DNA of 64,000 nucleotides, taken from the NCBI GenBank assembly GCA_947568835.1, contig OX387604.1, forward strand, positions 6,789,860-6,853,859. Reading direction: 5' to 3'. Below, piece by piece: positions 1 to 64,000 of this stretch; positions within the stretch are counted from its first letter, which is position 1; every line of letters starts with the position of its first letter. The translations under genes and the position numbers were made by a program. This DNA is from Protonemura montana (Eukaryota > Arthropoda > Insecta > Plecoptera > Nemouridae). The notes under the pieces were generated by a model. The model had not been told where the DNA came from, searched no databases, and saw only the letters and a program-made list of their open reading frames with translations.

Positions 1-218
1 AATCGATTCACAAAAAAGGTGCCGGTACAATTTTTCCGGAACATTCGATTTTTAGAAAAAGACCCATAAATGTCAATTTCAGCATGCTCTTGTGTAAAGC
101 ATATAGCCATGTGCGTATATGGTATTCGCTTTGCCAAGCCACCCTCTCCAATCGTCCCTGGTTCTCATTCCTGACTATCGCTCGGTAAATTACAAGCTAG
201 AACGAGCAGGCTACTCAC

Positions 219-247
219 CGATCGGGGCGGGAAGTGGTTTCAATTAT
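219..247 (-). other. candidate 29-base micro-exon
   Basis: On the minus strand a long pyrimidine tract ends CCCTACGCAG, followed by 29 bases and the donor CG|GTGAGT. Only one frame is open (starting IIETTSRPD). The splice signals are strong, but no linked exon is known; it lies downstream of the Ly6 stop. Confidence 0.15.
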
Positions 248-314
248 CTGCGTAGGGAAAAAAGGGAAATCATAATTTTCTCTCGGTCAAGTTTGTGATA
301 TCGCCTACGCACCT

Positions 315-672
315 TCAGAATGATTTGTGGTGTTTAACGCGGAACTATTTTGACCGCGGGCAATGAGGCATACTAGTCAAATGTCGTTGGTTATGAACCT
401 AACCTAGCTTAGAAGGGAGGAATCGGAACCCGGTGTCGGCACGTAGCATGCTCTTGTCGAACAGCATTAAGGGCTTAACGTCACTTCCGAAGGACGGTAC
501 TACTCGAACTACAGGATTCTTCCACTAATCCATGCTCTCGAGAGGTTGGTAGGCATGTGACGTTTTTTACTAACTTCGATCATTCCAACCTCCTAAACAG
601 AGCCGGTCATTAGTATAATAGTCACCCATTCAATAGCTGAGCCAGTGGAGTGTTGCTTAACTTCGGTAATAT
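315..672 (-). repeat. 5S-rRNA-derived SINE, minus orientation
   Basis: Read on the minus strand it carries the 5S internal promoter core CCGAAGTTAAGCAAC and then a GAATGGGTGAC-like C box. The family body follows (CAACCTCTCGAGAGCATGG and on), with a tail ending near GTTAAACACCAC. The body matches the copies at 673, 4467, 4705 and 5829. The 5' end is truncated where the next SINE begins. Confidence 0.75.
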
Positions 673-960
673 ATCGAACGGTTTGGCGTGTTGGAAACAC
701 CGGTTCTCATAAGATCCCCGAAGTTAAGCAACATTTTTCTGGGTCAGGTATTTGATGGATGACCACCATACACATGACCAGTTCTGTTTGGGAGAGAGGT
801 TGAAGGTATGAAAGTAAGTACAGCAACTTCATTTGCCTTGCTTATCAACCTCTCGACAGCATGGATTTGTGGAGAAATCCTGTTGTTCGCGTTGTACCGT
901 CATTCGAAAGAGACATTAAGCTGGTGGTCCCCTTGGTGCTCTTCGACAAGAGTACGCTAC
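673..960 (+). repeat. 5S-rRNA-derived SINE, plus orientation
   Basis: The head closely resembles 5S rRNA: CGGTTCTCATAAGATCC, CCGAAGTTAAGCAAC and TTTGATGGATGACC occur in order. The shared body (TCAACCTCTCGACAGCATGG to TTCGACAAGAGTACGCTACG) follows. It lacks the AATCAATC-type tail and runs into a TA repeat. It is not a functional 5S gene, because the 5S part is diverged and fused to the SINE body. Confidence 0.75.
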
Positions 961-1018
961 GTATATATATATATACGTATATACGTATATATATATATAT
1001 ATATATAATATAATAAAA
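961..1018. repeat. (TA)n / ACGTATA microsatellite
   Basis: Alternating TATATA broken by ACGTATA, directly after the SINE end. Confidence 0.9.
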
Positions 1019-1140
1019 AGATATAATAATTTGTCACACAAAGCCTGGCCATGAAACACATTTATCATACCATGCATATTTTATGATTTTCAACATCGTC
1101 TCCGTGGCGATGTTCACGCCGCTAGGCGGGAAGTTGGTTT

Positions 1141-1170
1141 GGTGGGGCAGGGGGGCAGGGGGGCATGGGG
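1141..1170 (+). repeat. G-rich tract with four G runs
   Basis: Four runs of four to six G separated by CA, CA and CAT. The spacing would permit a G-quadruplex on the plus strand. Confidence 0.5.
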
Positions 1171-2898
1171 ATTGAAAGACAGTATGGGCATAGAAGAGGC
1201 ATCAACTGCAATCGGAATACAGGCACACAATCGGAACGAACAGGACGGGAGAGATGATGCCAGACAACGCTGGGATATCGGGCAGCCGGTGTAGCCCGAA
1301 CCACGCGTCCCCAGTATACTGGACGCGAATTGTGTGACAGATTTCCTCCCTGATGTGCCTGCTTTGTTAGTTCGCTGTCCGTGTATGCCGACCTATGTCA
1401 TGGGGGCTGATTTCACGAGTGCGTGTTATTTTTCCCTTTTTTTACTTTGACATTGGATTGATATTTTTGCTTACATTGAAGAAACTTCGAACGTTTACTG
1501 TCTACGCGAGGATAAATTGAAAATTTAAACATAAATCGATTTTTCGTCTCGGAAAGCTGTATGGAAAATTATGCAAGGTGATCCTCGATCTTGACATCAC
1601 CTTCTTGAGTGTTTGCTCTTGTTTATGAAGCAGATACAAGTTGCAAGTAAAATACGAAAATGTGTTTCGCTGAAAGAAAAGTGGAGTGGAAAATTATTCC
1701 TAGCTTTACGGGCATAAAATTCTCCGTCCTTTTTGACTTTGTAGTGATCAACATAAATTAAATCACTTTTTATTACAATTTCAATTGGGAATATTGTTGA
1801 TAATTATTTATGGGAAAAGTGTTTCGGAAAAAAGGCATTCATGCACTCCGTGGGAGTTTCATTTAACTGTCACACCCTATAAAAAAATAATCGGACAACA
1901 AAACCAGGACTTCACAGTTAGTATTGAAATCAACTACGTGCAATTAAATTTCATTTTAATTCATTATTTATTATTAACAATTTTCATATAATAATTCAGC
2001 TATATATGGTTTCTAAACACAGCAGGTTATTTGTACAATGACCGGGTTATACTTTGTTTTGCAGTAAAGATCAAGAATATCTTTACAAAATATCCCAGTA
2101 CAAGGTTGATGATAATTTTGTTATCAAATTTGAATGTCCAATTAGTAAGTTAATCAACGAGAATTCTGCATTGTTCACATGTTGTTAATACGCTTACAGA
2201 AAGCAATATCATGGATATTTGCCGTTTAGCTCGAATTTCCACTACCAATTTCACTGTTAACAATGAAACAGAAAAGGCGTGTAACGAGATTATGGACAGC
2301 AATATACAATTACCAAGCGAAACCTGCCCCAGCAGCGGTTGCAGATTTACAAATGCCGCTTGAGATATGTCATTGAAACAGGGGAATGCTCCTGGGTCCC
2401 GGGTTCCGGTCCTTTGAAAGCGAGACCGCACATTCGTTTGGAAAACTGGAGCAGATAAATATTCGAAAAACTTCACTATTACATCAGATTAGAAATAGAG
2501 TTCGCTTGTACACAGACCAAATTCGGTATTATCTCCCATTTACTTTTATGCAGTGTGGAGTAATTATCCCATTGCATAAATACAAATGGCTGACTTTTAG
2601 CTTAGCTTCCATTAAAAATCTTCCATAGCTTGTTAGAGGTATGATTCTTATGATTCCTATGATTCTTCCCTGGCCATGCCGATCGTATATTTCTTTGCAT
2701 TCGCCTTTCATAGCACGTATTCACCGAAGAAAAACAGTCTTGGACATACATCTTGAACTAACAAGCTCTCTGTCAGATAATTACTGAATTTACCAGACCT
2801 TGTGAAATACCGGCAAAAAATCTCTTGTAAAATATCAAACGATTTTTAAAATGCGATCACAAAACTTGCACCCATAGACGTCTTGAGAATGCGACGTC
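1171..2898. other. Ly6 gene 3' flank and likely 3' UTR, no coding feature
   Basis: AT-rich sequence with short open frames only. Some of it is presumably the Ly6 3' UTR on the minus strand; its extent cannot be fixed from sequence. Confidence 0.4.
1967..1972 (-). terminator. possible poly(A) signal AATAAA downstream of the Ly6 gene
   Basis: AATAAA on the minus strand about 930 bases after the stop codon. It is the nearest exact hexamer I noticed. Such hexamers are common in AT-rich DNA. Confidence 0.15.
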
Positions 2899-3135
2899 TC
2901 ACGGTCTAGATGGCAGCCATGGTTGCACCACCATGCCCGGCATCATAATATGAGCGAGTAACAAGATGATTGACGTGCAGGTCGTATGAAGGGGGCAGCA
3001 GGCTGTGTCAGCTTTGTTGGTAGCTTCTTGCAAATTTTTGATCATTCGGGCCCTTGTGTTGGAAAACGAGGCGGTGGTGTGATTCGTGGGAGCCGATACA
3101 TTGCAGTACATTTCGTCGCAGCATGACACGCATAC
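2899..3135 (-). CDS. Ly6 gene last coding exon (CC...CN motif and C-terminal anchor)
   Basis: The acceptor ends GAATTCCAG and the exon starts in phase 0 with VCVSCCDEMYCNVSAPTNHT, which carries the diagnostic Ly6 C-terminal motif. Then comes a Ser/Thr-rich stalk, an ACCPLHTTC segment and the hydrophobic run TSIILLLAHIMMPGMVV, ending QPWLPSRP and TGA. The polar final residues are less typical of a GPI signal, so a single transmembrane anchor is also possible. Confidence 0.9.
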   Translation of the reverse strand, partial: VCVSCCDEMYCNVSAPTNHTTASFSNTRARMIKNLQEATNKADTACCPLHTTCTSIILLLAHIMMPGMVVQPWLPSRP

Positions 3136-6100
3136 CTGGAATTCAACGCACACCTTACACCAACGCATTTCACCAAAATCAAGCGAAACTCTCTGTCAAC
3201 GACATTTTGCAAATTTGATGCAAGGAAATGTAGTCAACAAATAAAGTTTTTAGCACAAAGCTTACACAGTATTTCACTCTGCTTTAAGGGGATTGTATCG
3301 CCTCCACCATCTTTTCCTGAAGGTTCCAGGGAACAATATTCAATTTTTTTTTTAAATTCTTTATTTGACCAACTAAAAACTCGTTTTACGGGTACATTTT
3401 CCGGAAAATCCGCTCTAAAATAAAAAGGACATTTTTAACACTGGATATGACTACGAAGGGAGGATTTTCAAAATGGTTGGCTCATATATTTTATTTTTAG
3501 TATGTGTAGTTTGGTAGTGTTGACAGATTTTCCAAATTTGGGATCCACGCTGCTACGAAAACTCTTTTTTTTTAACAAAGAAAAATGCCCTGAACTCTGG
3601 GCTGGTCTCAGCAGGGTCTAATGGGCTAAGCTCGACCACGCCACACTGGCACCCATGCAGGTTTCAAGTTGGCCCCATTCGCTGGCCTCAGAGGGGGCCA
3701 GTGAGTAAAGCCCAACCATGCCACCCTGGCACCCAGGCTACACACCTGGCACCCAAGCCCCATCTACAGCCCGTACTCTGGGTAAGAAGCCGTTGTCGCC
3801 ATCGTTTCCCTCATGGTACAATGCAACACCTCCATTCCAAAAAAGGTTGCCGTTTTAAACATAAACTAATTCGTGTCCGTCTGTGGGGTTCCTTAATACG
3901 TAATCATTTCAATTATGTTAATTTTCGTTAAGATGTCGTATGGATTGACACAGAACTGTCATTCTCATCAAATATACTAAAATCGTCTCTTGAAGCCAGT
4001 GTCCAAATAGCTCAATGGTTCAGAGCAACAACCGCGAGGTCGGGGTGGAGATCGCCACACGGTGGAGATCGGGGTTTGAGTCCGCGTTCGAGTATCTATT
4101 TTTGAGACGGTTATATTGTTGTTAATAATAAAATACCCCGCGCATTGCAAGCGTTTGCAATTTAAGTAAGATTTCATCCTAATACAGCAACAAATCCAAC
4201 GTCAAATTGGAGTTATTCGAGTTTGACAGGTTGTGACGTGATATAGCGTCACTAGAATCAGAGTGACAGTGAGTATTCACAACCTCATGGTTCTACTCCT
4301 TGGAAAACTGTCATTTTCATCAAATACACTAAAATCGTTTCAAAAAGCCAGTGTCCAAATAGCTCAATGGTTCAGAGCAACACTCGCGATAAGTCGAGAT
4401 CGGGGTTCGAGTACGCGTTTGGGCATCAATTTTTGAGACGGTTATAGTGTTGTTAATAATAAAAAAAGTCATTCATCTTGTTTATCAACCTCTCAACAAA
4501 ATGGATTTGTGGAGGAATCCTGCTATTTGCGTTGTACTGTCCTTCGGAAGGGACGTTAAGCCAGTGGTCCTCTTAGTGCTCTTCGATAGGAGTAGGCTAC
4601 GTGCCGGCACCGGCTTTCCATTTAACGCTGCGCTTAGTTTTACATTTTATTAAGTTGCGTTATGGTACGTTAACATACGATACGATGAAGTCATAAAGTT
4701 ACACGACAGCCTCGACAGCATGGATTTGTTGTGAGAAATTCTGTTGTTTGAGCTGTTCCGTCCTTCTGAAGAGACTTTAAGCTGGTGGTCCTCTTGTTGC
4801 CGGTACCGGGGTTCCTCTCCTATCTTATAGGCTAGGCTTGGTATGGTTCGTCAACGTCCTTATCGTCTCCAACTTATTTACCGAAGCCATTTTGACCAGT
4901 GTCACAGTTGTTAAAACAGTGCGTCGTTAAACCCTACTACTGAATCAATCAGCTAACGAGCTCGTTATCTATGCTACTGCAGCGGGTCGTTCGCCCAAAA
5001 GGATGACGTATTTTCAGAGTTTATTCTTTGCGGTTATATCTGCAGTTATTCTCTGAATTCAAAGTTTGGTTTAAAATGTATACTTCCGTAGGACGAAGTT
5101 CAAATACTGAACAGATATTTGCAAAAATTAGCACAAAGAGAAAATATTGACAGCGTCAAAATTGATTATGTTTTGCGCAACAGCCTGACAGGGCACTGCC
5201 TTTTGAAATTGACACCACATTTAAATGGAAATTTTCACCTTTTTATGTGTGAGTGTAATTCTCATCGTTTAAACCTGTCAAAGTGTCAGGAAACCTGTGA
5301 AAATAAATTGGGCTGCATCTAAACCAAATTTCCTCGCGAAATGTGCCATCAGACTGATTAAGAGGGCTAGACTCTCTTTTGTTTCGCTCTCCAGTTGTAC
5401 ACTCTTAGTAAAAGCCGTTTGCGTTTTTTGAGTTGTTGAGAATTGCTGGGTTACTACTATTTTATTTTTTATTTGAACCTGTGATGTGGTCACTCAAAGC
5501 CTTCAAATATGTGCATTTTAGCTCTTTTTCAAAACCTCACCCTGCCTGGTTTCTTTTTTCAAAATATCAAAGTCTGACAGGGTAGCTACCATAGACGCAC
5601 TCTTCCTCTTTACGCTGATTTTTTTTTCAGATCTTTTCGAGCAATTTTAGGCCCCCAAAAGTCTGGCCGCGTGGACCTCTGCTCGCATAGGCTGCTCGCA
5701 TATCGCTAACTCTATCGCTAACCGTAGACTAATCACGTTGATGCTTCTTATGCGTAAAATACACGTAAGCAAATCATTTTATGGCACTATGGCATAATTT
5801 ATTCAATGTTATTGTTCATTACACCATGCCGAATGGCTTGGCGTGTTGGAAACACTGGCAAAGTTAGGTCGAAGTTAAGCAGCAACGCGCTGGATCAGGT
5901 ATTGGATGGGTGGAAATCATTCACATGACCAGTTCTGTTTGGGTGAGAGATTGGAGGGATGGAAACTTCAGAAACTTTAAATCGCCTTGCTTCGCAACCT
6001 CTCGACAGCATAGATTTGTGGAGGAATCCTGATGCACGCGTTATTTAGCCAGTAGTCTCCTTGGCGCTCTTCGATAGGAATAGGTGCCGGCACCGGATTT

Positions 6101-9100
6101 CCCCTCTTTCCTTCGAGCCTGGGTTAGGTGCATCATCTTTCTCATCCTCACATTCACCGACGCCATTAGACCAGTGCCACAGGGCCAGTTGTCGAAACAG
6201 TACGTCGTTATACTTAAACCCCACTAATCAATCAATCGATCAAATACGTGATCATGAAATCCTGAGATCATCAATGTCGTAGTACCAATTGGTAACAATG
6301 ACTTGACAATGACATTACGCCTTTCAGAGAAGTATAAGAACAGGCTGCATATTGTTCACGACGAATTCCGTAAAAGGGAATATTAACTTCCCATTTGCAA
6401 TAACTCCAAACCTATCAAACGCATTGTTTTTCCTAAGCCTTCAGGTTATTAATTATCATCACCAAGACAACAGACAATGTAGTTCGCTGCACATTGTAGC
6501 TGAGTAGTGTCACACAAATATTCTGCCCGCGGTGAATAAAAACAACTTTCTCACATTTCCGGTCCCTGGAGGCAGAAAATTCTTACACGGAATTCGAAAC
6601 ACAATGAAACTGGTGATGAATGCCAATCTTCAATGTTAACATTGACAAAAATGGCCAAATATAATCTCTTTTCATAGTCCCCTACGAGCGTTATTCCATT
6701 CCATTTCTCGCGACGAAAAGAGACAACGCCGTTCATTTGTTCCACTAGCGATGTCGACAAAAAAGAAATTCACGTGCGCTTCTCTTGGCGGGAAAAGTTG
6801 CATAAACCCCTCAGGAGCGATCGTCACTTGAGTATACACAGTATTTTATACTTCTTTTCGCCTTGAGAGTTGAGAAAGACTAGATAGAGTGATGTTTGGT
6901 ACACTCCGTGCTGTGGCTTGCAATAATCTGTCCCGCAATCCAGAGCTGTGTTTGAGAGGGAAGCCTCCCTAGCGTACCACGAATGCAAATACCCTTACAT
7001 TCCTGGGATATCTGCTACACTAGGATTCTCTATGTTCAAAGACTCAAATGTCACAGCGTTGCTTTAGAGTTTAGACTAACAGCAGGAATCTACGAAACAG
7101 CGTTTTATACTCCACAGTATTCTATCTAGGGGCTATATAAATCCATCCAGAGCAAGAGCACATGCAATTAATAATTCTCCGTGTGGCTTACTTTCTGTGA
7201 ATCAATTTGAAGACAGCCGACGCGTTCCGTGGAGCATTCGGTGTGATCTGCACATTTCTTGTTTACAACGACACTGTCTCCACGAGAATCCATTATATGC
7301 AAAGTGTGACAAAAGCTTTCGCCTGTGAGAGAAGAAACAAATTACTGGTGTGATCATTTTCTGCCGCTGCGAACATTATATATAGTATAGCACCTCCTAT
7401 AGTACATTTACGTGATGAATGTTCTGTCTGGCATTTGTATGGACTGTTTCGTTTCAATTTCAGTAGAATTGAGGTCTAAAATTAATTTCGTCTCTGGCTA
7501 TTTTTGTGTAACTGAAATATTTGTGACGCGTTCTGCGTTAAATCCCACGCTTATGATTTCTGATATTAACTCATTTTCCATGTTAGATACCAGAGACGTT
7601 GGAAATCAAAATGCCATCCACTAAGTAACCTTAAGTGCAAACTTGTCCCTTCAGTTTCAATTCTGTAAGCTCTAGGATTCAGTCAGGACGATCTGATTTT
7701 CGAGTGATGCTGAAGTTACTGAGGGGAAATTGAATTTCCTTTAAATGGAGATCACTCCTTTTACGATAAATTGCTAGAAATACAAACCACCCAAGCTCGT
7801 AGAAACAGCATGCGCCTTCGCGTATTGCCAAAATCTCAATATTTTAAGTGTGGTCGGAACTAGGATCGTAGGAGAGAAACGGTATTTGGGACCATGGGCC
7901 CTAAAAAGGGATCAAGGACCAAGAAGAACCAAGGACGGCGGCCAAGGACTGGGACTCGACACGCAGGATTCATGCATGCTGCTATTTAGTCGGATCTCAC
8001 CTCTGGGACACGGACGATCGATAGCATATCGATTACACACCAAATTATCCGACACGTTTACGCATGTGTAGCACGTGACACCATCTGCAATCCAATTAAA
8101 AGGCAATAAGAAAGCTGAATCTCGCACATTCTGCGCCGCTTTCTACCTATCACGATGGCAAATGTTCCGTGCAAGTTCGTTTTCATTTTGATACCCTCTT
8201 TTGAGACTTAAAATAACGAGCTCTTTAGGGGGTTGAATTTGACCTGTACGATATGAATATATCGTTATTTTCTTACAAGCCATGGGGCAAGAGGTTTTTG
8301 TGAGCATCGCAGAATGGTTCGAGATGGTGAGATGAAGGTGAGATGGTTAAGATTAAGGAAACAGAGCATGCAGCATGCCATGAGAATTCAGGATACACTG
8401 ATCCTTCCCGGTGAACGTGAACTATAAAGTCAAACCGGTGGCGCACGAATACAGAGGGAAGCAAATTTATCACCAATGCCGAGTGCCGAGAAAATAGCTT
8501 CGTTTCTTTATACCCCATGCACTCGGTAAGTTGTTCGTATAAAGTTAGAGGGTTGAAATCTTGATTATGTTATCTCATGCGGCGCGAAATACAAGATCTA
8601 GTTGGCCATCGTTTATAGTAGTTCCCTAGTTCCCAGTTCTCTGTTCCCAAGTCCAAGCAGTACCCAGCAGTTCCCATGGTTTGCAAATTTAACTCCAACT
8701 CATTGTGCATCGCGTTAACATGCGTATCGTACCGCCGCCGGCGAAGCGGCTAACATAAATTTTATGATAATTAATGAATATCCACAGAATACGATCGCCT
8801 CTGAAATAACAACATGGTCTTGTTCCTCGTATTTCCTTCATAATTATGCCAAACTTCGAACAAAGCTAATTATTTTGGTGTAACTACATGTGTTATCGTA
8901 TGATAGTAAGCCAAAATATGATCGATATATAGCCATGCTCATTGATCTTTTTGACAGCCATGACGCAAGGAAGATTAAAACATAGTTCGTAGGGTGGAGG
9001 AGCTCACTTAATTTTCGTATTATTATTCCACGACATAAGATGTTCTAAAACAATTTGTAACTTCTATGTTTCTTGTGTTTTATTCATAATGAAGCGAAAC

Positions 9101-9394
9101 TTTGCACGCAAGGCCAATTCGACACTCGCCAATTATGCCAGACAGACAGGGCAGATTATTAGCATAGCAGAGATTATTTTAGCGGCAGAAAGCTCAAGGC
9201 TGGAAGTAACTGGAAGATTGCTTACTTTTCGTCGCGTTCGTTTCCTTGTGTTGAGGGAACCTCGAGGGTTTGCGATCATTGGCGTGGCTGTGACGGGCGT
9301 CGTGATTCTCGGTGTAATTTTGACTGTCACGGGCACTCGTCGACGATACAAGCACCACGAGCCAGCCAAACAGCCACCCGCAACGGCCATTCAT
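2899..9394 (-). CDS. Ly6/uPAR-family (three-finger) secreted or membrane-anchored protein, 4 coding exons
   Basis: Join, on the minus strand: 9394..9226, 8084..8001, 7322..7192, 3135..2899 (169+84+131+237 = 621 bases, 206 residues plus TGA). Every junction is GT-AG and the phases match (1, 1, 0). Residues 1-21 are a signal peptide with a hydrophobic core (WLFGWLVVLV). Residues 22-57 are a hydrophilic linker. Residues 58-140 are a Ly6 domain with cysteines at 61, 64, 73, 82, 89, 108, 114, 121, 130, 133, 134 and 139, opening CYTC and closing VSCCDEMYCN. N-glycosylation motifs occur at NYT, NAT, NVS (twice) and NHT. A hydrophobic stretch (about 184-197) before a short polar tail suggests a GPI signal or membrane anchor. 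Introns are 1141, 678 and 4056 bases; the last holds SINEs. Ly6 proteins in arthropods act at the cell surface, for example in channel regulation and septate junctions; the partner here cannot be inferred. The domain call is firm; the ortholog is not identified. Confidence 0.9.
3625..3757. repeat. diverged 80-bp tandem duplication inside the last Ly6 intron
   Basis: A segment around CCACACTGGCACCCATG recurs 80 bases later as CCACCCTGGCACCCAGG. A third short CTGGCACCCAAG follows. Between the copies CTGGCC and GGGCCAG can pair as a hairpin. Confidence 0.5.
3954..4133 (+). repeat. tRNA-derived SINE unit, copy 1 (expanded head)
   Basis: From 4001 the sequence reads GTCCAAATAGCTCAATGGTT, which has an A-box-like core. 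GGGGTTTGAGTCC, the B-box equivalent, comes later. The head is about 20 bases longer than copy 2 because GGTGGAGATC is duplicated. The body runs through TTTTTGAGACGGTTAT to a GTTGTTAATAATAAA tail. Homology with copy 2 starts some 45 bases upstream of the tRNA-like head. Confidence 0.6.
4306..4466 (+). repeat. tRNA-derived SINE unit, copy 2 (tRNA-like head at 4353..4425)
   Basis: The 73-base head begins GTCCAAA and ends TTTGGGC plus A; these ends pair as a 7-bp acceptor stem including one G-T pair. It has TAGCTCAATGGTT (A box) and GGGTTCGAGTAC (B box). The anticodon and T stems pair poorly, so this is a tRNA-derived SINE head, not a tRNA gene. The tail is GTTGTTAATAATAAAA, directly followed by a 5S-SINE body. 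Confidence 0.65.
4467..4652 (+). repeat. 5S-SINE body fragment joined to the tRNA-type unit
   Basis: Contains TTTATCAACCTCTCAACA, GGATTTGTGGAGGAATCCTG and TCTTCGATAGGAGTAGGC, matching the body of the SINE at 5829. It has no 5S head; the preceding tRNA-derived unit takes its place. Confidence 0.65.
4705..4955 (+). repeat. 5S-SINE body and tail fragment
   Basis: Begins CCTCGACAGCATGGATTTG and runs through CCGGTACCGGGGTTCC to CGTCGTTAAACCC and TGAATCAATC. The tail matches the end of the 5829 copy. Confidence 0.65.
5829..6241 (+). repeat. near-complete 5S-rRNA-derived SINE (about 410 bp)
   Basis: The head has GTTGGAAACACTGG, GAAGTTAAGCAGC and ATTGGATGGGTGG as in 5S rRNA. The family body follows, and it ends CGTCGTTATACTTAAACC and AATCAATCAATC. 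It lies in the last Ly6 intron, in the opposite orientation to the gene. Confidence 0.75.
6242..7191. other. remainder of Ly6 intron 3, no feature seen
   Basis: AT-rich intron sequence between the SINE and exon 3. I see no repeat family or conserved frame in it. Confidence 0.5.
7192..7322 (-). CDS. Ly6 gene coding exon 3 (middle of domain)
   Basis: The acceptor is a strong pyrimidine tract ending TCTCACAG and the donor is AAA|GTAAGC. The 131-base exon encodes ESFCHTLHIMDSRGDSVVV then NKKCADHTECSTERVGC, giving four more cysteines. It begins by completing Gly85 (G|GC) and ends in phase 0. Confidence 0.9.
8001..8084 (-). CDS. Ly6 gene coding exon 2 (start of three-finger domain)
   Basis: The 84-base exon is symmetric (phase 1-1). 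It follows an acceptor rich in pyrimidines that ends TTGCAG and is followed by the donor AGAG|GTGAGA. It encodes GVTCYTCVNVSDNLVCNRY and then AIDRPCPR, with four cysteines in typical Ly6 spacing. The phase 1 intron between signal peptide and first domain exon is the usual position in this family. Confidence 0.9.
8627..8680. repeat. degenerate AGTTCCC repeat in Ly6 intron 1
   Basis: AGTTCCC, AGTTCTC and AGTACCC variants recur about every 8-14 bases. Weak and low copy. Confidence 0.4.
9226..9394 (-). CDS. Ly6 gene coding exon 1 (signal peptide and linker)
   Basis: The start is the ATG at 9394..9392, preceded by GAAG, which puts A at -3. The exon encodes MNGRCGWLFGWLVVLV, a typical signal peptide, with likely cleavage after STSA. 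A polar His/Asn-rich linker ending ETNATK follows. The donor reads AAAA|GTAAGC and leaves one base (phase 1), which joins AT of the next exon to make Asn57. A GTG six bases upstream is in frame but is not a likely start. Confidence 0.85.
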
Positions 9395-9460
9395 CTTCAC
9401 TCATCATGATCCGGTCACTGGAAATAGCGCAAGCCAACATACAAACATCACAGAAATCAC

Positions 9461-9494
9461 GAACTAATCGAAGAGTAAAAGACGCCAGTTTATA
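9461..9494 (-). promoter_or_regulatory. candidate core promoter of the Ly6 gene (TATAAA plus initiator-like TTAGTT)
   Basis: On the minus strand TATAAA lies at 9494..9489 and TTAGTT at 9467..9462. The TATA start is 29 bases upstream of the A of the initiator-like motif, the spacing expected of an arthropod TATA-Inr promoter. This would leave a 5' UTR of about 70 bases. That UTR holds two upstream ATGs, one of whose frames overlaps the real start. An acceptor-like CTATTTCCAG in the UTR means a spliced upstream 5' UTR exon is an alternative. Confidence 0.35.
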
Positions 9495-9599
9495 GAGATT
9501 CGACCGTGCAAGAAACAGCCCCAAGCGGCACTCTCGATTAGTGTAATCCTGACTCCTGAGATTCACAGTGGTCCAGGACGTCTTGGCTTAACGGTGGCC

Positions 9600-10318
9600 T
9601 GAAGGAGATACCATCGAATTCATGGCGCGAGAAGGAAGTGAACAATAATAACAGCCTTTTTATTAACGTAAGGGTTCGGGCGAAATTACAAAGTTAGCGA
9701 GCAACGGCTTGTATTTGCGAGCAAGATTAGTTTCCGAGAAAACATAAAAAGAGGAAAAGAGGTTGCAATTTAGAAAATTCTAGCTGCTTTTTCATTATCG
9801 GAGACACAACGAAATTGCCGCAATTTGGAATATTTTCATATAATATGAAACGCAGTGTGCTGGATACTCTGTGAATAAAATACTTTTCGAAATTCTTGCG
9901 CTATGGAAATGCGGCGTTTTTTTGGATTGATCGTGGCGGGGAATGTGAAATTTGGAAATTGAGAGGGACTTTGGAAGAGGAGAAAAGCGGGCACGCATGC
10001 GAGTTGGAACGTGAGTAGGATTGGGGATAGGGGTATGGGTATAGGTGCAAGGTGCGCCTTGCAGGAGCAGGAGGTCTGCAGGGTACGGTGTGCAGGGGAC
10101 CAAAGAGTGGAGTCGCCATGGACTCATTAAAGGGAAATGTGGAAAAGCACAGTTTGCACATGATGTGGTCTGACCGATTTGTTAGCAAAAAAAAATAGAA
10201 TGATCACTCGATGAAGGCAACATCAATCGGAGGAAATTGCTCGCTCGTATGTTAATTGGCAATGTATCGGTGGGTCGAGAGGGTGGATCGAAGCTAGTGG
10301 ATCGTGGATCGTGGATCG
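9600..10318. other. intergenic region upstream of the Ly6 gene
   Basis: Contains no supported gene. A short GGATCGT repeat lies at about 10279..10320, and a purine-rich stretch at 9960..10090. Confidence 0.4.
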
Positions 10319-10408
10319 TTAATCCTCTTTGAACTCAGCCAGAGCGACAGCTGATGGGGAATCAGTTGCTCTTTGTTGAGCATCCAGTTCATTGCAAGTT
10401 TTTTCCAG
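10319..10408 (-). CDS. candidate terminal exon of an unidentified gene
   Basis: After an acceptor ending CTGAACCAG, the frame encodes LEKTCNELDAQQRATDSPSA then VALAEFKED and TAA. A second acceptor, AAG at 10419, would add three residues. Codon composition is coding-like, and the peptide looks like a helical then acidic C-terminus. No upstream exon was found and no family was recognised, so chance remains possible. Confidence 0.25.
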   Translation of the reverse strand: MEKTCNELDAQQRATDSPSAVALAEFKED

Positions 10409-10429
10409 CTGGTTCAGACTTAAAAATTA

Positions 10430-13400
10430 CTCGCTGCTTTTATTTTTGAGCTTCGTGATTTTCTTTGCATACTTTTTAATTAAGCTAACTTACACGCGAT
10501 AACAATAACATTGCCTTGATCAATGGAATAACGAGCAATTTGTTTAAAGAGAAGTTTTTAAACTCTTTTAAGTAAAATAGAATACTATGCGACGGGACAT
10601 TTGCGAAGAACACTCGGAAAAAAATCGTAATTATACTTTCTTCCCCTTTGGCTATAAAAATGGGAAAATCGCCAACTACACGAGCAAGATAATTTATGCA
10701 TAGATTAAACAATAAATGGGGCCCAGTATAATGGCGTGAAAGCATCTTCCGTATTTTTTATGCCACTCTGTATGTTTGCGAGATGGAAAATGTGCTTGCG
10801 TTTCCCTGGTACGCAAAATAAGATTTCAGTCAATAAGCCCTCGGGATATTGAAACCTTCAATGAAATTAGTATACTATTAACCCCATGCAAAATAGTTAT
10901 TTTGCCAATTGCTAATTATTTAATTAATACATTTATACGATGAACTGGACATCAAAATCAGTTGCCCTGAAATGGAAACAAATTACTTACGCAAATGTAC
11001 TCGACACATTGCACTTTGAGATGCGGCGTGGATATCACCTTGACGAAACATTCAACAGATTTGTTACGTTCAGCCAAAGTGTCATATCCTCATATGTAAT
11101 CAAACCATGCTGCCTTCATATAAGCTAACCCCAAAGTAATCACAACACATCTGTTACTTAACGAATCATGCGTTTATTTAATTTACCATTAAGAAGTCGT
11201 AAAGTGGTAGAGCAGCATTGTCTTTCCGAATCCATGCCTGTCACTTTTTCACTGGGTTGGTTGCCTTGCGTAGCGTTGCGAGAGCTGAAGTTTTTGAAGC
11301 GGACGAGTATCGTGCACTGCTGATCACGGCTCACCACTACTACTGCTGTCAGAATGGGATCCCCACTATACCAGACCAATATCACAGATCCCTACGCCCC
11401 GGGATCCCCGAACCAGCCACGAATTGTGCCGACCGCTCACGATGTAGCAGGCTTTCCACGAGTTTTCCATGAGCTTTTCACGAGCTTTTCACAAGCTTTT
11501 TAACCATATATCACAGTTTAGAACCGCATCTTACGAAGAGACGCTTGGCTGTGTAGTAAAATATTGCATAACATTAGCACTGAACTTGATATGAAACGAT
11601 TATAAATGAGAGTTTTCAGATGACATTGTTTCCTCTGAAATAAAAAATAAAAAATAAGGGATTGAAAAATAGTAAAATGAAGTGGATGAGTGAACTGGAT
11701 GAAAAATGAGAAATTCTACTGATGTACAAGTTATGTGATTACGAAATATTTTTCTCTTTTCGCTCTTTTCATTTACATAAAAGTATTGCGTAATCACAAA
11801 CCCCAGAAATGTAATACTTTAAAGTAAGTACACAGAAGAAGAGTCCTTCTTACTGCGAGGATGTTTACCAAATGTCTTTCAACATATTAAGTACCATAAC
11901 AGAATAAAAACGTATCCATACCCATGTACCTAAAATGATAAATAGGTTATTTTATTTTATTTCATGCACTTAAGTAATTTTTCTTCCTAAAACCCGTTTA
12001 AAACCTAGCAAAGTCGATCAAAAAAACTCGACGCGGATAAGTGCAACGAATGGTCATGAAAAGTTGCTAGGCAATAATTAACATCAAGTAAATGTAATTT
12101 ACACGTAGCACGAGTGCGATCAGCCTTGATATTTTGTTTATGCAAAATGCATACCATCTACTAGACTGCATAGTGCATAGCAAGGCAAGATGGGCCATTT
12201 TTCAGATCCTGTCTGAGTGGCAAACATTTTGAACCGCCATCAATTTCCTGATATATGTATTCAAAAATGCATGTTTTCAAAAACAAAAATTAGCTAAATA
12301 TACTAATTTAAATCGGTTCGAATTTAGTCACAGGTTATCTAGACCCAGTTTTACTATCATCATGCTTAACTTGGTTTTAACTCGGCTTAGGAAATTTGAT
12401 TCCATCTATCAATTGCATTTTATTAATTAATAGTAAGTAAATTTAGAAGCAAGAAAAATATAGTTTTCAGCGTGGACTTGCGTTCAAAATAGTTGTTTTT
12501 CTTTTATAGAAAACCGGTTGGTTAATTCTTTTCCAATGCTCGTTGAACTTGAAAAGTAGGTTAAAATTTAAACCTCCATTGGTCTAGGTTCAAATTTTGA
12601 ACAAAGAGAAAATATTGACAGCTAAAAATTTAACTTTGTTTCACAAACAGAACAGTCTCTTTTTGAATTAGTTTTAATGTAAATTTGCATGTTCTTTTTT
12701 TATTAATGGTGTGCTATATTTTTTAAGTCTTCGAGCTTAACTCGATGTTGGTAAAATTAGTTTGTAATTAGTATTTCGATTAATGTGAGACGTCATTTCA
12801 TGCAGTTCATTGTATTGCGATTTCTCGTTTTTTTTTTATTTGTTTGATTCTCCATGATTGATCATTGAACGTGATATGTGGTAGTCAGTAGTGTGCAAAA
12901 TGTAAATATTGTTCGGTGGAATATAAAAAAAACTGTCAAAAAGGACCTTATATCATTAATAAAAACATCAAATACACACTAAGCTAGTGCGCAGCAATGT
13001 GCAGACTTATCGAGATGAAACCATAATTTTACTGTTGAGCCTAATTATTTCTCACAAAATTTTGTGTGGAACCCGGGGGAAAATGTGTAGGCACATAAGG
13101 ACCACTCCTAAATCCCCCGTGTATTTTTAAAGGTGTAACAGTAACGCCACTACAAAAGCTGCAGAAGCCAAGTGTAGGTAAGCAATGTGTACTGCCATCT
13201 ATGCGGCATTGTTAAAAGTGTGCTTGGAGGTTGTAAGGTATGTTTCTAGTTAGCATCTAGATGGCTCCACATGTTCACGTGAGAGGGCCGCAGATCTTTC
13301 CTGCCAGACTCCTGCTATCCTGACGATAGGGCATTTTAGATGGATGAGTTTGAATACGCTCTATTTTTGTTTTCCTTGTGTCAGACTAACCCTGATTTAT

Positions 13401-15770
13401 TTTATATAATTTATTCACTTATTTACTAGTAATTTCCGTATTAACAATGAGAAGAGTAGACGGTCCTGGCAAAATATAAACATTTCACACGAATGGGGTA
13501 TAAGATATATGATAATTCGTGACTTGCAGGTAATGTTAAATAATCTAACGAAAAAATGTGTACTACATAATAATAAAAAATACAAGAAGGTCGGACTTAA
13601 TTGTTTGGGAACCGTGTTAACTTCTTACACAAAAATTAACCACCAAACTCAAAATATTCAAATATGACGAGAACGATGAATGGGTCAGGACGGGTCAGAA
13701 GTCAGGGTAAGAGCTGGGGTGAGATCCTAATCAGTTCTAGATGTCACAGATAGAGGTCGCTACTCGTACAGAATCGAAGGATGTTTGGAATCACTTCGCT
13801 GGTCGCTTCACTTCGTACATTTTGCTTGGACGTGATTTCAAAATCGTTTCTAAATATTAGTATTACCCAGCTAATATTTCTAACAATCGCTTTCCAATGC
13901 AGGTCACTTAGTTGTATGCATATAGTATGTATTAGTTGACAGTAAGTGTCATTTTTTAGGAGTTGAGCATGTTATAAAAATATGGGCAAAGGGAATTCTT
14001 TTAAGCATTTCACATTGTTCGAATTTGGGCACGAAATCGTTTTTTTTTTGTTAATTTAAATAATATATTGTGATTGTCACGGCTTGCTTGTCAAATCAAA
14101 TGATGGAGAAACGTGTCTCTTGATTTGTTTATCCGAAAGGAGAAGGACCTGAAAAAGAAATCATGTCTCTGAGCAATTTAAATAAATTTACAAATGTAAT
14201 TTTAATTCAATTTTTGAAAAAAAAAAAACTTTCTTGTTGATGTAATTAGAGAAACCATCACATTTGGTTCATGGAAAATTGGCGTAACCTTCGTACAAGA
14301 TGATTAGGTATACAATTACGATCCACGTATGAACATTTTAAAATAATAATTGTATTTAATTAGATATCATTTGACGGTATAATATTTATGTTTTCAGACC
14401 TTGGAAATGATTCAAATCTATTATGCAGGTTGATGAAGTTGGTTCGGATTGGAGCATAATAGCGTTATACCTTCCTTCGAAACCAAGCATGGTTACCTAC
14501 TAAAGTAAAACCGTAATATGAGTAGGTATATGCAAGAAAGGAGGTGTTCCTTTATTATAAATAATTAACATGCTTGCGTTTCGTTCAAATGAGAAATTAA
14601 ATCAGGGAGATGACGTAAAACCCAACGTACCCCAGCACAAATTTCCAGACTGAGTCTGGAATTTATGCAATTACTCAAACTGTGCGGGTGAACCCACACG
14701 TGTTTTGCCATACCACGTTTGCAGAAAATGTTGGAAGCATTTTCTAGCATGAGAAGTTTGCAGTTCTCAATCTCGTATGTCGGACTCGAGGAAAGATGTA
14801 CCGAGAACATTAAAAACGCAGTAGGAAATCATGTAAGGAGACGTCAGCGTGCCATGTTAAAAATTGTTTAACGGTACTTTTGTAGTTTTCGCAAATTGAA
14901 ATCAGACTAAAAAGTACTTATTCAAATTCTTGTTTATCACAATAACAGAAAGTTAACACAGAGGTAACGAGCATTGAAAATGCATCGCTGATGCTTGCAA
15001 TAAGCGAGCCAAAATTCAAATACGTTTACCAAAAGTGTCTGATCTGCGTATTTATAGAACCACATTCCATCCGAAACCTTTTCACCGTGCGTTTTTTCAA
15101 CTGCGATTAGCAATGCATGCATCCTTTAAAATATTTGAAAAATTGAATTCCTGCCGACTTAGAAGCTGAAATTTTAATAACGTAGATGGATACGTACACT
15201 AATAAAAAAGTGGGAATGCACCAAGTACGCAACTACACCCTCGTTTACGCTCATACATCTATATATATCTTTCTATTGTCCATCACAATCGCGTGAGAAG
15301 AGTTTGGCAGGGGTGAGCGGTGAGCGGTGAGCAATCGTTGCCTCGCCCCCAACTTATCCCCCACCCCCATCCTATGGCCGGCCTCTTGGTCCAAGTGGTG
15401 CCCTTTGCGCCCGTGTGGTGGCCCTAGTCAGCTGATCGGCGACCCAGACCCCAGACGCAACTGCATGTAGGACGTGACATTTAAAATGCTTTGCGGGTTT
15501 AAAAAAAAATCTACCGATTGGCAATTCAATTATTTGAATCTGGCACTGTCCTATCTATAAAAATTCTTCAAAAAAGTACCACAATTGCGCTTCATTTTAG
15601 TTTTGGAATGCACAAACTCAAATTCGGCGTTATTGACAAGGAACAATAAATGGAATTATAGAATGGTGTATCGAAGGAAATATAATGTTTATTCAGCAAT
15701 GAGTTATACAGTGCTTAGTTGAAAAGAATCGCTATTATAAATACGGGCAGCAAGAGCATTTTAAGGATGT
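10430..15770. other. long AT-rich non-coding stretch
   Basis: No supported gene. 11218..11500 is more GC-rich with open frames in several phases and ends in repeated ACGAGCTTTTC. The rest is AT-rich with short A/T runs, as in introns or intergenic DNA. Confidence 0.4.
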
Positions 15771-15775
15771 ACTAA

Positions 15776-15885
15776 TGTCGGTCACCAGTTGCGGTCACTG
15801 AACGCCGGTCACCGAAAGACTGTCACCGAAAGGCTGTCACCGAAATTCTGTCACCAAACGGCGGTGACCGGTCGGCTGTAACAAA
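15776..15885. repeat. 14-bp tandem repeat with GTCACCGAAA core and inverted last unit
   Basis: Units CTGTCACCGAAAGG, CTGTCACCGAAATT and CTGTCACCAAACGG follow each other. The last unit contains CGGTGACC, the inverse of the first CGGTCACCG. Earlier, more diverged units lie upstream from 15776. Confidence 0.7.
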
Positions 15886-18800
15886 TTTTTTTAACCGAGC
15901 CAAACACTGAATGCATATACACTGATCGCGCACCTACCGAAAATGTGCGTGGCATGCTCACGCATGCTTACACGCACGCACTGTACGCGCGCCCATTCAT
16001 AAATTCATCGAAACTCGCCACCTTGATTGTGATCGGTGGTTCGGCGTCACTTTTGCCGTGTTTTTAGAGTGGTGTTGATAGCCGAGTTGAGTTAGTTGGA
16101 AACTAGTGTCAGTTCTTCTTGCGGTCAGGGGGGTTGTTCGTTTCAATAACAGGCTGTTTGCTGAGTTATGCACTGTGATTAAATATAATTACTAATGGGT
16201 GCACTGGGATGTGGAAAGGAAAGTGGAGGTAGTTCACTGATTACATTAGTTATTTTTTTATGTACGCAGTATTTTATGGTTTATTTTATTGATGTTATAG
16301 GGGCTATTTTTTCGGATATAGCGTAATCGAGACGTGATGGGTGAATGACTTGAATAATGATGTTTGTATCAAAGACGATTGATCCGCTGTCAAGATTTTC
16401 AGTTACGCGGTAAAATCACTCCAACCGTCAAAAAGTATTCGCAGCATCGGCTCAAGCTCGACTAATTACTATTACAAAAATGCGTTATCTTCAACCCGAA
16501 ACGTTCTCATGCATTTTATAAAACGTCCCTTTTTTGGTATTCTTCAAAATAAATAATAAAACAGAAAATATTTCAGGTCTAGCCACCCATAGACTTTTTT
16601 CTCTTTGTAAAGTTTAAAGATGGATCAAAATTGATGATCTTTGCTTCGTATCTTGAAGGATTAAGCTTAACCTATACATTAGACTTCCAAAAAATGATTA
16701 ATGATCCAGCATCAATGATTTAACATGGGTAGGTATAGAAGGGTTAGGAATAATAGAACTATTTTAACAAAGCCCCTTAAAACATACAGGTATGTGACGT
16801 TTTCGTCATGCTTTCAAGATTATTTTTTTCGTTAAAAAAAGAATCGTTCGTGATAATGCGCGAAAGGTAGGCAAGGAAAGGAAAAGAACTGAAGGGTGGG
16901 GTAAGGAGCAGGCGAGAGGTACATGTGATGTGTGATCTGATTGATCTGTGCTTGCTTGCATGTGGAGCTGCAGCTTCATTCGGCGACAAGCGACCCCTCA
17001 CTATATTCACTATGTGTTCACGAACTCATCGTCTCTTCTCTCTGTACCATCAACGCTCAATGAATTATATGCTGACCGCTAATTAAGCCGCCAGGCGTAT
17101 GACGTTAAAGCCAGGAAACACTGGCCGCCTTAAGTCAAGCACCTCTAATGATCTGCTGCAAATTAGACTTGTGCTAGGTACCTATTATCTCCAAGAAATT
17201 GTTTGAAAAGTACACTTGCTCAGGGATTTTTCATCTTTTGACAATGATTACCTATACTTATGTAAGATCATCGCTACTTTTTATCGACGACCAATAACCA
17301 ATTTCATTTTTCAGAACGAAATATTGTTCGAATACGAACACAATTTTTTCTCCCTGTAAAAAATGAAAGGTTACAAGGTCTTTGTGCAAGCATCAGAGTA
17401 AATGGTTTTTACGTGGTTTTTGCTGCTACCTGCCGCTACACAGATAAATACCGCGTTTTGGGACTCTTTCGGCATCCGCGTTCCCATGTCGCCTGCTCAA
17501 GGTGTGATGACCATTCAAGCCTATGTGCACGATGGTGCCGTGGATGTCAGCCCAAAACATAGTCAATCATGATCATTCGTCTCGCTCGTCACCAATCATT
17601 AAAAAGGGTAAGAAGAATTTAGCGAAAAAGAGATTCTATGGGTATAAATCGTTGAAGGATCTATCCCTTTCACCCTTGTGCTCTGGCTGCACTCTTGTTA
17701 TACAACGTGGGGCCATGTGTTCAGTCATTTGGAAAACGTACAAGTTCAACAGCCACCCATATTTGTAAATATATTAATAGTAGATGGTTTCGATATAGTT
17801 TCAAAAGGACAGGGTTTACCTCAAACATGAACCGAAGATTGACCTAAGAAGTAAACCGTAGGACCGTATTACACGTAAGAATGTTGCAATAACTGGCAAT
17901 CGGTCTTTGATCGAATCGGTGCATCGGTTCAGCAGGGATGCTGGCGAAAAACGTTCAATCCTGCAGATCTCGCCGGGCCCATCTGTCACTTTCCATCCAT
18001 CGGCGAACGACCCTTACCCTGGGGGTGTTTTCACATTTGATGGATGGATCAACAAAGAAAGATGAGCATTTCAATTTAAAAAAATCGTTGGATGTTTTTT
18101 TTTCAATGAAAGGGTTTTAAAATATGTGAAGTTCCTCTTTAATACCAACGTTGATTATTTGAAGTAGGTAACGGGGGTGCAATTCATTGGAAGGAGGTAA
18201 CTGCTAGGGGTGCTAAGTCCTGCAGCTTCGTTCTGATTCACTTTACCTACATGCCCAGAAATTACCCCCAAGGGCGAGGCTATGGCTAAAGCCCCAATGC
18301 TAGGGATGAAAGGGGCGGGGGCTTAGCCTAAATACGCTTTCTTTTGAGGAAATACTTTTCGTGGATAAAAATGTGCAGATTACCGGAACTTACCTATCAG
18401 ACATAGATAAAGATGATGCTCGCTGGTTCTGAAACATTTATGTATTTTCTACTGGTAGCAAATAAAAAATGCAAGCATTATTGAGGACACAAAAGTCTCG
18501 CGTTACGAAGAGCCCAGGAAAAAGACGGGTGAACAACATCAGGTTTCACCACACATCTACCAAATACCTTTCTCACCAATATGGAAGCAAATAATGAATT
18601 TATTTTATGAAAACTTGTTTAATTTTAATTAGTATACAACCCTTTTAAAACCGAGGATACGTTAAAAGGGGAGATTTTTTTACAATTTTCAACCCTTTTG
18701 TAGCGAGGTTTAAATTTTACCCTCCTCTCGTTTTCCCTTTCTGAATATTATTTGATGTTTTATTTATTAAATAGCGAGCATTTGTGAGCGAGAGTGGGCA

Positions 18801-19250
18801 AGAGGGTCGCTTCATGCACCTGGGGTTATCTAGTCGGCAAATTTTAATCCGTTTTATGAACATTTCCCATCATATAAGAGGTGAACGATTCACCCCTTTC
18901 GTAGCAAACGACTTTAAGCTACTACCAACTGCAGCAGCCTGCTTTCGGCTTAGTGCAGTTGCATCGGATCTGTACAGCACGCATCGATAATAGGCTTGCA
19001 TTAGACAACGAAACTCGCCTAGAATCAGAAAACTATAATAAACAACATTGCGACATACCATGTACATAAAACCTAACGAAAAATGATTACGATTCAAACG
19101 GTAAAACTTAATCCCAATTTCGAATTTACATTTGACGTAAAACACGAATTGTCAAATTCAGTGCGAGTTTGACAATTATTTTGAAGCAATTGCGGAAATA
19201 GTGAAATAATCAACCTGTACGCACCTATATCTTGAATTGGATTGGATTGA
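15886..19250. other. non-coding stretch with isolated open frames
   Basis: No supported gene. At 16107..16112 a TCAGTT initiator-like motif precedes an ATG at 16194 by about 90 bases. At 17440..17570 three frames are open after an acceptor-like CGCTACACAG. Neither could be linked to other exons. Confidence 0.3.
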
Positions 19251-19259
19251 GTTTTGTTT

Positions 19260-19600
19260 ACCCAGGACAGCCCCAAGGCCCCCCGTGGCCCCCACGGCCC
19301 TCACGATATCCGCGGGATCATATTACAAACCAACTGCTGCCACCACTACCTGCTGATTCTAATGGGCTGGCTCCCCTTCGTGTCCTTCCCTGCAAGCTCC
19401 TTGGCTACACCGGCACCGACTCCGCTGGTGCTGGCAAGTTCGGTAATCCACAGAGGAGGAAACTATGGGAATCGACGCTATGCAGCGTGCAGTGCACTGT
19501 ACAGGGACAGGAACAGGAACAAGAACGAGGTTAGGGACAGGGACAGATCAGTGCGCCAATATCATTTGCCCGACGAAGCTGACCGAAAACTAGCATTCGT
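19260..19600 (+). other. GC-rich island with a strong acceptor and two open frames
   Basis: TTTTGTTTACCCAG at 19251..19264 is a good plus-strand acceptor. About 270 GC-rich bases follow with two open frames, one Pro-rich (GQPQGPPWPPRPSRYPRD) and one hydrophobic later on. No clear donor or family. It may be an exon or a compositional island. Confidence 0.2.
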
Positions 19601-19609
19601 ACTTTGACT

Positions 19610-22600
19610 TCGAAACATTCCTGGGCAATAATAAGAAGAGTGCTTACAGATGACGCACAAGGCGGGCCGAAATTATACTCGTTCACTGGTAGTGCAAATG
19701 CAGAACAGAACAGTTAGATCTTCTTCCATTAGACTGGCTCCTTTAAATGAGTAAAAAGAAAAGTATGGATGTAGGTATCTGCGTGTACGTTGGCGCTCCT
19801 AAATATTTCCATAGCGATGTAGGCTCTTGTGTAAATGGAACGAAAAGTTCCGAATGCAGACTGATGTGGACTAATGACTAATTCGGAGCTGACAAACCTT
19901 AGGCTCACATTTAGGTTACATGTCTTATAATACCTGTTTTCAATAGTGAATGGTTATTCAAAAAAATAGGAAAAAACTTGTTGACAGTTATAAATCGTTT
20001 CTTCAAAAAATATTTGAGCATAATTTTGTATTAAATTAATCATTTTGACGTCACAGGCTTCATTGAACAAATCTGTAGCGAACAGCGAACCCTTTCCAAA
20101 GTGTGAAACATTGAAAAGAATAAGGATACAAATACAATTGGGACGGAACGGGACAGGATTGAACGGGAACAGCATCCTTCCTTGCTCCTGATCTGCTGCC
20201 GTAAGCCGCGATCGTGTTGGCCGTACCACCAGCCCTGCTGGACCACTATCGATCAAACATGGACATCGGCCTCGCCATTCATCTGTATTCTGAAATAATA
20301 GTCTTCTCTAGTAATGTTATTTCAATAAACCTGCGATCTAGTGCTCGAGGAGGTGACGTCGAGATCTTGCAGCCTGCAGTCATCTGCCTCGGCTGATTTA
20401 CGTCAGATACCCGGTGCTCCCTAGCACGGATTCGTTCCCATGGTTTTCAGCCCCAAAGGAAATGAAGAATCTCATTCGAGGAGTCTGAAAGAGTGATTAA
20501 CATGTTTTATCTGTAGGGGGGTGCTTAGTGAATTTTTTGGTGAACAGGTAAAGGGTTTCCTAACAAAATCCACCGAGAAATATGAAAGGGTTTTGGAAAA
20601 AAAACGAAGAAAGGATGCTTTAGAGACTAGACAAGACAAGATAGGCGAGGGGGAGATTTCTTTTATTTCGTTTTGTTCTGCCAAGCTGATTTTTCAAACG
20701 GTTTTTTCGTCGTGATTTTTTCAAATGATTTCAACTGATGCATGATGGTTGATGTAAAAATATTTCACGATGCATGAAACATGATTGGGGATTCGGGTGT
20801 TTCCAGATAAAATCAAGATCTTCGCTTTTTTTTTATAATCTTGTTTCCAAAATATTGAGCTTCACTGGTTCGACTTTGTCCACAGCATGATCATAAATAC
20901 AAGGAGCACATAGACCAATTTAATAGGAAAATTGCGGGTGGTTGATTTGACAGGATTATGAAAACTGACGGCACATAGCAAACATCTTCCCGTATCCGAT
21001 TTTTGATATTAATTTCCTGTTCAGCGTAGTTAATTACTTGTAAAACAGATGTTTCTATAGTCGTGCGTTTGCTTTGTAACCCAGCAGACATCCGCGATTT
21101 ATAATTACTGACCAGTGCTCTGGTATTCCGGATGGTTCAACTGCCTGGGACCATGGTTGGTTGGTACCCTAAAAGTAAAGTTGGTTTGAAATAGAATCAC
21201 TCGAATGGAACAATTTACTGAACATATAGTGATATGTGTTTGTCGCGTAAACGATTGCAGCTTTAAGAGCGTTCCACTCTGAAGCCCCCGAAAACACGTG
21301 CATTAGTTGTGCATAGTCCCCATTAATGAACTGCACTCGAACTGCGAACGGATTCGATAGATGCTGGTTAGAACACTTTGCAAAGAACAAGGCAAATGAA
21401 TCAGAAAACAGTAACACTATAAATGGGGTAAAAATAAGATTGAAAAAGTAAAAACAAGTTCTTCCTTTGTGCACATTGTGACGTTTATACGAAATATCTT
21501 CGTAGAGTGGGAAGTTATATTTTATGATGGCCAAATAATGTTTGGTTCGTTTTTCTAGGAAACCGGTTTTCGAAAATGGCAAACTAAGACCAATGTGCAT
21601 TTATTATTAAGACCTTGAATAGTATTGTATTGCAAAATTTATCGAAATACACGATGATTTGGTTTTTATATTATAATTCAAGCCATATTTGCTGTAATTT
21701 AGCCACAGTCGAGAGCGAACTCCAAGGTTCGGTTATTAAATGCGGTCGGAGACGTAGTGAAAAAAATGAGCCAGCCAGAAGAATTTAGGCATATGAGCTG
21801 TCTGCATTTGTCTGGAATGGCCTGCCGCATGCAGCGTTATAGCTAGCATCTGAAGCCAGGGGAATTATGCAGCGAAATATCGAGAACTAATCATTGTGCA
21901 GTCTTCGATTGAGATGCAGGAGCGCAAACCACGACCTTTGAATGTTTTCGAGGTCTCTGTCAACTGTTCTCACCCCCCCCCCCCCCTCCTCCTTCCTTCC
22001 TCAATTCCGAAGTTATTGAATGTGCACTGATAATTGGCGTATTCGTAAGAAGATTGTAATTGATACAAAGAGAGCTAGTCGTAGCGCATAGGTTCCTATG
22101 AATGGATACTCTTGCAGATCTGTATTACCAGACTTTATCAAAAACATTTACACACTTTTCACACTATTGACGCTAAATCAGTTTTTAATGATCCTTAATA
22201 ATGATCATAACAAATTACTATGGACTAGCACCACATGATAGTCAGGATCGCTGAGCTATAAGTTGTGTGAAATTGGAAATTGCTCTGCAAAAAGATATAT
22301 CGTAAATATTTAATGTTCTCTTGCATCGTGGTCTGTACAAATCCGCGCGAAGCGAAATATAGTGTAAATGTGCAACAAATGCATCAGCTCGTCCCAGCTT
22401 GGCTCGCCTAAGCTGTAATCCGCGAAGCAACTTCCTTGTTATTTGATATCAGGCCCTGGGATTGCCGACTTTGGTCTCTTCTAACCTCACCAGGACTTCA
22501 CCCTTTATGTTGCCCTAGTATTGTCAAGCTTCTTTTCTAAAGACGGAGCGGCTGAGATCACCTCGGGGGTGGATTCTTTTAAAAAACATATTATTTTCAC

Positions 22601-25600
22601 CCAGAAAGTATATACAACGTGAGGAAACTGGTTTTTCGATCAAACGTGACGACATTTGATTGTAAGAAGGATAAAAAAGGGCAAACTATTATAAAGGAAA
22701 TGTTTAATATATTTTGTTAAAGAAACTGTCACAAAAACTGAGAAATGGTTAAATTTCATAAACCTGGTCGAAAATAATCTTTGGTGTCGGTAGAATTGTC
22801 TGAATGAGATTGCAAAACTACAATACTACGATATGCGATCTTACGTATTATCCTCACATAAAGGGCCATTGTGGACGGGTTGCGGGTTGCGTTAGTTTCT
22901 GATGTAAACTTGTGAGTAAAATGGGACTTGCGACTTCGACTCGACGCTTCAAGATAGTGATCCCACACATCTAACAGTACACACGGGGGAAAGGGATAAG
23001 AAAGAGAAGGAATTTAAAGGCAAATGGTGAACGGGACGGGCAAGGGCGAGAGTCAAGAAGTCATGAAACGTGTCTTCGTTCACCACACACGGATTTCGAA
23101 TTAAGATCTTGTAAGAAAGCTCGTCTGTCTCAAACTCGAAAGTATAAATATAAATTTAGGTGAAGCTCTTTTTGAAGGAAATCATTGAATCGGTAAAAGA
23201 GTAGTCAGCTATTCCCAAAGTCGTTCTCAAAACCAAAGCAACACCTTTTCATGAGCTATTCAAAAATAATATGCGTGAAAATAAGTGTAGTCTCCCACAT
23301 CCCTTCCACTCTCGAGTTCATTGATAATCACGTGAAAATGAGTCCCGCACTGCTTAATAATTACACCAGTTCAGAAGTCATGCTAAAAATGCTATGTCCT
23401 ATTTTTTAATAAAACCCTTTTCCGCCTTTCAAGAACTCACTTCCTGTTTTTAATAGATCTTGTTGCAGTGTCACCAAATTTCTCAACCCATTCCATACCG
23501 GCGACATCCCCTATCCCCTTTTGGTCCTACACCCCCCCCCCACCCCTCCTCTTACCACTCCCCTTCCATCAAATCCTCTGTGATCTGCAGCAGCTCTCTG
23601 CTCCTGAGAATCTTGGTCAGCGTCATCAGAGCAAGCACTTGAGATTCGTGAGCTCTTATTTCGGGCTTTGAGCTACAAGGCGGTTAAATCTTTCATCAAC
23701 TGCTAGGCGGGTTCATGCTTTGAAATAGAATGCTAAACAAATTTGCACTAATAGTTGAGCGAAAAACTAAAATTTTTGGTGTCAGTAATGCGTTTTTTTT
23801 CTTCCAAACATACTCAATCAATGCTGGTGAATCTAATTGTATCTTCAGCAATCATCTAATTCGAAGTGTATAGTTGCCACCTACTTATGTGCTAACAACG
23901 GTTGGGTAACGGGGGGAGGTGTGGCAAGCTCTCTTCTAAACAATTTTTAACTCCTATGCCCCAAAACTTCACCTAATTGCTTTGTCGCCAGCAAAATTAA
24001 TGAAAAGGGATGAATTCAGTGGATATTGACGAATTGGCAAAGTTATGAAGTGTTAGGGGGTCGGAGGTTGATTGTAATCTTGGTCGAATTGGTGACTAAA
24101 AATCCTAAATATCTGCGTAAAGAGGACCTATGACTCACCGGTAACAGGTGACCGGTGACCGGCAAAAGGTGTCCACTCTTTTCTGACATTTGATTTCATG
24201 GATTTGCTGGCTGTATTGGATCCAATTACACAGCTTTCTTGCAACCCATGAGAACTAGAAGGCTGTGGATGCGGCCTTGAACCCATAATAGCATGAAGGC
24301 TGTGGATTCGGCCATATTTACTAGTGGTTCGTCCTGGAAATACTATATTTACTTATTCCCGCTTTTGTTTAATTGCACGTTTAACCCCAGAAATGCGACA
24401 CTCTCATTCTTCAAAAGGAAAACGTTGCGCGAGTAGGGGACGAGGGAATCAAATATTAGGGTAAAGGGAGGCGAAATGGAGCACAAAAACTAGTAGCTTT
24501 CGTTAAATTTCAGTCGCAGGGTCAAAGCTGGGACACGTGTCAGAATGTAAGTGATTTGAAAAACATTTCTTCGAGCTGTTCACAAGAATAAATCAACGAA
24601 TTATGTCTTCTCTTCCTGAAGTCTTGTCAGAAATCTGGTATAAGTTTTTACCGAGATTGATATTTGGTTTCATCAGTTTTGAAGGGGATCTACGTATATG
24701 AATGTTAATAATATTAAAAAAATCTGATTGCGTTTTGAAGGCAACAAATTGACTTCCACGTTGTTCGTACAATTATAGAAACAATACGAATAAATCAGTT
24801 AGTATTTTTTTCAAAAACATGTTGCTTTCACTGAAATAGTGCAGGCTGTTTATTCTTGATGCTTTCGTCTCAACTCTCAACCCCTTCCCTTCGAAAAGTA
24901 AGATAAAAAAGTGTAAAAAAATGGTCCTCACTTCCTTTTGTAACCCTTTGGCTGGGAGATTTGCGTCTCCCTGCTAGTGCCATGCACATATGTTCTTTCC
25001 CCACTTTAGATTTATCATATTTTATTTGAGGATTATTCATAGATGGAATGTTTTAGACAAAACATATGGAAAATGTCTACAAAATATAACATATGCTGTA
25101 CATAAAACGCATACAAAAAACCAAACTCGTCTGCATAGCATTAATGTCTGTTTTTACCAAGAGATTTTTAATTTTAATTAAGACGTAGTTTTAGGCATAC
25201 TGGGAATGAGCCTATTGCTTGACATTTGCGGTGTACTTTCTGTCAGTTATTTTTGAGTTGATGATATTTGATTATGTCTGAATGATTGATGCCTAACAAT
25301 TCGATCGCCGTCGAAATTAAGAGTCGCTTGCAAGGCGCTTTGGTCAAATGTTGACATCCATGAGCGTTGTTTTGTCTGGGGCACCGACCGAAAGACCAGA
25401 AAAGTGGCACCTACAAGAAAAAAAAAACTGTCCAAATTGTCAATTCGAGAAGGTAATTTGAATTCGTGCCCAGTTGAAAAGGCCATCAAATCTTTTTAGC
25501 AGTCATGTTGCAGCGAACATGCTAAGTTTTTTCAACCGATTCTGTTTTCTAGTGCAACTTTAAAACAGGTATGCAAACTTAAAAGCGGTGCCTAGTCTTA

Positions 25601-26420
25601 GGCAGAAGCTATTCACTCTAAGCGGTCTCGTGGACACCTATGTGTCAAAACTGAAAACCCCTTTGAAAGTGAAATACAAGAAAAACAGCGCATCCTCCCT
25701 TGCTTTGCGAGATTCAAGAATGCAGTTAGGGGGTGCACTTTATTTATATTCCTGTTTATCTACAAGAAATATGAATATGCATATCTCAGCTCCTTCTACA
25801 AAAGTGTCTTTCTATTTTTTTTTTAGTAACAAAAAAAATCTGAACAGATGAGAGAAGTGTGTGAATCTAGTTCTGTAAATTTAATCACGTAAATATGGAC
25901 TTGCTACACATTTTTCGATAAGATAAAGCATAATAAATATAGTAGTCGGTTTTCATGTTCCTCTGTGCCTAATATTTAGCAAGGTAGATAAGAGAGTGCA
26001 TGCTATTCCCTATCTGCACACGCACACCAGCAGCCTATGAGTCTGTGCAGTCAACATCGGAGTCTGAGTCTAAGTCAGATGACAGAATAAGTCGCACATG
26101 CCCTCTCACTTAGTCATCGACTGCGTCCAAAAACCTTGTACAATTCAGACTACACATTCGCCCAAAATTCTGCATTTATCTTAATAAAACTCGACCACTC
26201 GTAAAAAAACCAATCGAAATTCGAATGGCCAAAATGACAGTCACATTCACGTAAACTTGCATTTACAACTATAGGCATAGTCGCGAGTTATTTTTATCGA
26301 ATATGTTTGCTTTTGTTTTTATATCAAGTGATAAGGTTCAACCGTACTTTTGATAAAAATATGGATTTTTGCCAGTGAATTGGTGGGGACTTGCGTTAAA
26401 AGTGGTGTTTCTATTTGTTG
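19610..26420. other. long AT-rich non-coding stretch
   Basis: No supported gene. It holds a 15-base C run at 21973..21987 followed by CCTT repeats, a 10-base C run at 23532..23541, and a 143-codon open frame on the minus strand at 21169..21600 with no family similarity. At 23560..23660 two minus frames are open beside a GTAAGAG donor-like site. Confidence 0.35.
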
Positions 26421-26423
26421 CAG

Positions 26424-26492
26424 AAATTGAAGCAGTAATCGAGGTTTAGAACGTCTTTTCGTTGGCTCCTTCATCGCATCTTTGCTGAGAAG
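26424..26492 (+). other. candidate non-coding (UTR or lncRNA) exon
   Basis: The acceptor TTTCTATTTGTTGCAG and the donor GAGAAG|GTAGGT bound 69 bases. All three frames carry stops, so if spliced this is a 5' UTR or non-coding RNA exon. No partner exon was identified. Confidence 0.2.
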
Positions 26493-26499
26493 GTAGGTT

Positions 26500-29400
26500 C
26501 TAATTGCTGCATGATTTTTTGGTTCTTTGGAATTAGCGTATTGATCATTTCAGGAAATTTTGATTTCAAATTGGCAATCAGACATCGGAATTCAGATTTG
26601 CCAAACGAGTGGTAATTGCTAATGTTATGGTGTAACTATATATTAAGATAAAACAGGACATCTCGCAGAGATAACTGAGCTGTAATTATCTGTTATTTTA
26701 AAAGTATTGTTATTTCTTACTAAACGTCGGTTTGGTGTGAACGTTTATCTACATAGGCGGACTTATCCTAAATAACTTCAACAAATGGTTGTCTAGCCAA
26801 GTCCTTTTAGCAACCTCTTATGATAACTAAACTATTATTACAACGTTTAATAACGTCATTAAAATTAAATGTAATTACGGTTTCGTGATGGGTTCAATCA
26901 ATTTGAAATGACTTTACCTAGTCTTCAATTGATTTCAATTTCAAGGTCCGGTTTCAAGAATTTTAATTGGTTTTTCTCAGCAACTCGGATTTTATCTAAA
27001 AGTCGAAACGAATAAATTTCGTTTTTAGGGAATGGTCGAATCGGGTTAGTCGTTATAGATCCTTATTTTTATATTCTCGTTTCTTGAAAACTTATAAACT
27101 ATTTTATTGTCCAATATAATCCGGTCGAAGTAGAAGACAGTTTAATTGCTGGAAAATGACGTCTTGATCTGAGACAAGGTTGGTTGGTGGGGTCGGTGTT
27201 CGGCGAGTTGCTTACGCAAAGACAATACTGGTACCATACTTGAACCATTGATGCAGATGATTGCATAATTACTCCCGAGATAGGCAAGTCAATGTCAAGA
27301 CAGCATTTGGCCGACTAATCCAATCTTTTCTTTTACCACCTTAGAAGGGCATTTTAAAGCTTTGTTTGCGTAATGGAGTGGGATAATGTAAGACAGTGAT
27401 TTCCAAACATTGGTAGATGCAAAAAAACGAGGTTAACTAATGAAGAGTTCACCGTGGAACAGGACTATTCCTGTCAAAATTTGGTGATTCTGCATCCTAA
27501 TCAGGCCCAATTTTGGGCTTGAGCGAATTTCTCGCTGGTTTAATACCCCCGTTGATTGGCAACGCATTTTTACATTTCAAATAAACGACGCGGCTGACAC
27601 TATGCACATAATAATGATCCTGAAACGAAGATATCACGTGAATTTTATTTCATTTCTATACTAAGAGCTTTTATGACCCATTCGTTTTTTAAACTCTATA
27701 AAAGAAAAAAACTACGTGCTCCGGTTTTTAAGTAACATAGTCCACGTCTTGCTGCTCGCAAGCCAATCAAACTTTGACGTTTTTTGGCAAAGGTTTTGGG
27801 ATGGGTTCAGACTCGGGAGTCGGTACGGGTGCAAAAGGGTGACGCTCAATTTCACGTCTCATGAGACCGACGTCTCATATTAATATTTCCAACATGCTTT
27901 TAGCAAGTTTATGAAAAATACCCTGTCTTCGTATTTGAATAAACTCTAATATATTCATAATTTGGGTTACTTGTGTGCCATCAATTAGGAATGTTCTCGG
28001 TATGAATAACAAGCAATTCTTACGACGCGGTGATGCGAGATGTGAGTTGTGAGATACGTACGTTGATGCCAGCTGGGCAGCGACGCTGCTACACTTCGAC
28101 CCAACCAGTAATGATTGATTACATTTACAATTTACATCGATTGATATTCTGTGAATGTAGAACCTATGCTGGAAACAGTTTCACGGCTAAAGACGCTCAG
28201 CTATTACAGAATCAGACTACAAGGCACAGTTTTCTTTATTAAAAATTAGGTGGACTCGAGTTGAAAATAACCGAAAATATCTCTCAGGATAAAAAAAATA
28301 ACATGTAATTTTCTCTGAAACAATAAAAAAAAGTGAATTATTCTCGAAGCAGCCAGGTTGGCAATTAAATTGGTTTCTTGGGGTTTCGAGTGTTGGGATA
28401 AGGGAGTGTTCGAGACGAAATGTTCGAATGGGAGTCACAGTCTGAGAGCTATTTTCTTTAGCCACCGCGGTGATGAGACAGTACCGGGTGTCGCTGTAAA
28501 CAGCATTCATTTTCGATCTCTCGATCACACATCGGTATTCAGAATCAGTCCGGCAGGAGATCAACACGGAGACCATATATATAGGAACACTCTCAAGGAC
28601 CAAAGATTGCCTAAACTCTGTGTTTACCTTCATCTTTCAACAATGAAAGCTGATAACCGAAAATACGCTTGCCGATTGCATCCTGCAGTTTTGAATATCT
28701 CTACAGTTTTCCTTCCTACACACCCTTTACATTACAATATGACCATAAGAAGCGATCTATTCTCGAAGCACGTCTCACATCAAACAGATGTTGTCTTTCA
28801 CGTTCATCAGATTGAGAAAATGAATTCAATTCGACTTTCTGCCCGAAGGAAAATGTCCCAGCGATCCAGGCAGTGACATAGCGAACTCGATCTGCTGTAT
28901 TATTTCCTAACATTTTATGATTGCCATTTATTACTTCGACCGGACCGGACTGACTAGGACCACGTCTCACCAATTCGAAGGAAGATTTCACGTGTCCACC
29001 AAGTGCTGACATATCTGAACATCCTGTGCAAAATTTCTGTCATTTGATTGTCAGATCGATTTATCGCACGGTGATTTGCAAGCCCAATTTCCCAACCATT
29101 TTCCAATTCACTTTTCTTTGCATGCGTGCACGTTTTATATTAATGTGCCTCCCAATGTCGACTCTGCGCTTGAAAATATTTTAATAAATCGAATCTAATT
29201 GAAATAATTAGGAAGATGCAATAGCATTTTTAGGTTTGTACTTAGTAATTACACATTATGCCAACCAGTTTTACCGGAAATTGGATAAACTTACAAACAA
29301 AACGTGATTACTTTTTCCATCGAGAATAACAATGTTATTACCCACCTTGTGTCGAACATTGGATAGGATTCTGTATCGATGTTCTCTTTCTACTCGTTTT

Positions 29401-30680
29401 TGCTAAAAATATAATCATCTTATTATTTCTGTGATTTTTTTATTTTTAATCTCGTTCGATCTAGTCTTTTTTTCACACTAAATAACTAGAATTCTTGATG
29501 AAATTACCGTCCCACGGTCGGTTTTCGAAGTCCCCGACCAGTCCGGCCGCACACTGGCTAGATCTGTTGCAGGGACATTTCAAGAGTAAAATATAGGTTT
29601 TGTAGAAAGATTCCTTGTGGCTTGTCCTTTGCCTGATCACGCTCTCAATAATTATAGAGAAGCATTTCAGAAAAAGACGTTACCTACACCAGCTTAAGCG
29701 ACAGCGAGGTCCCACAAAAACAATACCTCCACTCGGCTATTCCTAGGCGCAGATCGTGCCGACCTGGACCGGCCGACGCAGCAATCTGATTTCCACCGAA
29801 TTTCAAAAACTACGTGAACGGCGCTGCCATAGAGGAGGGAGGGGGGGACGGACGAGGGAGAGAAGACAAGACGGCGCAAAGAAGACGACAGAGATAGGAG
29901 AGATGAGTGGATGGCAATAGCATTAATCAGGTTGTATGTCGAGTCTGGCCCGTGGGCCTGGGGCCCCACAGACTGAGAGAGACACACTAGGTCTCGTCCA
30001 GCCTCCCTCTCACCATGTTGACATAATTATTAGCATAATTAATTTGTTACTATCCATACAATGACAGTTGCATCTAGTTGCAGTTGAGTTGCATTCGGCT
30101 GGGATGAAAGTGTCGTAGACGTAGAGATGCTTGGCCCCTGGACCCTGAGCCCGTTGCCGAGGCATGAGAGCAAATTTGAGACAATGATACGTATGAGTGA
30201 ATTGAGTTACGATTGCGAACTGTGGTGCTAAGGTAGCGGGGTCTTGAGACGAGCGATCGATGCAGCGAGGGTACTTTACTATAGTGATCTGAATCGGTTC
30301 TCATTTGCTTTTCAGCTTTTGACGTCCACATCGTGACCAAGCTTGTATCGAGAAAGGGAAGATAGTTATTAATTTTACTAAAACGAAAAACAAGTTAAAG
30401 AGTCTTAGCTGATTTAACATTAATATAAGGCGCTCCTTTTTAAGAAATCTTTTTTATCATCCTTATTTTTAATGATTTCCATTTGAGGCCTTCGTTTTGA
30501 CAGATCTGAAACTTGCCCATAAAAAAGTCACTTAACAAGAGTGTTTTAAAAGTATAGCTCACATTTGCAAACAAAATAATGTATGTAGTTTTCTCAAATC
30601 GTAATTACCATCAGCGGGTATTGAAGAGGAATGATCGTCTTGCATTTTGATTGTTGATGGTACCAACTTGATTTTGGCAT
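26500..30680. other. non-coding stretch with opposing open frames
   Basis: No supported gene. A 172-codon plus frame (28358..28876) and a 138-codon minus frame (28217..28633) overlap on opposite strands. Neither resembles a known family, and such lengths can arise by chance here. Confidence 0.35.
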
Positions 30681-30689
30681 CCGTTGCAG

Positions 30690-30739
30690 TGTTCGTGGTA
30701 GGACATGAATTCCCCGCACATAAGGACCTGCTTACTTTG
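30690..30739 (+). CDS. candidate 50-base exon with a BTB-like motif
   Basis: After the acceptor GGCATCCGTTGCAG the frame reads FVVGHEFPAHKDLLTL, then a donor-like GTACGC. The spacing V-x-G-x-E-F-x-A-H-K-x-x-L matches the start of many BTB domains, such as the SPOP type. No BTB continuation was found in the next kilobases. It could be a lone exon, a decayed copy or chance. Confidence 0.2.
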
Positions 30740-30749
30740 GTACGCGTGA

Positions 30750-33100
30750 TACGTAGGTACCAACTACATGCATTTATAATTGTATGTTAAGGTTCTCTCT
30801 TTCCCTATCTGTGAAATAGCTAGAAGCTCTCTGCAGGATGCTAGCTCCGAAAGTGATAAGTCACTACATCTGAAGATGACTATGGATTATTTCGTTAAAC
30901 TTATTAACCTATCCTCAACCACTGGTGTCATCGTATCAGATTCGTACAGATCTTCGTGAAGAACCGGAGATAAGAGAGAAAAGGCAACTAATAAGTTCTT
31001 AAGAGGTAATTAAATCAGGTGATTAATTACCTTTCACCCACCTTTAACGAGACCACATATTTTTAAGGATGTGAAATTAACATAATTTCAAATAACTAGT
31101 TAATATAAACTTCACATCATGTAGGAAACATATGTTTGTAATCTATTTTAAAGACAGTGCAGATCTTTAAATTCTCTCGTGTGCGTTGCAAAATTACATT
31201 TATCAAATACTTTGTCCAGTTTACCCTACCATTTCAACGCACATTAGAACATAAATGCACTAGTTGCGACTTAGGTGTCCAGACGTTGATGATCGACGCC
31301 TATCTATACACCACTAGCAGTCTACTTACAAATTGGAGGCTCACTGTTCTATCTTGATTGTAAAGCTTTGTAAATTTGTGTAGCTTCATTTTCCATCGAT
31401 GCATTTTGTGTGGTTATTTCTTTGGGATATAATTATTGACCCAAGCATTAGTGACTCGACACAATCATCTTGTTCACTTTCAACGCCATGGCCGGAGCGG
31501 CTTTTCGTCTGCTGAGCAATGTTCAGAGAATGTTCAGCAAGAAGGACTAAGGATTGAGTCGGCCTCGCTTCCAGCACGTCTTTTAGAACTTGTGGTAGGT
31601 ACTGGTACGGTACTGGGTAGGTACTCGTATCTGGGCACTGTACTGGGCAACCGTACGTGACGTGATCAGGAAGCCAAGAAAAGTCGGGACCTCGCTTTTC
31701 ATCCAACGCTAAGTTTTTCACAAGCTCACAGCGTGTGTCATTGATTTCCATCCGACTAAGAAATCGTATTCTGCCGACATGAATATTCAATGAATAGGAT
31801 CTTATGATGAATTATTACTAGAAAAAAGTACACCGCAAAGCGAATGAATAGAGTACACATGATTTGCTTGCTAGGATTTTCGACCACCACTGTATTACAC
31901 TAGCATCACATTCTTGCGGGTAGAAAAATGAATGACAAAGAATTAGGCATCTTACTTATATTATAACGCTATTAGCTGTGAATAATAATAAATTAATTCC
32001 ACTATAACAGACTGCGATGGTCCTAGCTCTTTCACGAGTTTGCATTTGTCTCTGATGATCGCATGGCTTACTAGTTTTAACGAAGAGCAATAAGCACGCG
32101 GAGGGTTTCGAAAAAGGAAGCTGGCCAGTCATGGGCTACCATTAAGGCGGGCGGTTCTTTGTAAAAATCTGAACCGCAAATAACACAGAATATGATATAC
32201 CATTTCATATACAGAAGCTCAGCTACAGACATTTCGGGTTCTTAGCTTTGATGTTTTTGAAAAGCAGTCTTCACAACTGACACGTTAAAAATATACTCTT
32301 CAAATGAAGATGCTCACCTGCAATTACTATTAACACCTTGAAACTCATACTTTATAGCGTAGAATCGTGATGGATCTGAGTGTATATAGCACGAACCCAT
32401 AGATAGATCATATTATCATCGCGTACCGTGCCGTGGGCTTGCGCTCGGCGGCTGCTGTGGATCCTGCGGATGCTGCGGATCTTTCTTCGGGCACGTTTGA
32501 TGCTTACTTGACAGATCAGTCCCATCTTGTAACCACTTCCCGAGGATTTAGTCGGGCCTGGGGGCTCTGGGACAAGTGAGTCGAGCCTGGGGGCATCGGG
32601 GCCGGTGGCACTTTGCCTCGGGGCCAGTGCCGACGATCCGGGAGTGGGGTGGTCCAAGGCTCAGGATGACCGCTTCATGGCATGGAAATCCATGGTCCAG
32701 ACGACACATCGATGAAAGACACCGATTAGCGGTAAGTGGATTCGCTTCCTGTCGCGAAAGATGTCGCCAGAGAGATGTCTCTTTCTAGACTGGTCATACT
32801 CATGGCTGTTAGGCATGTAGAAGGGTTGCCGCGCGAAGCCGCGCCGAACCGTGAGCACTGGTGCCGCCGAGGTGTTTTCTTTATTTTTTGTTGGAAAACT
32901 GTAAAAGATCAAGCATATAAAAGAAACTAGCAACATAACAACGTCGATAAAAAATAAAACGTACATTTCACATTTCCATCGAAATGTTAAAGTTTGAAAC
33001 TTATCAGATTTAACCAATCGTAACAACTTCACCTCGCAACTTGCGACCAACGCCCAGGCACAGTCCTATTCGAAACGCATAGACCTTGCACGATGCCCGT
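30750..33100. other. mixed region with open frames, no gene confirmed
   Basis: A 134-codon minus frame ends at 31386. On the other strand a 20-codon ATG frame with a good start context begins at 31482. A GC-rich patch at 32400..32850 has open frames and donor-like sites on both strands (GTGAGT at 32574 plus, GTAAGC minus, GTAAGT at 32732 plus). Nothing could be phased into a gene. Confidence 0.3.
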
Positions 33101-33121
33101 GTGGAAATCTCTACCGATGAA

Positions 33122-33208
33122 TTAGCGTGCCTTTTGAGCTTCTTCTATCAGGTGATCGATCGTCAATGATCTCGCTGCGAAATGCTGATCGATTTTGGCC
33201 AAATGCTC
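33122..33208 (-). CDS. candidate terminal exon, helical C-terminus, unidentified gene
   Basis: A strong acceptor (CACTTAACTTTCAG) opens a phase 0 frame of 28 codons ending in TAA. It starts EHLAKIDQHFAARS and ends EEAQKAR, an amphipathic helix. Codon use is coding-like. No upstream exon ending in phase 0 was found nearby, and no family was recognised. Confidence 0.3.
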   Translation of the reverse strand, partial: EHLAKIDQHFAARSLTIDHLIEEAQKAR

Positions 33209-33679
33209 CTGAAAGTTAAGTGGTTAGGAAACAGCTAGAATCGTTTACCACCTACAACTGAGAGGCAACATCTAAAGACTCGCAGGAGCGCATCGTTTAC
33301 CTCCTACGTTTACAAATAATTGAAATTGATTCGAAGCAGGAACTAGACAACGATTGCCCAACAGATCGATTTTTTTCTTGATTAGTGACAATCAAGACGA
33401 TGTGATTGCTTGCAAGATCACCGTGATTCCTTCTCAGCTGAAGCCGTTTGTTGGTTGCACCGGGCGACCAACACAGAAACACGACGACTGTACCTTTTGT
33501 ATTTTATATGAGATACAGTAAAACAATAAAACACACTCTAATAAAAATACTTGAGTTCTTCTTCCCAAATACGTTTTCACGAGAGCACGTAAAATTTAAC
33601 ACTATCACTTATTTAGAGTTAAAAGGCAAAAAATGTAGAATTTTGTGTGGGGCGGCTAAAAAGTGGCGTGGGGTGGTGA

Positions 33680-33694
33680 GGGGGGGGGGGGGGG
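33680..33694 (+). repeat. 15-base G run
   Basis: Uninterrupted G homopolymer. Confidence 0.95.
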
Positions 33695-33767
33695 AAGGGG
33701 CAACAGGTTTAAATACTTTTTGATGTATTCAGTTGGAGTCTGAGAGCTGTGAGTGTGAAACCTCAGT

Positions 33768-33937
33768 TCGTTAGCCCAAACGTTAGCCCGCATAGTTCAT
33801 CCAATCGGGAACCCAATGGTCTTTCGCCCATAAGATTCCTCAAGATGTTAGCTGAATAGGTTAGCACAATTGGTCATTCCAATAGATTAGTCGCATAGGT
33901 AACCCAATATATTAGCTCAAGAGGTTAGCCCGCTTGG
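33768..33937. repeat. degenerate GTTAGCCCA-type repeat
   Basis: GTTAGCCCAAAC, GTTAGCCCGCAT, GGTTAGCACAAT, AGATTAGTCGCATAGG and AGGTTAGCCCGC recur at short irregular spacing. This points to an old, decayed tandem repeat with a unit of roughly 16-20 bases. Confidence 0.45.
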
Positions 33938-33977
33938 CCTATAGGGCATGTAGGACATGTAGGACGTGTAGGGCATG
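33938..33977. repeat. 10-bp repeat (GGCATGTAGGA type)
   Basis: GGCATGTAG, GACATGTAG, GACGTGTAG and GGCATG follow each other, directly after the decayed repeat. Confidence 0.6.
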
Positions 33978-34141
33978 CCACTGAAATATGGGTGGCGGCT
34001 CAATAGAAGCGACAGGAGTTGGGAAGTCTGAACCCTGAATGGTCTGATGGTGTCATTATAATGTATCCAGCGGAAGTGGCACCATTCAAAGCAATCACGC
34101 GCGCCAATTTCCGCACTGCCCATGCCCGTGAAGAGGTGTGT

Positions 34142-34156
34142 GGGGGGGGGGGGGGG
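34142..34156 (+). repeat. 15-base G run
   Basis: Uninterrupted G homopolymer, about 460 bases after the previous one. Confidence 0.95.
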
Positions 34157-35291
34157 CAATAACCACCGTCTCTGGACCCGACCCTTGTCTCCACTCTGAG
34201 AAGAAAGATTTCCAATAGGTAAACAACATCTCCGGTTTTTCAAAGACAATTCAAATATAGCTGCCAAATTGGGATCTTCATTCACCTAAAGAGCACTCTG
34301 GCTAAATGTTTTTCTCGTGATGCTCGTGGCGGATGCCTGATGCTCGAGCAACAACTTGAAAGATTCGCAGTTCTTCATTGGATCATTTCACTTTAAGCTT
34401 CTGTGCCAGTTAAGCTACACAGCAATCAAGATTGCTTATCTACTTAATTGCGTTTAACGTATTAAATATAAGTAAAACCACGACAAGACGTTCGGCGTTC
34501 CTAGATTTAAGCATATAGCTTGAAGGATATCATGAAGCCACTTCATTAACTTTATAGAAGTTACACATCCGAACCTTTATATTCCATTAAACAAAATCAC
34601 GCCAATTTAATCAAGCAAAGTGTTATTTATTGTACAGGCATTTTCATATAAAATATAATAATAATTTTCAGAGCTTGAACGAAGAGAAACTCACGCTTAT
34701 GAGTAAGTAAATGCCACGAAAGTAGAGCTTTTTTTATCGGCCTTTATTCGAATTGTAGCAAAAAATTGCCAGGCTGAGAAATTAAAATGTATACCGGTTT
34801 GTGATCTTTTGATAACTGTAAGCTATATCGTTATATATTTATTATAAATGATAAAAAGTTGTGTAACTATTTATACCGAGGGGCAAGCGATATTTAAAAA
34901 AAGTACATTTGAAATATGTAGATCTTGTTCGCATTTAGGCGTAGCATGGTTCGTAACAGAAGAAATGAGTGTCATCGAACGGTTATACCATAACTAAACA
35001 AAACTTTTATGGTTCGGTTCATCCTTAAATTAATTCACATTCAAATTGCGTGGCAGAACTAAATTTCAATCGAGAAACAAAAAATTATGCCAACTTCTCC
35101 CCAATAGCGTTTATTACTTCTGTCAAGATGGTTCTAAATAATACTTATTCACTCCTTCCGGCTTCAAAGGCGTTTTTCCAGGGACATTCAAGAGGTTGGT
35201 CCAGCTCGTTATTCCATTATCGAAGTGAAATAAGAAATAAGTTATTACTCTGCTTAAAAAAAATGCAGTGTTTAGTGTGTGAGTGGCCGTT

Positions 35292-35315
35292 GGGGGGGGG
35301 GGGGGGGGGGGGGGG
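35292..35315 (+). repeat. 24-base G run
   Basis: Uninterrupted G homopolymer, the longest in the window. The true length may be uncertain because such runs are hard to sequence. Confidence 0.95.
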
Positions 35316-35711
35316 TTGAACGACCACCGCTCTGTCAACTTCTAGGCGAATTTTACGCCGAGTTGCGCTAAAATTTGGGAAATGAATAATATTTCGGAAG
35401 ACTTGTCAGATGTGTGAAAAGATTTTAAAAAAATGAATCTTGTTGGAAACAGACGATTGGGAGGTTAACATGATACAAGGAAGATTAGCTGATAATTACA
35501 TGGCCTGCTCTGCAGCGGCCGTAATAAATTACCGTTCTCAATCCTTGTAACTCGTACCACCTATAGCACACACCGTGCCGAACCACCGAAAAAATATCAA
35601 GGTATTCAAACTTAACGAACGAAATGCTCGAAATTATACACGAGTTTAATTTTGTTGGACTGAATTTTAATATGAATTTTTGTGTTTCTTATTTCTTGCA
35701 CCAGTATTTAT

Positions 35712-35783
35712 TTATTTGTAATTTGAAGTGGACGAAGTCTCTTGTGGTCCTGCTGCTGCTTCCATCAACTCGGCAACGATAGC
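35712..35783 (-). CDS. candidate terminal exon, unidentified gene
   Basis: After an acceptor-like GTTCGTAGTTAG the frame reads AIVAELMEAAAGPQETSSTS then NYK and TAA. The stop overlaps AATAAATAAATA, so a poly(A) signal follows at once. No upstream exon was found. The next minus frame at 35810..36013 has a different phase. Confidence 0.2.
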   Translation of the reverse strand, partial: AIVAELMEAAAGPQETSSTSNYK

Positions 35784-36059
35784 CTAACTACGAACAGGCT
35801 ACGATTTGGTTAATTATCTCGTTTTAAAGGCTCCGGGCAAAGTTTATCATGCATGACACATTCACGTAAGTGGACCTTTTTCCAAATCCACGGAACGATC
35901 CATTTTATTCGAACAATTAATTCGTGGTTGTGTATTTCTTTGATTGGACAGCCTTTCTTGTGCTGTACGGGGTGCACCCTATACTTAAAGGTAGGATCGC
36001 AATCAATATTCATAAAGCTGCAGGATTTGAAAATTCTGTCTTTCTGACGGCGTACTTTT

Positions 36060-38030
36060 GTAAATGAAGAATATTTCGCTTCTGGGAAAATTAAGACAAG
36101 GTAAATTTATCGCTATCAATAAATAACATAGTGAAAAAGAACAAGAAAAATCTGACTTATTCGAAAACGAAGAATTGTCGACGCCCTTTTTCTAATCTAT
36201 TGGACTTCTTTTGTAATTTGTAATTGTCAAAATATGAGAATGTTTTCCGAGGTCAAAAAAAGGGATTTATATATTAAATCGTGATTATATTACAATATCA
36301 TACGGTCCAGCCTGACTATTCTGAAGGAGTTATAAAACTGGTTTCAGAAATATAGAGCTGAAATGAGTTCTTTTGTTTCTTTCCATCTCTGAGCGTATCT
36401 AATATCTATCGGAGTGTGATCTCTGTAACATCAGGATCTACCTTTACAGCTTCGATATGTAAATTGGAGACTTGTAATTAAAATACGACAATTGTTTTGT
36501 TTTCTTGAGAGTGAATAGTGTGGTATGCAGACATAGCCTATTTATTGTCCGTGGCATTTGCTGCTTTCTCACATTGCGCTCCTTACGAGTATGAGTTATT
36601 CCACCACGTGCCAATCTTGGGAGTACTTTGCACTCATCACGCACACGTGGTATAGCTACAAGCATCAGGAAAATTAGGCGCACAGAGCATTTTGTTCTCC
36701 GTCCACGTTGTTCTACGCGGTCAGCACTGAGGAGAACCGCCTAGCCAATTTTGCACTTTTGTGATTGCTAGAATGTGTCATGAGACATCTTCTTTATTTG
36801 ACGCCTCTATAAAGAAGTTCGTCACGGCTTGCTTTCCTTGATCACCGATAAATCGATCTTCGCTAGTTTTACTAACTCAGAAAACTCGTTAGTACAGTAC
36901 ATTCTTAATTCTACTTGTTTCTTGAGATGGGTTTACTCGAGCCTTCAGTTGGTGTAAAAAAACTCGTGTATATAACTTCTGTCGCAATTTTACCCAGCTT
37001 CTACTAAATCACCGTAGAAATCACAAGTGCCGGAACACGTCTGAAAACTGTTCATAAACAGAAAGATCAAGAAAGAGAACAGTAACGCGATAGATTTTTT
37101 TTTTCATAACAGACCCTCTATTACCATTTGCAACATCAAACAGCATCATCAAGAGAGGTAATGCATTCGTTTTTCTGACGCGTGTGGCCAGAAAAGCGAA
37201 GCAAATGTATTCGTGTTCGTAATGTGTCTAAACGACTGGCATTTTTGTAAAACTAAGCACTTCATAGTTGAGTGGTTAGTGAATTGGATAGCCCTGCTCA
37301 ATGCACGCTCCATTCGCCAGTCATGCCTGCATTACTCTCACTCACCTAGCCCTTACCTTACCAGCACCTACAACCACCAAGCACAGCTTCACAGCTTCCT
37401 ATACCAGGCCCGAACAGAGTAATACTCACGGTAATACATACTTTTGTATGCTTAAGCTGCATGTCTCAATTGTGCCCTGTCGATAGCAAAGAACTACAAA
37501 GACGTATTCAACTACCACAAACGTTTAGATCCGTTAAATTAATGAATCGAGGGGCTCGTGTACCTGTGATAATCTATCGTAAAATGTCCAATGTTACGGT
37601 CTTAGCCATCTGTGACTGACACAGCACTATTTTCACACTCCTCTCCTAGCACGTCTTTTAGAAACACTGGATATAGTATGTGATGTATACCTTGGTATTT
37701 CTATCAAGTACTTGACTGCCTGCCACTATGGCCGCGCAATCAATCAGAAAGAATGTATTGCTGTGATAATCAAGCGTCTGTACTATCAATCGCACCCACT
37801 TTCATTCTTCTCGGAAAAGATTTGGGAATATAGTTTTTACAAAGCAGTAATGATTGACGCTCGAATAGGCTCTGATCAGGTTGAACAACTGAATATTAGC
37901 AAAGCATAGCATAATGTTATATACCAGCCGAAAAAAAAACTCTCTGAATATTTGAATTCCAGCACACATCGTTCAGATCGGCTTGGCTCATCAAGGAAGT
38001 TCCTATATTTCGCCGCGTGTGTTCACGTGC
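36060..38030. other. AT-rich non-coding stretch
   Basis: No supported gene. A minus open frame at about 36444..36725 follows an acceptor-like GGTTCTCCTCAG, but no family is recognisable. Confidence 0.35.
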
Positions 38031-38040
38031 ATTCTGTAGG

Positions 38041-38139
38041 AATCGTGAAGAACTGAGCGGTGTACGCATTCTCGAATCTCGAGATCTCCGATCTTGGATG
38101 AAAACACATCTTGTCGAGTTGCTGCATGAAGCAAGGGGG
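38041..38139 (+). CDS. candidate internal exon (99 bp, phase 2-2), unidentified gene
   Basis: The acceptor GTGCATTCTGTAG and donor AAGGGG|GTGAGC bound 99 bases. One frame is open: NREELSGVRILESRDL, then RSWMKTHLVELLHEARG. It is rich in Leu, Glu and Arg and looks like folded helical protein. The next acceptor at 38402 continues in matching phase. I do not recognise the family. Confidence 0.3.
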
Positions 38140-38402
38140 TGAGCCAGAAGTGGGACTCAAGATTTGAACGTTAAAGCAAAAACTTACTTCCTGCGCTTTA
38201 TTAACGCGTTACTTACCTCCGGAAGTCGCGTCCAAAAAACAACCGAAACTTAATTTAACAATTAAAATCGTACGGCAGGGTGCATAGTGTAAACTTGTAA
38301 ACCATGTGTAATAAATGTGTAGGTAGATTATAACGTACCATGTATGCACGTATCATTGGCAACAGCGAAAGCATTTTCGTCTACTGATGTCTTCATGTGC
38401 AG

Positions 38403-38607
38403 CGGGCATCGGGCGGTGGGCAGCGGGCAGCAGAGCCATGCGAATGCCTCCCTTCCCCAAGAACAACTCGCTGGCCATCTGCCCCCCACGGCAAGCAATG
38501 CCCACTACTTGCCAATACCAAGGTTCCACTGGCACACGAAAGAAAAGAATGCAGATAGTAATCAAATCAAACAAACTAGTAATAATACGCATTTTCACGA
38601 CCACTAA
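38403..38607 (+). CDS. candidate following exon, possibly terminal
   Basis: The acceptor TGTCTTCATGTGCAG adds the C that completes Gly from the preceding exon. The frame then runs GHRAVGSGQQSHANASLPQE and on to a stop at 38605. It is low in hydrophobic residues, like a disordered tail. A second frame is also open here, so phase agreement is the only support. Confidence 0.2.
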
Positions 38608-39235
38608 TTAATTAGCTGGGTGTCTAAGTGTTGCTTAGTGTGCGTACGAATCGACAAGGCTTAAACTATGTCATGCGACTGCGGTCGCGCAAGGCAACGA
38701 GTGCGGTGGAAAGTGGCCTGTGGAAATGCATGGAAACAGAGTGAAATAACCGGGGTACAGGGGCAGCCAGACGGCAGATGTGGCTTGGTCTGCAAAGATT
38801 ACGACGCCCTGAGGGCCGGCGGCCCAGTAGACCGGTGCTTGTGGGTGTCAGTGTTGGTCCGCTAATTAAACGCTGCGTGCTCCTAAATTATTACCAGATT
38901 CGGACGCGAGTGATTAATATCGTGATCCGACAGAAGACGTCTAGCAGTTTGCACTGCAATGCGCATGACCCCGGTCACCAATTACATGTCACTTTGGAAA
39001 ATGCACGTCTGCTATTGTGTCAGATTCTGCGGCAATGGACCAGAGTACTTCTGCGAAACGTTGCATGAGAAACTGACTCCATGAGAGGTTCTATAAGGCG
39101 TTCAGGTGAACAATGTTAATCTAGAATAAATGAGTCATGCGATATTTCAATAATCATCATTAATTTACATAAACATTCACGTTTCACTCGTCACAGTTCC
39201 GTCTTTGTCCAACACCACCGCTGTCATGTATTTGT

Positions 39236-39828
39236 GCGTCGCCTGCCTATCCATCTAGTGCAGATCCTGACCGATCATAGAGCCTGCCTATCCATCTCCT
39301 CTTGATCCTGTCCGACCACAGAGTCTGTCTATACATCTCGTCCTGATCCTGATCGTCAAGAGGGCCTGTCAATCCATCTAGTCCAGATCCTGACCGATCA
39401 CAGAGCCTGCCTATCCATCTCCTCTTGATCCTGTCCGACCACAGAGCCTGTCTATACATTTCGTCCTGATCCTGACCGGCAAGAAAGCCTGTCTATCCAT
39501 CTCGTCCTGATCCTGACTGGCAAGAGGGCCTGTCTATCCACATCGTCCTGATCCTGATCATCAAGAGGGCCTGTCTATCCATCTCGTCCTGATCCTGACT
39601 GGCAAGAGGGCCTGTCTATCCATATCGTCCTGATCCTGATCGTCAAGAGGGCCTGTCTATCCATCTCGTCCTGATCCTGACCGGCAAGAGGGCCTGTCTA
39701 TCCATATCGTCCTGATCCTGACCGGCAAGAGGGCCTGTCTATCCATCTCGTCCTGATCCTAACTGGCAAGAGGGCCTGTCTATTCATTTCGTCCTGAACC
39801 TGCCCGGCAAGGCCTACTCGAGATCCGT
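39236..39828. repeat. 41-bp tandem array (about 14 copies) with a 123-bp higher-order unit
   Basis: Unit core CTGTCTATCCATCTCGTCCT, then GATCCTGACTGGCAAGAGGG. Copies start every 41 bases from 39488 to 39775. In the first part three variant units form a 123-bp block: CCATCTAG occurs at 39251 and 39374. The array runs straight into the 14-bp array. Confidence 0.95.
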
Positions 39829-40660
39829 GTGCAGAGTGCCGTGTACAAAGTGTCGTGCTCAAAGTGCCGTGTACAAAGTGCCGTGTGCAAAGTGTCGTGT
39901 GCAAAGTGTCGTGTGCAAAGTGTCGTGTGCAAAGTGCCGTGCTCAAAGTGTCGTGTGCAAAGTGTCGTGTGCAAAGTGCCGTGTGCAAAGTGTCGTGTGC
40001 AAAGTGCCGTGCTCAAAGTGTCGTGTGCAAAGTGTCGTGTGCAAAGTGCCGTGTGCAAAGTGTCGTGTGCAAAGTGCCGTGTGCAAAGTGTCGTGTGCAA
40101 AGTGCCGTGTGCAAAGTGTCGTGTGCAAAGTGCCGTGTGCAAAGTGCCGTGTGCAAAGTGTCGTGTGCAAAGTGCCGTGTGCAAAGTGTCGTGTGCAAAG
40201 TGTCGTGTGCAAAGTGTCGTGTTTAAAGTGTCGTGTTTAAAGTGTCGTGTGCAAAGTGTCGTGTGCAAAGTGTCGACGGGTAAAGTGCCGTGTGCAAAGT
40301 GCCGTGTGCAAAGTGCCGTGTGCAAAGTGTCGTGTGCAAAGTGTCGTGTGCAAAGTGTCGTGTGCAAAGTGTCGTGTGCAAAGTGTCGTGTGCAAAGTGC
40401 CGTGTGCAAAGTGTCGTGTGCAAAGTGTCGTGTGCAAAGTGCCGTGTGCAAAGTGTCGTGTTTAAAGTGTCGTGTTTAAAGTGTCGTGTGCAAAGTGTCG
40501 TGTGCAAAGTGCCGACGGGTAAAGTGCCGTGTGCAAAGTGTCGTGTGCAAAGTGTCGTGTGCAGAGTGTCGTGTGCAAAGTGCCGTGTGCAAAGTGCCGT
40601 GTGCAAAGTGCCGTGTGCAAAGTGTCGTGTGCAAAGTGCCGTTTGCAGAGTGTCGTGTGT
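39829..40660. repeat. 14-bp tandem array (about 59 copies)
   Basis: Unit GTGCAAAGTGTCGT, with T/C variation giving TGCCGT, plus TTTAAAG variants. A marker block (two TTTAAAG units followed by CGACGGGT) occurs twice, 239 bases apart, which shows a later block duplication. Long open frames in several phases are by-products of the repeat. Confidence 0.97.
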
Positions 40661-40739
40661 TTTTTGACTGAGCCTGATGGCCGCATATCCGTGAGCTGCG
40701 GTGCATGCATGTAGGCATGCGAACACATTAACCCTAGCC

Positions 40740-41290
40740 AGAGCAGGACGGAGAGTAATACCACTCTCACAGAATCAAGAGAAAGAATGATGAATTAAGA
40801 TGAAAAGAGAGAGATAAAACCTCTAGACTATATTATCTTGGTTCATTGCCTGGTTCGAAAACCAAACTTATTGTGCATTAATAAGTTTCTTCTGCAAGAA
40901 AATATGACGAGCCTGCCATATGGTAATATCAAGCGGGCTCCCCTACCCGCCTAGATCAATTACGTGCATACAACCTATGCAAATGAGTCGTATTGTGTGA
41001 AATTATATGTTGAGCGCTTCAAATTCGACTTTCTGGCGACTATTGGTGACAAAACGCCAAAGTTAGTGCCAGCCAACATTAGCCATTCGTAAGATCGCGG
41101 TGCGTTTTTTTTACACTAATTTTCGGCAGTTAAGATTTTCTATGTTGAGTTTCTTGAGCGTAAATAAAGCTCTCGCCAAAATACATTTTGCTTAAGACTC
41201 AGGATCTTATATTTAACATCATAAAGGGTTTCATGTGCTAACCTTTTTTTGTTCGAGAGATTTTATTTTTGTTCGTCATTTCTTTTTTTT
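40740..41290. other. non-coding stretch after the arrays
   Basis: AT-rich sequence with short A and T runs; no gene or repeat family seen. Confidence 0.5.
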
Positions 41291-41389
41291 TATAAAAAAG
41301 AAAAAAGAGAGACGAAATTCTTTGCCGTCACCTTTTACTGTATGGTAGAGCTGGTGTACTCTGGTGGCGTCAGTGGTATATAATTCGGG

Positions 41390-41720
41390 ACCATTCTTGC
41401 GTGTGCTGCACATGTGCGAACCGACCCGCGGACCGCACAGTGGACCGCACCGCGGACCGTCTCCGGCCGGCGGCCAATAAATTGGTCTTCTCTCTTCGAC
41501 CCGCAGCCACTTTCCAGACGACGCCATGCCGCCCGCCCCCCTCTCCTCGCTCAATGGACCTGTCGCGTCTCGGTACTAAACCCGTCCTGTCAATCAAATA
41601 TCGATAATTTACAACCAATACCGGCACCTCCACGCAGTCTGGCCACCACCGATGGAAGTGCCTTGCTTCGTCCCAAATACACCCAACCTGCCAATTTTCA
41701 ACATGTAGTGATAATTTGAA
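41390..41720. other. GC-rich island, open on both strands
   Basis: On the plus strand a very strong acceptor, TCTTCTCTCTTCGACCCGCAG at about 41486..41506, precedes an ATG at 41526 and several open frames. The minus strand is open too. GGACCGCAC repeats at 41425..41460 raise the GC content. It may contain an exon, but frame and strand cannot be decided. Confidence 0.2.
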
Positions 41721-41739
41721 TTGAGAGTTTGCATGCAAA

Positions 41740-43500
41740 CTAGACGGGTAATTATGTGGTAAAAACGTGAAAATGTTAGCAAACGATTTGTGGAGGATTT
41801 TTCGTTCCGTGGCTAAGACTCATCGCCCCTGAGGCATTGCAGTAGGAAGGCGGACTAAGAAAGCCAGACAATTCTTACAAAATACCTACTCAATTATTAT
41901 ATCTTGCTCTTTCTTTTTCAGCGTGTTTTATAGTTCGATTTCACGGTGAATTGTTTTTCGGTGAAGATAGTGCCCAGGGTCAAGTATAGAATCCTCAGCA
42001 AAGCTGGAAATGTAAGAGCGGGGGTGTGGGGAGTGGGGTCAGACATCACTAGCTAGACTAAGGCCTGGCCGGCGCGCAAACAATCTCCTCACAATCACCG
42101 GTCCCTGATCATCGGTCACTGCTCACCGATATACCAGCGAAATTTCAATCGATAACTCTTGCATTGTCTTGTTCTTCGTTCTCTACCTTTGCTTAGACAC
42201 ATCTTGTATCTTCTGTCCGTTTTGCCTCTTCAGTGATTGTTCACGACTTTTTGACGTCTCATCTCTAACAAAATTAATTTCTCTGAACGATTCTTCTTTG
42301 AGTTTTTTCTCAGATAGCATTGTTTCTTTTTTCCGAAATAAAACCAAAATATGTGAATGGTACACAAGACCGGGGGACGCATAATTAAATAAACAAGAAA
42401 TATCATATCAGTTTCTTGTTGTGTATATTCTTTGAAAAGAAAACCAAAGTAAAAATATGCTAACGATGTTTGTAGCGTTTTGACATGTAGGTTGAGAAAT
42501 GATCTATTGATTTCGAGCTTGAATATGGGGCCTACCTATTATGACCTATGATGATTTATTCACATGGGACACGTACCTATATCTCTGGAGATTTCATGCT
42601 ATGCTGCGGTGTTACAGAGCCAGTCAGTGGCGATCCAAAACATAGTAACTCCTTGATAATTACTTGATATCCACTGAGATTTTGCTTATCGCTGGAAGAA
42701 GCAAATATGAGACGTAATATGTTTTCTGATTTTCATACATTTCGCTAGAATTTGGTCTCTGTGATTGTTCTAAATTAAATGCTGATGGGGACAGAGTACA
42801 AATTGTCATGCTTTAGATTTATCTATATATGCTGGATGCATGCATGGATGCACATATGCTCAACACCGAGTGTACCTACTTCTCTTTGCTCTGCCTATAT
42901 AATATCTTGCGAAGACATGACTTACAACTAATTACGCCTTGGGCCCCTAAAGTAGGCAATACGTCACATTCGAAACAAGAAATATTATTAATTTAACCCC
43001 ATAACATGTAATAATTTCGATGTTATGCTATAATACTTAACATTTTCCATCTGCTCAATAATATTATTTATTACCGGCCAGTCTAAATATTAGTTGTTTA
43101 AACATATACTGTTTATTGCCTGCCTAAGGCTTGAATTACCTAGAGACTGGCTATAACATATTTATAGCTAGATCCTGACAACTGGTATAGGGAGAAGAAG
43201 TCGGAGTCTGCGTGGACTCTGGCTGCTAGCCGAGGACTGCGGACTGCGAACTGCGGACCGTGGGCTGATGGACATTCTTCACACTCGATTCGCAGAATAT
43301 TCATCTCGACGTAACGCAACCTAAAGCGTAAAGCGTACAGCGTAAACCAATGGCCGAATCTGCTTAATTGCTAGCTATAAATAGAGCGCCTGTAATTCAT
43401 TCCATCCTCTTAAAAAGTAATCATCCGTCGCTCTCAGGGGTGAACTATTCACTTAAAAATAGAAGGGAAATATTGTGTAGTAGATGAGAAGGAAATGAAT
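41740..43500. other. AT-rich non-coding stretch
   Basis: No supported gene. A short degenerate GGACTGCGAACTGC repeat lies at about 43225..43262. Confidence 0.45.
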
Positions 43501-43511
43501 GAAACTTAAGA

Positions 43512-43563
43512 ATGTTGCTGTTGTGTTGTGTTGTGCGGTGCGGTGCGGTGCGGTGAGGTGCGG
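43512..43563. repeat. pentanucleotide repeat (GTGTT then GTGCG)
   Basis: Several copies of TGTTG pass into GCGGT copies, then a single GAGGT. Confidence 0.85.
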
Positions 43564-43589
43564 GCGATCGAAGTGGAGCGGTTCCTTAC

Positions 43590-43688
43590 CGACGTTGCAG
43601 CGATGAACCAGGCCGGAGCGGGCTGGACCGGTTAGCCCGATGCCGGCCACCGGGACCGGGTGTGGGTGACCAGAACAGACCGCCGGCA
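43590..43688 (-). CDS. candidate GC-rich exon (99 bp)
   Basis: The minus strand has the acceptor CTGCATTGTGTAG and the donor CGTCG|GTAAGG around 99 GC-rich bases. Two frames are open, one starting AGGLFWSPTPGPGG and one PAVCSGHPHPVPVAG. The splice signals are good, but no partner exon or family was found. Confidence 0.2.
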
Positions 43689-44330
43689 CTACACAATGCA
43701 GATACACTCCGCTATTAATCGAATAAATCAGCTTCCAACGAGAACTGAGGTGAACGTCTAGGTATGCCTAAGGTCTCGCGTCAGATACTGGCTGGACCAC
43801 TATACTCGCGCTTTCGAAGGAAGCAGCACGCTATCTTCACTTGCAATAATTATTGAGATTTAGAAATAAACTTCAGCTTAGTATGGTTATTCTATTCAAC
43901 TCGATTGGCTTCCACAAATAAAAATAAAAATACATGCAACCAGATTGAGAACCAATTAACGCAGAAAAAAAAAGTTCGATCCAAATAATACCTATCTACC
44001 TGCTGAAAAAACACGCACATTCACGCACATTTTGCAAACTTCGATGTCACTTTTGTGACTGTGCGCAGCATTAGGCAGCATTGCGCAGAATTGCGCAGCA
44101 CAGCCGGGAAGGCAATAACGAAGGGAGCGGGCGGCGGCCAAGCGAGAAGTCAGAAGCCCATTGAGTGATGGCTCCATCGGGTGATTGACAGGAGGTGTAC
44201 CTGTTACTGCTGTTGCACCAGACTAGCTAGCAGGCAGACTACCAGTGTTGTACTGACCAACGCCACGCCATTCTCGTCTCGCACGTGCCAGCTTCTGCAC
44301 GTGCCCCGTACGGTCACGTTATCACGCAGC

Positions 44331-44406
44331 GCCCGGGAGCGCTGCTCCGGGCGGGCGCAGTGCAACGTGCGCAGCCACGCGCAGCCACGCGCAGCCACGG
44401 GCAGCC
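44331..44406. repeat. GC hairpin followed by a 10-bp repeat
   Basis: GCCCGGGAGC, GCT, GCTCCGGGC form a near-perfect stem with one bulged G. Shortly after, CGCAGCCACG is repeated three times and once diverged. Confidence 0.6.
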
Positions 44407-44419
44407 AGAGGCTATGAGC

Positions 44420-47400
44420 GCTCGGGGCAGTTTGGCAGGTTTTCTTTGTTTTAGGGGCACTCACAGTTGTTTCATCTCTTGAATTTGCAAGTACATTTTC
44501 AGCCTGTTAAGTTGCATTTTAAGGCAATACAGGATGCGTTTTCGTGAATCTACCTGGCTTTGTGGACGTTCACATTCATAGGCCTGAATCATTTGTCAGG
44601 ATTTTTTTTTGGAACGTTTCTGTATCGTTCCTGGATGCGCCCGATTTGAAGACTAATTTTAAAATTACGTTTTAGTTGGAATGCTCACAGATGTGCAATT
44701 TCTGTTCGCGTTCTCGAATAAAATGTCAAGCGTCTGCAGTACACATTTCTGCCAACCATTTGCTCGGTTGCCAGAATTTATGAAAGGTGGATTTTCGTTG
44801 GACGAGAAATGGAGCGAATTATTGTGAAGAACAAAAGGGAAAGGTGATTATTTTGTTGGCTCAGTTAAATATTGGCGCTTGTAGAAATGTTCTAAAAGTT
44901 ATTTTAGTGTGTTTCTCCGCCTGTTCTGCAGCACTGTTCATATGAAAACCGACGCCAAGAGATTCACGAGTATTGCACTAAAAACTCACCATTTATATTT
45001 ATATTGTATGTCAAATTAGATATGGTGAGTGTCCTTCTTTCCTTAAAAGTGGTGGACACCATATTCAATTTTAAATTGATCGTTTTAACTGCCATGCCAG
45101 TCCATGGCTTTTACTTTGAATCCACCCTCCCTTCTTTAGCGAGATCAAAAACAATCCTCTAAGAATTTGCAGCATACAAGAACATACAAGAAAACGAATA
45201 GATTATTAGTGGGTGGCCTGATCACAAACACACTCACTCACCTTCTGTACTAACTGCGCCAACTTATCTAAATAAACTTCTCATCATGAGGCTAATCCAT
45301 GATCCAGCCCGTTGAGGAAAAATAAGCTTTTTTGTGTGAATATCAAATTAGCAGAATAATATACCTTGGTTGCGGGCTGTTGCATGTTGATGTACAGAGG
45401 TGGAGGCAGAGGTAGTGTCGCCTAGGCCCAGCGTGCCAGTGTAAGCTAACCCGCGGTTAATTACTTATTTACATGGCTAATGAGGTGCTAGATGCTTGGC
45501 TGGCGGGGCGTTTGCTTCACAATGCACCACCAAGCCACCAAGACGTGCTATCCAAAGTACCTTACATTACGCCAGAGAGGTGTATCACCTCCGTAGTCGA
45601 TGTAGTGACAGCTCGTCGCTAACGTATAGATATACCTTACCACACAGCAAAGGGAGCAGGGTACTGCAGGGTACAGAACCAAGGATTGTGCAGATAATAG
45701 CTGTGTGATCATAAGGGGCAGTCAGATCGTAAGCCCAACACGTTCCTATGCACTCCCTTCTTTCTCATTCTCATGCCGTCTCAGAATGAAAGAAATTTAG
45801 TCTATTATTAGGTCGAATTCAACCCACTGCCAACATTTTTTTTCAGTGTGCGTCCTATTATATTTTATGTGTGATATGAAAATTCCTACAATTATTAACC
45901 GGCCATGGCTCTAAATTTAGGAAAATCAATCTCGCCACTCTGACTCTTGCATGAACGCTTTTTTCAAGAATACATTAACCAATTGCCGGTTCATAATTAG
46001 AAGTCTCGGTGGAAGTAATTCATTCATGCGGGCTTATCGGTCGGGCGTAAGGGTGGAAGCCTACCGGACTAGAGACTTTGCTGGTTGAACCATGATAAGT
46101 ACCAAGGTGGAAAGATTACTCGGTGCCAATAGCCGGTAGCCGGTACGAGGTTGCGTCCCGTGTGTTGGGCTTGGTCATGTTTTCCGATGGTTTGTCAAGA
46201 TTTAACTATTATTTAAATGACTACTAGCTGGTAAAGTCCGAGCCCCACCTGGGAAGTGACCACCCAATAAGAAACTGCTCCAGTCGCGCAGGCTTTCGAC
46301 TGGATTGACCGAGATTTACACAAATCTCAAACACCACTTGCGAATCTATGTGCTTCTTGATTCACTCCTAAGTTCGCGGATTATGACTGTCGCGGATTTT
46401 TCGGCTAGATTTGGTCATGGAATCGATCAAATGCACATTGTTAATGTAGTACTTATATTGTTTCTTAAAAAACTAGACGGAAACGCGACACGGAGATGAT
46501 TTATGAAATCTGTGCCGTGCCACTTCCAGTTCCTTCGTAACTGAAAGATGGAAGGAAAGAAACACAAGGTTTGAACGATGCATGACATATTACGCTGCTT
46601 CCAGCCCAAGATTTCCAAACTCCGAATACTCTGATGTTTCAGATGGATTCAAGATAACAATCCATCATTCTCTTTTAATTACGTTTTGTTAGTTCATTCG
46701 CTTTTTTCTCTTTTTTCAAAATGATTTGACAGATATTTATTTACACACAAAACGTCGAGTTAACTCTTCCTCTCTTTGTTTCTCCTTCTCTCACGACTGA
46801 TTCTCTCGCATCCTCGTCTTTCTTGCTCATCACATTATGATAAATTTGCAAGTTTGAACGTAGCTGTTTTTTTAGTTAATGACTTAAAGCTTTTTGATGG
46901 ACTATTCAGATTATTGCGCCAAGAAATAGACGCGGTAGTAGTACTAATAACTTCAGAGATATTTCTAAGATACAAACACCCAGACTACGCAGCATCACCG
47001 AACGCTGAGCACGTGTGCTGACTGCTGACTTGTGTGTTCTTCTGGCGGACCATTGAATCGTTCGATTCCAGGCCAGTGAATGGAAGGCGAGCTACTCACT
47101 CCTCGTTGAGCAACATCGGGAAACGAGTGCTATAACTGATAGCTATCCATAAAATGCATGAAATCCCATTTACTCACGAAAATACCAGCGTATTAAGCGT
47201 CGAAGCACAGGCGTTTCATCTGGTCCTGGTGGTTGAACTGCAACGCTTCAAAGTGTTGCTCGATGTTAGAAAACCGTGAATTATTGCCGCATTTTCATTT
47301 ATTCTTCGAGACCGAACATCAAACGCTAGATACTATATTCTCAACTAAATTATGGTACTTGAAAGCAACATTTCGAGGGCAAAAAGTACATTTCCAAAAA

Positions 47401-50260
47401 TAACTATTCAAATTTAACGTGAAAGCGAATAAGCAAATAAAATAAAAGCAGACAAAGCGGAATCAATGCAGCTTGGAAAAGCGTAAGGCGAGATGTGTGA
47501 TTGGAAATCAAAGTTGAACAGCAAGCCCTCGAGCTCGGGCCTGGTCCTGATCCTCAGGCCCTTGACCTTGGCCTTAGGCTTTGTCCTCGAGGCTACACTT
47601 GATCGCTGATCGGTCATCGGTGGCATCTTGGGTGTCATCAGATTGCAGATCCCCGTGAATAGATTGGGCTTGACTTGAGAATCATGCCTCATTTGGAAAC
47701 CTACACCGATATTGTGAACGCATATTTTAAACTTTTAGAGAGATGACATTCGGTGAAGAGCGAAGATGAAAATGAAATATTCATCAATGCTCAGCAACAG
47801 TGACTGTCGACAACTGGTATTATAATCGCTGCCTCATACATAACACAATGAATTGTTCGAGCAATCAGAAATGTATTTCGTGATTATTATACACGTAAAA
47901 GAATTGTGGTTCAAATTCAAATCCTCTCTTTGGTATTTTTAGGTACACCTAATTATACCCACATCTACATCAGCTCCGAACGAAAAGTGTAGTCTCTATT
48001 GTCATATTATGCCTACTCATTTTTGAAAGAATCCTTTCGTAGATTCATGCAAATTGTATTAACATGCAAAGTGACTTTTTAGCTCGCACAGCCTCGATCC
48101 CTAGTCATGAAGAATTGCCAATAAATAAAAGTACATTAATAAGCTGAAACGTCAGATTGAAATCTTTAGCTGCAAGCGGAGAATTACCACTCGCAATTTA
48201 GACATTCGGCGGAAAGATCGGCTCGCGGTGCCAACGTGAAACTTTGGGTACCTCTTGGTACCTTTTGTGGCGGCGCGTAAAGGAAAGCTACACAGTAAGA
48301 TTGATTTCCAACCAGATAAACCACAACGCACGCATTTCAAACTCTTTTACTCCTTAATGCGTCACGTGTATGATCCTGATTTTAATGATTACTCCATGAG
48401 ACCGTGAAATCATGGCCGGACACAACAATGATCATCGTAACCTTGAGCGCACCAGGAAAAATGATGATTTATTCAAGTAAACACTTTTGCAGACAGAAAG
48501 TTACGTACCCTCAGCGTATATTGCTTGGACATCTGCTTACGACAAATGCATCTCCATCGAATTCACACAGTTGAAGACGAATCTGAACGTGAGCCACTAG
48601 AGAAAAGTCTCCAGAACCCACATCCAGAACACAGTTACCAGTTATCACGTAGTATCGCTCAATGCCCATGGTGCAAGTCGAATATCTCAATGGGCAAATG
48701 ATGATGTGATGAAACCATCACATTATGTTGATATAAAGTTGCCTGTTACGGGACTCAGAGACACATATGACACGTATGAATTGAGGTGAATGACCTGCTT
48801 CCTTTAGCACAATCGGCCCAAATGATTACGTCACGTATTGGTATGATGTACATACATACATAGTGTATGATTAATGATTCCAGCTCGCCAGTCGGCCGGC
48901 CCGCCGCCGCTGCTATGAACTAAGACTAAGAACACCTCCAAATACGTAAGAAAGCTCGAAGCCATAGCAGCGTAGCCACGGGCTGGCCATGAGGTCAGCG
49001 TAATCGCACCTTATCGTTCGGTGCAGTCTTGAGCCAAACATCAGTCTCGATCAAGTGCATGTCTTGTACTCGAGTAGATCCGATATGCATTGCGTGAATC
49101 GCGTACCTAGCTATGAAAAAAGGATGTAATAACTTTACCCAGAATTTCCCAGAATGTCTTATCTGGGGGTTGATTGTTTAAAAACAAGTTGATTGATATA
49201 ATCGACACCGGTACCCAGGGTCCATTGAAATGGATAGGCAAATTTTAGACACTGTCTAAGGGATACTCAGGGGCAACTTTGGAAACGCAGTTGGCCCCAC
49301 AAAGTGAAGTATTTCATATTTAATTAATACTCGATTAGGAGCGTAAAGTTTGAGTTATTAGAAGACTTGTCCATTATGCCACCGCGATATAGAGACTATA
49401 TTCTTGCGTATGATCATGTGAATCGTAATAGCAAATTATGTAAAGTAATCGCTACCCATTAGTGCGGTACTCAGTTGAACATTCGGACTTCGCGAAGATC
49501 CGCAAGTTAGGTCGTGGGACACGTCTCTTCTGTTTTTTGTCATCTCTAGCCATTGAGATGCGCCGCCAAATGAGATGCATCCGCAATCAACGTGCACATT
49601 TCATGCAGATTATTGAATCATTCAATTGGACGGTCAGGCCAGCTAGAGTCCAGCTTAGTCGACACTGCACACTCAACGCTGCACTCAACACCCCACACTT
49701 AACAAACCACACTCAAATCTGCGTCACGTGGCTTCGTGTGCCTTTCTTGCACGCACAAGGCTGTAACCGGCCAAGACGGAACTTTACCTGGTCCCGGTAT
49801 ACACACGGAGACAAGAATCAGGGATCATATTTTTGCTTTATCATTTGTAACAGATTTATATTCATTTCATATTGATTATTTCTAAGCCCCGAAAAAAAGA
49901 AGGGTTAAAAATTCAAATGAAAAAAACTTTTGATTCTTTGATCATTGGCGCTGTAAAGTGGTTAGTATGGTTTCCATATTACACAATAACTCTTCGTCAT
50001 GATTCAAAAACTCAAACGGAATATTAATGAAGTTACGAGTGATTTCAGGGCCGCTTACAAATCAAATAGCGCCCTGAAATAAGCATAAGACGGTATTTAA
50101 AGCTTCATATCCATACACAAAATAAGCAAAGTCATGATTTTTGAATATAGGAAAATAGATTTCTCTGTATCATCCACGTACACTCACAATTGATAAAAGT
50201 AGATGGATGTTATTGTGATGGATGAAATAATCAAAGGAAAGGTACCTTCTGTTACTAAAA
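44420..50260. other. long non-coding stretch with isolated open frames
   Basis: No supported gene. At 46876 a strong acceptor (GCTGTTTTTTTAG) opens a plus frame of about 47 codons to 47021. A 92-codon minus frame starts at an ATG at 47692. A 137-codon plus frame spans 49462..49875. None shows a recognisable domain. Confidence 0.35.
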
Positions 50261-50268
50261 TAATAAAC

Positions 50269-50565
50269 TCAGCAACAGAGTGATCCACAAATGATCAAAT
50301 TTGGGAAAAAATCGCTAACATCTCGCGAGAGAAAAGAGACGAGAAGAGAAGAATACAGTATTTGCCAGAGGATTGTCTTGATGTTACGTGCTTGTGGCAA
50401 TCGCACACTGATATCTAATTGGTTATTTGGTGACAATAAAGTCTCGAAGAAAGGAATGACTTCATGTCTTATCTGATCGAATAGGCCGACACATTTTTGT
50501 GCAAGCTTGAAATATTGGTACATTGTTTGATTGCTCAGCAGGGCCCCGCCTAGATGAACTGGCAA
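50269..50565 (-). other. 98-codon open frame, unidentified
   Basis: The frame includes YQYFKLAQKCVGLFDQIRHE and then a hydrophobic C-terminal part, ending TGA. Codon composition is even, but the opposite strand is also open. No splice or family support. Confidence 0.15.
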
Positions 50566-51036
50566 ATGGCACCAACACGTGACCAGCTGATCCCGACGAG
50601 ATCGGACCAGATCGTACCTGATCGGACCAGATCGGATGAGAGAGATCTAAACATTTCCAAGCTAAGTGTGCTAACCTTTGCCAGGAGGAACTTTCAACGG
50701 ATGGTCCGATTTTCAGCCTGGCTACTTTTTCGGGCCCGTCCATGCTTATAGGCCTTTCTAATGACTGTCTGCAGATAGTGTATAAATATGCCTGCTTTCT
50801 GCGGGATTATGAGAAACATGTGATTCAGAGTTCGTCAGTACATGATTCTTCGTGAGGTTAGTCGCAGACCTGTCATACTTCACATTCTAATTCTATTCTG
50901 ACAAGACTTTTTAAAAACGAATTGCACAAAACTAACTCGTTCTCTTTTTCAAAAACATTGTTTCCACGAAGGAGTTTTTTCTTTAATATTATTATTATTC
51001 TTTCTATTCTCTCCGACATCCGCCTGTCTTAAACGC

Positions 51037-51075
51037 CCCCGCTCCCCCGCTCCCCCCGCTCCCCCGCTTCCCCTT
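51037..51075. repeat. C-rich (CCCCCGCT)n tract
   Basis: About four copies of CCCCCGCTC-type units. The complementary strand has closely spaced G runs suited to a G-quadruplex. Confidence 0.7.
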
Positions 51076-51325
51076 CACCATTCCCCTTCATAACCCACGT
51101 CACATATGTCGAGCGTAGCGTTAGTATTTTTGGCCATAAGGCACCCCGGAGGTTTGTCTTAAAAGCTTTATACTAAGACGAACTATTCAAAAACTTAATG
51201 AACTATGCTGAGATATTTTTTGTTCATTAGGTATCTATTTATCCGTCTCCGAGTTTAGTCTACTGCGTCGTTTCTGTTCGCGTTTATTTGTGTTTACCTG
51301 TGTCCTATGCTTTGATTAAGCGGCT

Positions 51326-51455
51326 CAACTCCCTCAACTCCCTCAACTCCCTCAACTTCCTCAACTCCCCTCATCTCCCATCAACTTTCTCAACTTGCAC
51401 AACTTGCTCAACTTGCTCAACTTGCTTAACTTGCACAACTTGCTCAACTCAAAAT
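51326..51455. repeat. 9-bp tandem repeat (CTCAACTCC / CTCAACTTG)
   Basis: First CTCAACTCC copies, then diverged copies, then CTCAACTTG and CACAACTTG copies, about 14 in all. It encodes a repeated Asn-Ser-Leu or Thr-Cys frame only by virtue of the 9-base period. Confidence 0.9.
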
Positions 51456-51619
51456 CGAGCAAACATATTCACAGTCTCGTGTTATCTCTGGCCCCGCTGT
51501 TGCTGGCCCCGCTGTATTTTACATTTTCCGGGCAATGAGCATTTCCCGTGCTTTCAAATTGGCGATGCAATGGGCGCCTTAAGGATCACAGATAAAACAA
51601 CCACTGTATAGAAGCAGTA

Positions 51620-52940
51620 ACCCGTGTCAGTCAAGCATTTTTAACAAAATAATAAGTCATAAGAAGAATATAATAATAATTAAAGACAACACCGCATATC
51701 TTTCTAGGTAGGTACTACATGTTGGAAATGCGCGTATCGTCGAGGTGTGGTTGTCTTAGAAGAATGAGCCAGCGGAATTTTGATTTCGTCGGCCACGAAA
51801 AGGAACTGAGGATTGTTATTTGTTACGAATCATCGTATCCCTTCGAAGGAAACATTGAAATAAATATGCTCATGGTCGGACAAAGTAAGAGGATCTGATT
51901 AAAATCTCACAATGTTATAAAGAACTGTGCCTTGTGTTTTCCCTGGGCGTGCTTTTCTTCGAGTTAAAAGTGAAGAGACAGCAAGGGAAATTGCTCTCCG
52001 CTTAGTGCTATGATAAGATGTACCTTCTCTAGAGCATACGTCTTCCATAATATTTCATGTGTTTGCCTACATACATTTACTTGCTACTTTACGAAGCTTG
52101 CATCTTGTTGCTTGTGTTAAATCTTTTTTTCGAAGCTGGAGATCGATTAATTTGGATCCATACACTGCTCGATTGGGTCAACCATCAAGGCCAAATGAGT
52201 TCAAATTCTGACAATGTAGTAGAGTAACAATCATATTGCAAACGTAATTCTGAAAGACCATTAGAATGGAAATATTATGTTCAATTTTTTATCAGATGAG
52301 CCATCTCAAGTTGAATGCTTCGAAGAATACATTTATCCTTTTTAATTAATGATTGTTTGAAGCCGTCGATTTAAATGTACATTAGGAAGACTGTGGAAAT
52401 AAGTTTCTTTTTTCAATACCGATGACAAGACCTGGAAAGTTGAAGTTATTTTCGAGCTAATTATGATTTCAATATAGATTATTATGTATTATTGATCAAG
52501 TAATACTGTCTTCATAATTCATTTTATAAAGAACACGATTAATCTAAATATATTATCTGAAGAACGATTTAATCATTTTTCTTCTCAACTTTTGTGTTAT
52601 TTTTATTTCAATAAACATCAGTCGGAGTGACTTCTTGTGCGGTGTCTTGTCATTTCTCTTTGCCAATAAGAAAAGATACCAAAAGGGTCATAACTACTTC
52701 GGGTCCAGGCGCAAACCTGTAGAACCATCTAGAACACTGCGTTATAGAGGGTAGGCTACCATGATGAAATCAGGACTCAGCACACCAGTGGCAGGAAATA
52801 GTCCTTTGTAAGTCAGGGTAGTCATTCAGCAATCACAGCCGAGCGTTTAGTAAATCACCCCTCGCGAGCGGGTGGTGAGAAGGGTGGTGCTAGGGGAGTT
52901 ATTGAGATTTGTAAGCGGTAATGGATGTTAATTAATTAGC
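51620..52940. other. AT-rich non-coding stretch
   Basis: No gene or repeat family seen. Confidence 0.5.
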
Positions 52941-52944
52941 AATG

Positions 52945-53088
52945 AACAGTGGACAGTGGACAGTGGACAGTGGACAGTGGACAGTGGACAGTGGACAGTG
53001 GACAGTGGACAGTGGACAGTGGACATTGGACAGTGGACAGTGGACAGTGACAGTGGACAGTGGACAGTGGACAGTGGAAAGTGGACAG
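52945..53088. repeat. 7-bp tandem repeat (ACAGTGG)n, about 20 copies
   Basis: Near-perfect ACAGTGG copies with one ACATTGG and one shortened unit. Open in several frames. Confidence 0.95.
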
Positions 53089-53099
53089 CGAGCTCAGTC

Positions 53100-55240
53100 T
53101 ACAATTCCTTATGCCATCATGCGGGCGACAGACTCCGACGTTTGTTTTGTTTTTTTGTTCTCACCGAGATGGAATTCACCCAGCGAGAGTACCAAATGTA
53201 TCGTTCAATATCTCCAAGAAAGATAGATCTATCAAAATATCAAACGCTCAAACCTTGGAATTCTTTTCATTATCATTTATTATTAATATGTGGCTTGAAG
53301 AATCTGACAAGCTCTCATGTATGGATAAGAAATGGGCAGCCATTTGATTCTTAAAATGATGCGCATTTGTTCGTTCGGGTGTTACATCATGGAAGTGACC
53401 TGTCATTCTTGACAAACATCAAACTTCTAAAAACTCAGAGTGAAAAAAAAATCATTCCAAAAAGAAAAGAAATATTTCTTCATTGTTTGCTTTAATGTCT
53501 TTTTTTCATTTCATATTATTGTTGGGTGTGGTTTTCTTGAATATTTTTAACTTCTCCCTTGAATATGCATAGAGGCCCTGCCTGTGGCTTGTGCCTCCAG
53601 TTGCTCTGCCTACCACCAACTAGCACGTGGAGCTGGGATGCTGGAGAGCAGAGAGTGAGGCATTCTTCTGTGACATGGATGATAATGATTGAGCACTGTG
53701 GATGAATCTGCAGACGAAGACTTTTAAGACTCGCTTCTCGAAGTCTATCCGCTGGTCGGTCCTCGGTTAACGTCTTTCGAGTCATCTGCATGATCCTATA
53801 AGCGTAGCCAAGAATTTTTCACCAAATGTTCGACCTTTATTCATCATCTTGATGTATACTAATACATCTGAACTGTGTTTTCGATGTAGCCCTACGAGGG
53901 GCCCAGTATTCTTGAGGTTGACGCTTTAATCGGCGACATGGCCCTTTTAAGGAAAAAATTGATTCATATAGCGCACACCAACCAAAATGTTCTCAACGAA
54001 AAAAACGAAGACATATCACTCAATTAATTTCATTAGAGTTTCAAATACTTAATTTACAAAAATAAACAAATAACTTTGCCAGAATTCACAAAAACCAAAA
54101 ATTGACATTAAACTTAAAAAAGAAATCTCTGTCGCAAGTCAAAGAAAGACATGGTGAATAAAGAAATACTTTTAAGATGGTATGCAAAGACAGCGCATGT
54201 AAAGTATGGCCTGGAATGCCGGCTGGAAAGCAGGGATTGTAGCAGGGACTGTTAGCACTGAGGGTGAGGGTTATAACCCACGCTTTTAATGCAGCACAGG
54301 CTCTGGCCGCCATTGAGCGGGTAACTACCAGCAATGGTGGTACTAGAAGGTTGGTACTGGGTGCTATCATGGTTAGCAAGTGAGCATCTCATCTCTACAA
54401 CAATGATGGATTATAAACTGAATGTGAGCCACCTGGAGGGCGAGACGCTTTCCTATACATCTGCTCTGAATATTATCCTATTATTTTCATTTTATTGTTT
54501 CACGTCTTGAAATATCGACTTGCTCGTTTTTCTTAAATCAAATGTCATCTTCGTACACGATTAAATCCGAGAAGTAATTAAACAATGGAAAATGGCATAA
54601 AAAAAATGCCGAGAAGAATTTGTTTTCTTGGAGGCATGGCCATTAGCGATTTGGGATACAGGGTAATTAAGTCTCTTGGTTTCAAAGATAATTAAACATC
54701 GTATTAATAAAAGTCGATTCGATTTACTAAATTTTGATTTATTCTTATGAGGGCCAATATGTACCCCCTATTTGAGTGATTACGCTCAGACAACACCTTA
54801 AAAAACGCACATATGTTTTGTTGGAATCGTTAGCTGGCATGTTGATAAATGAAACTGCGCAGACGACTTTAATGCTGCTTTCAAAAGAGTAACATAGATC
54901 GTATAGTGCACTGAAACTTCATGTGCTTGTACCCCTTCTACACTCTTCTCAAAAATAAGGCACTGTGGCATTGATCAATCCCTAAAGGGCAACTACTACT
55001 TCGAACCGATCTTTCCAAATATCAGGCAACGGCCGCTCATTTTCTAGCTAGATCAATCCAACTGTTCGTGCATCCAGTTCAAGTGATAAATCTTGTTCCG
55101 CTGGCTAAGTATCCGTGAATTTGAGCGGCAATCCGTGGGTGTGTCCCTTTGTCATGACATCACTTCCTTGCAGGGAGATCCGTGGCCCGTGATGCATTAC
55201 TTCGCCTCATTCCTTTCTCACTCTCTCCTTCCCTCCCTAA
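53100..55240. other. non-coding stretch
   Basis: No supported gene or repeat. Short open frames on both strands only. Confidence 0.45.
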
Positions 55241-55242
55241 CA

Positions 55243-55277
<35 letters not shown>

Positions 55278-55316
55278 CGCACACTTCCCTGTATCTGTGC
55301 CTGTACCTGTCCCGAT
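55243..55316. repeat. hexanucleotide (CCCTGT)n, then diverged CCTGTA copies
   Basis: Six near-perfect copies followed by diverged ones. It accounts for the Leu-Ser and Val-Pro runs in local open frames. Confidence 0.9.
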
Positions 55317-55466
55317 CCTTTTCTCAGCTTCTCCTTCCGTCCCGAAGACCCAAGGCCCCAGAAACTCATTGTCTTCGAACACACAGCATCCAAACTTTTC
55401 TGACCATAATTACTTGGTCTTAAATCGAACATGTCTTTTAAAGTTGTCATGTTCCCAAAAATCCCG

Positions 55467-55482
55467 CCCCCCCCCCCCCCCC
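55467..55482. repeat. 16-base C run
   Basis: Uninterrupted C homopolymer. Confidence 0.95.
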
Positions 55483-55759
55483 TTCCCCGGTTCCCAGCAA
55501 CCTGTGGATCATCCTGGCTGCTCTTTTTTTTTCTCGGAAAATCCTAGCATGCCACAAAGCCTTAAATTTCGTAATGTCTATTCCTTCATCCGGGAGACAG
55601 TGAGACCGAGATACAGAAATGCCGGTAACGCCAGACTCCTGGAACGGCTTTTATCGATATTCCGTGATGTTGCAGATGTATTTCTCCATTATCGAAGTGG
55701 ATGTATGGAGCCTTTTTTTGTCGTTTATATTGTTGTGGTGTGGAGAGGATAAGAATGTT

Positions 55760-56700
55760 AGCTGAGGAGCGAGTGACGAGTGCCGGGTGACCGGTCGGGA
55801 GTGGTCCTGAGCGGGGAGTGATTTTCTGGATGACTAATTTGACAGGTCTATGAGCAGGCAAGCAATTCAAAGAGCCAACTTCGGCGTCACACGTGTCTAA
55901 CACGAAAATTGTTTTTATTATTACCAACCGAACAAATAACAATAATTTAAATCTTACATACCAATATGCACACCATATATGCTTGAAATAGTCAAATATT
56001 ACATTTTTGGTGTAGTCTCGTATTTTCCAGCTCGGTAACTTTTAGTAATGATTAGTTTCCGGTTAAAAACGTAATATCTACCGTTTCCTTTAGGAGTTGG
56101 AAGAGGTTGATAGGCAATACAAAAAGTAATAATTATAATAACTGCATGAAGATGATTTGCTTTTCAAGAAATCATAAATAGGTAGTGGCACCCTTGAACG
56201 GATGGTAGTGCCGACGCAATGTTAGGGAAATTGAAAGAATGATCTCTTTCTTCCTTTTCAATTGGCGGCGTTGAATGGCAGGGAAGGCGACCGAAATATT
56301 AAAGAACCTACTAATTATTTTGTGTTGTTTAAGAGGTGGCGTAGAAAAGAACGACGACTCCCCTTCATAACCATATTTTGTAATATTGTGCACTGTTGAC
56401 CTAAGAGTGCGTTTTTCTCTTAGCTACCCAAAGCGTTTGATTTGTTTTTAAAAAGTTAATTTTTGGGTGTAACCTAAAAAAGTATGCATAATAATTATTG
56501 CTCAAAGCGCGTGACGTTTGTTCATTTCTTTTAACTAATTCTCGGAGAAGTAATTACATTGTAAACAATAGGATCGTAAAAATGGAGACAACTCATTTAA
56601 TACCATTACAACATCAAACATCAAAGATCAGTTTTACCTACCTATATATCAAAGGTCATAAAGGCAAATGTTATAGTTAGCACCAAATAAAACATTGGCC
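55760..56700. other. AT-rich non-coding stretch
   Basis: No gene or repeat family seen. Confidence 0.5.
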
Positions 56701-56711
56701 GGGCCTTTTTT

Positions 56712-57985
56712 CACGAAATTTTTGTGCACTCAAGTTACCAGAAAGCTATTTGCACAAAATGTTCGTGCACCCACGGAAATTTTCGTTTGCCCAATCGCCA
56801 GAAAGCTATTCTCATGAACATTTTCGTGTATCAGACAGGTCGTATCATTGCGCAGTAGGGCTCGAGAAAAATTAAGATTATCTTCGGTTTACATCGGTGA
56901 TGGAGAAATCTGTTAAATTTTCTGCATAAAACTCAACCTGCGAGAGCTGTTACCTGTACACAGTGGTTATTTTGGGCGTACGCTCACATACGCGCCGCGT
57001 ACCCACCTTTTCTTGCACTAGTGTACGTCGATCACTCATTCCAGGAAAAGTTTGGTCTACTCGGCATTTAAATTAAATTCAAGAAACACGTATTATTTTT
57101 ATGTGTTTGTGAAAATTATTTTTGGAAATGGCATTCAACAAAACGTAGGTTTATTCACAGAATTTTATAATTTTGAAAAATAAATGCCAAATACACTAGC
57201 TCATAATTATGACAATGCAGAGCGATAGCGAGGCTAAGCTTAGCTAAGCTCAGGCAACGCTACACTTTATCGGGCAACGCTTCCCCCCCCCCCCCCCCCC
57301 CTCAAAGAAAACACACACGATACTTACACAAACACACAGTGAATTTACCTGAATTTAATTGAGAGCGTACCAACCTTTTTCATTACAAATTAACCACTGC
57401 CTGTAAAGTTAGCTTGGCTAATAGCGTATTCGTTAATTCTCTTGAATATCGATAGTGCTCCTACCGACGACTCGCTTATCGTGCTGCTACTCTTTGTCGG
57501 GCAGCGCCGACAAAGCAATGCAACAGTATGAAACAAAGACATACTATAGGTATTGAGTAAATTGTTTCTAGTTATTAATCTTTTTTTAATTTACGATGGC
57601 TTAGCCACCTATGTTGCTACAAAATTAACCACTGTATGGAAGTAACACAATTTTTCGTGAAACATCGTTATAAAACAATGCGTGTATACATGTGAATCGC
57701 CATAACCCAGCCAGTTTGCTGGCTACAACCCTCGTGGGTGGTTGTGCGAGTTGCACTTGTTCAGTCTTTGAGAAGGTGTCAGGTGCAAGATGCGTTGTAA
57801 TAATTGATCCCTGCAATTAAAAGAAGAAAGTGGTGTGACGTGCGTGAACTACCAATTAGTTCGGCGCTTGGAGGTGATCCGTCCAATCACAGCTCATCGA
57901 GATCGATTTGCACGAAAATTTCGTGCGAATAGCTTTCTGACGACTTGGATACACGAAAATGTCTTGTTTTTTTCGTGCGAATAAA
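56712..57985. mobile_element. probable non-autonomous DNA transposon with compound inverted-repeat arms
   Basis: The left arm (56712..56831) holds two 60-bp direct units, each with CAGAAAGCTATT (GAAAGCTATT at 56741 and 56801) flanked by CACGAAA and TTTCGTG motifs. The right arm (about 57908..57982) holds one such unit inverted (AATAGCTTTCTG at 57928). The 1.1-kb interior has no coding frame. It contains a 19-base C run and a diverged internal repeat (TTAACCACTG at about 57390 and 57624). Target-site duplications could not be defined. Confidence 0.5.
57283..57301. repeat. 19-base C run
   Basis: Uninterrupted C homopolymer inside the inverted-repeat element. Confidence 0.95.
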
Positions 57986-58136
57986 CACTCCGTAAAATAT
58001 ATGTTTCTTTTAGGCTTAACATAGTACAAGAAACCGCGATTCTTTACATGTTTAGAGCGTAATATTATCAACGTAATTCTGACGGAGTGCGTGGTACTTT
58101 CTAAAAACAAGAACAATTTGTGGTCAGGGAAACCTC

Positions 58137-60275
58137 GTGCCCAGTGACGTTTGTCCACGTGGTTCTTGGCCCCAGTGACATTTGTACACGTGGTTCTTGT
58201 GCCCAGTGACATTTGTACACGTGGTTCTTGTGCCCAGTGACATTTGTCCACGTGGTTCTTGACCCCAGTGACGTTTGTACACGTGGTTCTTGGCCCCAGT
58301 GACATTTGTACACGTGGTTCTTGTGCCCAGTGACATTTGTACACGTGGTTCTTGTGCCCAGTGACATTTGTACACGTGGTTCTTGTGCCCAGTGACATTT
58401 GTACACGTGGTTCTTGTGCCCAGTGACATTTGTACACGTGGTTCTTGTGCCCAGTGACGTTTGTCCACGTGGTTCTTGGCCCCAGTGACATTTGTACACG
58501 TGGTTCTTGTGCCCAGTGACATTTGTACACGTGGTTCTTGTGCCCAGTGACATTTGTACACGTGGTTCTTGTGCCCAGTGACATTTGTACACGTGGTTCT
58601 TGTGCCCAGTGACATTTTTCCACGTGGTTCTTGTGCCCAGTGACATTTGTACACGTGGTTCTTGTGCCCAGTGACATTTGTACACGTGGTTCTTGTGCCC
58701 AGTGACATTTGTACACGTGGTTCTTGTGCCCAGTGACATTTGTACACGTGGTTCTTGTGCCCAGTGACATTTGTACACGTGGTTCACGTGCCCAGTGACA
58801 TTTGTACACGTGGTTCACGTGCCCAGTGACATTGTACACATGGTTCTAGTGCCCAGTGACATTTGTCCACGTGGTCCTCGTCCCCAGTGACATTTGTCCA
58901 CGTGGTTCTTGACCCCAGTGACATTTGTACACGTGGTCCTCGTCCCCAGTGACATTTGTACACGTGGTTCTTGTGCCCAGTGACATTTTTCCACGTGGTT
59001 CTTGTGCCCAGTGACATTGTACACGTGGGTCTTGGCCCCAGTGACATTTGTACACGTGGTTCTTGTGCCCAGTGACATTTTTCCACGTGGTTCTTGTGCC
59101 CAGTGACATTGTACACGTGGGTCTTGGCCCCAGTGACATTTGTACACGTGGTTCTTGTGCCCAGTGACATTTGTACACGTGGTTCTTGTGCCCAGTGACA
59201 TTTGTACACGTGGTTCTTGTGCCCAGTGACATTTGTACACGTGGTTCTTGTGCCCAGTGACATTTGTACACGTGGTCCTCGTCCCCAGTGACATTTGTAC
59301 ACGTGGTTCACGTGCCCAGTGACATTTGTCCACGTGGTTCTTGTGCCCAGTGACATTTGTACACGTGGTTCACGTGCCCAGTGACATTTGTACACGTGGT
59401 TCACGTGCCCAGTGACATTGTACACATGGTTCTAGTGCCCAGTGACATTTGTCCACGTGGTCCTCGTCCCCAGTGACATTTGTCCACGTGGTTCTTGACC
59501 CCAGTGACATTTGTACACGTGGTCCTCGTCCCCAGTGACATTTGTACACGTGGTTCTTGTGCCCAGTGACATTTTTCCACGTGGTTCTTGTGCCCAGTGA
59601 CATTTGTACACGTGGTTCTTGACCCCAGTGACATTTGTACACGTGGTTCTTGTGCCCAGTGACATTTTTCCACGTGGTTCTTGTGCCCAGTGACATTTGT
59701 ACACGTGGTTCTTGACCCCAGTGACATTTGTACACGTGGTTCTTGTGCCCAGTGACATTTTTCCACGTGGTTCTTGTGCCCAGTGACATTTTTACACTTG
59801 GTTCACGTGCCCAGTGACATTTGTACACGTGGTTCACGTGCCCAGTGACATTTGTACACGTGGTTCACGTGCCCAGTGACATTTGTCCACGTGGTTCTTG
59901 TGCCCAGTGACATTTGTACACGTGGTTCTTGTGCCCAGTGACATTTGTACACGTGTTCCTCGTGCCCAGTGACATTTGTACACGTGTTCCTCGTGCCCAG
60001 TGACATTTGTACACGTGGTTCACGTGCCCAGTGACATTTGTACACGTGGTTCTTGTGCCCAGTGACATTTGTACACGTGGTTCACGTGCCCAGTGACATT
60101 TGTACACGTGGTCCTAGTGCCCAGTGACATTTGTACACGTGGTTCACGTGCCCAGTGACATTTGTACACGTGGTTCACGTGCCCAGTGACATTTGTACAC
60201 GTGGTTCTTATGCCTAGTGACATTTGTACACGTGGTTCACGTGCGCAATGAGATTTGAACGCGTATTCCTTGTTC
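58137..60275. repeat. satellite-like array, 31-bp unit, about 69 copies, with higher-order repeats
   Basis: Unit core CCCAGTGACATTTGTACACG followed by TGGTTCTTGTG. Most copies carry the palindrome CACGTG. Variants ending GGTTCACGTG carry it twice. A 93-bp (three-unit) block marked by ATTTTTCCAC repeats at 59571, 59664 and 59757. A larger block marked by ATTGTACACATGG recurs 586 bases apart, at 58831 and 59417. The 31-base period cycles through all frames, giving spurious open frames of up to 327 codons. Confidence 0.97.
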
Positions 60276-60421
60276 CCGGTGGTTATTTTATAGTGTTTTC
60301 GTGTGTGTTACAGTGGCTCAAATGTTTAGTTATCGGTATCCCGGCTGATACCTTCTCCTGGACTTTGAGAAGTGACACTGTGAAGTGACTCTGCCCTCAC
60401 TTGCTTTCATGCGGTAATTTA

Positions 60422-60528
60422 AGCATCCCGGGCGACATAAGACAGCGTGGTCGCTCTCTCAGCATCCCGGGTGACATAAGACCGCGTGGTCGCTCTCTCA
60501 GCATCCCGGGTGACACTTGGTCCGGGCG
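60422..60528. repeat. 39-bp tandem repeat, about 2.7 copies
   Basis: Each unit has AGCATCCCGGGTGACATAAG and then GCGTGGTCGCTCTCTC. It sits in a GC-rich segment (60420..60670) with many GCGTCG and CGCCGG motifs, just after the 31-bp array. Confidence 0.85.
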
Positions 60529-60759
60529 ACCACGTGCGTAGCGTGACTGTGCCCGCTGGTGGCGAGTACACGCGCCATCAGCGCCGGCGTCGCGGCGATC
60601 GGCGTCGCGTGCCCGATGCATCGCCGGGCGAAGCGCCGTGCCGCCGGCCGCCTGCGCTTTGGCCAGTTTTAGAGGCGTGGTGAAACTCAAAGTCCTGCCA
60701 ATCGCGCTTGCCAGGGTGGAGCCGAAGGCGGCTGCCTAGAGGTCATACAACAATGTTGC

Positions 60760-61690
60760 CAAGTGGAAATTAGCTATAATTAATTTGATCATTGTGATAA
60801 TGACGTCTAGGAAATAAGCATCATTCCAACTCTAGTTGGAGATAAGTTTATGATGCACGAATTGTGGGTTGATTCGTTATGCGTGTAAGCGTTATCAGTA
60901 AATTGCATTTTTTCTTGACCTCTCTTATCAATCACCCCTGGTTAGGTAGCCACGTGGTGAGACGCACGTGTTCTTCAGACGATGCATCCGTGGAGGTGTG
61001 CTTCTGGCGCCTGGGAATGGGGTAGGGAACGTAGGCTGGAGAGTGCACTCTCTGCCTGCGTCTCGGCCTGCATCTCTGTCTGCACTGCCTCTGCTCGGCA
61101 CGTTCAAACATAGCTCACAGTTTTCAATCCTCTCAGTGGCCATGAATATAGATGGCATTATGAAAGATATATCCTCCAGTCATTACTCTTTAGTCTTATT
61201 TGGACGGCTGGGATATTCGTCTTTTGAGCATTCATTTCGATTGAATGTTATAACATACTTGGTTCTTTTTACTGTGGATACGTTTTATTCATGGCGGGGC
61301 TATAGGATAATATTCTTTTGTTTCGTCTTGCTAACAAAACGTTGAAAAAAATCTTTCAAAAGAAATGAACACCATTATGGGATGTTACTTAGTTCTGGAA
61401 ATGCAATGTTGACAAATTTGATCTTCGTTTGAACGTTTACTTTTGTGTATTCGATGGCAGAGGTATAGGAATATGAAATCATCGATAGAAATAAATTCGT
61501 TATTATTCATCGATTTCTTTGTTGAGTGGGAATATACTTTGAACACTAGTGTTACGTCGTTAGATTTGGTCGTTATTCAAAATTGCAATTGCATTGATTG
61601 ATTGCGTGATTGGTTGGCTGGCGCGATGAAGTTAGACTCCAAAGATGCTGTGGCGGCTGCATCTGGCGCATCTCTTGGAGACTTGAACGC
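60760..61690. other. non-coding stretch
   Basis: No supported gene. Open frames at 60928..61345 on both strands overlap and show no known domain. Confidence 0.4.
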
Positions 61691-61710
61691 GCTACGCGTT
61701 CTCAACGCAC

Positions 61711-61885
61711 GTCGCATCGCATCGCATCGCGTCGCATCGCATCGCGTCGCATCGCGTCGCATCGCATCGCATCTCAATGAAACGTGTCGTATCGTATCAT
61801 ATCGTATCATTTCGTATCGGGTAGTAACATATCGCAATGTACCTCATCACATCGCTTTACATCGAATCGTATCGCATTGCATTGC
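61711..61885. repeat. degenerate pentamer (ATCGC / ATCGT)n
   Basis: Starts as near-perfect CGCATCGCATCGCGTCG and decays into ATCGTATC and CATATCG variants. Confidence 0.9.
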
Positions 61886-61891
61886 AACTGA

Positions 61892-61898
61892 ACACAGC

Positions 61899-61929
<31 letters not shown>

Positions 61930-61947
61930 GCCGCAGCCGCAGCCGCA
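61892..61947. repeat. hexanucleotide (CAGCCG)n / (CAGTCG)n
   Basis: About nine copies, mainly CAGCCG. They encode Ser-Arg repeats in one frame only as a by-product. Confidence 0.9.
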
Positions 61948-62059
61948 TAAACGAACGGGCCATCTTTGAAAGCAAAACCAAGCGCAGTCTATTCACAAGC
62001 ATGCACGGCCATTTGGAAATTATGTACGCAAAAGAACATAAAGAGACTGGGATTTAAAA

Positions 62060-64000
62060 ATTTAAATATATAATAAAAAGGGTATTTCGTGAATGAAAGC
62101 GATAAATTTTCCAAACTGACATAAACAAATCCACAAATCCGTAGCTCGTTTTGCATATAATCAAAAAACGTTCCCCCTGAAAAATAAAAAAATTAGAACG
62201 TAACTAGCCTATGGTGAACACTGGTTTGCTGTACTCCCCTACATATTATTATACCTCTTTAGAAATGAAGCACAAAGACACTCACACACTCACACACGTT
62301 CATGTCAGAAAAAGGGGTACCCCCTTGTTTTGAAAAATATGCATCTTCCATTCGAAATATATGTTTCACATTTCCTATCGTTGTTTTCTCGTAATTTATC
62401 ATTCATCTGGGCTCATTCGTTTGGCTATCAGCTGTATTGACACTTCGTTATTGGTTGGATCTATCTGTGATTGAACGATTATAATCATTTCCTTCGTGTG
62501 GTTTGCATATTTTATGGTAGTTTCGAGCCTGCTGCGAAGAGGACGATTCTATAACGGTCTATTGTCGAGTGCAGATGACAGTCTGGATTCGACAAGAAAG
62601 GACAAACCTTGGACGGGGTAATATTATATTTATTTCAGACTATGTACCCCTATGCGTTTTTTTTTTTTATTCTCTGTGCCTAATTTCACGTGCAGGCTGC
62701 ACTTTTTGAGTGTTAATTCTTATATTGTTCAATCATGAACGCGCATGTGTAAAGAGTACGATGGCACCGTCAATCACGGCGGGTTTTCGTTGTTTTGTTT
62801 TGTTTTTAATGTTCATTTCGAGGAGATTCGAATATTCCTCATTGCTTCCCCTTTTGCAAATATTACACAAGTAATTGATTTTCAGCACTGCTTATTCCGG
62901 CTGCCCGTACCACACACGGCATTAGCAAAGATTTTTCGCAAAACCATTTTGAAGTTCATGAGTTACCTAAAAAGTAATATTTTTTGCATATCAAATTGAT
63001 CGCTCTTTAAAATTGATGAAAATTTGCATATATTGAATAGAACATTTTTAGCTTTGTCGTAAAAATGATTTTATATCCTTGGTATTAACCGTATGACACA
63101 TTTTGTTATATCCTTTCCTTTTTACTCGGTCTTTTATTTGGGTATTTTGCATACGCATTAAACCTGATAATAATATGTAGCTCGAAATGTGAAAAGGAAA
63201 GATAAATCCTACCCCACACCCTCCCCTTAGGTCAAAGTCGCGCCTAGAACCCGTTCCGGAATTATATGCAAATATTAATTTCTATAGAAAAGGGTATAGA
63301 AGGGCCTTATTTAAATATGATAGCATATATATAAACCAACGCTTCATGAATCCAAAATTCAAGCTTTCTGTATTAAGTGAAAACTATTCAAATTTCAGTT
63401 TCAAATGATTAGCATTTCTTTTTCAATTCGCATGGCTCAATGAAACGATGAATTCGTTGGAAAGGGAGATTGCATTGCATTCGATGGCTGCAGCTTGGAG
63501 GTGGTGGTGGTGGTAGTGGTAGCAGAATTATTATGGAAGTGGTAGTACATTCAATTGGCTATGGGAAGAAATGGGGGTGAATCTCTCCCATGCGACAATC
63601 TATAGTCGCACTTCTCTACTAGCTAAATATTCAAATATCCTGCAGCGTCCCTGTCTATCGATAGAGCATGCAGTATCTGTACCCACTCCCTGATAGGTTA
63701 GGGAACAGTTAGTATGCGACAATCGCCTTTGTTCAATTTGAGGAACATTTTTCAATTTTTGAATACAAGTCAATGATATATTTCTAAGCAACAATAATTA
63801 CTTGTATTTTATGGCATACCTTCAACCTATCTGTAACGAAATCTCAAGGCATCTGCTGCTTGCGCCTTGCAGAAATACCAGTGGAATGATAGGTTGGAGA
63901 ATTGGCAGACCGCTCGCTCGGCTATATGAACGTGTCACCATAATGTGATCATTTAAAGCGAGAAACACGTTTCCTGAACACTTCCTTTTGTTCTCAAAGG
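62060..64000. other. AT-rich non-coding stretch to the window end
   Basis: No supported gene. A short GGT repeat lies at about 63497..63520 and a T run at 62660..62669. Confidence 0.45.

Follow-up and report, generated by a model that had tools for sequence, protein, structure and literature searches.

A probable LYPD6/LYPD6B-type Ly6/uPAR gene in the insect Protonemura montana

The available text of a review (PMC6600238) defines the LU domain as a domain of 60–90 residues with 10 standard cysteines, to which LYPD6 adds an extra disulfide in loop III. LU genes are described there as typically having an exon for the signal sequence, a phase-1 intron after it and an LU domain interrupted at the loop 2 tip. 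In the accessible parts of three further sources, LYPD6 is reported to act on nicotinic receptors and on LRP6 (PMC8494132, PMC6502960, PMC8473786). Effects on the nicotinic receptors in both directions are mentioned in the available text of PMC6502960, which also credits an N-x-I motif with LRP6 binding, and the contacts of LYPD6 with the alpha7 receptor given in that of PMC8494132 are modelled ones. In the literature consulted, work on LYPD6 concerns vertebrates, for which nicotinic-receptor modulation and Wnt co-activation are rival roles, and an insect member with 12 cysteines and no N-x-I provides a simple comparison for which of them is the older. Among the titles and abstract openings listed in the literature searched, outside which most subscription journals fall, none describes an insect LYPD6 gene as such, and this is weak evidence of absence. 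Below, we describe such a locus, found in a stretch of 64,000 nucleotides of Protonemura montana DNA (the window), and compare it with these proteins.

The gene lies on the minus strand and consists of four exons, separated by three GT-AG introns, that join in consistent phase (entry phases 0, 1, 1 and 0 for exons 1–4) to give one frame of 206 residues ending in TGA. The start codon is the first ATG downstream of in-frame stops. The four-exon frame proposed in an initial annotation was reproduced, and the junction numbers given there (9225–8085, 8000–7323 and 7191–3136) proved to be exactly the first and last bases of introns that all run from GT to AG. The features are as follows.

9226..9394, minus strand: predicted exon 1, 169 nt, read from its translation and junctions; start codon, putative signal peptide, then an N-terminal linker that carries two N-glycosylation sequons; ends in phase 1
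8085..9225, minus strand: intron 1, GT-AG, phase 1; donor score 7.42, acceptor with 10/17 pyrimidines
8001..8084, minus strand: exon 2, 84 nt; start of the LU domain, loop I and cysteines 1–4 (CYTC...CPR)
7323..8000, minus strand: intron 2, GT-AG, phase 1; donor score 10.1, acceptor with 14/17 pyrimidines
7192..7322, minus strand: exon 3, 131 nt; loop II and the start of loop III, cysteines 5–8
3136..7191, minus strand: intron 3, 4,056 nt, GT-AG, phase 0; acceptor with 8/17 pyrimidines
2899..3135, minus strand: exon 4, 237 nt; end of the LU domain (C..CC....CN), linker, hydrophobic C-terminal segment and TGA
2971..3102, minus strand: tail from the last domain cysteine to the hydrophobic segment, residues 140–183 with cysteines 174, 175 and 181 (span counted from the frame)
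2926..2970, minus strand: hydrophobic segment, residues 184–198; likely a GPI-attachment signal or a membrane segment

A dispersed repeat that resembles a tRNA occurs twice in intron 3.

Assignment of the product to the Ly6/uPAR proteins, originally made from its cysteine pattern, was confirmed by Pfam and PDB sequence searches, which allow a narrower placement in the LYPD6/LYPD6B subfamily. Residues 56–156 match positions 5–105 of the 106 in the Pfam profile UPAR_LY6_2 (LYPD6, PF16975) with an E value of 8.5e-26 and 90.7 bits, the cut-off being 31.5 bits. A search of 177,635 distinct PDB sequences gave convincing matches to human LYPD6B and LYPD6 alone (E 3e-20, 3.2e-20 and 2.4e-18); the sole remaining rows at E<=1 are two antibody chains (0.16 and 0.2), with no chain of another Ly6 protein, of a toxin or of uPAR. 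Single exons carry part of the same signal: exon 3 alone gives 30.3 bits (E 5.1e-07) and exon 4 alone 24.9 bits (E 2.5e-05) against PF16975, both under the 31.5-bit cut-off, and 41 residues of exon 3 retrieve from the PDB LYPD6 twice and LYPD6B once, with no other row at E<=10. The locus is very probably an intact insect gene of this subfamily. An insect source, within the arthropods, is supported by at least 129 matches in the same genome to 7tm_6, a family of insect odorant receptors; PF12278 gave no match in this genome or in the controls and is uninformative on the insect order. Among prokaryote genome contigs there were 17 pattern matches and among viral contigs three stretches that fit the pattern, none of them a confirmed relative, as is expected for an animal gene.

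The 12 domain cysteines counted in the initial annotation are found in the product (positions 61, 64, 73, 82, 89, 108, 114, 121, 130, 133, 134 and 139), which has a further four beyond the domain, at 5, 174, 175 and 181. The LU domain of human LYPD6 (PDB 6gbi and 6ib6) is 42% identical to the insect domain and that of human LYPD6B (PDB 6zso) 47%, with 12/12 cysteines aligned in each case, so that the 10 standard LU cysteines are all present, plus two more, the extra loop-III pair of the LYPD6/LYPD6B subfamily. In the alignment with both human proteins, 34 columns are invariant. Identity of 42–47% to proteins of solved structure suggests a three-finger fold. The phase-1 intron ahead of the domain is the typical LU arrangement; introns 2 and 3, unlike those of a typical LU gene, fall between cysteines 4/5 and 8/9, away from the tip of loop 2.

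One alternative would be a pseudogene, or open pieces with splice-like ends that fit together by accident. Against the human LYPD6 domain the product reaches 71.1 bits, and 20,000 joins made at random from stop-free fragments of the window, with lengths as in exons 2–4, reach at most 23.9; chance assembly of the exons is excluded. Since, in addition, the 206-residue frame is unbroken across four exons and every domain cysteine is retained, we regard a pseudogene or chance origin as extremely improbable. In the alignment to human LYPD6 and LYPD6B, the junction of exons 2 and 3 (G85) and that of exons 3 and 4 (K128/V129) are both free of gaps. Splice strength alone is no proof of the model, because seven of the 371 GT dinucleotides in the gene region reach at least 7.42 and the pyrimidine tracts are weak ahead of exons 2 and 4. 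Both this control and the exon-1 scan used a donor score matrix and thresholds of our own choosing.

From exon 2 onward the gene model is established, as are the subfamily, the cysteines and a single detected copy. Exon 1 is predicted from its phase, splice site and signal-peptide character; it lies outside the conserved domain and has no homology support. The signal peptide claimed in the initial annotation would be encoded by this predicted exon, and is estimated to span about residues 1–21. In a scan of 55.9 kb upstream, three candidate first exons passed, and others could lie beyond the limits of the scan, so that exon 1 of the real transcript, or its C-terminal end, might differ while the domain is correct. 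The exon proposed here is the best of the three by signal core and by donor score, and also the nearest, and no donor scoring >5 occurs between the start of exon 4 and position 2800; we consider different ends fairly unlikely.

At the C-terminus, the anchor segment of the initial annotation corresponds to a hydrophobic stretch: residues 184–198 have a mean Kyte-Doolittle value of 2.37 over 15 residues, the maximum of the protein. The anchoring function given to it is plausible, a GPI anchor in the membrane being the most likely form. A textbook GPI signal ends in its hydrophobic run, unlike this C-terminus, in which eight residues with no hydrophobic run (199–206) follow the segment.

No second LYPD6-type copy was detected in the genome, by searches that included PF16975 and human LYPD6. 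Human LYPD6 finds four places at E<=10, of which the best two are exons 2 and 4 described here (E 0.016 and 0.48, both weak), and exon 3 is not among the places listed; in the whole-genome search with PF16975, exon 3 is found at 27.6 bits (E 5.7e-4), under the 31.5-bit cut-off. The stretch G000:C2:1620963-1621100 (39% over 48 residues at E 0.02, with one stop) was considered as a second gene of the LYPD6 type and rejected; it is treated as a Ly6-like fragment. About 19.5 kb around it held no further LYPD6-like exon by eye, among plus-strand open stretches of at least 25 residues and at least four cysteines, a scan that shorter or cysteine-poorer exons would escape. PF00087 has a single match in the genome, on a different contig (E 0.6), and no Pfam family was found at E<=0.01 in 10 of the 43 long window ORFs.

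A further reading would make this an insect Ly6 gene of the quiver/sleepless type, with Shaker potassium channels and nicotinic receptors as its targets. In its favour, a published table, in the part of the paper available (PMC10179490), names one honeybee protein both qvr and LYPD6. The quiver-type profile (QVR, PF17064) gives no match to the product at E<=1. The six QVR matches listed in the genome are all on other contigs; all three that were tested fit QVR and not UPAR_LY6_2, and one of the six, searched against the PDB, did not find LYPD6. A quiver/sleepless identity is thereby largely refuted and very unlikely, and tables of the kind cited may conflate two genes.

The gene is an unremarkable insect one, and its small product probably resides at the cell surface. 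The product would probably be exported by way of its signal peptide, and would fold into one three-finger domain with six disulfides, five standard and the extra LYPD6-type bond in loop III, if the cysteines pair as expected. The hydrophobic C-terminus could then tether it at the outer cell surface, most likely by GPI, where it would most likely bind a receptor close by in that membrane, whose activity or surface level it would tune. The likeliest partner, tentatively, is a nicotinic acetylcholine receptor; some other partner is possible but less probable, and a Wnt co-receptor of the fly Arrow/LRP6 type is less likely than a nicotinic one and on the whole doubtful. Of the modelled alpha7-contact sites of LYPD6 in the published text available, matched by us to the alignment by residue number, Arg17 is kept, Tyr13 of loop I is Leu, the loop-II segment Glu38-Val-Thr40 is Asp-Ser-Arg, and in loop III Arg62-Asp-Ser-Glu65 stands opposite Leu-Gln-Ile and a gap. 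As most of these sites differ, the nicotinic contact set of LYPD6 is not conserved.

Membership of the LYPD6/LYPD6B subfamily, together with reviews whose available text ties Lypd6 to LRP6 (PMC6600238, PMC8473786), would suit an orthologue of LYPD6 with a Wnt co-activator role, bringing LRP6/Arrow into ordered membrane domains like zebrafish Lypd6. N-x-I occurs nowhere in the 206 residues, so the motif described for Wnt co-receptor binding is missing. If, as we deduce, that motif is the NSI of human LYPD6, it aligns with DSV in the insect protein and with RST in LYPD6B; identity is also slightly higher to LYPD6B (47%) than to LYPD6 (42%). A Wnt co-activator is accordingly an unlikely reading. 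The findings suggest that LYPD6-type proteins predate the split between insects and vertebrates. A more speculative proposal, which we hold to be improbable as a whole, is that their original role was to modulate membrane receptors different from LRP6, that N-x-I and the Wnt role were added in vertebrate LYPD6 after LYPD6 and LYPD6B had separated, and that the insect gene keeps the older function.

Cysteine spacing in the insect domain differs from that of human LYPD6 in two intervals, being longer by two residues from cysteine 7 to 8 and shorter by two from 8 to 9. Human LYPD6 is described as GPI-tethered in the accessible text of PMC8494132, which fits the hydrophobic C-terminal segment of the insect protein. 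The aligned domain of human LYPD6B lacks N-x-I, as does the insect protein, and differs from it in residues of loops II and III. A non-vertebrate LYPD6-like protein, LyAr4 of the starfish Asterias rubens, is credited in the available text of PMC11595613 with 67% similarity to human LYPD6; it comes from an echinoderm, a deuterostome, unlike the insect gene, and is likened here by its published description. Quiver/sleepless (PF17064), described in the available sources as a single LU domain that is GPI-anchored and acts on a nicotinic receptor of the fly, belongs to a Pfam family distinct from that of the insect LYPD6-type protein, and the genes are separate in the same genome.

The Ly6 family assignment made in the initial annotation is borne out by Pfam, in which the joined product matches UPAR_LY6_2 (PF16975, 'Ly6/PLAUR domain-containing protein 6, Lypd6') at E 8.5e-26; for the general toxin-like family PF00087 it is barely over threshold (21.6 bits, cut-off 21.2). 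Amongst 177,635 distinct PDB sequences, five match at E ≤1, namely one LYPD6B entry, two LYPD6 entries and, at 0.16 and 0.2, a pair of antibody chains. As a control for chance, stop-free pieces of the window with the lengths of exons 2-4 were joined at random 20,000 times and scored against human LYPD6; the product scores 71.1 bits and the random joins at most 23.9. The single, unspliced exons 3 (5.1e-07, 30.3 bits) and 4 (2.5e-05, 24.9 bits) also match UPAR_LY6_2, each under the curated cut-off of 31.5 bits, and when 41 residues of exon 3 were searched against the PDB, LYPD6 (twice) and LYPD6B were the sole matches at E ≤10 (best E 0.009).

A quiver identity was also considered; a meta-analysis lists one honeybee protein under both qvr and LYPD6 (PMC10179490). 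The quiver reading was rejected because the product has no Pfam match to QVR (PF17064) at E ≤1 and the tested quiver exons lack UPAR_LY6_2: three of the six QVR matches listed in the genome (contigs C15, C1 and C4) were tested, and all three fit QVR and none UPAR_LY6_2. The one of these that was compared with the PDB found rubredoxin only (E 1.2). Two quiver-type exon matches lie within 3 kb (G000:C15:4648207-4651016) and three within 33 kb (G000:C1:14747554-14779906), perhaps forming a small cluster.

Translation and a check of the junctions reproduce the four exons proposed:

9394-9226, minus strand, exon 1
8084-8001, minus strand, exon 2
7322-7192, minus strand, exon 3
3135-2899, minus strand, exon 4

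The introns (9225-8085, 8000-7323 and 7191-3136) are all GT...AG, as had been claimed, the junction pairs given being first and last intron bases. The phase is consistent, the joined exons encoding 206 residues closed by a stop codon, with five N-glycosylation sequons and 16 cysteines, including the expected 12 inside the domain. When alternative joins were translated, a one-base shift of an exon start broke the frame, and the phase of the joins is therefore informative. The splice sites by themselves do not settle the model, because, of the 371 GT dinucleotides in the gene region, 7 reach 7.42 or more with our own donor matrix, and the pyrimidine tract is weak at two of the three acceptors. 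LU genes are described as typically carrying a phase-1 intron ahead of the domain and a single one that splits loop 2 at its tip (PMC6600238). The former is present here, but two introns fall inside the domain: a phase-1 intron separates cysteines 4 and 5, and a phase-0 intron separates cysteines 8 and 9.

No homology supports exon 1. The 55.9 kb upstream were scanned for frames that open with ATG, encode a hydrophobic core and end in phase 1 at a donor scoring ≥5; three candidates passed, and the proposed exon lies closest and ranks first by both scores. Its start codon is the first of its frame after stops, with an out-of-frame ATG pair closely upstream. At the other end, residues 184-198 are the most hydrophobic stretch of the product (mean 2.37) and stop short of the C-terminus; this segment is likely a GPI signal. 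Same-strand AATAAA/ATTAAA signals occur at 1972, 1960 and 1774.

The genome (258 Mb, 34 contigs) was searched exon by exon, so that counts are lower bounds, and these searches detected no second copy. Of the four places that human LYPD6 finds at E ≤10, exons 2 and 4 rank first and second, though weakly (E 0.016 and 0.48); exon 3 is absent from the four. The PF16975 profile finds one place, exon 3, under its cut-off. The domain and tail of the product recover their own three exons and, weakly (E 0.02), one further place. This is a Ly6-like fragment on contig C2 (G000:C2:1620963-1621100) with the motif VC.RCC...YC; it contains a stop and shares 39% identity with exon 4 across 48 residues, and a limited look nearby showed no further exons.

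Repeats and a 5S rRNA match were noted in intron 3 and elsewhere in the window:

3954-4133 and 4306-4464, dispersed repeat, two copies, intron 3
4477-4596 and 5986-6084, second related repeat pair, 79-83% alike, intron 3
674-792, plus strand, 5S rRNA match (45.5 bits, narrowly above the gathering score, 38)
58137-60264, tandem array, 31-base unit
39241-39811, tandem array, 41-base unit
39826-40659, tandem array, 14-base unit

The dispersed repeat has 46 places listed in the genome (1,891 first-look candidates, 40 scored). It has stretches that resemble tRNA-type A and B boxes and is probably a tRNA-derived SINE; a search of the window with ARAGORN yielded no tRNA. The 5S rRNA match is perhaps a relic or a 5S-derived repeat. 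Many of the listed long open frames of the window fall in the 31- and 14-base arrays. The genome has at least 129 matches to 7tm_6, the insect odorant receptor family, against none in the 14 control genomes of the same search, and we take the host to be an insect. At G000:C14:1574191-1652280, seven exons match 7tm_6 with the same score at intervals of 12,986-12,987 bases; they are either odorant-receptor units arrayed in tandem very recently or an artefact of the assembly.

Aligned with human LYPD6 (42% identity) and LYPD6B (47%), the product shares 34 invariant columns, with all 12 cysteines in register; its two cysteines beyond the usual ten match the extra loop-III disulfide described for LYPD6 (PMC6600238). 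LYPD6 is reported to act on alpha7 and alpha3beta4 nicotinic receptors, inhibiting alpha7 (PMC8494132), and also to enhance currents (PMC6502960). It reportedly binds LRP6 and raises the phosphorylation of LRP6 (PMC8473786), the binding being credited to an N-x-I motif (PMC6502960). The sole N-x-I in the LYPD6 domain of the PDB match is NSI in loop II, which we deduce to be the motif meant. At that place LYPD6B has RST and the insect protein DSV, and no N-x-I occurs anywhere in the latter. Among the receptor contacts modelled for LYPD6 (PMC8494132), Arg17 is kept, but the insect protein differs at Tyr13 and in the segments of loop II and loop III.

We favour a role as a surface-tethered receptor modulator. 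Since fly quiver acts on a nicotinic receptor (PMC6600238 among sources), such a receptor would be the first guess for its partner, although the partner could be neither this nor LRP6.

LYPD6-like proteins are already known in vertebrates. They have also been reported in starfish, by authors who inferred an early emergence (PMC11595613). The insect gene adds a further LYPD6-like member, not a new kind, and agrees with that early emergence; the point of interest is the absent N-x-I, which makes the order of origin of the two functions testable.
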